Part shown: one piece after another, positions 1 through 52,378 of the stretch
Layout of the letters: each line of letters starts with the position of its first letter
How positions within the stretch are numbered: the stretch's first letter is position 1
Source: Chloroflexota bacterium
GTDB lineage: Bacteria; Chloroflexota; Chloroflexia; Chloroflexales; Roseiflexaceae
Assembly (NCBI GenBank): GCA_018969485.1
Contig: JAGWYG010000015.1
Span: forward strand, 1-52,378
Direction of reading: 5' to 3'
DNA: 52,378 nucleotides
The notes under the pieces: model-generated
What the model was told of the DNA's origin: nothing
The model's database searches: none
The model's input: the letters and a program-made list of their open reading frames with translations, nothing else
Translations under genes and position numbers: made by a program

Positions 1-915
1 CCGCGCAACGTCATCCGGTACGTCTGGCGGGAGATCGTCATCGCACTCGTGGCTGCGACGGCAGTCTATCTCGCGACCAGCGTACTCGGATGGAGCGTGC
101 TGGCGCTCTCATTCGCACCGCTCGGGCTGCTGGGTACAGCCCTCTCGATCCTGCTGGCGCTGCGCGCCAATACGTCATTCGCCCGCTGGAGCGAAGCCGC
201 GCAGTCATGGGCCGCAATCAGCGCCGCCAGCCGCGTGCTGGGCCGGCTGGCCGTCACGTTCACCGACTCGCACCGCCATACACCACAGTATCAGGAAGCA
301 GCGGCCGAGGCGTTCAAGCGCGGCATGCCCTATCGTCAGATCGCCTGGGCTCATGCTCTGCGCCTGCACTTGCGCGGCCAGGATGCATGGCACGACGTCG
401 AGCGCCTGCTCCCGCAGGCAGACATTGAGCTCATGCGCGGCCAGCCGAACAGGCCCCTGTTCCTGATGAAGCGCCAGGGACAAACCATCTACGATGCCAT
501 GGCGCGCGGCATACTCCAGGGTTTCGATGCCTTTCAGCTGGAAGGCCAGCTCGCCGCACTCGCGATGCAGCAGGCGATCTGCGAGCGGCTCAAGCACATC
601 CCCGTGCCGCGGCAGTACGACTACTTCACCCGCGTATTCGTGCGCATCTTCATCATCGTGACGCCTTGCTTCCTGATCAAGACCCTGGCGGCGGATGGGG
701 TGGACTGGCTGGTGATCCCGCTCGCCGGCGTGATCGCCCTGCTGTTCACGACGATCGAGCGCACCGGCGCGGTGAATGAGGAGCCATTCGAGAACCGCAT
801 CACCGACGTGCCGCTGTCGGCGGCGTGCCGCGAGATCGAGCGCGACCTGCTGGCACTCCTCGGTGAGGCTGACCTGCCGCCACGCCTGGAGCCACAGAAC
901 GGCTATCTGTTCTGA
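1..915 (+). CDS. Bestrophin-family (UPF0187/YneE) anion channel, 5'-truncated
   Basis: The reading frame is open from base 1, so the gene begins outside the window; 304 residues are visible and perhaps 20-30 N-terminal ones are missing. Bestrophin-like bacterial proteins are membrane channels, usually anion-selective. Visible family features are an N-terminal hydrophobic segment, the conserved stretch RANTSFARWSEAAQSW after the first helix pair, the tract around IPVPRQYDYF, a central hydrophobic segment (RIFIIVTPCFLIK), another before TIERTGAV, and the C-terminal block EEPFENRITDVPLSAACREIE, which is the typical soluble-domain ending. It is convergent with the nitroreductase gene and separated from it by a perfect inverted repeat. 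The family call is secure; the transported ion is not known from sequence. Confidence 0.85.
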   Translation, partial: PRNVIRYVWREIVIALVAATAVYLATSVLGWSVLALSFAPLGLLGTALSILLALRANTSFARWSEAAQSWAAISAASRVLGRLAVTFTDSHRHTPQYQEAAAEAFKRGMPYRQIAWAHALRLHLRGQDAWHDVERLLPQADIELMRGQPNRPLFLMKRQGQTIYDAMARGILQGFDAFQLEGQLAALAMQQAICERLKHIPVPRQYDYFTRVFVRIFIIVTPCFLIKTLAADGVDWLVIPLAGVIALLFTTIERTGAVNEEPFENRITDVPLSAACREIERDLLALLGEADLPPRLEPQNGYLF

Positions 916-939
916 GCGGCGTCCTGCACACATCGGCCC

Positions 940-980
940 GGCGCACCGTGCCGCCAGCGTATCTGGCGGCACGGTGCGCC
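940..980. terminator. Perfect inverted repeat between convergent genes, probable bidirectional terminator
   Basis: An 18-bp perfect stem (940-957 with 963-980) encloses the 5-nt loop CGTAT. It lies 25 bp after the bestrophin stop and 80 bp before the nitroreductase stop, the expected place for a two-way terminator. Neither side has a T-tract, so it is not a textbook intrinsic terminator; it may act as a 3'-end stabilising hairpin. Confidence 0.6.
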
Positions 981-1060
981 GACCGCCCTGCGCGCATGAT
1001 CTGCCCGACGGTCGCCGCTCCCCACCGATGGATGCGCCGGCGCGCGGCACGATCGGCACC

Positions 1061-1582
1061 CTACGATTGGCCAAACGGCTGGCCAAACCGCCCATACGAG
1101 ACCACCTCGTCCTGTGGCTTCCGCTGCTTTTTGCCCGCGCCGACCGCCGTCAGCGGGTAGCCGAATGGCACAATCGCCAGCACATCATAGCTGTCGGGAA
1201 TGCCGAGCAGCGGCCGCGCACCGTCAATCCCGCCGAAACCGATCCAGCCCACCCAGTTCGAGGCGACGCCGGCATCCCAGGCGGCGAGCACCATCGACTG
1301 AATGGCGCGGCTGGCGTCGGAGATCGCGTACTCGGTGCGTTCGATCAGCACAACCACCGCCAGCGGCGCCTGCGCGATGTATGGGCCGGTGCGCGCCAGC
1401 GCGCCAAGCTGGTGGAGCGTCGCCGGATCATCGATGACCACAAAATGCCAGGGCTGAAGGTTTCTGCTGCTGCCCGTCAGGCGGGCCGCATCGACGATCT
1501 GGCGCACAACCTCGGGCGGAACAGGCCGTGGGTCGAACTGCCGCACAGCCAGCGCCGTGCGAATGGTGTCGAAGACGTTCAT
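1061..1582 (-). CDS. Nitroreductase family FMN-dependent oxidoreductase
   Basis: A 173-residue protein of the nitroreductase fold, which binds FMN as a dimer and reduces nitro compounds, quinones or similar acceptors with NAD(P)H. The N-terminal phosphate-contact region (ALAVRQFDPRPVP) and the SSRNLQPWHFVVIDD block with its typical Asn-Gln-Pro-Trp are visible, as is a C-terminal GYP motif followed by a basic tail. Start ATG at 1582 has GAGAGGAG upstream and overlaps the TetR-family stop by one base, so the two genes are translationally coupled. The regulator probably controls this enzyme. The substrate cannot be deduced. Confidence 0.85.
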   Translation of the reverse strand: MNVFDTIRTALAVRQFDPRPVPPEVVRQIVDAARLTGSSRNLQPWHFVVIDDPATLHQLGALARTGPYIAQAPLAVVVLIERTEYAISDASRAIQSMVLAAWDAGVASNWVGWIGFGGIDGARPLLGIPDSYDVLAIVPFGYPLTAVGAGKKQRKPQDEVVSYGRFGQPFGQS

Positions 1583-2223
1583 CAGAATGCTCCTCTCTCC
1601 AGGGTGGACTCATGCGGCTGCCGCAGGATGCTGCGCAGGACGCTCTCGACGACGCGGTCGCTCCAGTCATCGGGAAACGGCGCCCCGCCCAGGTAGTGGG
1701 CGTAGTAGGCGCCGGCCAGCAGCGTCGCCGCGATGGCGAGGTCGGCATCAGGCCGCAGCTCACCCCGGTCGCGCGCGCGCTCCAGGATGCCGCGCAGCGC
1801 CGCCCGTCGTGGCGCGACGAGATGCTCGCGGAAGCTGGCCAGCAGCCTCGGCGTCTCGCGCTCCTCGGAGAGAACGGTGCCGACCATGCCCATGCCGTTC
1901 GGTCGGTCGAGTGCGTGACGCAGCTGATTGAGCTGACCCAACAGATCAGTACGCGTGTCGCCCGTCTCGCATGCCGGTGTGTCGGCACAGTAGGCGACGA
2001 TGGCGGCCATCGCAAGCTGGATCTTGCCAGGGTAGCGACGGTAAATGGTCGGCTTGCTGACGCCGGCGAGCACGGCGACATGATCCATCGACATGCGGGC
2101 GTAGCCGTGCTCTGCCATCAGCCGCAGGGTCGCATCGAGAATACGACGGTCCGTCGCTGGCTTGCGCGGGCGCCCGGGAAGGCGCTCGCCGGCAGGTGGA
2201 TCGGACAGTTGTTCCGCAGGCAT
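1582..2223 (-). CDS. TetR/AcrR family transcriptional regulator
   Basis: A 213-residue TetR-family repressor. The N-terminal helix-turn-helix domain is clear: ILDATLRLMAEHGYARMSMD, then VAVLAGVSKPTIYRRYPGK, which is the family recognition helix. The C-terminal ligand/dimer domain is variable and gives no ligand clue. ATG at 2223 is preferred over an in-frame TTG at 2262 because the TTG abuts the predicted -10 element. The gene overlaps the downstream nitroreductase by one base (TGATG), so a two-gene operon with autoregulation is likely. The inducer is probably a redox-active or nitroaromatic compound handled by the partner enzyme, but that is inference. Confidence 0.85.
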   Translation of the reverse strand: MPAEQLSDPPAGERLPGRPRKPATDRRILDATLRLMAEHGYARMSMDHVAVLAGVSKPTIYRRYPGKIQLAMAAIVAYCADTPACETGDTRTDLLGQLNQLRHALDRPNGMGMVGTVLSEERETPRLLASFREHLVAPRRAALRGILERARDRGELRPDADLAIAATLLAGAYYAHYLGGAPFPDDWSDRVVESVLRSILRQPHESTLERGAF

Positions 2224-2262
2224 GGCGTGAACCCTTTGCTTGCCTGGATGGCTCTCTGCCAA

Positions 2263-2290
2263 ACAATACCATACCGTTCTGTAATGTCAA
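2263..2290 (-). promoter_or_regulatory. Promoter of the TetR-nitroreductase operon
   Basis: On the minus strand TTGACA (2285-2290) is followed after 16 nt by TATTGT (2263-2268), 40 bp upstream of the chosen TetR start. The AT-rich spacer with TACAGAACGGTA resembles a loose dyad and could hold the autoregulatory operator. Confidence 0.6.
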
Positions 2291-2403
2291 GTGATACACG
2301 ACACCGCCGGCGCAGGAACGAGAGCGACGGCATCGATCCAGCCCCAGAGTCGCGTAGAGCTCCGTCAGCGTTCCTGAAGCTCTGCCGCAGATCGGGTGGA
2401 TGG

Positions 2404-2432
2404 TTGACGGAGCCCCCGCATCGTGCTACGAT
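2404..2432 (+). promoter_or_regulatory. Promoter of the pyr operon
   Basis: TTGACG (2404-2409), a 17-nt spacer and TACGAT (2427-2432) form a good housekeeping promoter. Transcription would begin near 2439 and give a leader of about 110 nt before pyrR. The leader holds two GC hairpins (2483-2498 and 2505-2523), the second ending 14 nt before the Shine-Dalgarno sequence. Confidence 0.6.
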
Positions 2433-2477
2433 TCGCCCAGGCGCCCCGGTCGTCGCCCCGATTCGACACGCTCTTGA

Positions 2478-3092
<615 letters not shown>

Positions 3093-3093
3093 G

Positions 3094-4032
3094 ATGAGCA
3101 ATCCGACCAGACGCCGTCACGTGCTCGATCTGGACGACGTCGATGCCGGCGAGATCAGCGCTATCCTCGAGACGGCGCGCAGCATGCAGGAAGTGCTTGG
3201 CCGGCTGATCAAGCAGGTGCCCGCGTTGCGTGGCCGCACCGTGGTGAACATGTTCTTCGAGGACAGCACGCGCACACGGATTTCGTTCGAGGTGGCCGCC
3301 CGCGCACTCTCGGCTGCGGTGATCAATTTCAGCGCCCGCGGCAGCAGCGTCGAGAAGGGCGAGTCGCTCATCGACACGGTGCGCACCATCGAGGCGCTCG
3401 GCGCCGATGTGATCGTCATTCGCCATGCGGAGGCGGGAGTTCCACACCTTGTGGCGCAGGCATTCGGCGGATCGGTGATCAATGCCGGTGACGGCCGTCA
3501 TGCACACCCGTCGCAGGCCTTGCTCGATCTCTTCACCATCCAGGCCCGGTTCGGCACGATCGCCGGGCTGCACGTCGTCATCGTCGGCGACGTGACCCAC
3601 AGCCGGGTCGTCCGCTCCAACCTGTGGGGGCTGACGGCGATGGGCGCCAGAGTGACGCTGGTAGCGCCCGCCACCCTGCTCGGCCCGGCGGCCTTCTGGC
3701 GCGCGATCTGGCCCACCGTGACAGTGACGACCGACCTCGACCGGGCCATCGCCGGGGCCGATGTCGTCATGGCGCTCCGGCTCCAGCAAGAGCGGCAGGA
3801 CGCCGGGCTCCTGCCGTCGCTCGGCGAGTACCGCCGCCGGTATGCGATCACCGCCGAGCGGCTGGCCCGGGCTGCACCGCATGCGATCGTGATGCATCCC
3901 GGGCCGATGAATGCCGGCGTCGAGATCACGCCCGAGGTAGCGACGACCGCCCAATCGGTGATCGAGGCCCAGGTCGCCAATGGCGTGGCAGTCCGCATGG
4001 CGCTGCTGTATCACCTCGCGGGGGAAGCATGA
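3094..4032 (+). CDS. pyrB: Aspartate carbamoyltransferase catalytic subunit
   Basis: Catalyses carbamoyl phosphate + L-aspartate to N-carbamoyl-aspartate, the committed step of pyrimidine synthesis. The 312-residue chain has the carbamoyl-phosphate loop STRTR (58-62), the SSVEKGES loop with the catalytic Lys at 88, HPSQALLDLFT (138-148) and the C-terminal HPGPMNAGVEI. ATG 3094 is two bases after the pyrR stop; the Shine-Dalgarno is weak, which fits translational coupling. No pyrI regulatory subunit is nearby. The 4-nt overlap with the unusual pyrC suggests the two proteins are made in step and may form a complex, as PyrB-pseudo-PyrC pairs do in some bacteria. Confidence 0.95.
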   Translation: MSNPTRRRHVLDLDDVDAGEISAILETARSMQEVLGRLIKQVPALRGRTVVNMFFEDSTRTRISFEVAARALSAAVINFSARGSSVEKGESLIDTVRTIEALGADVIVIRHAEAGVPHLVAQAFGGSVINAGDGRHAHPSQALLDLFTIQARFGTIAGLHVVIVGDVTHSRVVRSNLWGLTAMGARVTLVAPATLLGPAAFWRAIWPTVTVTTDLDRAIAGADVVMALRLQQERQDAGLLPSLGEYRRRYAITAERLARAAPHAIVMHPGPMNAGVEITPEVATTAQSVIEAQVANGVAVRMALLYHLAGEA

Positions 4033-5396
4033 GTACGACACCGCAGCGTCTGGTGCTCACCGGTGGCACGGTGATCGACACCGCACGGGATACACGGCAT
4101 CCGGCGCATCTGCTGATCGAGGACGGCCGGATTGCCGACTGGCTGGACGATGCGGCGCTGGCGCGTCTCGATGCGGTGCCGCGCATCGATGTGACCGGAT
4201 GCCTGATCGCGCCCGGGCTGATCGATCTGCACGCGCATCTGCGCGAGCCCGGCGACGACGCCGCCGAAACGATCGCCAGCGCGTCCCAGGCTGCGGCGGC
4301 GGGCGGGTTCACCACTGTCTGCGCGATGCCGGATACCCATCCGGCGGCAGACACGCCGGCGGCCATCGAGCATGTGCGCCAGATCGCCGCGCGCGCGCGC
4401 CTGATTCGCATCGAGCCGCTCGGCGCACTCACGGTCGGCGGCGCCGGGACACAGCTCGGCGAACTGGCGGCGCTGGCCGAGGCCGGCTGCGTGGCGTTCA
4501 GCGATGGAGACCGGCCGCTGGGCGATCCGGCGTTGCTGCGCAATGCGCTGCTGTATGCCACGATGCTCGATCGCCCGGTGTGCCTGACGGCACTTGAGCC
4601 ACGACTGATGCGTGGCTGGGCGATGCACGACGGCGTGATCGCCCACCGCCTCGGGCTGCCCGGGGCGCCCGATTGCGCCGAGGAGATCGCCGTCGCGCGC
4701 GACCTGGCGCTGGCGGCGTACACCGGTGCCCGCGTGCAGCTTGGCATCATCAGCACCGCGCGCGGCGTGGCGCTGCTGCGTGCGGCCCGCGAGCGCGGCG
4801 TGCCGTTCAGCGCCGCGACGACGCCGCATCACGCGCGGCTCGACGACCGCTGGGTGCTCGGATCGCTGGGAGCCCGGCCGGAATCCGGCCTGGATCCGAC
4901 GCGGCTGCCGCCATATGACGCGTCGACGCGCATCACACCGCCGCTGCGCACACCCGAGGATGTGGCCGCAGTCGTGGCGGCGCTCGCCGATGGGACCATC
5001 GACCTGCTGGTGAGCGACCATTCGCCGCGCACCAGTGCGGCCAGCGAACGGGAGTACCGTCTGGTGCCGCCGGGCATCAGCAGCCTCGAGACCAGCCTGG
5101 CTACCGCGCTGTCGCTGGTGCACGCCGGCCGGCTCACGCTGGCCGGCATGCTGCGATGCTTCATCGACGGCCCGGCGCGCATGCTCGGACGCCCGGCGCC
5201 GCGGCTGCAACCCGGCGAGCCTGCCGATCTGGTGGCAATCGACCTCGACCAGCACTGGATCGTCGATCCGCAGCAGTTCTCCTCGCTCGGGCGTCACTCG
5301 CCACTGCGCGGCCAGTCGCTGCGCGGCCGGGCTGTGCTGACCCTCTGCGCCGGCCGGGTCGTCTGGCGTCATGGGCGCGGAACGGGGATTGACTGA
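4029..5396 (+). CDS. pyrC: Dihydroorotase-family protein with altered metal site
   Basis: A 455-residue class I dihydroorotase homologue; the family cyclises N-carbamoyl-aspartate to dihydroorotate in a two-metal amidohydrolase site. Retained are the HxH motif (H68, H70) in DLHAHLREPG, TPHH (265-268), NPPLR-like TPPLRTPED and D330 in LVSDHSPRT. The histidine expected in the HxED-type segment is absent (residues 185-192 read CLTALEPR), and the one expected in the HVST-type segment is also missing (VQLGIIST, 236-243). The usual PNT is PDT. This looks like an inactive or altered enzyme, perhaps a structural partner of PyrB. Start ATG overlaps pyrB by 4 nt. Membership of the family is certain; activity is doubtful. 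Confidence 0.85.
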   Translation: MSTTPQRLVLTGGTVIDTARDTRHPAHLLIEDGRIADWLDDAALARLDAVPRIDVTGCLIAPGLIDLHAHLREPGDDAAETIASASQAAAAGGFTTVCAMPDTHPAADTPAAIEHVRQIAARARLIRIEPLGALTVGGAGTQLGELAALAEAGCVAFSDGDRPLGDPALLRNALLYATMLDRPVCLTALEPRLMRGWAMHDGVIAHRLGLPGAPDCAEEIAVARDLALAAYTGARVQLGIISTARGVALLRAARERGVPFSAATTPHHARLDDRWVLGSLGARPESGLDPTRLPPYDASTRITPPLRTPEDVAAVVAALADGTIDLLVSDHSPRTSAASEREYRLVPPGISSLETSLATALSLVHAGRLTLAGMLRCFIDGPARMLGRPAPRLQPGEPADLVAIDLDQHWIVDPQQFSSLGRHSPLRGQSLRGRAVLTLCAGRVVWRHGRGTGID

Positions 5397-6154
5397 TGGC
5401 CCGCCCGCTGACGCTCACCGTCATCGAGGCCCGCCCGCTGCCCGACGCACGGTGCTGGCTGGTGGTGTCCGAGCCGCTGCTGGCGCGTGGCATGCGCGCG
5501 GGGCAATATCTGCTGCTGCGCTGCGACGAACCTGGCGACTGGTCGCGGCTGCTGCCGCGTGCGCTGTTCGTGGCGGCGACCCAGCCGGCGCTGGGGCAAC
5601 TGGCGCTGTTGTTCGATACCGACGATCCCGGCATGGCCTGGCTGGCGCGCCGTCAGCCGGGCGCCGTGCTCGCCGCGCTCGGCCCGCTCGGGCGCGCGGT
5701 GACGCCGGCGACCGGGCGGCTGGCGCTGCTGGTCGACGAATCCCGGTTGCTGGCGCCGATGCTGGCGCTGGCACGTGAGCGGGTGACCCACGACGCCGTG
5801 ACGCTGGTGCTCGCCGGACTCACGCTGCCGGGGTTCTTGCTGCCTGCCGATGTCGAGGTGCAGCACTATCCGGACAGCCTCGCGCAGCGCTTCGCCGATC
5901 GTGCATGGAGCGACGAGCTCCTGCGCTGGGCCGATGGTATCGTGCTGGCCACGCACGGCGATCCCGACGCCGCAATCAGCGATGCCATCCTGCGCGCCCG
6001 GCCACGCTGGAGCCACGCGTTCGCGCTGTGGCTGCTCGACCGGCCCATGGTCTGTGGCAGCGGCGCATGCGGCGTGTGTCGCGTCGCCACGCGCCGCGGA
6101 TCCCATCTGCCATGCATCGCCGGGATCGGCATCGACCTCAAGGAGTTGACATGA
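5396..6154 (+). CDS. pyrK: PyrK-like iron-sulfur electron transfer protein
   Basis: Homologue of the electron-transfer subunit of class 1B dihydroorotate dehydrogenase (252 residues). The C-terminal [2Fe-2S] site is intact: C220, C225, C228 and C240 (C-x4-C-x2-C-x11-C). The N-terminal FAD domain is weaker: the usual R-P-x-S stretch reads LPRALFVAAT, and the glycine-rich NAD(P)-binding loop is replaced by LLVDESRLLAPMLALA with no glycine. It overlaps pyrC by 1 nt and pyrD by 4 nt. Because the adjacent PyrD is class 2, which passes electrons to quinone without PyrK, this protein may have lost NADH chemistry and taken another role. A fully conventional PyrK function is unlikely. Confidence 0.75.
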   Translation: MARPLTLTVIEARPLPDARCWLVVSEPLLARGMRAGQYLLLRCDEPGDWSRLLPRALFVAATQPALGQLALLFDTDDPGMAWLARRQPGAVLAALGPLGRAVTPATGRLALLVDESRLLAPMLALARERVTHDAVTLVLAGLTLPGFLLPADVEVQHYPDSLAQRFADRAWSDELLRWADGIVLATHGDPDAAISDAILRARPRWSHAFALWLLDRPMVCGSGACGVCRVATRRGSHLPCIAGIGIDLKELT

Positions 6155-7257
6155 TCGCGCCACTCGACACGCTCTATCGTCTCATCAAACCGATCATGTT
6201 TCGCATCGACGCCGAACGGGCCCATGATCTGGTTGGCGTCGGGCTCGCCGCTTGCCCACCGGCGTGGCTGCGCCGGCTGATGGGCACCGGCAGCGCAGTC
6301 GATCCGCTGCTGTCGATCGATGTGGCCGGCATCAGGTTCGCGCATCCCTTCGGCATCGCCGCCGGATTCGACAAGCAGGCGCGCCTGCTGCATGCCTGCG
6401 CTGCGCTCGGCGTCAGTCACGTCGAGATCGGCACCGTCACGCCACGTGCCCAGCCGGGGAACCCGCGACCGCGCATGTTTCGCATCCCGCGTGATGGTGC
6501 GGTGATCAACCGGCTGGGGTTCAATAGCGTCGGCGCCGCCGCGGTCGCCGGCGTGCTCCACCGCGCACGGCGGCGCGGGGTGGGCGCGCTGCTGCGCATC
6601 GGCGTCAATATCGGCAAGAATCGCGACACGCCGCTCGAGCGCGCTCATGACGATTACCTCATCGCGTTTGATGCGCTCGCCAGCGATGCAGATTATGTCG
6701 CCGTGAACATCTCATCGCCGAACACTCCCGGGTTACGACAGCTTCATGAACGTGCCGCGCTGCGCGCCCTGCTCGATGGGCTGGTCGCACGCCGGCAGGC
6801 CATGGCGCGCCGTGTTCCGTTGTTCCTGAAGGTATCGCCCGACGAGCGTGATGCACAGCTGCAGCAGGTCGTCGAGGTCGCGCTCGACAGCGGCATCGAT
6901 GGGCTGATCGCGACGAACACGACGCTCGCCCGTGATGGTCTGAGCGCCCCGGTGAGTCATACCGGCGGATTGAGTGGCCGGCCGTTGCTGGCACGCGCCC
7001 GCCGGACGATCGCCATGCTGGCGGTGATGACCGAAGGTCGCTTGCCGATCATCGGCGTCGGCGGCGTCGATGATGCCGAATCAGCATATGGACACATCCG
7101 CGCCGGTGCGCATCTGGTGCAGTGCTACACCGGCCTGATCTACCAGGGTCCGGGATTGCCGGCCCGGCTGGCTCACGGGGTGGCGGTACGATTGCGGGCC
7201 GATGGGTTCACCGCGCTGCGCGAGGCGATCGGCGTCGACCGGCATCGCTGGTGCTGA
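6151..7257 (+). CDS. pyrD: Dihydroorotate dehydrogenase (quinone), class 2
   Basis: Oxidises dihydroorotate to orotate with FMN and passes electrons to membrane quinone. The 368 residues start with an amphipathic region (LYRLIKPIMFRIDAERAH) like the membrane-associating helices of class 2 enzymes. FMN/substrate motifs seen are GIAAGFDKQ (68-76), EIGTVTPRAQPGNPRPR, NRLGFNS, and NISSPNTPGLRQL (from 186), where the catalytic base is Ser as in class 2 rather than Cys as in class 1B. ATG 6151 overlaps the pyrK stop by 4 nt. It is the last gene of the pyr operon and is followed by a palindromic hairpin. Confidence 0.95.
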   Translation: MIAPLDTLYRLIKPIMFRIDAERAHDLVGVGLAACPPAWLRRLMGTGSAVDPLLSIDVAGIRFAHPFGIAAGFDKQARLLHACAALGVSHVEIGTVTPRAQPGNPRPRMFRIPRDGAVINRLGFNSVGAAAVAGVLHRARRRGVGALLRIGVNIGKNRDTPLERAHDDYLIAFDALASDADYVAVNISSPNTPGLRQLHERAALRALLDGLVARRQAMARRVPLFLKVSPDERDAQLQQVVEVALDSGIDGLIATNTTLARDGLSAPVSHTGGLSGRPLLARARRTIAMLAVMTEGRLPIIGVGGVDDAESAYGHIRAGAHLVQCYTGLIYQGPGLPARLAHGVAVRLRADGFTALREAIGVDRHRWC

Positions 7258-7283
7258 GCGGCGTGGTGCGTCTGTGGGCGGCC

Positions 7284-7305
7284 GGGCGGCACGCGCGTGC
7301 CGCCC
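7284..7305. terminator. Palindromic hairpin after the pyr operon
   Basis: A perfect 22-bp palindrome (arms 7284-7294 and 7295-7305) lies 27 bp after the pyrD stop. As RNA it can fold to a 9-bp GC stem with loop GCGC. There is no T-run, as with the other 3'-end hairpins in this window. Confidence 0.45.
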
Positions 7306-7467
7306 CGCAGCACCCGCAGCCACGCCGGGCGTGAGCGTGATGTGCCGGGGCGCGGGGCTGCGTGCCGTGGTGTGCGCAGCGTACCGGCTTCGGAGCGATG
7401 GATGGTTGCGCTCCGGCGTCTTCCATCGCGTACTGCTGCCCGACCCACGTCGCCCACGCGCGATCGG

Positions 7468-7497
7468 TTGACAGCGCGCGCGTGCCCTGCGTACAAT
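7468..7497 (+). promoter_or_regulatory. Promoter of the first beta-helix gene
   Basis: TTGACA (7468-7473) and TACAAT (7492-7497) are separated by 18 nt, about 40 bp before the ATG at 7539. It indicates that the beta-helix gene is transcribed apart from the pyr operon. Confidence 0.7.
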
Positions 7498-7538
7498 GCA
7501 TGCCATCGAAGCGTGCGCTGAACGTGTGAGGTGCCGCG

Positions 7539-9308
7539 ATGCGTCGCACCATGTCCCGTTCCAGGTCATCGGGGTCGGTCGGCTTCGTGGCGATCGTCGT
7601 CGGAATCGCCGTGGCGCTCCTGGCGTTCGTGCCCCCTGCGCGGGCAACCGCCGCCGATCCGTCGACGTTGCGCTACGGCATCGGTACGATCGCCTTCACC
7701 GATATCTACGCGTCGCCGGGCGGCGACGACGCCGGCGGCGATGGCAGTGCCGCCCGGCCGTTCCGCAGCATCGCCCGGGCATGGCGTGCGGTCGAGCATA
7801 CCAGCGCCCACTACCGCACGCGCGCCTACCGCATCCTGCTCGCGCCGGGCCTGTATCGTGGCGCATACCTCGACCACGACATCAACGGCACGACATACCC
7901 GAGTCTCGGTACCAGCACCACGCCGATCGTCATCCAGTCACAAGATGCCAGCAATCGGGCGCAGATTGTCTTCTTCGACACCGGGAGCCGCGCCAATCTC
8001 ACGCTCTATCGGTTCCACTACGCCTATCTGCTCAACTTTGACATTCGCCTGGACCTGACCAGCGTCAACAGCGCCGGTACCGGCGGGACCGTCCCCAGCA
8101 CCGAGAGCCATGGTGATGGGTTCCAGTGCGAACGCTGCGATCATCTCCTGCTGCGCGGCATGCATGTCGAACTGTACTTTGCTGATGCCGAGATCGGCCA
8201 GACCGAGACGATCAAGCTGAACCAGTCGACGCAGGTCTATCTCGAGGATAATGAGTTCGCCGGTGCCGGCGATAACGTCATCGATGCCGTAGCCGTCCGG
8301 GGCGGCTGGTGGGTGCGCAATGTCGTCCATCACGCCCGGGACTGGTGCCTGTATGCCAAGGGCGGCTCGGCCGACATCATCATCGCCGCCAATGAAGTCT
8401 CGCAATGCCGGATCGGCGGCATGCTCGCCGGTCAGGGCACCACCATGCCGTTCATGGAGCAGCCCTTTCTTCAATACGAGGCGTATCACATCAAGTTCAT
8501 CAACAACATCGTCCACGACACTCAGGGTGCCGGGATGGGCGCGAACGGTGGCTTCAACATCCTGTTCGCATACAACACGCTGGTGCGCACCGGCGTGAGC
8601 CCGAATCTGCGGAATCAGTTGCTCGAACTGGCTCCTGGCGGTCGCGACTGCTACGGGCCCACCACGCCCGAGTGCCAGGCGATGGTCACTGCCGGCGCCT
8701 GGGGGCCTGCAGCGAGCGGTGATGGCGGCGAGGGCATCCCCAACCGGCAGGTCTACTTCGTCAATAACCTGATCGTCAATCCGGGCGGGACGGTCTCGCC
8801 GGTCCGGCTGTTTCGCGTCGATGGCCCACGCGCCGCGCCGGGCGCAAGTTGGTCGGGTCCCGATCCGGTCCGTTCCGATGATGGCGTCGTCGTCCGGGGA
8901 AATCTCATCTGGACCGGCAGCGATACGCTGGAGCTACCGGACGGCAGCGGCGGTTGCGGCAGCAGTCATCCGACGTGTTCTGCCAGCCTGATCAGCAGCC
9001 AGAATCGGGTCAACACGGCCGAGCCGCGGTTCGTCGGATTCGCCGGTGGCGATTATCGCCCCACGGCCGGCAGTCCGGCCACCAGCGGCACGGTGGCGCT
9101 GCCGACATTCGCGACGACCGGGCTGAGCAGCGAGCAACTGACGATCCTGGCCGACACCCTGGTCACCGTCGTCCATACCGATTTCAACGGCACGCTGCGC
9201 ACCAGCGATGCGGTCGGAGCGCTGGTTGCGGGTACCCCCGCGCCGGTCACGCCGACGCCGGCGCCGACGCTGTCTCCGTCGATGTTCATCCCGATCCTGC
9301 GCCGCTGA
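7539..9308 (+). CDS. Secreted right-handed beta-helix protein with C-terminal tail
   Basis: A 589-residue protein with a classical signal peptide (basic start, hydrophobic VGFVAIVVGIAVALLAFVP, likely cleavage after ARA near 37). Next comes a stretch typical of pectate-lyase-like parallel beta-helices (DIYASPGGDD...GSAARPFRSIARAW) and many short rungs with Asn/Gly turns such as HIKFINNIVHDTQG and NILFAYNTLV. The end is a Thr/Pro linker (PVTPTPAPTLSP) and the tail MFIPILRR, which resembles the short hydrophobic-basic endings common on secreted Chloroflexia proteins. Shared acidic/His residues with the next gene suggest a polysaccharide or surface-glycan role, but no catalytic triad can be assigned. 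Start ATG has GTGAGGTG upstream. Confidence 0.7.
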   Translation: MRRTMSRSRSSGSVGFVAIVVGIAVALLAFVPPARATAADPSTLRYGIGTIAFTDIYASPGGDDAGGDGSAARPFRSIARAWRAVEHTSAHYRTRAYRILLAPGLYRGAYLDHDINGTTYPSLGTSTTPIVIQSQDASNRAQIVFFDTGSRANLTLYRFHYAYLLNFDIRLDLTSVNSAGTGGTVPSTESHGDGFQCERCDHLLLRGMHVELYFADAEIGQTETIKLNQSTQVYLEDNEFAGAGDNVIDAVAVRGGWWVRNVVHHARDWCLYAKGGSADIIIAANEVSQCRIGGMLAGQGTTMPFMEQPFLQYEAYHIKFINNIVHDTQGAGMGANGGFNILFAYNTLVRTGVSPNLRNQLLELAPGGRDCYGPTTPECQAMVTAGAWGPAASGDGGEGIPNRQVYFVNNLIVNPGGTVSPVRLFRVDGPRAAPGASWSGPDPVRSDDGVVVRGNLIWTGSDTLELPDGSGGCGSSHPTCSASLISSQNRVNTAEPRFVGFAGGDYRPTAGSPATSGTVALPTFATTGLSSEQLTILADTLVTVVHTDFNGTLRTSDAVGALVAGTPAPVTPTPAPTLSPSMFIPILRR

Positions 9309-9600
9309 GCAGTGACGCGCCGCGTCGTGCGGTACGGCTGGCGCACCGGGGCAGCGTCCCTGCCGCGCCGCCGAATGTGACATCCTGCCATCGGGGAGTC
9401 CATGACGTGGCTGCCAAAAACCGCCCGGAGTGCCCGTGCTGGCGGCGCGTCTCGAGCGCTGTGCCCGGGCACCAGCAGCGGCCGCCGCAGCGGTTCCACC
9501 GGCATCGCCGCTGTGGCGGCCGAACGCCCGGAGCCCGCGGTGGAGCACATGCCCGCCATCGTTCCGGATCTGGCGGCATGCCTGAACATGAGGAGTCGTG

Positions 9601-11379
9601 ATGCACCTGCCACGCCGTCCAATGCTGCTCGCGCTGGCTGTGCTGGCGGCACACCTCGTCGCACAGTGTGGGACACCGCCCGCGGCGCGCCCCGCTGAAC
9701 CCCCGTCATCGATCCGGCCGAGCGCCACTGCCGGCAACGCGCCGACCAGCGCGCCGACGACGCTGGTACGGCCGGACGCGCCGCAGACCCCGGCCGGCGC
9801 GCGGCTGCCGAGCTATCCGGTTGGCGATCCAGCCTACGTCGACATCGTCGTGTCTCCCGCCGGCGATGATGCGCAGGAGGGCGCCGATGCCGGCTCGGCA
9901 GCACGGCCGTTTCGCAGCATCCAGCGCGCCTGGCGCGCAGTCGAGCATGATGCTGGCGATATGCGCCGCCACGCCTATCGCATCCTGCTCGAGCCCGGTG
10001 AGTATTGCGGCGCATACCTCGACCGCGAGACTGCCGAGCAGCGGAGTGGCGCGACGCCTGCGACTCCGCTGCTGATTACATCGGCCGACCCTGATCGTCG
10101 TGCCCGGATCGTGTTTCACAGCGACGTCGAGGGGTGTAATCGCGCAAATATCACCATCTTCCAGGCCGATTACGTGTATCTGACCGACTTTGATATCCGG
10201 CTCGACCGTACCTGGGACGATGTACCAGTCGACGGATCGACGGGCGATGGATTTCAATGTGAGCGCTGCCGGCATGTATTGCTGCGGAACATGCGCATCA
10301 GCGGGTTTTTCAGCGAAGACGACTACAGCCAGACCGAGACGGTCAAGCTGAATCAGTCGGAGCATATCTACATCGAAGACAGCGAGATATCAGGTGGCGG
10401 CGATAATGCCATCGATGCGGTGGGTGTCCGCCATGGCTGGTGGGTCAGGAACGTCATTCATCATGCGCGCGACTGGTGTCTGTACGCCAAGGGAGGCTCC
10501 GCCGACATCCTGATCGAGGCAAACCTGGTATCAGATTGCGGCACCGGCGGCATTCTTGCCGGCCAGGGAACGACGATGCCGTTCCTCGTCGCACCGTTCC
10601 TGCAGTACGAGGCCTATCACATCGTGGTGGCGAACAACATCATCCATGACGTGCGCGGCGCGGGCCTGGGAGTCAACGGTGGTTTCAACATTCTGTTCGC
10701 CTACAACACGATCGTGCGCGCCGGCAACGATGAGAATCGCAACCAGTTGCTGGAACTGGCGCCGGGCGTGCGGGACTGCGCCGTCGGTGAGCCCAGCGAC
10801 GAGCAGCCCGACCCGGCGCGCGGATGTCGCGATGCGCTCGCTGCCGGCGCCTGGGGCTGGACACGCGCCGATCACGGCGAGTTCGTCCCGAATCGCAACG
10901 TGTTCGTGCTCAACAACCTGATCGTCAACCCCGACACGATCAGCCCCATCCGCCTGTTCCGCGTCGATGCGCCACGCGATCCCGAATCCGACTGGAGCGG
11001 ACCACGGCCGGCGCGCTTCGATGAGGGGCTGGTGGTCCAGGGCAACATCATCGCGACTGGCGGCGCTGAATTCACGCTCGATGTCGCGGCGGATCGCTGT
11101 GGTGATGCGACGTGTAACGAAGCACAGTTGCTCGCCGATAATCAGATCAACGCCGCCGCGCCGATGCAGTGGTTTATCGGTGATGCTGACTACCATCCGT
11201 CGGGCGACAGCCCGGCAGTGACGCTGGCGCCGCGCGCCATGCCGACATTCGACACCAGCCCGCTCGATGACGCGCAGCGCGAACTGGCCACCGTGGTGAC
11301 TGGTGCGCCGCACCCGATTACGCACGACTACTATGGCGTTTCGCGCAGCCGCGATGCCATCGGTGCGGTCGTGCCATGA
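9601..11379 (+). CDS. Beta-helix protein, probable lipoprotein; paralogue of the upstream gene
   Basis: A 592-residue tandem paralogue of the preceding protein; long central blocks are nearly identical, for example QTETIKLNQS, GWWVRNVxHHARDWCLYAKG and LxQYEAYHI. The N-terminus is different: a hydrophobic segment ends in LVAQCGTPP, a lipobox-like sequence though Gln at -1 is unusual, followed by a Pro/Ser/Thr-rich linker of about 50 residues. The C-terminal tail of the paralogue is absent. So one copy may be lipid-anchored and the other held by its tail or released. ATG 9601 follows GAGGAG at 9588-9593. The 292-bp gap before it (9309-9600) shows no clear promoter; its small ORF (9402-9698) lacks support. 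Confidence 0.7.
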   Translation: MHLPRRPMLLALAVLAAHLVAQCGTPPAARPAEPPSSIRPSATAGNAPTSAPTTLVRPDAPQTPAGARLPSYPVGDPAYVDIVVSPAGDDAQEGADAGSAARPFRSIQRAWRAVEHDAGDMRRHAYRILLEPGEYCGAYLDRETAEQRSGATPATPLLITSADPDRRARIVFHSDVEGCNRANITIFQADYVYLTDFDIRLDRTWDDVPVDGSTGDGFQCERCRHVLLRNMRISGFFSEDDYSQTETVKLNQSEHIYIEDSEISGGGDNAIDAVGVRHGWWVRNVIHHARDWCLYAKGGSADILIEANLVSDCGTGGILAGQGTTMPFLVAPFLQYEAYHIVVANNIIHDVRGAGLGVNGGFNILFAYNTIVRAGNDENRNQLLELAPGVRDCAVGEPSDEQPDPARGCRDALAAGAWGWTRADHGEFVPNRNVFVLNNLIVNPDTISPIRLFRVDAPRDPESDWSGPRPARFDEGLVVQGNIIATGGAEFTLDVAADRCGDATCNEAQLLADNQINAAAPMQWFIGDADYHPSGDSPAVTLAPRAMPTFDTSPLDDAQRELATVVTGAPHPITHDYYGVSRSRDAIGAVVP

Positions 11380-11383
11380 GGTG

Positions 11384-11395
11384 CTGGCATGCCAG
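11384..11395. repeat. 12-bp palindrome after the second beta-helix gene
   Basis: CTGGCATGCCAG is a perfect palindrome 5 bp after the stop. It may be part of a weak 3'-end structure or a protein site. Confidence 0.3.
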
Positions 11396-11411
11396 ACGCC
11401 GGCCGCGCTCA

Positions 11412-11462
11412 CGGCTGACCGTGCGCATCGGGGAGCAACCGGCATCACGCGGCTGACCGTGC
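11412..11462 (+). repeat. Direct repeat of 13 bp upstream of the phosphatase gene
   Basis: CGGCTGACCGTGC occurs at 11412-11424 and again at 11450-11462, a spacing of 38 bp, in the 120-bp gap before the inositol-phosphatase-family gene. This could be a regulator site or a local duplication; no canonical promoter is obvious here. Confidence 0.4.
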
Positions 11463-11499
11463 CCCGCCGAACCGCCGCTGTGCGGAGAACAGGAGCCCC

Positions 11500-12285
11500 A
11501 TGGAGCGATTGCTCGACGATCATGATATCGCTGTCCTGCACGAGTGGCTGAGCGATGCTGGCCGCCTCGCGCTCACGTGGTTCAACCGGGTGACCCCTCA
11601 GCGCAAAGCCGATCGCTCGCCGGTGACCGAGGCAGACCTTGCGATCGAGCAGCGTCTCGTCGGCCAGCTGAGCGCACGCTTTGCCACCTATGGCATTCTC
11701 GGCGAGGAATCGACCGAACGCAGGCTGGATGCCGCGCGCGTCTGGGCGCTCGATCCGCTCGATGGCACCGCCGCATTCATCGCCGGCCTGCCGCTGTGGG
11801 CCATCTCACTCGGGCTGCTGCACCACGGCGAGGCGCACTTCGGCATGATTCATGTGCCGCTGCTCGGCGACACCTACTGGGGTGGGCCGGCGTACGGCGC
11901 ATGGCGTGGCGATGTGCCGATTCAGGTGTCGCGCAGTACGCCCTGGCAGCCCGACGACTGGATGTGCGTACCCTCGAACATGCATCAGTCGTTCGCGAGC
12001 ACGTTTCCTGGCAAAGCCCGGGCGCTCGGCGCGACGGCGACTGCGCTCTGCTATGTCGCCCGTGGCAGCGCCGTCGCCGCCCTGATCGACCACGTCTCGC
12101 TCTGGGACGTCGCTGCCGGTTTCGCCATTCTGGCGGCCGCTGGCGGCCGCATCGAGCAACTCGACGGGCGGCCATTTGCGCTGCAGGGACCGCACGGTCG
12201 CCAGCACGTGCCGGGCACGCTGGTGGTGGGCGGTGCGGGACACCTCAACGCCCTGCGCGGTCACATCACCGAGCGTGCGCCCTGA
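11500..12285 (+). CDS. Inositol monophosphatase family phosphatase
   Basis: A 261-residue member of the metal-dependent, Li-sensitive phosphatase superfamily (inositol-1-phosphatase, histidinol-phosphatase, FBPase type). Metal ligands are seen as GEES (68-71) and WALDPLDGT (82-90), with the C-terminal WDVAAGFAILAAAGG metal/substrate motif near 206. The start has AGGAG 5 nt upstream. Likely substrates are inositol phosphate, histidinol phosphate or a sugar phosphate; context next to secreted glycan-type proteins does not decide. It is convergent with the ribosomal operon. Confidence 0.88.
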   Translation: MERLLDDHDIAVLHEWLSDAGRLALTWFNRVTPQRKADRSPVTEADLAIEQRLVGQLSARFATYGILGEESTERRLDAARVWALDPLDGTAAFIAGLPLWAISLGLLHHGEAHFGMIHVPLLGDTYWGGPAYGAWRGDVPIQVSRSTPWQPDDWMCVPSNMHQSFASTFPGKARALGATATALCYVARGSAVAALIDHVSLWDVAAGFAILAAAGGRIEQLDGRPFALQGPHGRQHVPGTLVVGGAGHLNALRGHITERAP

Positions 12286-12321
12286 TCCTGTGCGCGAGCG
12301 CGATAGGCCGGCAGGCGCGTC

Positions 12322-12345
12322 CGGGCAGGGCGGCTGGTCTGCCCG
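12322..12345 (+). terminator. Possible terminator hairpin after the phosphatase gene
   Basis: CGGGCAG (12322-12328) pairs with CTGCCCG (12339-12345) across a 10-nt loop. It is 36 bp past the stop and has no T-run. Confidence 0.35.
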
Positions 12346-12631
12346 TCGCGACCAATCGGGTGGGCGGCTCGTGGCATCATCGGCGCCACACGCGTGATTC
12401 AGCGGCCCGAGCGGGCGTGGCGGGCGGGTTCCGTGCGCCCCCGCCCCGCGGGAGGCCGGCCGGGGCGCGCCGGGCCACGCCGAGCCGTGCGGGGCATCGC
12501 AGCGCCAGCGCCCTGTGGCGCCGTCGTTGCCGGCACGGCGCAGCGACACCGGCGGCCGCCACGAGCGCGTACCAGCCCCGGCCATCACCGCGCAGCGCGC
12601 CGCTGCGACCCGCCAGCGGGGTCGCCAGAAT

Positions 12632-12668
12632 CACACGACCGGCCGACAGTGTGCCGGTCGGTCGTGTG
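12632..12668 (-). terminator. Large hairpin at the end of the ribosomal operon
   Basis: A 10-bp perfect outer stem (CACACGACCG with CGGTCGTGTG) continues inward with one wobble and one mismatch to a 5-nt loop. It starts 27 bp past the rpsI stop. No T-run follows on the minus strand, but place and stability fit a transcript end or 3' stabiliser for the long ribosomal mRNA. Confidence 0.55.
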
Positions 12669-12695
12669 CGAAACTCCACAGCACGGGGTTCCAGC

Positions 12696-13094
12696 TCAGC
12701 GCTTGGTGTACTGAGGCGCCTTGCGGGCACGTTTGAGCCCCGCCTTCTTGCGCTCTTTCACACGTGGGTCGCGCGTCAGCAGCCCGGCAGGCTTCAATGA
12801 AGCCCGCAACCCCGGATCCACATCGAGCAGGGCACGGGCGATCCCATGGCGCACCGCCATCGCCTGCCCGGCCACGCCACCACCACGCACGCGCACCAGC
12901 ACATTGTAGGTCCCCGTCGTGCCCGTCAGTTCGAATGGGCGTGCCAGCTCGCGCGTGAACAGATCCACCGAGCCAAAGTACTCACGCACCGTCCGATTGT
13001 TCACGACCATCTCACCGCGGCCCGGAATGAGCCGTACGCGTGCGACCGCCGTCTTCCGCCGCCCTGTCCCCTGGTAATAGCGCTTCTCGGTCAT
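12696..13094 (-). CDS. rpsI: 30S ribosomal protein S9
   Basis: The 132-residue S9, whose basic C-terminal tail reaches into the ribosomal P site. The N-terminal [17 protein letters not shown] block, the central [19 protein letters not shown] and the terminal [17 protein letters not shown] (usually ending SKR) are intact. It follows rplM by 12 bp, the conserved L13-S9 pair, and is the last gene of the operon, just before a large hairpin. Confidence 0.97.
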
Positions 13095-13106
13095 ATCGGT
13101 TCCATC

Positions 13107-13547
13107 CTAGCCATTCACTCGCGGTACAAACGCCTTCGGTTGCTGCGCCGCGTGCGGATGGCGCGGCCCGGCATAGACCTTCAACTTCGCCAGTTGCTGG
13201 CGCCCCAGGCGCGTCTTCGGCAACATCCCCTTGACGGCGAAGCGCAGAATGCGCTCGGGGTGCGAGGCCAGCATCCGGCGATACGGCACCGCCTTGAATC
13301 CGCCGGGATACGACGAGTGACGATAGTACATCTTCTGGTCCGGCTTCCGCCCGGTCAGCCGCACCTGCTCGGCATTGACCACAACGACGAAATCGCCACC
13401 ATCAAGATTGGGGCTGAACGTCGGCTTGTGCTTGCCGCGCAGCAGCACGGCAATCTGTGTCGCCAGACGGCCCAGCGTCTGAGCCGACGCATCGACCACC
13501 AGCCAGTCGCGCTGGACCTCCGACGCCCGCTGTGAATAGGTCTTCAT
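13107..13547 (-). CDS. rplM: 50S ribosomal protein L13
   Basis: L13, 146 residues, an early 23S-binding assembly protein. Family blocks [48 protein letters not shown] and AVKGMLPK are present. ATG 13547 is chosen over an ATG two codons upstream because AAGAGG then lies 6 nt away and the start makes an ATGA overlap with truA. Confidence 0.96.
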
Positions 13548-14353
13548 TCCCATCCTCTTGTGTCTTCTCTCGCAGCGACAGACGCTTCAGCCGCAGCGCG
13601 ACCACCGTGTGGATATTCTACCATCATCAGGCACAGGCCGTGCGCTGGCGCGAGCCGCACGACATGCCGTGGTGCCTGGCCGGCGAACAGCGCCGCGAAC
13701 CGCGCCGCATCGATCCGGTGCTGACCGACGAGCAATAATGTTCCCACGATATTGCGTACCATATGCCGCAGAAACGCATTCGCGGCGATCTCGAACACCA
13801 CCACGGAATGGTTCCACCATTCGTCGCGCGACCAACTCACCCGATCGACCCGCCGCACGGTACTCCCCTCAGCGGGCGAGTCGGCAAACACGGCAAAGTC
13901 GTGCATCCCCAGCAATCCCTGCGCAGCCCCGGTCATCGCCTCGATGTCGAGCGGCGCGCTGATGTGCAGCGCATTGCGTCGCAGCAACGGCGACGGTGCG
14001 ACGCCAGCATCGACCATATAGCGGTACACGCGACGAATGGCCGTATGCCGGGCATGAAACCCCTCATCGACTGGCCACGCCTCGTAGATCGCCACATCAT
14101 CGGGCAAGATGCCGTTGAGCCCACGCACCAGCTCATGACACGACAGCCGGGTCGCGCTCCGGATGCTGGCGACTTGGCCACACGCATGCACGCCGGCATC
14201 CGTGCGCCCGGCCAGCATCATCCGCTCGCGCATGCCCGTCAGTTGCTGCCAGGCGCCCTCGAGCTCACCCTGCACCGAACGGCCATTCGTCTGCCATTGC
14301 GATCCAACGAAATCGCCGCCGTCGTATGCCAGGCGCAAGGCAACCGTACGCAT
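13544..14353 (-). CDS. truA: tRNA pseudouridine(38-40) synthase TruA
   Basis: Converts U38-U40 in the tRNA anticodon arm to pseudouridine. The 269-residue protein has the catalytic Asp in [13 protein letters not shown] (about residues 48-60), the N-terminal [16 protein letters not shown] and the C-terminal [17 protein letters not shown] motif. Position between rplQ and rplM is the standard one in many Gram-positive and Chloroflexota genomes. It follows rplQ by 5 bp and overlaps rplM by 4 bp, so translation is coupled. The C-terminal 20 residues past the conserved domain are low in similarity. Confidence 0.95.
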
Positions 14354-14358
14354 GAAAA

Positions 14359-14709
14359 TCAGACCAGCTCGATGACCACCATCTCGGCGCCGTCGCCCAG
14401 ACGCGGGCCGAGTTTGGTGATGCGGCTATACCCGCCTGGGCGGTCGGCGTACGAACCCGGCACACGCGCAAACAACTGCCGCATCGCCGTCTTGCTCGCC
14501 AACTTCGACAGCGCCATACGCCGGGCGTGCGGCGTGTCTTGCCGCGCCAACGTGATCAACTGCTCGAGCTCGGGCTGAACCGCCCGCGCCTTGGCGATGG
14601 TCGTCTTGATCCGGCCATGTTCAATCACTGCGATCATCAGGCCGCGAATCAGCGCATCACGCTGTTCCTTGTCGCGCCCGAGCTTGAATCCGGTCTTTCG
14701 ATGTCTCAT
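14359..14709 (-). CDS. rplQ: 50S ribosomal protein L17
   Basis: L17, 116 residues. The start MRHRKTGFKLGR matches the family beginning, so ATG 14709 is taken rather than GTG 14736 that would add nine unrelated residues; the Shine-Dalgarno (GGAG) is rather distant. RPGGYSRITKLGPRLGDGAEMVVIEL forms the conserved ending. It follows rpoA in the alpha-operon order. Confidence 0.95.
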   Translation of the reverse strand: MRHRKTGFKLGRDKEQRDALIRGLMIAVIEHGRIKTTIAKARAVQPELEQLITLARQDTPHARRMALSKLASKTAMRQLFARVPGSYADRPGGYSRITKLGPRLGDGAEMVVIELV

Positions 14710-14771
14710 GATGACGTGTTCACTCCACAGACTCACTCGGCACGAGACGTGCCCGATGGTGCAGGCGCGCT

Positions 14772-15704
14772 TCAGAAGCGCGGAATGAAATTGTGTGCCA
14801 GCAAGCGCTCGCGGATCTCGGCAATCCCCTTGTCACCGACGTGCCGTACCTTCTGGAGCGCTCCCTCCTCCATTTCGAGGAGTTGGCCAACCTTGGTGAT
14901 CTCGGCGCGCTTGAGCGCATTGTACGTACGTGTGCCCAATTTCAGCTCATCCAGCGACAATTCGTACACTTCCCGCGGGATGACCAGCGGCCCCGGCGCA
15001 GCGGGTGGCTGGGGTGGATTGATCAGTTGGTTGAAATCGGCGACCGTCTGGCAATACTGCACCAGCACCTTGGCAGCATGGCTCAACGCATCACCGGCTT
15101 TGATCGTACCATCAGTCCAGATCTCGATCAACAGGCGATCGTGGTCAGTCGCCTGACCAACCCGTGTGTTCTCGACGACATAGTTCACACGTGGCACCGG
15201 AGTGAAGATCGCGTCGACGGGTATCTCACCGATGATCGTCGGATCACGTTGATCAGCCGGCAGATATCCCTTGTTGCGCTCGACCGTCAGGTCCATCTCA
15301 AGCACAGCATCTTCACCGTCGATCGTGCAGAGATAGTGATTGGGGTTGACGATCTGCACGTTACTCGGCGTCTCGATGTCGCCGGCACGCACCACGCCGG
15401 CACCGCGCTTGAGCAACTGAATCTTCACTGGCCGATCCGCCCACGAACGCAACCGGATGCCCTTGACATTCAGGACGATCTCGGTGACATCCTCACGGAT
15501 CCCGCGCACCGTCGAGAACTCATGGTAGATACCCTCGAGCTTGATCTTGGTTACGGCGGAACCAGGGATCGACGAGATCAGCACACGCCGCAGCGCATTG
15601 CCCAGCGTGTGGCCATATCCAGGATCGAGCGGCTCGATCTTGAAGCGACCATAGTTCTCGGCAGCTTGAACAACCTCTATCTTCGGCATGGCGATTTCGA
15701 GCAT
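14772..15704 (-). CDS. rpoA: RNA polymerase alpha subunit
   Basis: The 310-residue alpha subunit has an N-terminal assembly domain (YGRFKIEPLDPGYGHTLGNALRRVLISS; later GYLPADQRD, IPVDAIFTPVPRVNYVVENTRVGQ), a Pro/Ala-rich linker (about 232-242, PPQPPAAPGP), and a C-terminal domain with ELSLDELKLGTRTYNALKRAEITKVGQLL that contacts UP-element DNA and regulators. Start ATG has a perfect AAGGAGG 6 nt upstream. The 85-nt leader between rpsD and rpoA carries a bulged stem-loop. Confidence 0.97.
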   Translation of the reverse strand: MLEIAMPKIEVVQAAENYGRFKIEPLDPGYGHTLGNALRRVLISSIPGSAVTKIKLEGIYHEFSTVRGIREDVTEIVLNVKGIRLRSWADRPVKIQLLKRGAGVVRAGDIETPSNVQIVNPNHYLCTIDGEDAVLEMDLTVERNKGYLPADQRDPTIIGEIPVDAIFTPVPRVNYVVENTRVGQATDHDRLLIEIWTDGTIKAGDALSHAAKVLVQYCQTVADFNQLINPPQPPAAPGPLVIPREVYELSLDELKLGTRTYNALKRAEITKVGQLLEMEEGALQKVRHVGDKGIAEIRERLLAHNFIPRF

Positions 15705-15729
15705 GGTCGCCTCCTTGGCACACGATCAA

Positions 15730-15771
15730 GCCAGGTACCTGCCACCACCGATGTGGTGGCCTCTCCCTGGC
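15730..15771 (-). promoter_or_regulatory. Bulged stem-loop in the rpsD-rpoA spacer
   Basis: GCCAGG (15730-15735) pairs with CCTGGC (15766-15771); after a 5/5 internal loop GCCACCAC (15741-15748) pairs with GTGGTGGC (15753-15760) around a 4-nt loop. It lies 25 bp before the rpoA start. It could be an attenuator, a processing site or an S4-binding regulatory RNA. Confidence 0.4.
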
Positions 15772-15789
15772 AGCGAAACAGTCGCAGAA

Positions 15790-16410
15790 TCAACGGCTGT
15801 AGAACTCGACGATCAGCTGTGCGTTGATCCCCTGTTCAGCATCGTCGCGGCTCGGCATGGCGACAATCTCACCAGCGAGGGCCGGCGGATCCAGGCGCAG
15901 CCAGTCAGGCACGCGTCGTCCATTGAGCTCACCGCCATCGACCAGATTGCGGAAGTAATCACGGCGTCGGCTCTCGGGCCGAACGGCAATCTTCTCGCCA
16001 ACCTGAACGGTATACGACGGAATATTGGTCTTGCGGCCATTGACCGTCACGTGGCCGTGGGTGACCAACTGCCGCGCCTGGCGGCGGGTCTGCGCCAAGC
16101 CCAGCCGATAGACCACATTATCGAGGCGGCGCTCGAGCAGGCTGAACATGTACGAGCCAGTCTCGCCCGACTGGCGCTGCGCCTTCTCGAATAGCCGGCG
16201 GAACTGGCGCTCCAGCACGCCGTACATGTGACGCGCCTTCTGCTTTTCCTGCAGCTGTGTGCCATAATCCGAGATCTGGCGGCGCCGTGCGGTGGGGCCG
16301 TGCTGGCCGGGCGGGAATTTGCGCCGCGCCATCACCCTGGCAGCCTTCTCGGTGATCGCCAGATCGAGACGTCGACTGATCTTTGCGACAGGTCCCCTAT
16401 ATCGAGCCAT
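15790..16410 (-). CDS. rpsD: 30S ribosomal protein S4
   Basis: S4, 206 residues, the primary 16S 5'-domain binding protein and a known autoregulator of alpha operons in enterobacteria. The N-terminal [13 protein letters not shown] and the S4 RNA-binding fold ([33 protein letters not shown]) are intact. No N-terminal zinc Cys cluster is present. The start has GGAG about 10 nt upstream; rpsK ends 18 bp before it. Confidence 0.97.
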
Positions 16411-16428
16411 CGAACAGGATCTCCTCAG

Positions 16429-16848
16429 TTACACGCGTCGGCGCTTCGGCGGACGACAGCCATTGTGCGGAATCGGCGTCACGTCGGTGATCGAGGTGAC
16501 CTGCAGCCCGGCCGACTGGAGCGAGCGAACGGCTGCCTCGCGGCCCGAGCCGGGCCCCTTGACGAACACATCAATCGTGCGCATGCCATTCTCGAGCGCC
16601 TTGCGTGCGGCGATCTCCGAGGCGATCTGCGCAGCATATGGCGTGCTCTTGCGCGAGCCCTTGAAGCCGTTCTGTCCGGCGCTCGACCAGCACACGACAT
16701 TGCCGGCCGGATCGGTGATCGTGACGATCGTATTGTTGAAGGTGCTCTGGACATGCGCCTGACCACGTGGCACATTCTTGCGCTCGCGACGCTTGCCGCG
16801 CTGACGCTTGCCCGCCGCTGCACCGCCCTTGGCTGGTTGCTTTGCCAT
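16429..16848 (-). CDS. rpsK: 30S ribosomal protein S11
   Basis: S11, 139 residues, on the 30S platform. Motifs: [39 protein letters not shown], and the C-terminal [21 protein letters not shown] basic Lys/Arg/Gly-rich N-terminal extension of about 25 residues precedes the conserved part. The GGGGGAA upstream supports the start. Confidence 0.96.
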
Positions 16849-16885
16849 GCGTTCCCCCTACCATCGACTCGCGTCGAGGCCGTGA

Positions 16886-17266
16886 TTACTTCTTGACTTT
16901 CTTCTTGATACCGATTGCCTGGCTGCGGCGCCCGCGACGCGTGCGTGAGTTGGTGCGCGTCCGCTGGCCACGGACTGGCATGCCCTTGCGATGGCGCAGG
17001 CCGCGATAACAGCCGATGTCCATCAAGCGCTTGATGTTCATCTGAATCTCGCGGCGAAGATCACCTTCGACGCGGTACTCACGCTCGACGATCTCGCGGA
17101 TACGCCCGACCTCATCCTCGCTCAGGTCGCGTACGCGCCTGGCAGGATCAACATGCGCCCGCTCGAGGACTTTCATCCCGTTCGAGCGTCCGATCCCGTA
17201 GATGTAGGTGATCGCGATCTCAACTTTTTTGCCCCGCGGGATATCGACCCCGGCGATACGTGCCAT
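16886..17266 (-). CDS. rpsM: 30S ribosomal protein S13
   Basis: S13, 126 residues, forms bridges to the 50S subunit and touches the P-site tRNA. The N-terminal [26 protein letters not shown] and the C-terminal [24 protein letters not shown] are typical. AGGAGAG precedes the ATG; rpmJ ends 12 bp upstream. Confidence 0.97.
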
Positions 17267-17278
17267 GGTGTAGCTCTC

Positions 17279-17395
17279 CTATCCCTGCCGCTGCTTGTGC
17301 TCTGGCTGTCGGCTGCAGATCACCCGAATGACACCCTTCCGTCGGATCACTCGGCAATATTCGCAGCGTGGTTTGACCGACGCCTGGACTTTCAT
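17279..17395 (-). CDS. rpmJ: 50S ribosomal protein L36
   Basis: A 38-residue gene between infA and rpsM, the standard place. The peptide starts [14 protein letters not shown] and ends KQRQG. Zinc-ribbon ligands are C11, C14, C27 and a His at 33; the zinc-binding (C+) form is therefore encoded. A good GAGGGG lies upstream of the ATG. Confidence 0.95.
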
Positions 17396-17503
17396 GATCC
17401 CCTCCTACCGTACGTGCGATGACTTCCAATGCAGCATATTCACGACCACGCACGCCACCGGACACCCTCACCAGTGGCGGTACGCTCATGTCGGCGAGCG
17501 ACG

Positions 17504-17725
17504 TCACTTGTAGCGGTACGTGATCCGGCCACGCGTCAGGTCGTAAGGCGAAAGCTCGACCAGCACCCGGTCGCCCTTGAGAATGCGGATGTTGTTCATC
17601 CGCATGCGCCCGGAGATGTGCGCCAGCACCTCATGACCGTTCTCGAGTTGCACGCGAAACATCGTGTTCGGCAGCGGCTCCGTGATCGTCCCCTCCATCT
17701 CAATGACGTCTTTGCGCTTCGACAT
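17504..17725 (-). CDS. infA: Translation initiation factor IF-1
   Basis: IF-1, 73 residues, an OB-fold protein that occupies the 30S A site during initiation. Conserved parts are [46 protein letters not shown] and [20 protein letters not shown] 17725 is preceded by AGGAGGGG. The 108-bp gap to rpmJ shows no further ORF. Confidence 0.96.
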
Positions 17726-17739
17726 ACCCCTCCTGGATA

Positions 17740-18402
17740 TTATGGGTGTCGCGCCGCGACACCGGACAATGCCTTGATCATCACGCCCGTCACGAGCGAG
17801 ATCTCCTGCTGGCCGTCGATTTCGAGCAGCGACCCCTGCTCGCGGAAGTAAGCGATCAGCGGCATGGTCTGCGCGAAGTACACCTCGAGCCGGTGGCGTG
17901 CGGTCTCCATCGTGTCGTCGCTTCGCTGGTAGAGCCGGCCACCACACTCGTCACAGACGTCGAGACGCTTCGACGGAAAATAGTACATATTATACGTCGA
18001 ACCACAGGTTTTGCAAGTTTGCCGTCCTGCAATCCGGCGGAGCAAGACGGCGTCGGGCACTTTCAGATAGATCACCACGTCGATGCGCCGGCCATAGGCT
18101 GCCAGTTCATGCTCGAGCGCACGCGCCTGGTCACGCGTGCGCGGGAAGCCGTCGAACAACACGCCATTGGCACAATCCGGTCGGCTGATCCGCTCGATGA
18201 TCATTTTGATGACCACCTCGTCGGGCACCAGGGCTCCGCGATCCATGTACGACTTGGCCAGCATGCCGAGCTCGGTGCCCTGGCGCAACGCCGCACGGAA
18301 CAGATCGCCGCTTGCGACATGCACCAGCCCGGTATGCTCCTCGAGAACCTTGGCTTGCGTCCCTTTCCCGGCACCTGGCGCACCGAGCAGGATGATATCC
18401 AT
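17740..18402 (-). CDS. adk: Adenylate kinase
   Basis: Interconverts ATP + AMP and 2 ADP. The 220 residues include the P-loop [13 protein letters not shown] (5-17), the AMP site GDLFRAAL and FDGFPRT, and a long LID with four zinc-binding cysteines (CKTC ... CDEC), as in Gram-positive type enzymes. ATG 18402 agrees with the family start; an in-frame ATG at 18426 would add eight residues. It lies between secY and infA; the map gene usually found next to it is missing. Confidence 0.95.
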
Positions 18403-18451
18403 AGTGCCACTCGCTCTGCTCGTCATTGAGCATCTCGATCAGGGCCGCAGT

Positions 18452-19819
18452 TCATCGCTTGATGAACCCCTCGTAGTTGCGCATCACCATCTGGGCCTCA
18501 ATCTGGCGCAGGGTATCGACCGCGACCCCGACCACGATCAGCAGCGCGGTGGCACCGAGCCCGATCGGAAACCCGGTGATGACCTGGGTGATGAATGGCA
18601 GGACGGCGATACCGCCGAGGAAGAGCGCACCGACGCGCGTGATCCGGCTGACGACAGCATTGAGGTATGTCTCGGTTTGCTTGCCGGGGCGAAACCCGGG
18701 GACGAACCCGCCGTTCTTCTGCAACGAGTCCGGGATGTTCTGCTGGTCGAAGATGACTTTGGTGTAGAAATACGTGAAGAAGTAGACCAGCACGAACAAC
18801 AGCAAGGCATAGATCAGCCCGCCGACCGTCTGTACGTTCCCCTGGACCGACGGACTGAATGTGGCGTAGATGAAGCAGGCGAATTGCTCGAGCCAGCCGG
18901 CACCCGCCGAGGCTACCTGCGTCGGGCAGGCGTATGAGGCGATCGTGCCGGGGAAGATGATGATGCTCTGCGCAAAGATCAATGGGATCATCCCGGCCAT
19001 GTTGACCTTCAGCGGGATGTGGCTGCTCTGCCCGCCATAGACCCGGTTGCCACGCATGCGCTTGGCATATTGCACCGGGATGCGACGCTGGCCTTCATGC
19101 ATCAGCACGATGCCGAGCAATGTCCCGAGCCCGATGACCAGGAACAACAGTACACCGAGAACGTTCTCGAGCCCGCCCAGGTTGATGCTCTCGAACGCCT
19201 GAATGATCAGAGATGGCAGGCCCGATACAATTCCGGCGAAGATGATCATCGAAACGCCATTGCCAATGCCATATGTCTGTATCTGCTCGCCCATCCACAC
19301 CAGCACCATCGAGCCGGCGACCAGCACGATCAGCACGGTAAATGTCGGCAGAAAGTTGTTGACAATGTCGAATGGCGTGAGAAACAGGCTCGCACCGGCA
19401 CCCAGGCTACGCTCCAACGTCAACGTCTGGCCATAAGCCTGGAGGAATGCCATCGGCACCGTCGCATAGAAGACGATGCGATTGAACTTCATCCGGCCCT
19501 GATCACCCTCTTTGCGCATCTCGTCGAGCGCCGGGATGATTGGCTGCAGCAGCTGCATGATGATCTGCGCGGTGATGTACGGATACACCCCCATCGCTGC
19601 GACCGACAGATTTTGCAGTGCGCCGCCGGCGAAGATGTTGAGCAACTGGGCGAGCTGATTCGTCTGCAGCGCCTCGCGCAGCTGCGCGAGCGCCGCAGGA
19701 TCGATGTTCGGCACCGGAATGTGCGCGATCAGACGAAACAGCAGCAGCATTCCCAGCGTGAACACAATTCGCCGACGGAGATCCGGCAGCTGCAACGCGC
19801 TCAGAACCGACTGAAGCAT
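18452..19819 (-). CDS. secY: Protein translocase subunit SecY
   Basis: The 455-residue channel of the Sec translocon with ten predicted membrane helices. Typical blocks: RLIAHIPVPNIDP in the first periplasmic part, GGALQNLSVAAMGVYPYITAQIIMQLLQPIIP (plug and TM2), QRRIPVQYAKR before TM7 and PDSLQKNGGFVPGFRPGKQTE in a cytoplasmic loop. ATG 19819 follows GGGGAG and fits the family start; the open frame upstream overlaps rplO. Proteins such as the beta-helix pair would use this route. Confidence 0.96.
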   Translation of the reverse strand: MLQSVLSALQLPDLRRRIVFTLGMLLLFRLIAHIPVPNIDPAALAQLREALQTNQLAQLLNIFAGGALQNLSVAAMGVYPYITAQIIMQLLQPIIPALDEMRKEGDQGRMKFNRIVFYATVPMAFLQAYGQTLTLERSLGAGASLFLTPFDIVNNFLPTFTVLIVLVAGSMVLVWMGEQIQTYGIGNGVSMIIFAGIVSGLPSLIIQAFESINLGGLENVLGVLLFLVIGLGTLLGIVLMHEGQRRIPVQYAKRMRGNRVYGGQSSHIPLKVNMAGMIPLIFAQSIIIFPGTIASYACPTQVASAGAGWLEQFACFIYATFSPSVQGNVQTVGGLIYALLLFVLVYFFTYFYTKVIFDQQNIPDSLQKNGGFVPGFRPGKQTETYLNAVVSRITRVGALFLGGIAVLPFITQVITGFPIGLGATALLIVVGVAVDTLRQIEAQMVMRNYEGFIKR

Positions 19820-19833
19820 GGGCGTCACTCCCC

Positions 19834-20349
19834 TCAGGCGCCAGTCGACGCGCGCGGGCGCATCGCCTGATTCGGGCCACGGCTGCGGCTGCGCCGCGCA
19901 ACGTCCCACGGTACCTCGACCAGCGCGCCGCCGGCAGCTTCGATCTTGGCGCGCGCGCTCGCGCTGAACTTATGCGCGTGCACCGTGAGGCGACGCGTGA
20001 GCTCGCCCTCACCGAGAATCTTGAGTGGCTGCGCCGCCTCGACCTCACCCGACGCGATCAGCCGCTCGATCGTGACCGTCTCGCCGTCGGGGAGCTCGTT
20101 GAGCTGGCCGACGTTGATCACCTGATAGGCGACGCGCCAGCGATTCTTGAACCCGCGCAGGTAGGGCATGCGTCGAACCATACGGTTCTGACCACCTTCG
20201 AACGTGCGGTAGGGGTTTGGCCCCGAGCGGGCCTTCTGGCCCATCATACCCTTGCCGCCCGTCTTGCCCTTGCCGGAGCCAGGGCCACGGGCGACGCGCT
20301 TGCGTTCACGGCGAGCACCGACGGCCGGCTTCAGATCATGCAGTTTCAT
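19834..20349 (-). CDS. rplO: 50S ribosomal protein L15
   Basis: L15, 171 residues. The basic Gly-rich N-terminus ([26 protein letters not shown]) and FEGGQ...[11 protein letters not shown] are characteristic. A C-terminal extension of about 20 residues rich in Arg/Ser goes past the usual end. ATG 20349 follows AGGAGGG. The rpmD reading frame overlaps the first 14 bases. Confidence 0.95.
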
Positions 20350-20602
20350 CGGTTCCCTCCTGGGCGGCGGCAATCACGCGTGGCCGCACGCCTGGCGCAC
20401 GACGGGCCAGCACCGTGTCGTCGGCGACCTCGGCGACCGACACCAGGTGTCGCACATGAAACACCATCCCGCGCACCGCCGGCGTATCGTCATGGAGCAC
20501 CTGGCTCTGCAGCTTACGCAGCCCGAGCGCCCGCACGGTAGCCTTCTGAGTCTTGCTGTATCCGATCGTACTCTTGGTGTACGTGACGAGCAGCTTCGTC
20601 AT
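20336..20602 (-). CDS. rpmD: 50S ribosomal protein L30, C-terminally extended
   Basis: L30 core is about 60 residues ([27 protein letters not shown] ... [12 protein letters not shown]); this one is 88 residues because an extra Ala/Arg/Val-rich tail follows VAEV. The tail runs 14 bp into rplO. The start makes an ATGA overlap with rpsE. Confidence 0.93.
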
Positions 20603-21147
20603 GACTGCGCCTCCTGCGCGGCAGGCTCCCGTCGCACCCGCCGCTGATTGAGCTCGTGGGTCGTCATGCCACGGCTACGCGCCTGTGCCGCCAGCGACGT
20701 CAGGGCGCTGAGCGCGAGAAACGTCGCCTTCACCACATTGATCGGGTTGTTGCTACCGTAGCGCTTCGACAACAGATCGCGAATGCCTGCCGCTTCGACC
20801 ACCGGGCGCACACCGCGACCGGCGATGACACCGGTTCCCGGGGCTGCTGGCAGCAGACGCACCTTCGACGACGCATAGCTGGTCTGAACGTCGTGGGCGA
20901 TCGTCGTACCGACCAGCGGCACCGCGATCAAATTCTTGCGCGCCGCCTCGGCGCCCTTACGGATCGCCTCGGGAACCTCGGTCGCCTTGCCCATGCCGAC
21001 GCCGACATGCCCCTTGCCGTCGCCGACCACCACCACCGTGCTGAAGCTGAAGCGGCGCCCGCCCTTGACTACCTTCGAGACACGATTGATCTGCACAACG
21101 CGCTCTTCGAGCTCGAGCTCACTGGCGTTGATGAAAGTTCGCGTCAT
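20599..21147 (-). CDS. rpsE: 30S ribosomal protein S5
   Basis: S5, 182 residues, with the dsRBD-like N-domain ([51 protein letters not shown]) and the C-domain with [19 protein letters not shown]. It helps keep decoding accuracy. ATG 21147 is used; a GTG one codon upstream lies too near the GGAGGAG. Confidence 0.96.
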
Positions 21148-21158
21148 CACTCCTCCAA

Positions 21159-21524
21159 TCAGAAGCTCAGCCCACCCTCACGCGCTGCATCGGCAAGCGC
21201 CCGGACGCGACCGTGATAGTGGAACCCGCCACGGTCGAAGACAACCTGCTCGATGCCCGCAGCCCGCGCCCGATCCGCAATCGCAGATCCGACCGCCTGG
21301 GCCTTCTCAGTCTTCGTCTTGCCAGCCAGGCCCGGCGCCAGGCTGTTGTCGATGCTCGAAGCCGCCGCCAGCGTCCGGCCAAGGACATCGTCGATGACCT
21401 GGGCATAGATATGCGCGCTGCTGCGGAAGACGCTCAGCCGCGGGCGGCCGGTGCCGCCGAAGACCCGTCGCCGCACGCGCCGGTGGCGGCGGATGCGCAA
21501 CTCACGCGGTGTTCGCTTTGCCAT
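21159..21524 (-). CDS. rplR: 50S ribosomal protein L18
   Basis: L18, 121 residues, binds 5S rRNA together with L5. The basic N-terminus and [20 protein letters not shown], then [28 protein letters not shown], match the family closely. Fifteen bp separate it from rplF. Confidence 0.96.
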
Positions 21525-21539
21525 GGCACCCCTCCCGCC

Positions 21540-22103
21540 TTACTTGGTCTTGCCAGTCTTGCCGGCCTTGCGTCGGACACGCTCACCCTGGTACTTGATA
21601 CCATAGCCCTTGTACGGCTCGGGCGGGCGCAGTGCGCGCAGCTTGGCCGCTTCTTCGCCGACGAGCTGCTTGTCGATCCCACGGATGACGAGCTGCTGCG
21701 GCTCATTGGCGCTCCGCCGGTCACGCACCTCGAATGCGATCCCGTCGGGTGCTACCACGCGAATGGGATGCGAGAAACCCACCTGCAGCACGACATTCCT
21801 GCCCTCGCGCGAAGCGCGGAAGCCGATGCCGGCGATCTCGAGCACGCGCTCATAGCCGCGCGTCACCCCCTCGACCATGTTGGCGAGCAGGCTGCGCGTC
21901 AGCCCATGCAGGGCGCGCTCCCGATTACTGTCACCCGGCCGGGTCACCGTGACCACACCAGCCGACTGGGCGATCGTCACGCCCGCGGGTAGCTGCTGCT
22001 GCAGCGTACCCTTGGGTCCCTTCACCACCGCATGATTCGTCGGTGACAGCGTGATCTCCACGCCCGACGGCACGGGGATCGGTTTGCGTCCAATACGCGA
22101 CAT
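21540..22103 (-). CDS. rplF: 50S ribosomal protein L6
   Basis: L6, 187 residues, near the sarcin-ricin loop. Start [15 protein letters not shown], central [21 protein letters not shown] and the C-terminal [25 protein letters not shown] are diagnostic. ATG 22103 has GGGAGG upstream; the longer open frame extends back into rpsH and is rejected. Confidence 0.96.
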
Positions 22104-22116
22104 CGCTACCTCCCCG

Positions 22117-22515
22117 TCACCAGACGTAACACAGAACTTCGCCGCCCACATGTGCCTGCCACGCCTCGTGGCCAGCCATCACGCCCTTGGGCGTCGAGAG
22201 AATGCTCAGGCCCAGACCGCCACGAACCCGGGGGATCTCTGCCCGACCCGAGTACACCCGCAGGCCTGGCTTACTCACGCGCTTCAGCCCCGTGATCACC
22301 GGCTGGCGGTCGGGGGTGTATTTCAGTCGAATGACGATCGTATCGCGCGGCGTGCCGGGTTGCACCTCAAAGTCGTGGATGAAACCCTCGCTCTTGAGAA
22401 TCTGCGCAATCGCGACCTTCATTTTGGAAGACGGGATGGGCACCGTCGCGTGCCGCGCCATGCACGCGTTGCGGATGCGCGTCAGCATATCTGCAATCGG
22501 ATCATTCACGCTCAC
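22117..22515 (-). CDS. rpsH: 30S ribosomal protein S8
   Basis: S8, 132 residues, the usual length. A GTG start at 22515 ([17 protein letters not shown]) is chosen: GGAGGA lies 5 nt before it and it matches the family N-terminus. The C-terminus ([31 protein letters not shown] ... GEVLCYVW) is typical. In enterobacteria S8 represses the spc operon by binding rplE mRNA; whether it does so here is unknown. Confidence 0.95.
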
Positions 22516-22562
22516 AGCATTCCTCCATCGATCTCCAGAGGCTACCAGCGAACATCCCAGCG

Positions 22563-22748
22563 TCACCAGCTCGACTTGGTCACGCCAGGAATCAGTCCGC
22601 GGAGTGCGTGCTCGCGGAAGCAGATGCGACACATGCCAAACTTCCGCATGTAGGCGCGCGATCGACCACAGACCCGACAACGATTGTACCCACGCACGGC
22701 AAATTTGGGCGTGCGCTGCGCTTTGACGATCAGCGATGTCTTCGCCAA
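22563..22748 (-). CDS. rpsZ: 30S ribosomal protein S14, zinc type
   Basis: The short, zinc-binding S14 (61 residues). Cysteines in [22 protein letters not shown] give the CxxC ... CxxC ligand set. This C+ form is dependent on zinc; no zinc-free copy is present in the window. Confidence 0.95.
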
Positions 22749-22805
22749 TGGGGACTCCTTACTGCCTGCTCAGGCTGGTGAACGTGGCGACGTTCCTGGC
22801 ACTGA

Positions 22806-23348
22806 CTAATCACGGAATGGCATTCCCAGGCGCTTCAGCAACGCATACCCCTGATCGTCGTCGCGCGCAGTCGTGACGATGGCGACCTCGAGGCCACGCA
22901 GTTTGTCGACTTTGTCGTACTCGATCTCAGGGAACAGAATCTGCTCGCGCAGGCCCAGACTATAGTTGCCGCGGCCATCGAAGGAACGCCGGCTGACACC
23001 CCGGAAGTCACGGACGCGTGGCAGCGCGATGTTCATCAGACGGTCAAGAAAATCATGCATGCGTGGGCCACGCAGCGTGACCATCGCACCGATCGCCATG
23101 CCTTCGCGCAACTTGAAGTTGGCGATCGACTTGCGGGCACGCGTGACGACGGGCTTCTGGCCAGCGATCAGCGTCAGGTCGCCGACGGCCGCCTCCAGCG
23201 CCTTCGCGTTCTGGATCGCCTCTCCAAGACCAATGTTGAGCACTGCCTTGACCAGGCGCGGCGCCTGCATGACCGAGCTATACCGGTACTCCTGGATCAG
23301 AGCCGGCAGTACGTCATCGATGTATTTCTGTTGCAGCCGAGTAGCCAT
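22806..23348 (-). CDS. rplE: 50S ribosomal protein L5
   Basis: L5, 180 residues, binds 5S rRNA and contacts P-site tRNA. Seen are [43 protein letters not shown] and the [23 protein letters not shown] ending. Gap to rpsZ is 57 bp. Confidence 0.96.
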
Positions 23349-23418
23349 ATCTTCTCCTCAAGGGCTTGGAGTGCGCCAGACGCTGCTCCGGCCTTGACCC
23401 ATCCGACGCCTTGCCTGA

Positions 23419-23754
23419 TCACACCGGCTCGATGGTGGCGTCGCAGACTTTGCAGTAGCGCACCTTGCGCTGACGCCCGCGCGAATCGAGTTCCTCGAGG
23501 AACCGTGCTCCGGTACGCACGGCCCTGCCACAATGCGGGCAGATCAACATCACGTTCGAGGCGGACAACGGCGCAGCGCGCTCGATGATGCCGCCAGGCT
23601 TGCCGATGCCCCGCTGCTTGGTGTGACGCTTGATGATGTTGATTCCGTCAACCACCACGCGCCCGGCACCGGGATCGACCATGTTCACCTTACCGCGCTT
23701 TCCGCGATCTTTCCCTGCGATGATCAGGACTTCATCGCCAGTTTTGACGTGCAT
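23419..23754 (-). CDS. rplX: 50S ribosomal protein L24
   Basis: L24, 111 residues, one of the two 23S assembly initiators. The KOW motif GDEVLIIAGKDRGKRGKV and NIIKRHTKQ are clear. Four cysteines (CPHC ... CKVC) form a likely zinc knuckle. ATG 23754 is preferred over 23772 because GAGGGAG is placed before it and the family starts MHVKTGD. Confidence 0.93.
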   Translation of the reverse strand: MHVKTGDEVLIIAGKDRGKRGKVNMVDPGAGRVVVDGINIIKRHTKQRGIGKPGGIIERAAPLSASNVMLICPHCGRAVRTGARFLEELDSRGRQRKVRYCKVCDATIEPV

Positions 23755-23808
23755 CACTCCCTCACTTGCCATAGCCGCCGGATGGCTGCCCCAGCCGGCA
23801 CACCGGCG

Positions 23809-24177
23809 CTAGAGCACTTCCGGCGCCAGCGAAATGATGCGCATGAACGCACGCTCGCGCAACTCGCGCGCCACTGGGCCGAAGATACGCGTACCGCGCG
23901 GGTTGTTGTCCTTGTTGATGATCACCGCAGCATTGTCATCGAACCGGATGTGTGAACCATCCGGACGGCCATACTCTTTGGCCGTACGCACGATGACCGC
24001 CCGAACAACCTCACCCTTCTTCACCGCGCCGCCCGGCGTGGCTTCCTTGACTGAGGCGACGATGATGTCACCGACACGACCATACCTGACGCGCGACCCG
24101 CCCATGACACGAATGCACATGATCTCGCGCGCACCGGTATTGTCGGCCACCTTCAGCCGCGTCTGTTGCTGAACCAT
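23809..24177 (-). CDS. rplN: 50S ribosomal protein L14
   Basis: L14, 122 residues, at the subunit interface. [27 protein letters not shown] and the C-terminal [28 protein letters not shown] are canonical. It begins 3 bp after rpsQ. Confidence 0.97.
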
Positions 24178-24180
24178 GGC

Positions 24181-24438
24181 TCATTGCTCCTCAACGCGCT
24201 TGATGATCTCGACCACTTCCCAGCGCTTGGTCTTGCTGAGCGGTCGTGTCTCGCCAATGCGTACAATATCGCCGATGCCGCAGACATTCTGCTCGTCATG
24301 CGCATGGAATGTGTTCGTCTTGCGAATGATCTTGCGATACAGCGGGTGCGGCTTGAGATAGTCGACGGCAACGACGACCGACTTCTCCATCTTGTTGCTC
24401 ACCACCCGGCCGACTTTGAACTGTCGACGTGCCGTCAT
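24181..24438 (-). CDS. rpsQ: 30S ribosomal protein S17
   Basis: S17, 85 residues, an OB-fold 16S-binding protein. [41 protein letters not shown] and the [21 protein letters not shown] block are diagnostic. Three bp separate it from rpmC. Confidence 0.96.
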
Positions 24439-24441
24439 GTG

Positions 24442-24648
24442 TCACTCCTGCGCTGCTATGCCGAGCTCGCGCTCACGGAGGATGGTCAGCAAGCGTGCGA
24501 TCTCACGCCGCACCACCCGCTGGCGCGCGGTAGCGGTCAAATTCCCCACGACCTGCTGAAACCGCAGGTTGAAGATTTCCTCGCGGTACTCGCGGATCTG
24601 ATTGCGCAGCGCGGCATCATCGAGGTTGCGCAGCTCTTGCAGCTTCAC
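24442..24648 (-). CDS. rpmC: 50S ribosomal protein L29
   Basis: L29, 68 residues, a two-helix protein at the peptide exit where trigger factor and SRP dock. [31 protein letters not shown] is the conserved start. Its ATG overlaps the rplP stop (ATGA). Confidence 0.95.
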
Positions 24649-25088
24649 TCGGTGGCCTCCACAGCAGTTGGCTCCACGACATCTTCCTTGCCGATAATCT
24701 TGCAGCGAATGGGCATCTTCTGGGCGGCGAGGCGCAGCGCCTCCTGGGCGATCTCGGGGCGCACGCCGCCGAGCTCGAACATCACCCGCCCGGGCTTGAT
24801 CACGGCGACGTAGTGATCGACTGCGCCCTTGCCCGAACCCATGCGAGTCTCGGCGGGCTTGGCAGTGACTGGCTTGTCCGGGAAGATCCGGATCCAGACC
24901 TTGCCACCGCGCTTGACGTGATGGGAGATGGCACGGCGTGCCGCCTCAATCTGTCGACTGGTGACCCAGGTGGCTTCGAGGGCCATCAGGCCAAAGTCGC
25001 CAAACGCGACCGAGTTTCCACGCTGCGCCATGCCTTTGGTGCGGCCGCGCTGCTGTTTGCGGTATTTCATGCGCTTGGGCATCAGCAT
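24645..25088 (-). CDS. rplP: 50S ribosomal protein L16
   Basis: L16, 147 residues, near the peptidyl transferase centre. [19 protein letters not shown], the central [28 protein letters not shown] and [12 protein letters not shown] are typical. ATG 25088 follows GGAG by 7 nt; ten more codons upstream are unlikely to be used. It overlaps rpmC by 4 bp. Confidence 0.96.
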
Positions 25089-25144
25089 CGTTGTTCTCCT
25101 TGCCCGTACGTCTGCCATGCGGCCGACGCACGCAGCATCCTGGC

Positions 25145-25993
25145 TCAGCCGCGCCCGCGCGGTTGCCGAGTGCCACCACCACCACCGCCGCCGGCGCCAC
25201 GGCCACCACGGCCCGCGCCGCCCGGCGCGCCCGCCGATGCACCGCCTGGTGCCGCGCCACGATCGTTGCCACGGCCCGCACGGCGGCGTGGCCGCTCGTC
25301 GTCGGCGGCACCGAGCGGCTTGCGCGCCTGAGTCGGCGCGACGACCGTCTGCAATGCGCCCGACGCATCACGGAAGACCTCGCCCTTGTAGATCCAGACC
25401 TTCACGCCGATCCGGCCGAAGGTCGTGTGCGCGTGCACAGTGGCGTAGTCGATGTCGGCACGCAGCGTGTGCAGCGGCACGCGACCATCGCGCTCCCAGG
25501 CGATACGCGCCATGTCGGCACCCGCGAGCCGCCCCGAGCACTTGATCTTCACGCCCTGCGCGCCCAGCCGGATGGCACGCTGGACCGCCTGCTTCATCGC
25601 GCGCTTGTACGACACGCGCTTGTTGATCTGCTCGGCGATGCTTTCGGCCACCAACTGCGCCTCAAGTTCGGGCTGGCTGATCTCCTGGATGTTCAGCTTG
25701 ATCCGCTTGCCCGTGGCCTTCTCAAGGTCGTTCTTCAACGCCTCGACCTTCTGGCCACCCTTGCCGATGACCATGCCGGGCTTGGCAGCAAAGACCCACA
25801 GGTCGATGCGATTGGCCGAGCGCTCGAGCTCGATGCGGGCCACGCCGGCGCCGGTCAACGCCTTCATGATCCTGGCGCGCAGCTCAATGTCCTGATGCAA
25901 CTGGTCGGCATAGCCGCGCTCGGCATACCAGCGCGACTGCCAGCTCTTGATGTATCCGACACGGAAGCCGATCGGGTGTACCTTTCGTCCCAT
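25145..25993 (-). CDS. rpsC: 30S ribosomal protein S3 with Gly-rich C-terminal tail
   Basis: S3, 282 residues, longer than the common 210-240. The N-domain ([18 protein letters not shown]), KH domain ([17 protein letters not shown]) and C-domain ([42 protein letters not shown]) are intact. The last 50 or so residues are a Gly/Arg/Ala low-complexity tail with a run of seven glycines. The tail is RG-rich, which suggests an unstructured RNA-contacting extension. Confidence 0.95.
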
Positions 25994-25998
25994 GCGTT

Positions 25999-26346
25999 CT
26001 AGCCCTCCTCACCGTCGACGACGATCACGGTGATGTGCGTCGTGCGCTTGCGAATGCGATCAGCGCGTCCGCGTGCGCGCGGCATGATCCGCTTGAACGC
26101 CGGACCCTCGTCGGCATAGATCGTGCCGACCTTCAGCTCGTCGGACACCATGTCGAAGTTCTCGGTGGCGTTTGCCGCTGCCGAACGAATCGTACGGGCG
26201 ACTTCGATCGCCGCCCGGTGGGGCATGTAGCGCAGGATGGCCAGCGCTTGCGAGACCGGCTTGCCACGAACCAGATCCATCACCGGCCGCACTTTGGTCG
26301 GCGAGATCCGCACATATTTCGTAATCGCTTTTGCTTCCATCGTCAT
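25999..26346 (-). CDS. rplV: 50S ribosomal protein L22
   Basis: L22, 115 residues, lines the exit tunnel. [24 protein letters not shown], the [12 protein letters not shown] stretch and the basic hairpin [24 protein letters not shown] are typical. ATG 26346 and a second in-frame ATG at 26340 are both possible. The gene starts 48 bp after rpsS. Confidence 0.95.
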
Positions 26347-26394
26347 CGCCCTGCTGCGAGACGGCGCACACCGGAATGCCCGGCGCCGGCGCCG

Positions 26395-26682
26395 CTACTT
26401 CATCTTCCCACGCTTGTCGGCTTTCTTGCCACCGTGACCACGAAACAACCGGGTTGGCGCAAACTCGCCGAGCTTGTGCCCGACCATGTTCTCCGTGATG
26501 TAGACGGGCACGTGCCGCCGGCCATCGTGTACCGCGATCGTGTGGCCCACCATCTGCGGGAAGATCGTCGAATCGCGCGACCAGGTGCGCAAGACCCGTC
26601 GCTCATTCGAGCGATTGAGGCCCTCGATCCGATCGAGCAGCCGGTCGTCGACATAGGGGCCCTTCTTGGATGAACGCGACAT
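26395..26682 (-). CDS. rpsS: 30S ribosomal protein S19
   Basis: S19, 95 residues, in the 30S head. [41 protein letters not shown] and [20 protein letters not shown] are conserved. ATG 26682 has AAGGAG 7 nt upstream; the 33-residue longer frame is discarded. Confidence 0.96.
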
Positions 26683-26693
26683 CCTCTCACTCC

Positions 26694-27527
26694 TTAGCGC
26701 TTGGCCGTCCGACGCCGCACAATGAACGAATCCGTCCGCGGGTTGTGTCGCGTCTTGACACCACGCGCCGGCTTGCCCCACTTGGTCTTGGGGGTGGCCA
26801 TGCCGCGCGGCGCACGCCCCTCACCACCGCCGTGCGGGTGGTCGCGCGGGTTCATCGCCGAGCCACGCACCTCGGGCCGCCGGCCGAGCCAGCGCTTGCG
26901 CCCGGCTTTGCCCAGCCGCACGTTCTGGTGGTCACTGTTCCCGACCTGACCGATGGTCGCGCTGCATTCGATGTGTACCCGCCGCATCTCGCCGGAGGGC
27001 ATGCGCAAGGTAGCGTAGCCACCATCTTTCGCCATCAGCTGGGCTGCTACGCCGGCGCTGCGCACCATGACGCCACCACGCCCGAGCTGGAGCTCGACGT
27101 TGTGGACCTGCGTACCGAGCGGGATGAGCCGCAACGGCAAGGCATTGCCGACGCGAATCTCGGCGGCGGGGCCGCTGGCGACCGTGTCGCCGACGCGCAG
27201 GCCGTTGGGTGCCAGGATGTAGCGCTTCTCGCCATCGGCGTAGTGCAGCAGGGCAATGCGGGCGCTGCGATTTGGATCGTATTCGATCGCAGCGACGCGC
27301 GCCGTGACGCCGATCTTGTTGCGCTTGAAGTCGATCAGACGATAGTGCCGCCGAACACCACCGCCCCGATGACGGGTCGTGATTCGGCCACGGTTGTTGC
27401 GTCCGCCACTCTTGCGCAGCGCGACCAGCAACGAGCGCTCGGGATCTTTTTTGGTGACCTCCTCGAACGTCGCGCCCGACATGTTTCGGCGACCAGCCGA
27501 GGTAGGCTTATAGGTGCGATTCGGCAT
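26694..27527 (-). CDS. rplB: 50S ribosomal protein L2
   Basis: L2, 277 residues, needed for peptidyl transferase assembly. [28 protein letters not shown] and the C-terminal block [28 protein letters not shown] with the essential His are intact. Start [15 protein letters not shown] at 27527 fits the family and lies one base after the rplW stop. Confidence 0.97.
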
Positions 27528-27528
27528 C

Positions 27529-27813
27529 TCACACTCCCTCGAACAACTCGATGCGGCTCCCTGCGTCGAGGGTGACGATGGCCTTCTTCCAGTCGGCGGT
27601 GTAACCGAATGCACGGCCGCGACGGCGTAGCTTGCCACGCACGTTGATCGTGTGTACCGCCGTCACGGTGACGCTGAAGATCTTCTCGATCGCATACTTG
27701 ATCTGTGCCTTCGTCGCGTGCCGATCGACCTCGAAACAGTACTTGTTCATTTCGAGCAAGCCCGTGTTCTTCTCGCTGACGATCGGGCGAATCACGATCT
27801 GTTGCGGGATCAT
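27529..27813 (-). CDS. rplW: 50S ribosomal protein L23
   Basis: L23, 94 residues, docking site for trigger factor and SRP at the exit tunnel. [39 protein letters not shown] is the typical N-half. Its ATG overlaps rplD (ATGA). Confidence 0.96.
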
Positions 27814-28481
27814 GCATCCTCCCCGGTGGCATCGCTGCCGACCACACTCGCCGGGCCTTGTTGACCGAGATAGCCTTCGATGACGCCAACGGCCGCACGG
27901 CTGATGATGACGGTGTCGTGGTTCAGCAGGTCGATGACGTTCAGATAGCCGGCCAGCAACGTCTTGACATTCGGCAGATTGTTGGCCGATCGCTGCACGT
28001 TGGCATCGCGCTGCTCCAGCACGATCAGTGCCTTCTTGCTGGCGCCGAGGCCAGCCAGGCTGGCGAGGATGTCCCGCGTCCGCGGGCGCTCCATCGCCCA
28101 GCCTTCCAGAAAGCGGATCTCGTCGGCGGCGAACTTGGCCGACAGGGCCGAGCGCACGGCAAGCCGCCGCATCTTTCGCGGCATGTCCAGGCGATACGAG
28201 CGCGGATGCGGCCCATGCGCCACGCCACCACCCTTGCGGTGCGGTGCGCGCACCGAACCCTGGCGTGCTCGCCCGGTGCCCTTCTGGCGGAACAACTTAC
28301 GCGTGCTGCCGACGACTTCGCCACGGCCACGGGTGTTGTGCGTCCCGAGCCGTGCATTGGCCTGCTGTCGCACCATCGCCTGGTGCATCACCGGCACGTT
28401 CGGCGTGATGCCGAAGATGTAGTCGGAGATATCGATCGTACCGACTGCCTCGCCGGACTGGTTGTAGAGTTTCGCTTCCAT
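27810..28481 (-). CDS. rplD: 50S ribosomal protein L4
   Basis: L4, 223 residues; its extended loop lines the exit tunnel. [38 protein letters not shown] is the conserved loop region. ATG 28481 is preferred to 28487 because GAGAGG then has normal spacing. In enterobacteria L4 controls the S10 operon leader; no such leader was recognised here. Confidence 0.95.
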
Positions 28482-28502
28482 CGCCATCCTCTCTGTGCGG
28501 CG

Positions 28503-29135
28503 TCAACGCGCCCTGACTGCCCGGCGAACCATCACGAGGCCATTCTTCGCACCAGGCACCGAACCGCGCACGAGAAGCAGGTTCCGATCGACGAGCACCT
28601 CGACAACCTGGAGGTTCTGCACCGTCACCCGACGATTGCCCATCCGCCCGGCCATACGCGTGTTCTTCCAGACGCGGCCCGGCGTGGTGCCGGCACCGAT
28701 CGAACCGGGAGCGCGGTGCCGGTCGCTCTGACCGTGCGTTCGCGGGCCACCGCTGAAGCCGTGCCGCCGTACGACACCCTGAAACCCCCGACCTTTGGAT
28801 GTGCCCGTCACATCAATCAGTTGTCCGGCACGAAACAGATCAGCCCGAACCACGTCACCGACGTGGTGCTCGTCGACACGATCGGCAGCGAATTCGCGCA
28901 GATACCGCAACAGACGCCCCGCACCTGCGAGATGCCCCCGTTCTGGCTTGGTGAGGCGCTTGGCGGTTACCTCGCGGTAACCGAGTTGAACCGCCTCGTA
29001 GCCATCCCGCTCACTCGTGCGTACCTGCGTCACGATGCATGGGCCAACTTCGAGCACCGTGACGGGGACGACTTCGCCCGATGCTCCGAAGACCTGCGTC
29101 ATGCCGATCTTGCGACCTAACAGCCCTTCGATCAC
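28503..29135 (-). CDS. rplC: 50S ribosomal protein L3
   Basis: L3, 210 residues, an early assembly protein near the peptidyl transferase ring. A GTG start at 29135 ([16 protein letters not shown]) is chosen: GGAGGTG lies 7 nt upstream and the longer frame has no family match. [34 protein letters not shown] and [13 protein letters not shown] are diagnostic. Confidence 0.95.
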
Positions 29136-29238
29136 AATTGCACCTCCACAGCATGCGCCGTCAGCGACGTTAATGCGCAGCGGCTGTTGTTGTTTCAACG
29201 AGCAACGTCACGCGATGTGGTCGCGTGGGTCGCTCACG

Positions 29239-29547
29239 CTAGAGCTTGATCTCAATATCAACGCCAGCCGGCAGGTTCAGTTTCATCAACGCGTTGATCG
29301 TCTGCTGGCTCGGATCGAGCACGTCGATCAGGCGCTTGTGCGTGCGTATCTCGAACTGCTCCTGCGAATCCTTGTCGATGAAGGGCGAGCGCAGCACGCT
29401 GTACTTTTCGATGCGCGTGGGTAGCGGCACTGGCCCGGCAACCTGAGCGCCAGTGCGCTCGGCTGCTTCGACGATCTCACGTGCCGAACGATCCAGGATC
29501 TTGTGATCGTAGGCCTTGAGGCGTATTCGAACCTTTTGTTTCGCCAT
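29239..29547 (-). CDS. rpsJ: 30S ribosomal protein S10
   Basis: S10, 102 residues, also the NusE antitermination partner. [33 protein letters not shown] and the extended loop [29 protein letters not shown] are canonical. ATG 29547 follows AGGAG. Gaps of 87 bp to tuf and 103 bp to rplC hold no ORF or obvious promoter. Confidence 0.96.
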
Positions 29548-29634
29548 TGAAATTGCTCCTGCGTTTGTGGCGTCGCAGCCGGCGCGAGACGAGGCGCCGG
29601 CGTGCAAACGCCACAAGGGTTGTCGACAGCCAGC

Positions 29635-30840
<1,206 letters not shown>

Positions 30841-30898
30841 TGCTGCTACCCTCGACCTCTTGCATTCGTCGCGTGGCTTCGCGATGCTGTCGGCTGGT

Positions 30899-30974
30899 TG
30901 GAGCCCATGACGAGACTTGAACTCGTGACCTCGTCTTTACCAAAGACGTGCTCTGCCAACTGAGCTACATGGGC
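30899..30974 (-). tRNA. tRNA-Thr (GGT), CCA encoded
   Basis: A 76-nt cloverleaf on the minus strand: acceptor GCCCATG pairs with CATGGGC, the D-arm has AGCTCAGTTGGCAGAGC, the anticodon loop TTGGTAA gives GGT, and the T-arm has GTTCAAG. Discriminator is T, followed by an encoded CCA. It lies 58 bp upstream of tuf. Confidence 0.96.
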
Positions 30975-31038
30975 ATGCGCCAACAACCAGCAGCCAATGC
31001 CTTGCCAAGCTCTGGCCGCTGGCTGTTGACGACGCGGA

Positions 31039-31124
31039 TGGTGGGCCGGGCTGGATTCGAACCAGCGAAGGCGTGAGCCAGCAGATTTACAGTCTGCCCC
31101 GGTTGGCCACTTCGGTACCGACCC
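31039..31124 (-). tRNA. tRNA-Tyr (GTA), CCA encoded
   Basis: An 86-nt class II tRNA with a long variable arm: acceptor GGGTCGG with CCGGCCC (one G-T pair), anticodon loop CTGTAAA, T-arm GTTCGAAT, discriminator A and encoded CCA. It is the first gene of the tRNA-tuf-ribosomal operon, an arrangement like the E. coli tRNA-tufB operon. Confidence 0.97.
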
Positions 31125-31133
31125 CTGTCGCGG

Positions 31134-31150
31134 CGCTGTTGAAAACAGCG
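31134..31150 (-). promoter_or_regulatory. Leader hairpin at the transcript start of the tRNA-tuf operon
   Basis: CGCTGTT (31134-31140) pairs with AACAGCG (31144-31150) around a 3-nt loop, beginning almost at the predicted first nucleotide and ending 9 nt before tRNA-Tyr. It may protect the 5' end or guide tRNA processing. Confidence 0.45.
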
Positions 31151-31155
31151 TTCGC

Positions 31156-31184
31156 ATTATACGGCGGGTCAGGCGAACTGTCAA
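31156..31184 (-). promoter_or_regulatory. Perfect-consensus promoter of the tRNA-tuf-ribosomal operon
   Basis: On the minus strand TTGACA (31179-31184) and TATAAT (31156-31161) are separated by exactly 17 nt, the ideal housekeeping sigma promoter. The expected start (about 31149) gives a 25-nt leader to tRNA-Tyr. It is the only strong promoter seen for the 18.5-kb block downstream. Confidence 0.85.
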
Positions 31185-31208
31185 ACGAACCGACGAACTG
31201 ACGAACTG
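31174..31208. repeat. Short repeats CGAACTG around and upstream of the -35 region
   Basis: CGAACTG starts at 31174, 31194 and 31202, with the variant CGAACCG at 31186; the spacings are 12, 8 and 8 bp. They cover the -35 box and the upstream region of the operon promoter. Confidence 0.5.
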
Positions 31209-31728
31209 TTGGATGCCTGGATGCAGTGAGGGTGGTCGGGCGGCGGCTTGCTCCGGGGAGCCCCGACTGCCGCCGCCTGCTGTGGGGAGCATGCGGAGCA
31301 GGGTATGCCGCCAAGGGTGATGCGCACGGCTGGCTGCGCCGAGCGCTGCTGCGTGCCCGCGCGTGCCAGCCGATGCGCACGCGGCGCCTATCGGCCAGTG
31401 ATGCGCGCACTGCCAGACACACCTGGGTCCGCGGCCCAGCGATGTCCTGCCGGCAGCGCCCCGGCGCGATGTGGCTGTGATCGGGGACCGGTGGAGGTAG
31501 TGCAGCAGGGCATCGCGGCAGGATGTGCGTGGAGTGCCCGTGCCCGCTCCGCCAGGCGGGCTGCCCGCCGCGAACCACGCGCCGTCGCCCGATGGCTGTG
31601 ACGCCAGGCCCCGGCGCCGGCGGCGCGACATCCGGTCTCGCGGCACATCGGACGGCGTGGTAGGATGGCGCGTGGCGATGTGATCGCACGCCTGTGGTGG
31701 CGTGGCGGCAGCCCGGCGAGGCAATGGC
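31209..31728. other. About 520-bp intergenic region between divergent units
   Basis: Between the ribosomal operon promoter and the four-repeat protein gene. It contains a GC hairpin (GGCGGCGG at 31239-31246 with CCGCCGCC at 31270-31277) and a possible -10, TAGGAT, at 31661-31666. ORFs on both strands here look like high-GC chance frames with no start signals or family match. Confidence 0.5.
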
Positions 31729-32922
31729 ATGGATGGGCAACCGGCGCGTGGCATGGGAATCCAACCGCCACGCATCCTCCAGCATGGATTCGTCCAGCAG
31801 GCGATTCAGGTCGTATTCGCCGTCGTGATCGAGAACCCCAACCCGGCAGTCGCCCTTGATGCCGTGCAGCTACGGATGGTCGCCCGAGATGCCGATGGCG
31901 CCATCCTCGCGGCATACGAGCACGATGTACCGCGCGTCGCGCCCGGCGGCCTCACATATTACTGCGGCGAGTTCTATGTGCGTATCAATCGCCCCGTCGC
32001 CCGGCTCACGGTACAGGTGCCATCGCCCGGCCTGCCACGCCGGGCGACACCAGCCGATCACACGCCGTTCACCACCTCGCTGGTGCGGCTGCTGCGCGGC
32101 GATGCCGGCAGCCAGGTCACCGGGCTGGTACACAATCCGTTCACCCGGCCCTTCGAAGCGATGCTGGTCTGCGTGGTGCTCTTCGACGAGGCCGAGCAGA
32201 TCGTAGGAGGCGGGTTCGGCTATCTCCCCGGCCTGGCCCCCGCAGGCGCCAGCGCGTTCGCGGTGATGGTGTACGCCACCGCCCGGCCATCGCGCGTGGC
32301 GGTGACGGCGATGGAGACAATTTCGGGCATGCTGGGGCCGAGCGACGCCAGCCAGATCGCCACGCTGACGCTGCTTGAGCAGGGCTGGGGGCGGGGGCGT
32401 CAGGCCGGGTTCGGCGTCATCGTCGCCAACCCCGACGAGCGGCGTACGATGCTGGCGGCCAGCTACCTCGCCGCCGCCTTTGATGCCGGTGGTGGCGTGC
32501 TGGCGGTGCGAACCGGCCAGTTCAGCGCGATCCTGCCACACAGCCGCGCCGCCGCCGCCGGCGTGCTGTCCGGGCCAGTGGGCGACGCCGCCGTGGCCCA
32601 CGTCACCGTCCAGGCATTCGCCGGCATGCTGGTCGATGCACCGCGGCGGCGGCCGTTCAGCGTGACCAGCGCCGCATACCACGAGAGCCCGTTCGGTCCT
32701 CGGGTCACCTGCCGCCTGGCGAATGCCTACGATGATCCGGCGTCGGGGATCGGCGTGGTGGCGATCCTGCGCGATCAGGCGGGTGCGATCGTGGGCGGCG
32801 GCATGGAGCGCGCCGCCTTCGCGCCGGTCGGCCGCACGGTGCCGATCGAGGTCGATGTGGCGGGCGGCCCCGTCGATCGCGCCGAGGGCTATGCGGGCGA
32901 ACTGGTGATCACCGGCGCCTGA
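31729..32922 (+). CDS. Four-repeat FxLYD-like beta-sandwich protein of unknown function
   Basis: I do not recognise a specific family. The 397 residues fold into four similar units of about 80-90 residues, each with the pattern hydrophobic strand, N-P or N-A turn, strand with V-x-L-x-D, then G(G)-x and a closing Gly-Pro turn. Examples are FAVVIENPNPAVALDAVQLR, VTGLVHNPFTRPFEAMLVCV, FGVIVANPDERRTMLAASY and VTCRLANAYDDPASGIGVVA. This resembles FxLYD/DUF3426-type domains, usually extracytoplasmic, but no signal peptide or membrane helix is seen. ATG 31729 is a guess; another ATG lies at 31756. It is convergent with the helicase gene. Confidence 0.55.
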   Translation: MDGQPARGMGIQPPRILQHGFVQQAIQVVFAVVIENPNPAVALDAVQLRMVARDADGAILAAYEHDVPRVAPGGLTYYCGEFYVRINRPVARLTVQVPSPGLPRRATPADHTPFTTSLVRLLRGDAGSQVTGLVHNPFTRPFEAMLVCVVLFDEAEQIVGGGFGYLPGLAPAGASAFAVMVYATARPSRVAVTAMETISGMLGPSDASQIATLTLLEQGWGRGRQAGFGVIVANPDERRTMLAASYLAAAFDAGGGVLAVRTGQFSAILPHSRAAAAGVLSGPVGDAAVAHVTVQAFAGMLVDAPRRRPFSVTSAAYHESPFGPRVTCRLANAYDDPASGIGVVAILRDQAGAIVGGGMERAAFAPVGRTVPIEVDVAGGPVDRAEGYAGELVITGA

Positions 32923-32951
32923 GGTGGCGCCTGGCCGATGGGCCGCGGATG

Positions 32952-34934
32952 TCAATCGATGGTGAGGCCGAAGCGGAAGGACGAGTCGGCGGGCGCGGCG
33001 GGTGCGGCGGGTGCGGCGGGTGCGGCCGGCGGCGGCGGCGCGCCATCGTGAAACACCTCGTCGATGAGCGCGCGCGGCAGGTCATTGAGCAGATAGCGCT
33101 CGGCCGGATCGTTCTGCCGGCTGCGGCGGGACCACTGGCTGCGCATGCGCCGCGTGATGATCAGCTCGTCTTGAGCACGGGTGAGCGCGACGTAGAGCAC
33201 CCGCCGCTCTTCTTCCACCTCGTCGGGGTCGTCGACACTGCGGGCGCTGGGATAATTGCCCGGCGAGACCCCCGCAACGTAGCAGACGCGACACTCGGTG
33301 CCTTTCGCCGAATGGATCGTGATCACCGTCACCGCGTCCTCGATCCCCAGACGGTCGACATTGCTCTCCCAGATCGGATTGAGCAGATACTCCTCGATGA
33401 AGCCGAGGAGCGATGTGTACCGCCGGGCCAGCTCTTCGACCATCGGGAAGTCCTGGCGCCGCCGCTCCCAGTCGTTGTTGCGGTAGCGCGCCTCGAGCAC
33501 CGGCTGCAGTGCGGCGGCGGCGCTGGCGATCGCCTGTGACACCTGCTCCTGCGACTGATGCACCTGCCGCAATGCCGCATGGGCGTCGGCCGGCAGTTCG
33601 CCCGCGGCGATGCCGAGCACGCCCTCGGACGCTGCGGCAACCGGGGCGACGCGCTTGATGATCCGCGCCGCGTGGACATCGCCGATGCCGGGCCAGAGCG
33701 TCAGAAAGCGCATCCAGGCAAGCTCGTCCCGGGGATTGGCGACGATACGCAGCGGTGCGAGCAGATCGCGCATATGTGCTGATTCGAAGAGCCGGGTTCC
33801 GCCGATGAAGCGGTACGGAATGCCGCGGTCGAGCAGGGCTACCTCGATCGGGCGGGCGATGTAGCCCGAACGCACGAGGATCATGTGGTCGCGCCAGGCG
33901 GCGCCTTCCTGCCGCCGCTGCGCGCAATCCTCGGCGATCCAGCGGCCTTCCTCAAACTCGTTGCTGAACGTCTGCACACGCGGCCGGACCCCGGCGCCGC
34001 GCATCGCCACGAGCCGCCCGGCATATCCGAGCGGGCTCTGCTCGAGCAGCCAGTTCGCCAGGTCAAGGATCGGCTGCGTCGAGCGATAGTTCTGCTCGAG
34101 CCGCAGCGTGATGCTCCCCGGCACCCGCTCGCCAAACTGGTGGACATTGCGGAAGTCGGCGCCGCGGAAGCCATAGATCGACTGGGCGTCGTCGCCGACA
34201 CAAAACAGCGTGACCCGCCGCTGCAGCGGGTTGAGCAGCTGCCACTGGAGCGGATTGGTGTCCTGCATCTCGTCGACCAGGATGTGATCGTAGTGATTTG
34301 CGACCCAATCGCGGATTGCCGCAGACTGCGCCATGCTCTCGGCGACCCGGGCGAGGACGTCATCGTAGTCGAGGTAGCGGTATTCGGCTTTGTGCTGCTC
34401 GTACGCGCTCAACGCCGCGCCGATCTCCTGCTTGAGCGGCAGCAGCTCTGATGCCTGCCGCTGGATCGCCGTCGTCAGCGTCTGGCCGGTGTTGCGCGCA
34501 TACGAGTACATGCTGGCGAGCTGGGCAGCCTGCGGCAAGAGGACGTCCTGGCGCAGGCTGCGCACCAGGCGGAACAATGCCAACTGATCGTCCTGGTCGA
34601 TGACGCTGACCCCTTCGGCGCGAAAGGTGTGTGGCGCCCGGCGCAGCAGCGACATGCACCAGGTGTGGAATGTCGAGGCGCGCAGCTCGGTCGCATGATC
34701 ACCGAGCACGCCGCGCACGCGTTCGACGATCTCGCTGGCGGCGCGCCGGGTGAAGGTCAGGATGAGGATGCGGTCTGCCGGCACGCCCGACCAGATCAGA
34801 TATGCTGCCCGGGCGATGATCGTCCTGGTCTTGCCGCTGCCGGCACCGGCGAGCACCAGCGCATGGCGTCGCGGAATGGTCGCGGCGTGGCGCTGGGCGT
34901 CGTTCAGCGAATCGAGCAGGGTCTGCAGTGCCAT
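32952..34934 (-). CDS. UvrD/Rep-family ATP-dependent DNA helicase
   Basis: A 660-residue superfamily 1A 3'-5' helicase. Motifs: Walker A LAGAGSGKTRTI (about 29-40), Ia LTFTRRAASEI, II ILVDEMQDTNPLQW, III GDDAQSIYGFRGAD, IV LEQNYRST, V VITIHSAKGTE and VI LYVALTRAQDELIIT. It is shorter than PcrA/UvrD (about 720). The end is a Pro/Ala linker with a tandem repeat (about three 9-bp units) then SSFRFGLTID. Start ATG 34934 has GAGG 7 nt upstream. A role in repair or fork restart is likely; which of UvrD, PcrA or Rep it matches best is not clear. Confidence 0.92.
   Translation of the reverse strand: MALQTLLDSLNDAQRHAATIPRRHALVLAGAGSGKTRTIIARAAYLIWSGVPADRILILTFTRRAASEIVERVRGVLGDHATELRASTFHTWCMSLLRRAPHTFRAEGVSVIDQDDQLALFRLVRSLRQDVLLPQAAQLASMYSYARNTGQTLTTAIQRQASELLPLKQEIGAALSAYEQHKAEYRYLDYDDVLARVAESMAQSAAIRDWVANHYDHILVDEMQDTNPLQWQLLNPLQRRVTLFCVGDDAQSIYGFRGADFRNVHQFGERVPGSITLRLEQNYRSTQPILDLANWLLEQSPLGYAGRLVAMRGAGVRPRVQTFSNEFEEGRWIAEDCAQRRQEGAAWRDHMILVRSGYIARPIEVALLDRGIPYRFIGGTRLFESAHMRDLLAPLRIVANPRDELAWMRFLTLWPGIGDVHAARIIKRVAPVAAASEGVLGIAAGELPADAHAALRQVHQSQEQVSQAIASAAAALQPVLEARYRNNDWERRRQDFPMVEELARRYTSLLGFIEEYLLNPIWESNVDRLGIEDAVTVITIHSAKGTECRVCYVAGVSPGNYPSARSVDDPDEVEEERRVLYVALTRAQDELIITRRMRSQWSRRSRQNDPAERYLLNDLPRALIDEVFHDGAPPPPAAPAAPAAPAAPADSSFRFGLTID
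32994..33030. repeat. 9-bp tandem repeat in the helicase 3' end
   Basis: GCGGGTGCG repeats about three times and codes for the Ala-Ala-Pro linker of the helicase. Copy number may vary between strains. Confidence 0.5.
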
Positions 34935-35041
34935 GGGCTGCCTCGCATGCAACAGTGCACGGATCGGGCGATGCCGGTGCAGTAGCGCCGGCCGGGGTCT
35001 GCCATAGCCATTATACGGCAGGAGCCACCGATGGTGCGCGA

Positions 35042-35680
35042 TCAGTTGCCGATGATCGCCATGCTGCCGGCGGCATCGATCTGTAGCGTGAAGTGCAGCG
35101 GATCACGCTGGACCTCATTCGTCGCGTAGGTGTGGCTGCCGCGTACCGCGATGGTGACGGCGCCGTCGGCGCCGACTGGATCGGCGACGCAGAGCTCGCT
35201 CCCAATGTGGACGTACGTCTGGATGACCTCACTCCGCACCAGCACCTCGAGGATGGCCAGGTCGCCGAGGCTGCGCCGTGCCGCGGGGCGCACGCTGCCG
35301 ATCAGGGCCGTCGCTCCGCGGCGCAGGCGTGTAGCGTCGACCGCCAGCAGGTCGCCGAAGGCGTCGTCGCGCACCAGCGCCTGGCGCAGGTCGGGCGAGA
35401 AGAAGAACAGCGGTGCGCCGTCGAGCGTGAACCGGGCGAGCGCGTCGATTGCCGGGCCGCGCGCGGTGCTGTCGGCGGCACGGAACAGCGTCGGGCGATC
35501 GTGCCATGCCGGCCCACGCCGACGTTGCTCGTCGAGCACCGACTCGCTTTCGGGCTGGATCCATCGCCGTGTGCAGTCGCTCCCAACCGACGCCGTGCCG
35601 CCACACGCCGCCAGGGCGGTGAGCCACCCGATGGTCAGCATCAGCCGGCACCACCACGCGATCGTCATGAAGCTTTGCAT
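35042..35680 (-). CDS. Small lipoprotein, no known domain
   Basis: The visible frame is open much further upstream; ATG 35680 is the best start as it gives a lipoprotein signal peptide (basic-poor start, hydrophobic WCRLMLTIGWLTALAAC) with lipobox L-A-A-C at about residue 27. The mature part is 180-odd residues, mixed alpha/beta, with DGAPLFFFSPDLRQALV and LGDLAILEVLVRSEVIQTYVHIG; two further Cys (near residues 36 and 170) might pair. I do not recognise it. An extended -10 (TGGTATACT, 35718-35726 on the minus strand) precedes it. It is divergent from the SDR gene. Confidence 0.6.
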   Translation of the reverse strand: MQSFMTIAWWCRLMLTIGWLTALAACGGTASVGSDCTRRWIQPESESVLDEQRRRGPAWHDRPTLFRAADSTARGPAIDALARFTLDGAPLFFFSPDLRQALVRDDAFGDLLAVDATRLRRGATALIGSVRPAARRSLGDLAILEVLVRSEVIQTYVHIGSELCVADPVGADGAVTIAVRGSHTYATNEVQRDPLHFTLQIDAAGSMAIIGN

Positions 35681-35717
35681 TGCCACCACGCCGCTATGCA
35701 TTGCTGCTGATGACTGG

Positions 35718-35726
35718 AGTATACCA
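35718..35726 (-). promoter_or_regulatory. Extended -10 element of the lipoprotein gene
   Basis: TGGTATACT on the minus strand, 38 bp before the chosen start. No good -35 is seen, in keeping with an extended -10 promoter. Confidence 0.5.
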
Positions 35727-35971
35727 TCCGGTGTGCCCGCAGCGCACGATCCGACGTTCCTCGGCTGGCCGCCACGCTGCAGCATCGCGGCGGCGACCAT
35801 GTGCGATCGGGTGCGTGAGCGCGGCGCCACCATCGTTCATCGAGGCTGGTGCGTTGCCGACTGCAGCCGATGGTGAGGATCAGCCCGGGCCATGCGCGCT
35901 GGCCGCCGCGCCATCCCTGGTGCGTGTGGTAGGATGCGGGCAGTCATCCAGGCGAGAAGGAGAGACGACCC

Positions 35972-36748
35972 ATGGTCGACGAGAGCATGCGGCAGGCGCT
36001 CGCCGGGCGCACCGTACTGATCACCGGCGGATCCCGGACCCTCGGCGCCGCGATCGTACGCATGATGGCCGCCGCCGGCGCACGCATCGCGCTGCACTAC
36101 CACACCGCTGCCGATGCAGCCCGCGCCCTGGCCGAAGAGCTGCGCCACACCGGCGTCGACATCGCCTGCTTTGGCGCCGATCTCACCGATGCCACCGCAG
36201 CCTGCGCCCTGATCGATGCCGTCACGCAGCACTTCGGCAGCCTCGACGTGCTGGTGAACAACGTCGGCCCGTACGTCGACACCCCATTCCGCGAGCTGGC
36301 GCTCGCTGATTTTGATCGCGTCATGGCGGGCAACCTGCGCGCCACCTTCGTCCTCACCCAGGCGGCGGCGCGGCAGATGGCGCCGGGAGCGATTGTGATC
36401 AACATTGCCGCGACCGACCACCGCCACCGCAGCCATTCGGTCTACGGCCTCGCCAAAGCGGGTGTGATTCACCTGGGGGAGGCGTTCGCCCGCGAGCTGG
36501 CTCCCGCCATCCGTGTCTACACCATCGCCCCCGATCTGCTCGCCGAGAACGAGGAGATGGACGCCACGATCAGCGGGCCGGCGATCGCCGCGACGCCGAT
36601 GGGCCGCCTGGTGCGTCGCGACGAGGTTGCCTGGCTGGCCTGCCTGCTGTGCACGCCGGCGTTCATCATGGCCACGGGCCACACCATCACGCTCGACGGC
36701 GCGCGCAGCATCCCGATCATCGCCAGCGGTGCGTGGTCGGGCAGCTGA
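35972..36748 (+). CDS. SDR family oxidoreductase
   Basis: A 258-residue short-chain dehydrogenase/reductase. The cofactor motif TGGSRTLG (19-26) and NNVGPY (about 93-98) are typical, and YGLAKAG holds the catalytic Tyr and Lys. The catalytic Ser position reads NIAATDH, so the Ser is replaced by Ala/Thr; pteridine-reductase-like SDRs also lack it and use Asp before the Tyr. The basic residue after the first strand (HYHT) is not decisive between NADH and NADPH. ATG has AAGGAGAG upstream and a possible -10 TAGGAT at 35930-35935. Substrate unknown. Confidence 0.8.
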   Translation: MVDESMRQALAGRTVLITGGSRTLGAAIVRMMAAAGARIALHYHTAADAARALAEELRHTGVDIACFGADLTDATAACALIDAVTQHFGSLDVLVNNVGPYVDTPFRELALADFDRVMAGNLRATFVLTQAAARQMAPGAIVINIAATDHRHRSHSVYGLAKAGVIHLGEAFARELAPAIRVYTIAPDLLAENEEMDATISGPAIAATPMGRLVRRDEVAWLACLLCTPAFIMATGHTITLDGARSIPIIASGAWSGS

Positions 36749-37221
36749 GCGCTGTGGTACCGGGCGCGGGCGGCCTGGCGCGCTCCCGCCCGGTCAACCC
36801 GCGCGCCGTGGTGAACGGCCGCGTCCCGGTCGGCACGTGCTGCCCGAGCGGCCTGGCGAGGGGAGGTGGCGATGCACATCAGGTCAGCACCCCGCAGCGG
36901 ATCTGGCTCCCGGTGGACGATGCCAGCCGGGCAGCGGGCCGCATTCGCACCACCCACGACGCCGCAGCCGGCGACGCCGCCATGCACCGCGCTGGGGCGC
37001 GTCGCGTCGCCATGCGGCGGCTTCTGCCGCTGACTGGCCGTACCATCCGGGCACCAGGCCCCAGCGGGCGCCCGGGCGTCGTCGCCGCCAGCGCGACTGG
37101 CCGTCCGGCGCGGGCGGCCGGGAACGCAGCGTCGCTGATGGCGGCCATGCCCCCGGCGGAAGACGCGCGCATCCATGCTATACTGCGTCGCAGGGAGAGC
37201 GATGCGGAGGACGTGCAGCAC
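36749..37221. other. 473-bp intergenic region
   Basis: Between the SDR and DedA genes. Apart from an extended -10 (TGCTATACT, 37176-37184) near the right end I see nothing: the open frames here lack start signals and have no recognisable protein. Confidence 0.4.
37176..37184 (+). promoter_or_regulatory. Extended -10 element of the DedA gene
   Basis: TGCTATACT, 38 bp before the ATG. The -35 region is not recognisable. Confidence 0.45.
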
Positions 37222-37860
37222 ATGAGCCAACTGATGGATCAGGTCGCCGGCTGGATCGAGCAGATCATCCTGGCGCTCGGCTATCCCGGGATCACCCTGG
37301 TCATGCTGATCGAGAACCTGTTCCCCCCCATTCCATCCGAGCTCGTCATGCCATTTGCCGGGTTTCTCGTCGCCGACGGGAAGCTCGACTTCGCAGGCAT
37401 CGTCGTCGCCGGAACGCTCGGCTCGGTACTCGGGGCACTGGCGTTGTACTACATCGGCCTCTGGGGTGGCGAAGCCGTGCTGCGCCCGTTCATCCGCCGC
37501 TTTGGCCGCTGGTTCATGACCAGCGAGGACGATCTCGATCGGGCGATCGGCACATTCGAGCGCTACGGCGAGGTGATGGTCTTCGTCGGGCGGCTCATCC
37601 CGATCATCCGCAGCCTGATCTCGCTGCCGGCGGGCATGCAGCGCATGGCGCTGCCGAAGTTCCTGCTATTCACCACCATCGGTTCGGCGCTCTGGACGAC
37701 GCTGCTGTCGTATGCCGGGCTGGTCCTCGGCCAGAACTGGGAGCAGGTGCTCGGCATCATCGAGAGCTACCAGCGCGTCGTCGCCGTGATCCTGGTGATC
37801 GCCGTGCTCGGCTTCTTCGCCTGGAAGCTGCGCCAGCGCCAGGCGACGCGCAGCGCCTGA
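37222..37860 (+). CDS. DedA/SNARE-associated (VTT) family membrane protein
   Basis: A 212-residue inner-membrane protein of the DedA family, linked to undecaprenyl-phosphate or lipid flipping and to membrane potential. ENLFPPIPSELVMPFAGFLV (about 29-48) matches the re-entrant helix motif with its Glu and double Pro, and FVGRLIPIIRSLISLPAGMQRM (about 121-142) the second, with Arg residues. Further hydrophobic helices follow, ending in a basic tail. ATG 37222 has GGAGG 11 nt upstream; GTG 37213 is an alternative. Its stop is 3 bp from the clpS stop (convergent). Confidence 0.88.
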   Translation: MSQLMDQVAGWIEQIILALGYPGITLVMLIENLFPPIPSELVMPFAGFLVADGKLDFAGIVVAGTLGSVLGALALYYIGLWGGEAVLRPFIRRFGRWFMTSEDDLDRAIGTFERYGEVMVFVGRLIPIIRSLISLPAGMQRMALPKFLLFTTIGSALWTTLLSYAGLVLGQNWEQVLGIIESYQRVVAVILVIAVLGFFAWKLRQRQATRSA

Positions 37861-37863
37861 CAA

Positions 37864-38187
37864 TCATGCGTCGGGCTCGAGGTAGAACGAGAGCGGATAC
37901 CCCGCCTCGCGCGCGGCGTCGTGGGCACGATACACCCGGTCGCGCGCTTCTTCGTAGGGGTACACGGCGACCAGCGCGCGACCGCTGGTGTGTGCCGTCA
38001 GCATCACATCGACCGCACGCTCGATCGTCAGCTCGAAGATCGCGCACAGCACCAGGGTGACGAAATCCATCGGCGTGACGTCGTCATTCTCGATGATCAC
38101 CCGGTACGGCCGTGCCAGCTCGTCATCACTGGCGACCAGGTACTGTGTCGTACTGACGACCTCGGTCTCGGGCGTCGGCAGGCTCAT
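37864..38187 (-). CDS. clpS: ATP-dependent Clp protease adaptor ClpS-like
   Basis: A 107-residue ClpS-type protein, the adaptor that delivers N-degron substrates to ClpA/ClpC. The core reads YRVIIENDDVTPMDFVTLVL (about 28-47), with the Asn-Asp-Asp and M/F of the N-degron pocket, and ends GYPLSFYLEP. It is translated from an ATGA overlap with the mevalonate decarboxylase gene. No clp ATPase is in the window. Confidence 0.88.
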   Translation of the reverse strand: MSLPTPETEVVSTTQYLVASDDELARPYRVIIENDDVTPMDFVTLVLCAIFELTIERAVDVMLTAHTSGRALVAVYPYEEARDRVYRAHDAAREAGYPLSFYLEPDA

Positions 38188-39389
38188 CGCACGACTCCCG
38201 AGCCAGGTGTGCCGGGATCAATCCCCAGTTCGGCGCAGGCGAGCGCGTCGGGGACCAGTGCGGCGGGGCCGGCCGGCTGGCCGGTCACCGCCTCGAGGCC
38301 GGCGTCGAGCGCCGCGATCCGCTGTGTCAGCGCCTCGGCGCCGGCGGCGTCACACAGGAACACCGCCGTCGGCCCGGTGTCAGTCGAGCAGTACACCGCA
38401 TGGCCTTCGGCGCGGAGCTGGTTGCACAGACGGAACAGCGTGATGTTGACCGGCTCCCAGCCGAACAGCTTGTGGGCATCGCCCCCCGACATCGTGATGC
38501 CATGCAGCCGGATGCTGTCGATCTCGGCCCAGCGCCCCAGTGTCTGCCAATCGCCGGCGCGCGCCGCCGCGAGGCACGCCAGCACCTCGTCGGCACGGCT
38601 GTGCATCCAGGCGCGGAACAGGCTGCTGTGCGGCGCATCGCGATGCGCTTCCTCGGTCTGCAATGCCACCGCCGAGTCGATTGGCACCGTCACCAGGCGC
38701 AGCGCATCGAGCGCGCCGGGCGGATCCAGGCGCACGGCGAAGCTGTCCTCGTGGGCGATGCCGGGATATGACAGCCACAACGACACCCCGCCGGCGGCGC
38801 TGCGGCAGCCCGAGCCAGCCAGCAAGCGCGCGATGCTGCTGACGAAACGGGCATTGGCTGCCGCCGCCGGGCCGAACAGCGCGGCAATCGCTGCCAGCGC
38901 CAGCGCCGCCGATGCCGACGCGCTGGTGCCGAGGCCCTTGCCGACCCGGCTCGCGCGCACGACGTTATGCGACACGACATGGGCGTGCGTCGTGACGCCA
39001 GCGATGGCCCGCAGCACATCCAGGCTACGGACGACGCGGGCCAGTTCGCGGCCGGTGGCGCGCCGCCCGCCGATCACCAGCGTATCATGCGCCAGATGTG
39101 GATCAAAGGCCACCCGGGTGAGCGTCGATCCCGCATCGTTGCAGACCGAGACGCTCGGCAGAAACGCGATGCGCCAGTCCCAGTCGCTCATGCCGTGATA
39201 TTTCAGAATGCCCTGCATCGGATACGCCCGCGCTGCCGCGACGCCTGCCGGCGCGACGGACGTGAGCCGCGTCGGATATGCTGGCCAGGCGATGTCGCAC
39301 TGGTGCAATGCGGTCAGCACGCGCTGATGCTGTTCGGCCATCACTGCCGCATCGGCAGCAAACTCCGGCGGGATCGTCGTCTGCCCCAT
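38184..39389 (-). CDS. mvaD: Mevalonate 5-phosphate / diphosphomevalonate decarboxylase (GHMP family)
   Basis: A 401-residue GHMP-superfamily protein. ILKYHGMSDWDWRIAFLPSVSVCND is the N-terminal substrate region, GKGLGTSASASAALALAA the GHMP phosphate loop, and GSGCRSAAGGVSLW the Ser-Arg segment of decarboxylases. CSTDTGPTAVFLCD follows near the C-terminus. In Roseiflexus a homologue was reported to decarboxylate mevalonate 5-phosphate, so isopentenyl phosphate kinase would finish IPP synthesis; I cannot tell from sequence alone which substrate is used. ATG 39389 follows GAGG by 5-6 nt; it overlaps clpS by 4 bp. Confidence 0.82.
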   Translation of the reverse strand: MGQTTIPPEFAADAAVMAEQHQRVLTALHQCDIAWPAYPTRLTSVAPAGVAAARAYPMQGILKYHGMSDWDWRIAFLPSVSVCNDAGSTLTRVAFDPHLAHDTLVIGGRRATGRELARVVRSLDVLRAIAGVTTHAHVVSHNVVRASRVGKGLGTSASASAALALAAIAALFGPAAAANARFVSSIARLLAGSGCRSAAGGVSLWLSYPGIAHEDSFAVRLDPPGALDALRLVTVPIDSAVALQTEEAHRDAPHSSLFRAWMHSRADEVLACLAAARAGDWQTLGRWAEIDSIRLHGITMSGGDAHKLFGWEPVNITLFRLCNQLRAEGHAVYCSTDTGPTAVFLCDAAGAEALTQRIAALDAGLEAVTGQPAGPAALVPDALACAELGIDPGTPGSGVVR

Positions 39390-39500
39390 GTCATCCTCAT
39401 CCACGCGCCAGAGTGGCGCCGCCGTGGTCCGGTGTCCCGGGAACGCGACCGCCGACCGCGCCGTGCCGGCGCGTGTCGCTGCACCACGTTCCGGCTACAG

Positions 39501-39506
39501 TATAAT
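39501..39506 (+). promoter_or_regulatory. -10 element (TATAAT) of the 6-phosphogluconate dehydrogenase gene
   Basis: A perfect TATAAT 107 bp before the ATG; the -35 region is poor. It lies in the 223-bp divergent gap with mvaD. Confidence 0.45.
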
Positions 39507-39612
39507 GCCTGCGCGGGGCTGTTCCGTGCGCCATCGCCGCGCCGACGGCAGGCCGCGCCGTCCATCTTCGGCGCCACGTGCGGTGGTCGGCCGTAGTGAA
39601 GGAGACAGGTTC

Positions 39613-40515
39613 ATGGATGTCGGGATCACCGGGCTCGGCCGCATGGGCGCCAACATGGCGCGCCGCTGGCTCCGCGCCGGCTATCGTGTCGTCGTGCATA
39701 ATCGCAGCCGCGGGCCGATCGACGAACTCGCCGCCGAGGGCGCCGTCGCGACATACTCGCTCGAGGAGCTCGTCGCCGGCCTCGCTGCGCCGCGCGCGAT
39801 CTGGATCATGCTCCCCGCCGGCGACGTCACCGAGCGCGCGATCGACACGCTGATCGGCCTGCTCGAGCCGGGCGACACCATCATCGACAGCGGCAACACC
39901 AATTTCAACGATGACATTCGCCGCGCCCGCCGGCTGGCCGAGCACCAGATCCACTACATCGACCAAGGCACGTCGGGCGGCATCTGGGGCCTCGAGAATG
40001 GCTACTGCCTGATGGTCGGCGGCACCGCCGAGGCGGTCAGCCGCCTCGAGCCGGCGTTCCGCACGCTGGCGCCGGAAGATGGCTACCTGCACTGCGGCCC
40101 GGTGGGGAGCGGCCATTTCGTGAAGATGGTGCACAACGGCGTCGAGTATGGCATGATGCAGGCATATGCCGAGGGCTTCGAGATCATGCGGGCGAAGACC
40201 GACTTCAATCTCGACATGCACGCCATTGCGGCGGTGTGGAACCACGGCAGCGTCGTGCGCTCATGGCTGCTCGAGCTTGCCGAGGAGGCCTTCCGCCAGG
40301 ACCCCGACCTGGCGACGATCAAGGGGTATGTCCAGGACAGCGGCGAGGGTCGCTGGACGATCCAGACGGCGATCGAACTGGATGTGCCGGCGCCTGTGAT
40401 CACGGCATCGCTGTTCGAGCGCTTCCACTCGCGTCAGGACGAATCCTACGCCGCCAAGGTGCTCGCCGCGCTGCGCAAGGGCTTCGGCGGGCATGCGGTG
40501 AAGTCGACCGAGTGA
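39613..40515 (+). CDS. gnd: 6-phosphogluconate dehydrogenase, decarboxylating (short GntZ type)
   Basis: Oxidatively decarboxylates 6-phosphogluconate to ribulose 5-phosphate. The 300-residue length is that of the short, often NAD-dependent form (about 300) rather than the 470-residue one. GLGRMGANMARRWL (7-20), DSGNTNFNDDIRRARRL, DQGTSGGIWGLENGYCLMVGG and HCGPVGSGHFVKMVHNGVEYGMMQAY are diagnostic. GGAGA precedes the ATG. The open frame runs back upstream but that part does not match the family. It ends at a bidirectional hairpin opposite etfA. Confidence 0.93.
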   Translation: MDVGITGLGRMGANMARRWLRAGYRVVVHNRSRGPIDELAAEGAVATYSLEELVAGLAAPRAIWIMLPAGDVTERAIDTLIGLLEPGDTIIDSGNTNFNDDIRRARRLAEHQIHYIDQGTSGGIWGLENGYCLMVGGTAEAVSRLEPAFRTLAPEDGYLHCGPVGSGHFVKMVHNGVEYGMMQAYAEGFEIMRAKTDFNLDMHAIAAVWNHGSVVRSWLLELAEEAFRQDPDLATIKGYVQDSGEGRWTIQTAIELDVPAPVITASLFERFHSRQDESYAAKVLAALRKGFGGHAVKSTE

Positions 40516-40585
40516 CGCCCTGTGCCGCCACCCGCGAGCGATGGGCGCTGGCGTGCCCGGCGACCTGCCATATCGCAACGCTCCA

Positions 40586-40619
40586 CCGTGCAGCATCCGC
40601 AACGGCGGACGCTGCACGG
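40586..40619. terminator. Bidirectional hairpin between gnd and etfA
   Basis: Arms 40586-40600 and 40605-40619 form a 15-bp stem with one mismatch around loop AACG, midway between convergent stops. No T-run on either side. Confidence 0.6.
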
Positions 40620-40636
40620 CGCTGGGCGCGGCCGCC

Positions 40637-41608
40637 TCAGCGGCGCGCCTCGAGCTCGGCGACCAGCAGCGGGATGATCTCGTGCACATCGCCGACGATG
40701 CCGTAGGTTGCGACGCGGAAGATCGGCGCGGCGGCGTCCTTGTTGATCGCCACGATGACCCGCGACGAGCGCATGCCGGCGAGATGCTGGATGGCGCCGG
40801 AGATGCCGCAGGCCACGTACAGCTTCGGCGTGACCGTCTTGCCCGTCTGGCCGACCTGATGGTCGTATGGCACCCAGCCGGCGTCGACGATGGCGCGCGA
40901 GGCGCCCCACGCACCGCCGAATGCCGCCGCGAGGCGTGGGATGAGCGCGTGATACTGCTCGGGTGACCCCAGGCCACGCCCACCCGAGACGACGATCGCG
41001 GCATCGCCCAGGTTCACCGCACCAGCCCGGGGGCGACGGGCGATGACGCGCGTGCGTGAGGACGTGGGTGCATCGAGCGCCACCAGCGGGACGGGGCGTG
41101 CCGCGCCGGGGGATGCCTCGGCGAAGCTCTGCTTGCGCACGGCCACGACCGTCAGGCCGGTGCACGCGATGGTGCTGATCACATTGCCACCGTGCGATGG
41201 CCGCGTCACCGCCAGTTGATCACCATCGCGCCGGATATCGGTCGCCCCGGCGACATAGCCACACGCCAGATCGGCGGCCAGCGCCGCCGCGATGTCGCGC
41301 ATGCGGAACGAGGCGGCGCTCAGCACGAGCTGTGGCGCGCCGGCCGCCACCGCCGCCCGCAGCAGCGCCACCGCTGCGTCGGTCGTCGGCGCCGCAAGCT
41401 GCTCGTCCGCGCAGACATACCCGCGATCGGCGCCATAGGCGCCGCAGGCATGTGCCAGCTCGACGGCGCCCGGCCCCAGCGCGACCACCGACAGCGCGCC
41501 GCCGGCGGCATCGGCGAGGACGCGACCGTGCCCGAGCAACTCGCGCGTCTGGGCGTCGGGTGTGGCCGCATCGGCCGTGCGCGCCGCAATCACCATGATC
41601 TCGTTCAC
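40637..41608 (-). CDS. etfA: Electron transfer flavoprotein alpha subunit
   Basis: EtfA, 323 residues, takes electrons from acyl-CoA or other dehydrogenases and passes them on via FAD. The C-terminal FAD domain is intact: [35 protein letters not shown] and [38 protein letters not shown] 41608 is the start: GAGGAGGG lies a few bases upstream. It follows etfB by 10 bp. No dehydrogenase or ETF:quinone oxidoreductase is nearby. Confidence 0.93.
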
Positions 41609-41618
41609 GGGACCCTCC

Positions 41619-42386
41619 TCACAATACCTGTGCGTCACGCAGGCGATCCACCAGCGTGCGCACCTGTGTCGCCGCATCGCCGGCCAGCAGTTCGCTCGCC
41701 GGGCGTGCCGCCGGCGGCACGCGGCGCACGACGCGTGTAGCCGGGGTGGGCGGCGCCATCCCCAGTTCCGCCAGCGTCAGCGTCGGGATCGGTGCACGCG
41801 CCACGCGCCGGATGCGGACCAGCGAGGGATACCGCGGCTCGTTGATGCCCTTGACCACCGACAGCACCGCCGGCAGCTGTACCTCGAGCTGTTCGACTTC
41901 GTCCTCGAGATGGCGCTCGACCTGCGCCGTGGCAGCATCGAGATGCTGGATCGCGCCGACATATGTCGCCTGGGCCCATCCCAGCGCGCGCGCCAGCGCC
42001 GGCACAAACGCACCGGTCTCGTCGTCGGTCGAATTGCGACCGCAGAACACCAGACCGACATCGCCGATGCGCCGGATGGCGGCGGCGGCAACCTGTGCGG
42101 TCGCATGCGCGTCGAGCTCGGCGCATGCGGCATCATGGATCAACATCGCGTCGTTCGCGCCCATCGCCAGCGCCCGACGCATGGAGTCGCTCCAGCCGGG
42201 ATCGCCGATCGACAGTACGGTGACATTGGCGCCGAGCCGCTCACCCCAGAGCAGCGCCTCCTCAATGGCGTATTCGTCGAACAGGCTGATGATTGGCTCG
42301 ATGCCACTGGCATCGACCGCATGATCAGCGGCAATGCGCACACTATTCTGCTGTGGCACCTGCTTCAGACAGACCACAAGATTCAT
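41619..42386 (-). CDS. etfB: Electron transfer flavoprotein beta subunit
   Basis: EtfB, 255 residues, partner of EtfA. N-terminal [12 protein letters not shown], the [16 protein letters not shown] segment, [24 protein letters not shown] and the C-terminal [24 protein letters not shown] are typical. ATG 42386 has AAGGAG; the open frame runs 228 codons upstream but without support. An extended -10 (TGGTATACT, 42430-42438) lies 44 bp upstream. Confidence 0.94.
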
Positions 42387-42429
42387 CGGGGCTCCTTCCC
42401 GCCACCCACCTGCGGGGCGGCGTAGCCCC

Positions 42430-42438
42430 AGTATACCA
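42430..42438 (-). promoter_or_regulatory. Extended -10 element of the etfBA operon
   Basis: TGGTATACT on the minus strand, 44 bp before etfB. No convincing -35. Confidence 0.5.
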
Positions 42439-42501
42439 CGCGAGCCGATCGGGACACGGGCGCCGGGCTGCGCCATTGGTCCCCGCGCCGCACTGCCGCA
42501 C

Positions 42502-42530
42502 TTGACGATTTGTCGCGACCGGCGTATACT
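42502..42530 (+). promoter_or_regulatory. Promoter of the hydrolase-mgtE-GMC operon
   Basis: TTGACG (42502-42507), a 17-nt spacer and TATACT (42525-42530). It would start a transcript near 42537, about 340 nt before the first long gene, an unusually long leader. Confidence 0.65.
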
Positions 42531-42875
42531 GCCGACGTTCGGACACCTGCCCGCAGGTGCCTCCGGCGTGGCGTGCGTCGTTCGCGGCGCGAGCGCCGAC
42601 CCTGTCGGGTGCGATGGTGCAACCCCGCCAGGTGCCGGGGGAAGAGGTACGAAGGAATATGGACGCGATCCCTGGTCATTCACAGACGCGCCCTGTCGGG
42701 CCAGTGGCAGAGTGCCTGGCGTCGTCGTGCGCAGACATCGAAGCAGCGGGAGTCGCCCTGATCTGAGCGACGCCCCCGTCGCTCCTGTGCCCGCACCGAT
42801 CGCCACACGGATCGCAGATCCACCGCAGTCGCCACGACCGGCAGCGCGCACCATGCACTCAGTCGGAGAACTGGC
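42531..42875 (+). other. 345-nt leader region, possibly a structured RNA
   Basis: The transcribed leader ahead of the pseudo-hydrolase-mgtE genes. It has several short stems: CACCTG with CAGGTG around 42545-42560, GGGT with ACCC around a GATGGT loop near 42608-42625, CCCC with GGGG after it, and the sequence CCCTGTCGGG twice (42600-42609 and 42691-42700). A short ORF begins at 42659. I could not match it to the M-box, fluoride, cobalamin or SRP RNA consensus from memory. Confidence 0.35.
42659..42766 (+). CDS. Possible 35-residue small protein or leader peptide
   Basis: Starts MDAIPGHSQT, with AAGGA close upstream of the ATG, and ends in a hydrophobic AAGVALI. Two cysteines sit four residues apart plus one (AECLASSCADIEA). 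It lies in the leader of the mgtE operon behind a strong promoter. It has no recognised family; a chance frame in GC-rich DNA is quite possible. Confidence 0.25.
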   Translation: MDAIPGHSQTRPVGPVAECLASSCADIEAAGVALI

Positions 42876-43604
42876 ATGAGCGTTGTATCGTTGCGTTCGC
42901 CCGCGACCGCGCGGCGCGCCTCGGCGGTCTATTGTGCGGTCTATGGCAGTGGCGCGCCACTGGTGATGCTGCACGGCATCGGCAGCAGCGGCGTGATGTT
43001 TCAACCACTCATCGACGAATTCTGTAGCAGACACCAGATCATCGTCCCGGATCTGCGGGGCCATGGACACAGCCGGCGGCTGCCGGCCGCCGACAGCATC
43101 GAGCGGCTCGCCGATGACGTGAGCGACGTCCTCGCGTTGCTACGATGCGGCCCCTGCACGGTCATCGGCCATGCGGAAGGGGCAGCAGTCGCACTGCAAC
43201 TTGCACGGCAGCAGCCGGCGGCGGTCGATGGGCTGATCCTGCTCGAGCCGCGGCTGACGGTCGAGCGCGAGCGGGCCGGCGGCGTCAGCGGCATGCTGCG
43301 TGCGCTCGTCGGCAGCCAGGCGGTCGGTGCGCCGCTGGCAGCATCGGCGACGGCGCTGCTCGGGCGGTTTGCGTGCCGCGAGTGGATCAGCGCCATTCGC
43401 CAGCCGGTGCTGTCGGTCGCGCGCGTCGACGCCGGCACGACCGGGCGGGCGCTGATCCGTCAGTTGCGCCGTCGCGACGATCTGGTCATCGCCGCCGGCG
43501 AGGCAGTGCTGACGCCGCCGAACCGGCGGCTGGTGGCGGCGATGCGCGCCTGGCTCGGCCGGGGAGCGGCCACCGCGCCGACGGAGAACAGCGAGGCGCA
43601 GTGA
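42876..43604 (+). CDS. Alpha/beta-hydrolase-fold protein lacking the nucleophile
   Basis: A 242-residue alpha/beta hydrolase homologue. The oxyanion-side HG motif (MLHGIGSSG, 32-39) and PDLRGHGHS (58-66) are normal, but the nucleophile elbow reads VIGHAEGAAVA: the Ser of G-x-S-x-G is Ala100 (codon GCG, one base from Ser TCG). The usual Asp segment (PVLxxxGxxD) reads QPVLSVARVDAGT, and no catalytic His motif is visible at the end. It is therefore probably non-catalytic, a scaffold or ligand sensor. The ATG has GGAG 8 nt upstream; the stop overlaps mgtE (TGATG), so the two are coupled. Function unknown. Confidence 0.72.
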   Translation: MSVVSLRSPATARRASAVYCAVYGSGAPLVMLHGIGSSGVMFQPLIDEFCSRHQIIVPDLRGHGHSRRLPAADSIERLADDVSDVLALLRCGPCTVIGHAEGAAVALQLARQQPAAVDGLILLEPRLTVERERAGGVSGMLRALVGSQAVGAPLAASATALLGRFACREWISAIRQPVLSVARVDAGTTGRALIRQLRRRDDLVIAAGEAVLTPPNRRLVAAMRAWLGRGAATAPTENSEAQ

Positions 43605-44971
43605 TGACCAGCCCGACGGTCGATCTCGAGGCGCTCGAAACGCAGGTTCGCACCGCGCTCGAGCATGGTGAGCCGGCGGCGCTGAAGGTGCTGCTGCGGC
43701 AATACCACCCGGCCGACATCGCCGACGTCATCGATCGGCTCGACGACGCCGACCAACTGCGGGTCTTCCGCGCGCTCGACGTGCTGCGTGCGGCCGACGT
43801 GCTCAACGAGGCCAGCGCCGATGCGGCGCGCGAGATCATCACCAGCCTGCCGTCGGACGAAGCGGCCGGGCTGCTCGGGCAACTCTCGGCCGACGATGCG
43901 GTCGCCATCCTCACCGAGGATGTCCCGGAGCGCCGCGACGAACTGCTGGCGGCGATGCGGCCGGACGACGCTGCCGACATTCGCGAGTTGCTCAGCTATC
44001 CGCCGCAGAGCGCCGGCCGGTTGATGGTGCAGGAATACGTGCGCATCCGGCCCGACGAATCGGTCGGTCATGCACTCGATCTGGTGCGTGAGGTCGGTGC
44101 CGAACTCGGCTCGCTCAGCTATCTGTACGTCATCGACCGCAGCCAGCGGCTGGTCGGCGTCGTCTCGCTCCGCGAACTGGTGATTGCGCCATCGGCGCAG
44201 CAGATCGGCGCGATCATGCAGCCGCGCCTGATCACCGTCGGCCCCGAGACCGACCAGGAGGAGGTAGCGCAGCTGGTGGCGCGCTACGACCTCGGCGCCG
44301 TGCCGGTAGTCGACGCCGACCGGCGCATGCTGGGCATCGTCACGGTCGACGACGTGATCGACATCCTGGTCGAGGAGCACAACGAGGACACGCTGCGCTT
44401 CGCCGCCGTCGAGCAAGGCCAGGCCGACGAGAGCTACTTCACCGTCCCGATCGCCACGGTCGTCCGGCGGCGCGTGGTATGGCTGCTGCTGCTGTTCGTC
44501 GGCGGCTCGCTGACTGCGAATGTGCTCGGCCTGTTCGAACAGCAGCTACACGAAGTCGTGGCGCTGACGTTCTTCATTCCGCTGCTGATCGGCACGGGGG
44601 GCAACACCGGCGCCCAGACGGTCTCGACGCTGATCCGTGCGATGGCGATGCGTGAGGTAGGCCCACGCGACGTGTGGCGCGTCATCCGCCGTGAATGCAT
44701 CACCGGGATGGTGCTCGGGGCCGGCCTGGGCGTGGTGGCGCTCGGCCGCGTCCTGGTCAGCGGGCAGTGGTTTGACCTGGCGCTGACGGTAGCGCTGTCG
44801 GTGGTGGCGATCTGCTGCTGGGCAAATGTCATCGGCGCGCTGGTGCCGCTGGTGGCGCGCCGCCTCGGCATCGACCCGGCGCTGGTCTCGGCGCCGCTGA
44901 TCACGACGCTGGTCGATGCGACGGGCCTGGCGATCTATCTGCTGATCGCACGCATGTTGCTGGGGATCTGA
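43604..44971 (+). CDS. mgtE: Magnesium transporter MgtE
   Basis: A 455-residue Mg2+ channel. In order: the N-domain superhelix with repeated short helices (residues about 10-130), two CBS domains (about 140-255; SLRELVIAP and TVDDVIDILVEEHNEDTLR) that sense cytosolic Mg2+, a connecting helix, and five membrane helices with the pore signature GTGGNTGAQT near 345. The start overlaps the hydrolase-like gene by one base; this pairing is not standard for mgtE. A Gly/Glu-rich Shine-Dalgarno is weak (GAGG). Its stop is followed after 17 bp by the next gene. Confidence 0.95.
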   Translation: MTSPTVDLEALETQVRTALEHGEPAALKVLLRQYHPADIADVIDRLDDADQLRVFRALDVLRAADVLNEASADAAREIITSLPSDEAAGLLGQLSADDAVAILTEDVPERRDELLAAMRPDDAADIRELLSYPPQSAGRLMVQEYVRIRPDESVGHALDLVREVGAELGSLSYLYVIDRSQRLVGVVSLRELVIAPSAQQIGAIMQPRLITVGPETDQEEVAQLVARYDLGAVPVVDADRRMLGIVTVDDVIDILVEEHNEDTLRFAAVEQGQADESYFTVPIATVVRRRVVWLLLLFVGGSLTANVLGLFEQQLHEVVALTFFIPLLIGTGGNTGAQTVSTLIRAMAMREVGPRDVWRVIRRECITGMVLGAGLGVVALGRVLVSGQWFDLALTVALSVVAICCWANVIGALVPLVARRLGIDPALVSAPLITTLVDATGLAIYLLIARMLLGI

Positions 44972-44988
44972 CGCACGAGGGGGGAGCG

Positions 44989-45438
44989 ATGGCGGCACAC
45001 GACGAGGTGACGACGCGCCTGGCGCTGGTGCTGGGCGATGCGGCGGTGGTGACGCTGCGCAGCGTGCTGGAGCGACTCATTCCCGACGATGACTGGCCGG
45101 GCGGCTGGCGGGCGGGGTGTGGTGCCTATCTGGCGCGGCAGTTCGCTGGCGATCTGGCCGACTGGGTGCCACGCTATCGGGCCGGGCTGGCCGCGCTCGA
45201 CGCCGAGGCGCGGCTGCGCCATGCGTGTGCGTTCGCCGACCTCGCGGCCGATGCGGCCGATGCGCTGCTGCGCGACATCGAGCGTGGCGTCACCCGGGCC
45301 GACTGGCCGATCGACGCCGCCGCCTTCTTCGCCGGTGCCGTCGATCATGCCGCCGAAGGATTCTACAGTGATCCGGCGAATGGCGGCAATCATGCCGGCA
45401 TCGCGTGGCAGATGGTCGGATTTGTGGTGACGGGGTGA
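44989..45438 (+). CDS. Gluconate 2-dehydrogenase subunit 3 family protein
   Basis: A 149-residue small subunit. FFAGAVDHAAEGFYSDPANGGNHAGIAWQMVGF (about 111-143) is the family signature that ends most such subunits. Members accompany GMC-type dehydrogenases and usually carry a Tat signal; none is present here. A strong GGGGGGAG precedes the ATG. The following GMC gene starts four bases after its stop, so the two probably form a heterodimer. Confidence 0.8.
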   Translation: MAAHDEVTTRLALVLGDAAVVTLRSVLERLIPDDDWPGGWRAGCGAYLARQFAGDLADWVPRYRAGLAALDAEARLRHACAFADLAADAADALLRDIERGVTRADWPIDAAAFFAGAVDHAAEGFYSDPANGGNHAGIAWQMVGFVVTG

Positions 45439-45442
45439 ACCG

Positions 45443-47071
45443 ATGAGCCATTATGATGTCATCGTCGTCGGCGCCGGCGCCGGCGGCGGCGTCGCGGCTG
45501 GCGTCCTGGCCGAGGCCGGCCGCTCGGTGCTGCTGCTCGAGCGCGGCGCGGCGCAGGGATATGCCGACGAGCGCCGCGATCACCTGCGCAATCACCGGCT
45601 GGCGCGCTATGGGCACTCCACTGGCCCGGCGCTCAGCGGCCACCCGCGCGTGTTCGTCGACCCGGCCGGCACCGCGCACCCCGTGCGGCCATTCGATCCG
45701 GAGTATCACAACAACGCCATGGCCGTCGGCGGCGGCACGCTGGTCTACGGCGCGCAGGCATGGCGCTTCCTGCCGCAGGATTTCCGCATGGCGCAGGAGT
45801 ACGGCGTTCCCGCGGGGAGCTCGCTGGCCGACTGGCCGCTGACCTACGAGGATCTGGCGCCCGACTACGAGCGCGCCGAGTGGGAAGTGGGCGTAGCCGG
45901 CGACAGCAGCGGTGCACGCCAGATCTGGCCACGTGCGCGCGACTACCCGCTGCCGCCGGTGCCGCGCTGTGGTGCTGCGCCAGCGTTGGCGCGGGCCGCC
46001 GACGCGCTCGGCTGGCCGCACCTGGCACCACCGCTGCTGATCAACACCGCGCCGCGCCATGGCCGCGCCGCCTGCACCGGCTGCCAGCACTGCGTCGGCT
46101 TCGCCTGCCCGGTCGATGCCAAGAATGGCACCCAGAACACGCTGATTCCACGCGGCCTGGCGACCGGCCGGCTCACGCTGCAACCCGGCGTCTTCGTCGA
46201 CCAGATCGAGGTCACGCCGGCGGGGCGGGTGCGCGGCGTGCGCTTCATCGACGCCGCCGGCCAGCCGCGGCATGTCACTGCCGACGTCGTCGTGATCTCG
46301 GCCGGTGCCATCGAGACTGCGCGCCTGCTGCTGCATTCGCGTTCGGCAGCGCACCCCACCGGGCTGGGCAATCGGTACGACCAGGTCGGGCGTCATCTGC
46401 AAGGGCACTACTACCCGCGCGCCATCGCCCTGATGCCCGAACCGATCTACGATGGCGTCGGCCCGGGCGTCTCGATCGCGACCACGCGGTTCAATCACGG
46501 CAACGACGGCATCATCGGCGGCGGCATGCTGGCCAACGACTTCATCGTGCTGCCGGTCATCTTCTGGCGTGGCCTGGTGCCGCCCGAGGTGCCGCGGTGG
46601 GGGCTGGCCAACAAGGCGTTCATGCGCCAGCAGTATCGTCACGTCGCGCAGGTGATGGGGCCAGTCCAGGACATCCCCAACCCCGAGGCGCGCGTCACGC
46701 TCGACCCGGCGGTGCGTGATCGCCATGGCGTGCCGGTGGCGCGCCTCAGCGGCACGACGCATCCCGAGACGGTGCGCACCGCCGAGTTCATGTGGCGCCG
46801 CGCCCACGAGTGGCTGCAGGCTGCCGGCGCAGTGCGCACCTGGGGGCCGCCGCCCGGCCTGATGCTGAGCGCAGGCCAGCACCAGGCCGGCACCTGCCGC
46901 ATGGGCCACGATCCGCACAGCTCGGTCACCGATGCCAGCGGGCGGGTCCACGGCCACGACAACCTGTACATCGCCGATGCGTCGCTGCACGTCACCAATG
47001 GCGGCTTCAATCCGGTACTCACCGTGATGGCGCTGGCGTTTCGCGTCGCCCGCGCGATCGCCGGCCGCTGA
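45443..47071 (+). CDS. GMC-family FAD-dependent dehydrogenase with a Cys-rich cluster
   Basis: A 542-residue catalytic partner of the preceding subunit. N-terminal FAD motif GAGAGGG (10-16), the GGGTLVYG (97-104) FAD region, and the C-terminal HQAGTCRMG with NLYIADASLHVTNGGFNPVLTVMAL. Cys at 211, 214, 217 and 222 (C-x2-C-x2-C-x4-C) could hold a 3Fe-4S-type cluster, as in the FAD-glucose dehydrogenase complexes. It has no signal peptide and no cytochrome subunit is adjacent. The substrate is probably a sugar, alcohol or polyol. A stem GCCGGC/GCCGGC (47060-47077) straddles the stop. Confidence 0.85.
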   Translation: MSHYDVIVVGAGAGGGVAAGVLAEAGRSVLLLERGAAQGYADERRDHLRNHRLARYGHSTGPALSGHPRVFVDPAGTAHPVRPFDPEYHNNAMAVGGGTLVYGAQAWRFLPQDFRMAQEYGVPAGSSLADWPLTYEDLAPDYERAEWEVGVAGDSSGARQIWPRARDYPLPPVPRCGAAPALARAADALGWPHLAPPLLINTAPRHGRAACTGCQHCVGFACPVDAKNGTQNTLIPRGLATGRLTLQPGVFVDQIEVTPAGRVRGVRFIDAAGQPRHVTADVVVISAGAIETARLLLHSRSAAHPTGLGNRYDQVGRHLQGHYYPRAIALMPEPIYDGVGPGVSIATTRFNHGNDGIIGGGMLANDFIVLPVIFWRGLVPPEVPRWGLANKAFMRQQYRHVAQVMGPVQDIPNPEARVTLDPAVRDRHGVPVARLSGTTHPETVRTAEFMWRRAHEWLQAAGAVRTWGPPPGLMLSAGQHQAGTCRMGHDPHSSVTDASGRVHGHDNLYIADASLHVTNGGFNPVLTVMALAFRVARAIAGR

Positions 47072-47088
47072 GCCGGCCGCGTGCCGGA

Positions 47089-47097
47089 TGGTATACT
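47089..47097 (+). promoter_or_regulatory. Extended -10 element of aspA
   Basis: TGGTATACT, 63 bp before the ATG and directly after the GMC stop. No clear -35. Confidence 0.5.
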
Positions 47098-47160
47098 GCG
47101 CACGGATCCATGCCGCGGCGGCACGCCGTCGCGGCCTCGCACCACATCGAGGTGAGACAG

Positions 47161-48612
47161 ATGACCGCGACGACCCGCACCGAGCGCGACTCGCTCGGCG
47201 AGATGCACGTACCCCATGACGCGCTCTACGGCGCACAGACTCGCCGCGCCGTCCTCAATTTCCCGGTCAGCGGCATGCGGCCCTACCCGGCATTCGTCTG
47301 GTCGATGGCATTGATCAAGCGCGCCGCCGCCGAGGTCAATCGCGATCTGGGCCTGTTCCGCGATGTTGCCGCCGGCGAGCGCACGATCGCCGGCAGCGCA
47401 CTCGCCGACGCGGTGATCGCGGCCGCCGACGAAGTGCTCGCCGGGCAGCATGCCGACCAGTTCGTCGTCGATCCATTCCAGGCCGGCGCCGGCACCAGCC
47501 ACAACATGAACATCAACGAGGTCATCGCCAGCCGCGCCAACCAACTGCTGGGCTTCGCCCTCGACGCGCCGCAGCGGCCGGTCAGCGCCAACGACCACGT
47601 CAACATGGCGCAGAGCACCAACGACACCATCCCTACCGCCATCCGGCTGGGGTGCCTGTGGCGCATCGATGAACTGCTCGCCGCGATCGATGCCCTGGGC
47701 GCCGCGCTCGCGCTCAAATCCGTCGAGTTCGACGGCGTCGTCAAATCAGGCCGTACCCACCTCCAGGATGCCGTGCCAGTCCGGCTGGGGCAGGAATTCG
47801 GCGCCTACGCCCATGCGGTCGTCAACGATCGCGAGCGCATCGCGACCGCCGCCGAGCGGTTGCGGCGCATCGGCATCGGCGGCACCGCCACCGGCAGCGG
47901 CCTGAACGCCCACCCCGACTACCACCCGCGCATGGTGGGGCGGCTGTCGCAGCTGCTCGGCCAGGATCTGCGCTCATCGGGCGATCTGTTCGAATCGATG
48001 CAGAGCATGGCCGATCCGGCCGACTTTTCGGCAGCGCTGCGCACGCTGTGCATCACGCTGACGCGCATCGCCAACGATCTGCGGCTGCTGTCATCGGGGC
48101 CAGCCACCGGGCTCGACGAGATTCGCCTGCCCGCAGTGCAGCCCGGCTCCAGCATCATGCCCGGCAAGGTCAATCCCGTGCTGGCCGAGATGCTCAACAT
48201 GGCGTGCTTCCATGTCCAGGGATGTGACCTGACCGTCGCTCTGGCGGCGCAGGCGGGGCAACTGGAACTGAACGTGATGATGCCGATCATCGCACACAAT
48301 CTGTTCGAGATGATGCACGTGCTGACGGGTGCGATCCGCGCATTCACCGAGAAGTGCGTCGTCGGCATCACGGCCAATCACGAACGTGCGTACGGCTGGC
48401 TGGCCCGCAACGCCATCCTGGTCACTGCGCTCAATGCCGAGATCGGCTACCTCAATGGTGCGTCGGTCGCCAAAGAGGCGATGGCGCGCGGCTGTACGAT
48501 CCGCGAGGTCGTGCTGGAACGTGGACTGCTGCCTGCCGAGCGCATCGATGCGCTGCTGGACGTCCGTGCGATGACCGACGGCGGCATTCTGGGGATCGCG
48601 GCGGCCGGGTGA
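47161..48612 (+). CDS. aspA: Aspartate ammonia-lyase (aspartase)
   Basis: A 483-residue member of the aspartase/fumarase superfamily; probably converts L-aspartate to fumarate and ammonia. YGAQTRRAVLNFPVSG, DQFVVDPFQAGAGTSHNMNINEV, HVNMAQSTNDTIPTA, VVKSGRTHLQDAVPVRLGQEFGAY and the GSSIMPGKVNPV signature are all present, and the length and the NDLRLLSSGP region favour aspartase over FumC. Fumarase activity cannot be ruled out. ATG 47161 follows GAGGTGAG; the gene has its own -10 and is not in the GMC operon. Confidence 0.86.
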   Translation: MTATTRTERDSLGEMHVPHDALYGAQTRRAVLNFPVSGMRPYPAFVWSMALIKRAAAEVNRDLGLFRDVAAGERTIAGSALADAVIAAADEVLAGQHADQFVVDPFQAGAGTSHNMNINEVIASRANQLLGFALDAPQRPVSANDHVNMAQSTNDTIPTAIRLGCLWRIDELLAAIDALGAALALKSVEFDGVVKSGRTHLQDAVPVRLGQEFGAYAHAVVNDRERIATAAERLRRIGIGGTATGSGLNAHPDYHPRMVGRLSQLLGQDLRSSGDLFESMQSMADPADFSAALRTLCITLTRIANDLRLLSSGPATGLDEIRLPAVQPGSSIMPGKVNPVLAEMLNMACFHVQGCDLTVALAAQAGQLELNVMMPIIAHNLFEMMHVLTGAIRAFTEKCVVGITANHERAYGWLARNAILVTALNAEIGYLNGASVAKEAMARGCTIREVVLERGLLPAERIDALLDVRAMTDGGILGIAAAG

Positions 48613-48669
48613 GCCGGGGCGCCAGGCTGGCATGGCTGGCGCTGGCGGCGCGTGGCCGGTGCTGCACCA

Positions 48670-48681
48670 CGCCGGCCGGCG
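48670..48681. repeat. 12-bp GC palindrome after aspA
   Basis: CGCCGGCCGGCG, 58 bp past the aspA stop, part of a GC-rich 3' region that probably folds; a candidate transcript-end structure without a T-run. Confidence 0.3.
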
Positions 48682-48739
48682 GTGTCTGCCACGCGCGGTG
48701 CGCCAGTGCGATGCGATTTCATCGGTTCATCGTCATTTC

Positions 48740-48767
48740 TTGACACAGCGTTGTGATCTGGTATACT
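48740..48767 (+). promoter_or_regulatory. Promoter of the LacI regulator gene
   Basis: TTGACA (48740-48745), a 16-nt spacer and TATACT (48762-48767), with an extended TGG before the -10. Its last base is also the first base of an operator-like palindrome. Confidence 0.75.
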
Positions 48768-48780
48768 GTGACGCGTCACA
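48767..48780. promoter_or_regulatory. Operator-like palindrome O1 at the LacI promoter
   Basis: TGTGACGCGTCACA, a perfect 14-bp palindrome from the last base of the -10 over the transcription start, the place for an autoregulatory repressor site. Confidence 0.6.
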
Positions 48781-48783
48781 AGC

Positions 48784-48799
48784 ATGCCCGATCGGGCAT
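48784..48799. promoter_or_regulatory. Second palindrome in the LacI leader
   Basis: ATGCCCGATCGGGCAT, a perfect 16-bp palindrome three bases after the first. It can be an operator or an RNA hairpin with a short loop. Confidence 0.5.
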
Positions 48800-48909
48800 C
48801 AAGGCGCTCACCAGCATGATCGACGCACCCGCCGCGACAGCGGCGAGGGGCGTGTCGGTCGCAGTTCACGATGCAGTGGACACTCTCCCGACGACGAGTG
48901 GAGCGACCC

Positions 48910-49935
48910 ATGCGGCGTACGACGATACGCGAAGTTGCGGTACGGGCGGGCGTGTCACACCAGACAGTCTCGCGCGTCATCAACAAGAGTCCATTCGTCG
49001 CGGCGGCCACGCGCACGCAGGTGCTGCGTGCGATCGCCGAGCTCGACTACCACCCGAACGCGAACGCGGTCGGACTGTCGCGCGACCGCTCCGACATCGT
49101 CGGCCTGGTCGTCGAGTCGGTGACCAGCCCATTCTTCGCGCAGATCATCGCCGGCGTCGAGCAGGGGCTGCGCGACCACGGCCGGCACCTGCTGCTCGGA
49201 TCAACGCACGGCGCGCCGCAGATCGAGGCGATCACCGAGTTGCTCCACAGCCGGCGGATCGACGGAATGATCGTCGTGCTGCCGACGACGTCCAGCGCCG
49301 ACCAGACGCAGCAGCTCGTACAGTCGGGCGTGCCGACCGTCCTCGTCGATGTCCACGACGACGTACCGGCCAACACCATCGGCGTCGATAATCACAGTGG
49401 CGCCCACAGCGCCACCGACTACCTGATCCGGCTCGGCCATCGCCGCATCGGCCTGATCACCGGCCGCAGCGACGTGCTCGTGAGCCAGATCCGCGTGAGT
49501 GGATACCGCAGCGCGCTGCGGCAGCACGCCATCCGGTTCGACCCCGGCCTGATCATCCCCGGAGACTTCAGCGACGCCTCGGGGCGACGCGCCGTCGACC
49601 AGTTGATGGCGCTGGCCGCGCCGCCGACGGCAATCTTCGCCTGCAGCGACGAGATGGCGCTGGGGGCGCTCGGCGCGTTGCTGCAGCGCGGCGTGAACGT
49701 CCCCGATGACATCTCGGTCGTCGGGTACGACGACATTCCGCAGGCCAGCATCTGTCACCCGACGCTCACCACCGTCCGGCAACCGCTCGTCGAGATGGGG
49801 CAGCTCGCCAGCCACACCATCTGCCGGATCATCGACGAGCCAGGCCAGCCGGCGATGCGCGCCGTGATGGGCACCCGGCTCATCGAGCGTGGCAGCACCA
49901 CATGGGCGCGCCGGCGCGAAGGAGTTGCAGGGTGA
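48910..49935 (+). CDS. LacI family transcriptional regulator
   Basis: A 341-residue LacI/GalR-type regulator. The N-terminal HTH (TTIREVAVRAGVSHQTVSRVINKSPFVAAATR) and hinge, then the periplasmic-binding-protein-like core (IVGLVVESVTSPFFAQIIAGVEQGL ... TAIFACSDEMALGAL ... DDISVVGYDDIP) are complete. ATG 48910 matches the family start; GTGGAG lies upstream. It heads a sugar-type ABC locus and probably senses its substrate. The PQQ-like gene starts inside its stop (GTGA). Confidence 0.93.
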   Translation: MRRTTIREVAVRAGVSHQTVSRVINKSPFVAAATRTQVLRAIAELDYHPNANAVGLSRDRSDIVGLVVESVTSPFFAQIIAGVEQGLRDHGRHLLLGSTHGAPQIEAITELLHSRRIDGMIVVLPTTSSADQTQQLVQSGVPTVLVDVHDDVPANTIGVDNHSGAHSATDYLIRLGHRRIGLITGRSDVLVSQIRVSGYRSALRQHAIRFDPGLIIPGDFSDASGRRAVDQLMALAAPPTAIFACSDEMALGALGALLQRGVNVPDDISVVGYDDIPQASICHPTLTTVRQPLVEMGQLASHTICRIIDEPGQPAMRAVMGTRLIERGSTTWARRREGVAG

Positions 49936-51182
49936 CAGAATTCGAGCAGCGGCGCCTGTGGATGTTCGCCGTGATCGTGCTCGTCGGCGCGGTGATCTTC
50001 GCCGTCAACCGATTGGCGCCGGCGCCGGCGCCGGCACCAGCCATCGTCGACGTGCCCGCGCCAGCCGATCTCGGCATCGGCGACACCGCCCTCAGCCCGG
50101 CGCAGCTCGGCGAGAGCAGCAGCAGCGACTGGGCGATGGAGGGGCAGAACCCGGCGCGCACGCGCTCGACGCCGGCGGCATTGAATCTGCCGCTCACGAT
50201 GCAGCGCACCATCGGCGGCGCGCGGGGCGACGACAGCGGCTCGCCGCCAGTGATCGCACGGGGCGTCGCATTGATCGAACTGAACGACACGCTGCAGGCG
50301 GTCGACATCGCCAGCGGCCGTGAACGCTGGACCTACGCCTACCGCGGAGTCTATGTGTCGCCGGCCGTCGCCGGCGACCAGGTCATCGTCAAAGTCGAGG
50401 CTGCCAACGAGGGCCGTATCGTCGCGCTCGATCTCGACAGCGGCGCCGAGCGCTGGAGCTACGTGCCACGGCGGCTGAGCAGCGCCGCAAGCGGCTATAG
50501 CGGCGGGCACCTGACCGCGCCGTTGATCAGCGACGGGCTCGTCTATGTCGCTGCCGGGCAGGAGCTCTACGCGCTCGATCTCGCCAGCGGCGCCGAGCGC
50601 TGGGTCTTCGCGCTGCAGGATCTGGTCGTCGCCGCGCCAGCGCTCGATGGCGAGCAGATCTTCATCTCCGACTTCGCATTCACCTACGCACTCGACCGAC
50701 GCACCGGCGGGCTGGTCTGGGCGCAGGCCACCGCGCCGGCGATCCATTTTGCCCCCGTCGTCGCCGACCAACTGGTCTTCATCGCCAGCGGCGATGCGCT
50801 CGTTGCGCTGCGGCGCAGCGACGGCAGCACCGCGTGGAACGTGGCCATCACCGGTGAATCGCTGGTGCCGGCCGGTGCCGCCGACGGCCAGGTGTTCGCC
50901 AAGTCCACCGTTGCGCTCTACGCCTTCGACGTTCGTGACGGGCGGCAGACGTGGTCGCATCGCGACCTCAACTTCGTCTCGCTGCCCGCTGTCGATACCG
51001 ATCGGGTCTTCATCGTGAGTGGCATGGGCGCCGCCACCCGGATCGAGGCGCTTGATACCACGTCCGGTGAGCGTGTCTGGTCGACCGATGTCGCCAGCCT
51101 CGCACCGACGGCGCCGGTGATCGCCGGCCGGGCGATCTATGTCCGGCAATCGGATGGGCAGGTCGTCAGCTTCTGGGGTTGA
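49932..51182 (+). CDS. Membrane-anchored PQQ-like beta-propeller protein
   Basis: A 416-residue protein with one N-terminal membrane helix (WMFAVIVLVGAVIFAVNRL, about 10-28), an Ala/Pro linker, and a propeller of seven or so PQQ-repeat blades of the type VxVGDxxYALDLASGAERW. It resembles BamB/YxaL-like domains, but no PQQ-dehydrogenase ligands are evident. GTG 49932 makes a GTGA overlap with the LacI gene and has AAGGAG 8 nt upstream. It lies between regulator and permease where a solute-binding protein gene usually is. No binding protein is found in the window; it may lie past the right edge or the propeller may serve another job. Confidence 0.75.
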   Translation: MTEFEQRRLWMFAVIVLVGAVIFAVNRLAPAPAPAPAIVDVPAPADLGIGDTALSPAQLGESSSSDWAMEGQNPARTRSTPAALNLPLTMQRTIGGARGDDSGSPPVIARGVALIELNDTLQAVDIASGRERWTYAYRGVYVSPAVAGDQVIVKVEAANEGRIVALDLDSGAERWSYVPRRLSSAASGYSGGHLTAPLISDGLVYVAAGQELYALDLASGAERWVFALQDLVVAAPALDGEQIFISDFAFTYALDRRTGGLVWAQATAPAIHFAPVVADQLVFIASGDALVALRRSDGSTAWNVAITGESLVPAGAADGQVFAKSTVALYAFDVRDGRQTWSHRDLNFVSLPAVDTDRVFIVSGMGAATRIEALDTTSGERVWSTDVASLAPTAPVIAGRAIYVRQSDGQVVSFWG

Positions 51183-51205
51183 ACGGAACGGAGAGGAGCG
51201 CAGCA

Positions 51206-52213
51206 GTGGCAGTCAGTGCGACACATGCCCCGGGCAGGCCGAGGCGTCGACCGGCGCTATTCGGATTGATTCCGGCGGGCAACATCGAGCGGCGCGAGGC
51301 GCTGTGGTTCTGGATCTTCATCTCGCCGTGGGTGATCGGCTTCCTGGTCTTCACGATGTACCCGATCGTGATGACGGCGTACTACAGCATGACCAAGTAC
51401 GATTTTCGCAATGATCCGGTCTGGCTGGGCCTGGACAACTACATCGGCCTGTTCGGCGACCGGGTCTTCTGGAAGTCGCTGCAGGTCACCGGCTACTACA
51501 CGCTGCTATCGGTGCCGGTCGGCATCGTCTTCGGCATGCTGCTGGCCGTCCTGCTGAACCAGAAGGTGCCGTGGCTGGGCATGTTCCGGACCCTGTTCTA
51601 TCTGCCGGCGTTGCTGTCTGGCAGCGTCGCCGTCGCGCTGCTGTTCAGTTGGCTGCTCAATCCGCAGTTCGGCATCATCAACTCGATCATCAGCAGCCTG
51701 GTGGGCGATCGCGGGCTCGTCCCGCTTGGGCTGAGCGGGCCACGCTGGCTGCAGGATCCTAACTGGGTCGTTCCATCCTACACGCTGATGTCGCTCTGGG
51801 GATTCGGCGGCAGTATGCTCATCTTCCTCTCGGCGCTGCAGGGCGTGCCGACGTCGCTGTACGAAGCGGCCGAAATTGACGGCGCCGGGCGCATCCAGCA
51901 ATTCTTCAACGTCACCATCCCGATGATCTCACCAGTCATCCTGTTCACCACGATCACCGGCGTGATCGGCGCGATGCAGGTCTTCACTGCGGCGTATGTC
52001 ATCAGCGGCGCTACCAACCTGGGCGCACCAGCCTACGCCAGCATGTTCTACAATCTGTATCTCTTCCTGAATGCCTTCCGCCGCTACCGCATGGGAGTCG
52101 CGTCAGCGCAGGCCTGGATCCTGATGATCATCATCCTGATCCTCACCCTGCTGATGTTCTGGGCGTCGCGGCGCTACGTCTACTACGAGGCCGACGAAGA
52201 GGGCGCGCTGTAA
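51206..52213 (+). CDS. ABC sugar transporter permease (MalF/UgpA type)
   Basis: A 335-residue permease. TM1 FWIFISPWVIGFLVFTMYPIVMTAYYSM is typical of carbohydrate uptake transporter-1 family permeases, and EAAEIDGAGRIQQFFNVTIPMISP is the EAA loop that contacts the ATPase. Six hydrophobic helices are seen. GTG 51206 is preferred (GAGAGGAG about 8 nt upstream); an in-frame TTG at 51179 overlaps the propeller gene. A MalG-type partner follows after 41 bp. The ATPase is not in the window. Confidence 0.9.
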   Translation: MAVSATHAPGRPRRRPALFGLIPAGNIERREALWFWIFISPWVIGFLVFTMYPIVMTAYYSMTKYDFRNDPVWLGLDNYIGLFGDRVFWKSLQVTGYYTLLSVPVGIVFGMLLAVLLNQKVPWLGMFRTLFYLPALLSGSVAVALLFSWLLNPQFGIINSIISSLVGDRGLVPLGLSGPRWLQDPNWVVPSYTLMSLWGFGGSMLIFLSALQGVPTSLYEAAEIDGAGRIQQFFNVTIPMISPVILFTTITGVIGAMQVFTAAYVISGATNLGAPAYASMFYNLYLFLNAFRRYRMGVASAQAWILMIIILILTLLMFWASRRYVYYEADEEGAL

Positions 52214-52254
52214 GTCTGGGCGCATCGCTGCGACCGTACCGAGGAGGAGATACC

Positions 52255-52378
52255 ATGGCCGAGACGACATCCGCCGTACCGATCGCTGTCGCGACGCCGC
52301 GCCGCGGCTTCCTGTCGGGGAAGGCGCGCCAGGAGCAGATCGTCCGTATCCTTGCGACGACGCTGTGCATCATGGGTG
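52255..52378 (+). CDS. ABC transporter permease (second), 3'-truncated
   Basis: Begins MAETTSAVPIAVATPRRGFL after a strong GAGGAGGAG; only 41 residues are visible, ending in the start of a hydrophobic helix (VRILATTLCIMG). By position it is the MalG/UgpE-type partner of the preceding permease. The gene continues off the right edge. Confidence 0.65.
   Translation, partial: MAETTSAVPIAVATPRRGFLSGKARQEQIVRILATTLCIMG

Follow-up and report, generated by a model that had tools for sequence, protein, structure and literature searches.

The gene directly upstream of the Mg2+ channel gene mgtE in a Roseiflexaceae genome (Chloroflexota) encodes a protein of the alpha/beta-hydrolase family that has lost its catalytic residues, and both the loss of the nucleophile and the pairing with mgtE are conserved in its relatives. 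The stretch of DNA analysed, 52,378 nucleotides in length, is called the window here. The pseudo-hydrolase is a candidate helper or regulator of MgtE. The reading we prefer, with a probability of about 0.45, is that it is a non-catalytic, dedicated partner of MgtE, made together with it under control of the Mg2+ type. This reading is based on computed observations: the clade-wide loss of Ser, the retained residues and predicted fold, purifying selection, the pairing and overlap of the genes, and the anatomy of their leader.

The window protein contains the motif GHAEG at residues 98-102, with Ala100 at the nucleophile elbow. An earlier note, made from the sequence alone, had described this replacement of the nucleophile Ser and an altered Asp region, and had proposed conservation of Ala100 in relatives as a check. 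The alignment agrees on all three counts: the 12 orthologues have Ala (11) or Gly (1) and never Ser, and the window protein has a gap where the catalytic Asp would align. The catalytic His, absent from the earlier note, is lost as well, with Glu at its column. All three attributes of an active serine hydrolase, the nucleophile Ser, the catalytic His and the catalytic acid, are missing from the window protein. Among 93 other homologues the nucleophile column contains 90 Ser, 2 Gly and 1 Ala. At the His column, His stands in 1 of 11 orthologues and in 90 of the 93 others; the corresponding counts for Asp are 8 of 11 and 77 of 93. The protein of G010 ends at a contig edge and was counted at the nucleophile column only. 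The 93 rows (91 distinct) remain from 107 other rows after removal of 9 second orthologue copies and 5 matches below 75 bits.

A search of 40 related genomes yielded 12 matches with E<=1e-32, all from the same family, Roseiflexaceae; the next best value was 1e-19. The 12 orthologues form one clade (branch support 100/98) in a tree of 57 rows, comprising these orthologues and 45 of the 93 other homologues, and adjoin GYSQGG-type Ser hydrolases of several phyla. The early-branching protein of G007 has kept Asp and His and has Gly at the nucleophile place. His is lost in most other members of the clade, and in the genus of the window Asp is lost too. The order of loss across living genera may be read on the tree as Ser, then His, then Asp. 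The branch leading to the window lineage is long. A class-wide search of 158 genomes, in which up to 17 best candidates per genome were scored, found 14 genomes with a match at E<=1e-30. Twelve of these represent the same clade, and the matches in the other two, G067 and G126, carry Ser in the printed sequences. In a phylum-wide search of 301 genomes (up to 9 best candidates per genome), two genomes reached E<=1e-40, and both belong to the family of the clade.

A wider origin of the clade was rejected on the basis of these best-candidate searches of 158 class and 301 phylum genomes. Drift in a single genome was rejected as the cause of the Ser loss, since the loss is clade-wide, and so was an assembly error, given the clade-wide loss and the identical state of another genome of the same genus. 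Three other alpha/beta-hydrolases (L126, L118, L124) retain His, with the nucleophile replaced by Ala (GYATGA) or Gly (GYGEGA); L126 and L118 are placed outside the pseudo-hydrolase clade in the tree.

In all 11 testable genomes mgtE is the next gene downstream of the pseudo-hydrolase gene and has the same orientation; this count leaves out G010, where the contig ends, and includes G001, whose contig holds just the first 43 mgtE codons. The earlier note had named relatives with Ser and without linkage to mgtE as the observation that would speak against it; instead, the loss of Ser and the pairing are both conserved. The absence of Ser in 12 of 12 proteins together with the adjacency in 11 of 11 genomes exceeds chance. 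The one-base overlap that the note had seen is also real, as the TGA codon of the pseudo-hydrolase gene (43602-43604) and the ATG codon of mgtE (43604) have one base in common. The coding regions overlap in 9 of the 11 genomes, by one base in G000 (the window genome) and G001, by four bases in G003, G005, G009, G012, G017 and G019, and by seven bases in G007. The genes are separated by about 150 bp in G006 and by 69 bp in G015. The 69-bp gap is apparently due to partial duplication of the junction (L033, 1699-1772). In G003 (L038) mgtE contains a single internal TAA at codon 202, and the pseudo-hydrolase gene is intact.

Eleven of 24 genomes of the family have mgtE at E<=1e-30, and each of these also encodes the pseudo-hydrolase. 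Among the 13 genomes with no mgtE match, 12 also have no pseudo-hydrolase, and the remaining one, G010, has the gene at a contig end. The neighbourhoods were compared over 5-17 kb, taking every ORF of at least 100 residues and a threshold of E<=1e-10. In most pairs of genera, only the hydrolase gene, mgtE and the frames overlapping them are common to the compared stretches. The exceptions are as follows. The window and G006 also have two downstream genes in common; several neighbours are common to the Roseiflexus-type genomes (G003, G009, G012, G015, G017, G019), and between these and G005; G006 and G007 have one additional match (34%); G005 and G010 have three short ones. Since neighbours are common within the Roseiflexus-type genus and between this genus and G005, these comparisons add little. 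Across most genera, where other neighbours are not in common, neighbourhood inertia was rejected as the cause of the linkage. Within the window, the interval 37867-43070 contains genes for ClpS, a diphosphomevalonate decarboxylase-like protein and 6-phosphogluconate dehydrogenase, and two genes with ETF domains (EtfA/EtfB-like) on the opposite strand.

The pairing is known from one family only. The MgtE of G024, a genome from another family, groups with that of G007 as its sister (96/89) among the linked MgtE proteins, and the 1.5-kb flanks of its gene contain no relative of the pseudo-hydrolase. As this MgtE is nested among the linked ones and has no such partner beside it, MgtE of this type can exist without the protein, which argues against an obligate role of the pseudo-hydrolase. 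Moreover, MgtE is not the sole route for Mg2+, as CorA is present in 33 of 40 related genomes, including that of the window.

The MgtE protein of the window is a full MgtE, scoring 395 bits with TIGR00400 (cut-off 232.75) and matching the Pfam domains MgtE_N, CBS and MgtE. It aligns with the MgtE structure 2yvx across residues 9-453. The acidic residues of the Mg2+-sensing interface of 2yvx and its pore Asp look conserved by eye. The features of the locus are listed in the table.

Table. Features of the pseudo-hydrolase-mgtE locus and its leader in the window
Feature	Coordinates	Strand	Remarks
Sigma-70-like promoter, TTGACG - 17 nt - TATACT	42502..42530	+	consensus by eye; same arrangement in G001
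Conserved uORF, MDAIPGHSQTRP...	42659..42766	+	35 codons; GAAGGA Shine-Dalgarno-like stretch before; type at 12/12 loci
Hairpin at uORF stop	42765..42784	+	8-bp stem, no T-tract; score reached by 2/40 shuffles, weak alone
Shine-Dalgarno-like CGGAGA of the pseudo-hydrolase gene	42864..42869	+	CGGAGGA in 5/6 relatives printed
Pseudo-alpha/beta-hydrolase	42876..43604	+	242 aa, ATG start; Ala100 replaces nucleophile Ser; His, Asp lost
Codon 100 (GCG, Ala)	43173..43175	+	nucleophile position within GHAEG; place counted from the 42876 start
mgtE, Mg2+ channel/transporter	43604..44971	+	455 aa; MgtE_N, CBS pair, MgtE membrane domain
Gluconate_2-dh3 family subunit	44989..45438	+	downstream neighbour, common with G006 among genomes compared
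GMC oxidoreductase	45443..47071	+	downstream neighbour, common with G006 among genomes compared

The leader of the pair contains three elements, all new relative to the earlier note: a uORF, a hairpin with a T-rich tail and, in relatives, an M-box. BLAST of the upstream regions revealed a block common to 11 of the 12 loci (not G007), with an ATGGACG core in all 12. The uORF has 34-40 codons and starts with MD at every locus; at 10 of the 12 the start reads MDA-x-x-GHS. Among the six Roseiflexus-type genomes, the numbers of variable columns at codon positions 1, 2 and 3 are 8, 5 and 14 of 34, a pattern that is suggestive only as a sign of translation. The comparison of G000 with G001 (4, 6 and 4 variable columns) gives no support for translation. 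The arguments for a translated peptide are the first codons, a switch of Ser codons between TCN and AGT, and the in-frame shortening by two codons in G007 and G010.

At 10 of 12 loci the region between the uORF start and the pseudo-hydrolase gene contains a hairpin and, after it, a T-rich tail; the tails are weak in, for example, G005, G007 and G010. In the window and in G001 the hairpin is kept and the T-tract is absent. The hairpin score was reached by none of 40 shuffles at nine loci, all of them among the ten with a T-rich tail; it was reached by one shuffle in G006, two in the window and three in G001. M-boxes (RF00380) above the gathering score were found upstream of the pseudo-hydrolase gene at 3 of 12 loci (G005, G006, G010). 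No M-box was found at gathering score in the window or elsewhere in its genome, none up to E=10 in the interval 42380-42900, and none at the Roseiflexus-type loci. The Roseiflexus-type leaders (L033-L036, L038, L039) contain, about 180 nt before the uORF, a GTGCTCTCTCG-like start and later a CGAGAGAG-like strand. By eye these two strands resemble the outer helix of the M-box; the core differs, and Rfam gives no hit there at E values up to 10. The Roseiflexus-type leader is possibly a diverged or replaced sensor RNA. A SAM riboswitch was observed near the pair in G001 (L031:3973-4106, minus strand).

With the uORF at 12 of 12 loci, the hairpin and T-rich tail at 10 and the M-box at three, the pair looks like a Mg2+-responsive operon, and apparently it is under Mg2+-responsive control. 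We infer that the leader likely acts by Mg2+-dependent attenuation, the riboswitch having been lost or replaced in some genera. The earlier note could not take into account the Mg2+-type leader control of relatives, which raises the likelihood of a role in Mg2+ supply.

Similar uORFs were observed downstream of other M-boxes. A short ORF starting with MD lies within 330 nt after the aptamer at 31 of 40 Chloroflexota M-box loci. Dinucleotide shuffling of the same stretches, repeated 200 times, gave 3.8 on average and 8 at most; control stretches contain four such ORFs in 80. Some of the loci come from close relatives, and therefore the 31 cases are not independent events. The 40 loci (11 and 29) come from two scans, with one additional match that has no locus, and the M-box list of the 29-locus scan was obtained with stricter filters and is thus a lower bound. 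The peptides are of the types MDAxxGHS, MDEGGHR, MDVSSHSRRR and MDAGPSSS (window 42659-42766; L173-L183 and L190-L216 after M-boxes). The MD-type uORF is a candidate widespread Mg2+ leader peptide. In the open literature, a search for such uORFs listed a single paper, from 2026 (PMC12810186), and the word Chloroflexi does not occur in it. One M-box, in G002, precedes a gene with MgtE_N, CBS and PRC-barrel domains and no match to the MgtE membrane domain (L184:1014-2246).

The pseudo-hydrolase gene is under purifying selection. Its dN/dS ratio, estimated by counting, is 0.09-0.24 within genera (0.22 for G000-G001); between genera it is 0.22 for G005-G009 and 0.46 for G000-G006. In the same within-genus pairs the ratio for mgtE is 0.03-0.13, calculated from 43 codons only for G000-G001 and from 201 where G003 is one of the two genomes. 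In each of the 11 pairs pN is lower for the N-terminal half, and the C-terminal half is fast-evolving (pN 0.18 vs pS 0.35, G000 vs G001). The residues that 90% or more of the clade have in common and that are rare in 11 sister rows include R7, R13, R14, A17, C20, G36, Q43, Q54, D73, S74, I75, R77, L88, A100 and W226. Eight of these columns were checked, and a letter is present in 10 or 11 of the 11 sister rows.

The Abhydrolase_1 profile matches the window protein with 66.6 bits (cut-off 25.8). An AlphaFold2 model from a 40-row alignment has a mean pLDDT of 80.7 and pTM of 0.82, with a weak N-terminus and a weak cap (near 50); it supersedes an earlier model with pLDDT 68.4. The predicted fold superimposes on 3kxp with Z 24.7 and rmsd 2.8 over 220 residues; matches to esterases have Z of about 24. 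The alpha/beta-hydrolase fold is thus predicted to be intact, although likeness of fold is no proof of function. The pI is 10.1 for the window protein and 7.8-10.4 in the clade; that of the MgtE cytosolic part is 4.3, with a charge of about -28. Three of the eight sister proteins printed are basic as well (pI 8.9-9.6), and the opposite charge is weak evidence for binding.

These data bear on several other explanations. The degenerate hydrolase frame might be kept because its translation brings ribosomes to mgtE, with little importance of the protein product. Indeed, the coding regions overlap in most genomes, the mgtE ribosome-binding site then falls within the 3' portion of the hydrolase gene (it looks weak in the window, by eye), and the C-terminal half of the protein is poorly conserved. 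However, selection acts at the amino acid level and is stronger on the N-terminal half, clade-specific residues are fixed in an intact predicted fold, and the protein is kept in G006 and G015, where the genes are separated. We consider this explanation unlikely. Less likely still is a small-molecule receptor resembling GID1, in which catalysis is lost and the pocket still binds a ligand, signalling to MgtE or elsewhere. H33, DLRGHG at 59-64 and S66, around the former pocket, are invariant in the clade, and RsbQ and D14 (Z about 23) are among the structural matches to the model. On the other hand, the cap region is poorly modelled, Ser is gone and His is mostly gone.

The protein might also be produced in response to Mg2+ stress and act elsewhere in the cell, having only the operon in common with MgtE. 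The leader alone would account for the linkage, and G000 and G006 have more genes in common after mgtE. However, the adjacency has outlived other neighbours across most genera, and 12 of the 13 family genomes with no mgtE match have no pseudo-hydrolase either, the copy in G010 being at a contig end. Such a protein is, in our opinion, slightly less probable than the receptor. Finally, the retention of Asp in 8 of 11 proteins, and of both Asp and His in G007 next to a Gly at the nucleophile, could be compatible with an enzyme using non-canonical chemistry. Given that His is absent from 10 of 11 proteins and Ser from all 12, and that the clade-fixed residues form no obvious catalytic set by eye, we regard a remaining enzyme as very improbable.

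For the dedicated partner of MgtE, the reading we prefer, we infer a Mg2+ response of the leader, binding to MgtE, a site on MgtE and an effect there. Low Mg2+ would switch on the hydrolase-mgtE operon, and the pseudo-hydrolase, made in step with MgtE, would then bind it, perhaps at its acidic cytosolic N/CBS domain. Once bound, it may tune the gating, assembly or stability of MgtE, and this effect may in turn be modulated by a ligand in the former substrate pocket. A more detailed version is possible rather than probable: the pseudo-hydrolase would be the first dedicated soluble accessory subunit of MgtE, encoded on one Mg2+-responsive message, placing an Arg-rich N-terminal face on the acidic sensing domain and linking a pocket metabolite to Mg2+ uptake.

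MgtE channels for Mg2+ are widespread in bacteria and have relatives in humans (SLC41); they are known to be controlled by a riboswitch, through the action of Mg2+ and ATP on a domain of the channel itself and, in Bacillus, by YqgP/FtsH (PMC7231995). A co-encoded soluble partner, if true, would be a new layer of MgtE control, and the pseudo-hydrolase a testable case of an enzyme turning into a regulator. YqgP is a kind of protein unrelated to the pseudo-hydrolase. No hydrolase-fold partner of MgtE was found in the open literature, as covered by titles and the beginnings of abstracts, subscription journals lying mostly outside. The YqgP-MgtE-FtsH system of Bacillus subtilis is similar in that a partner controls MgtE and its adaptor function is independent of catalysis; it differs in that YqgP is a rhomboid membrane protease of unrelated fold acting on MgtE degradation (PMC7231995).

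The analogy with plant hormone receptors drawn in the earlier note is loose. GID1, which takes part in signalling and is believed to have evolved from a hydrolase through loss of a catalytic residue, has indeed lost His, yet it still uses Ser and Asp to bind gibberellin, and DAD2/D14 requires the triad, whereas the pseudo-hydrolase clade has lost Ser throughout and His in nearly all members (PMC3531792). The pocket Ser and Asp retained by receptors of the GID1/D14 type are both absent from the window protein by residue alignment (PMC3531792). RsbQ-RsbP of B. subtilis is similar in that an alpha/beta-hydrolase is encoded in a two-gene operon with its signalling partner; however, RsbQ needs the intact triad, which the window protein lacks, and RsbP is a PAS-domain phosphatase (PMC3183031). 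As a nucleophile-less hydrolase fold, ABHD5 is closer than GID1, the replaced nucleophile in the alignment and the predicted fold being the sole common features tested. ABHD5 is a lipase co-activator. ABHD5/CGI-58, titled a regulator of lipid metabolism, has the alpha/beta-hydrolase fold with Asn153 in place of the nucleophile; it is a eukaryotic lipid-droplet protein, whereas the proteins considered here are bacterial, have Ala or Gly and are operon-linked to a Mg2+ channel (PMC9694394).

The leader also has counterparts. In mycobacteria, an M-box is followed by a conserved small ORF, rv1805A, and then by a Mg2+-supply operon (PMC12810186). The likeness is one of arrangement; the rv1805A peptide is reported as mycobacteria-specific, with Rho-dependent termination, whereas the loci considered here are from Chloroflexota and have terminator-like hairpins (PMC12810186). 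The short leader ORF mgtL, with an early acidic residue, likewise precedes a Mg2+ transporter gene, mgtA; MgtL has an EPDP motif and Rho-dependent termination, whereas the putative leader peptides described here are of the MDAxxGHS type and are associated with terminator-like hairpins (PMC11282234).
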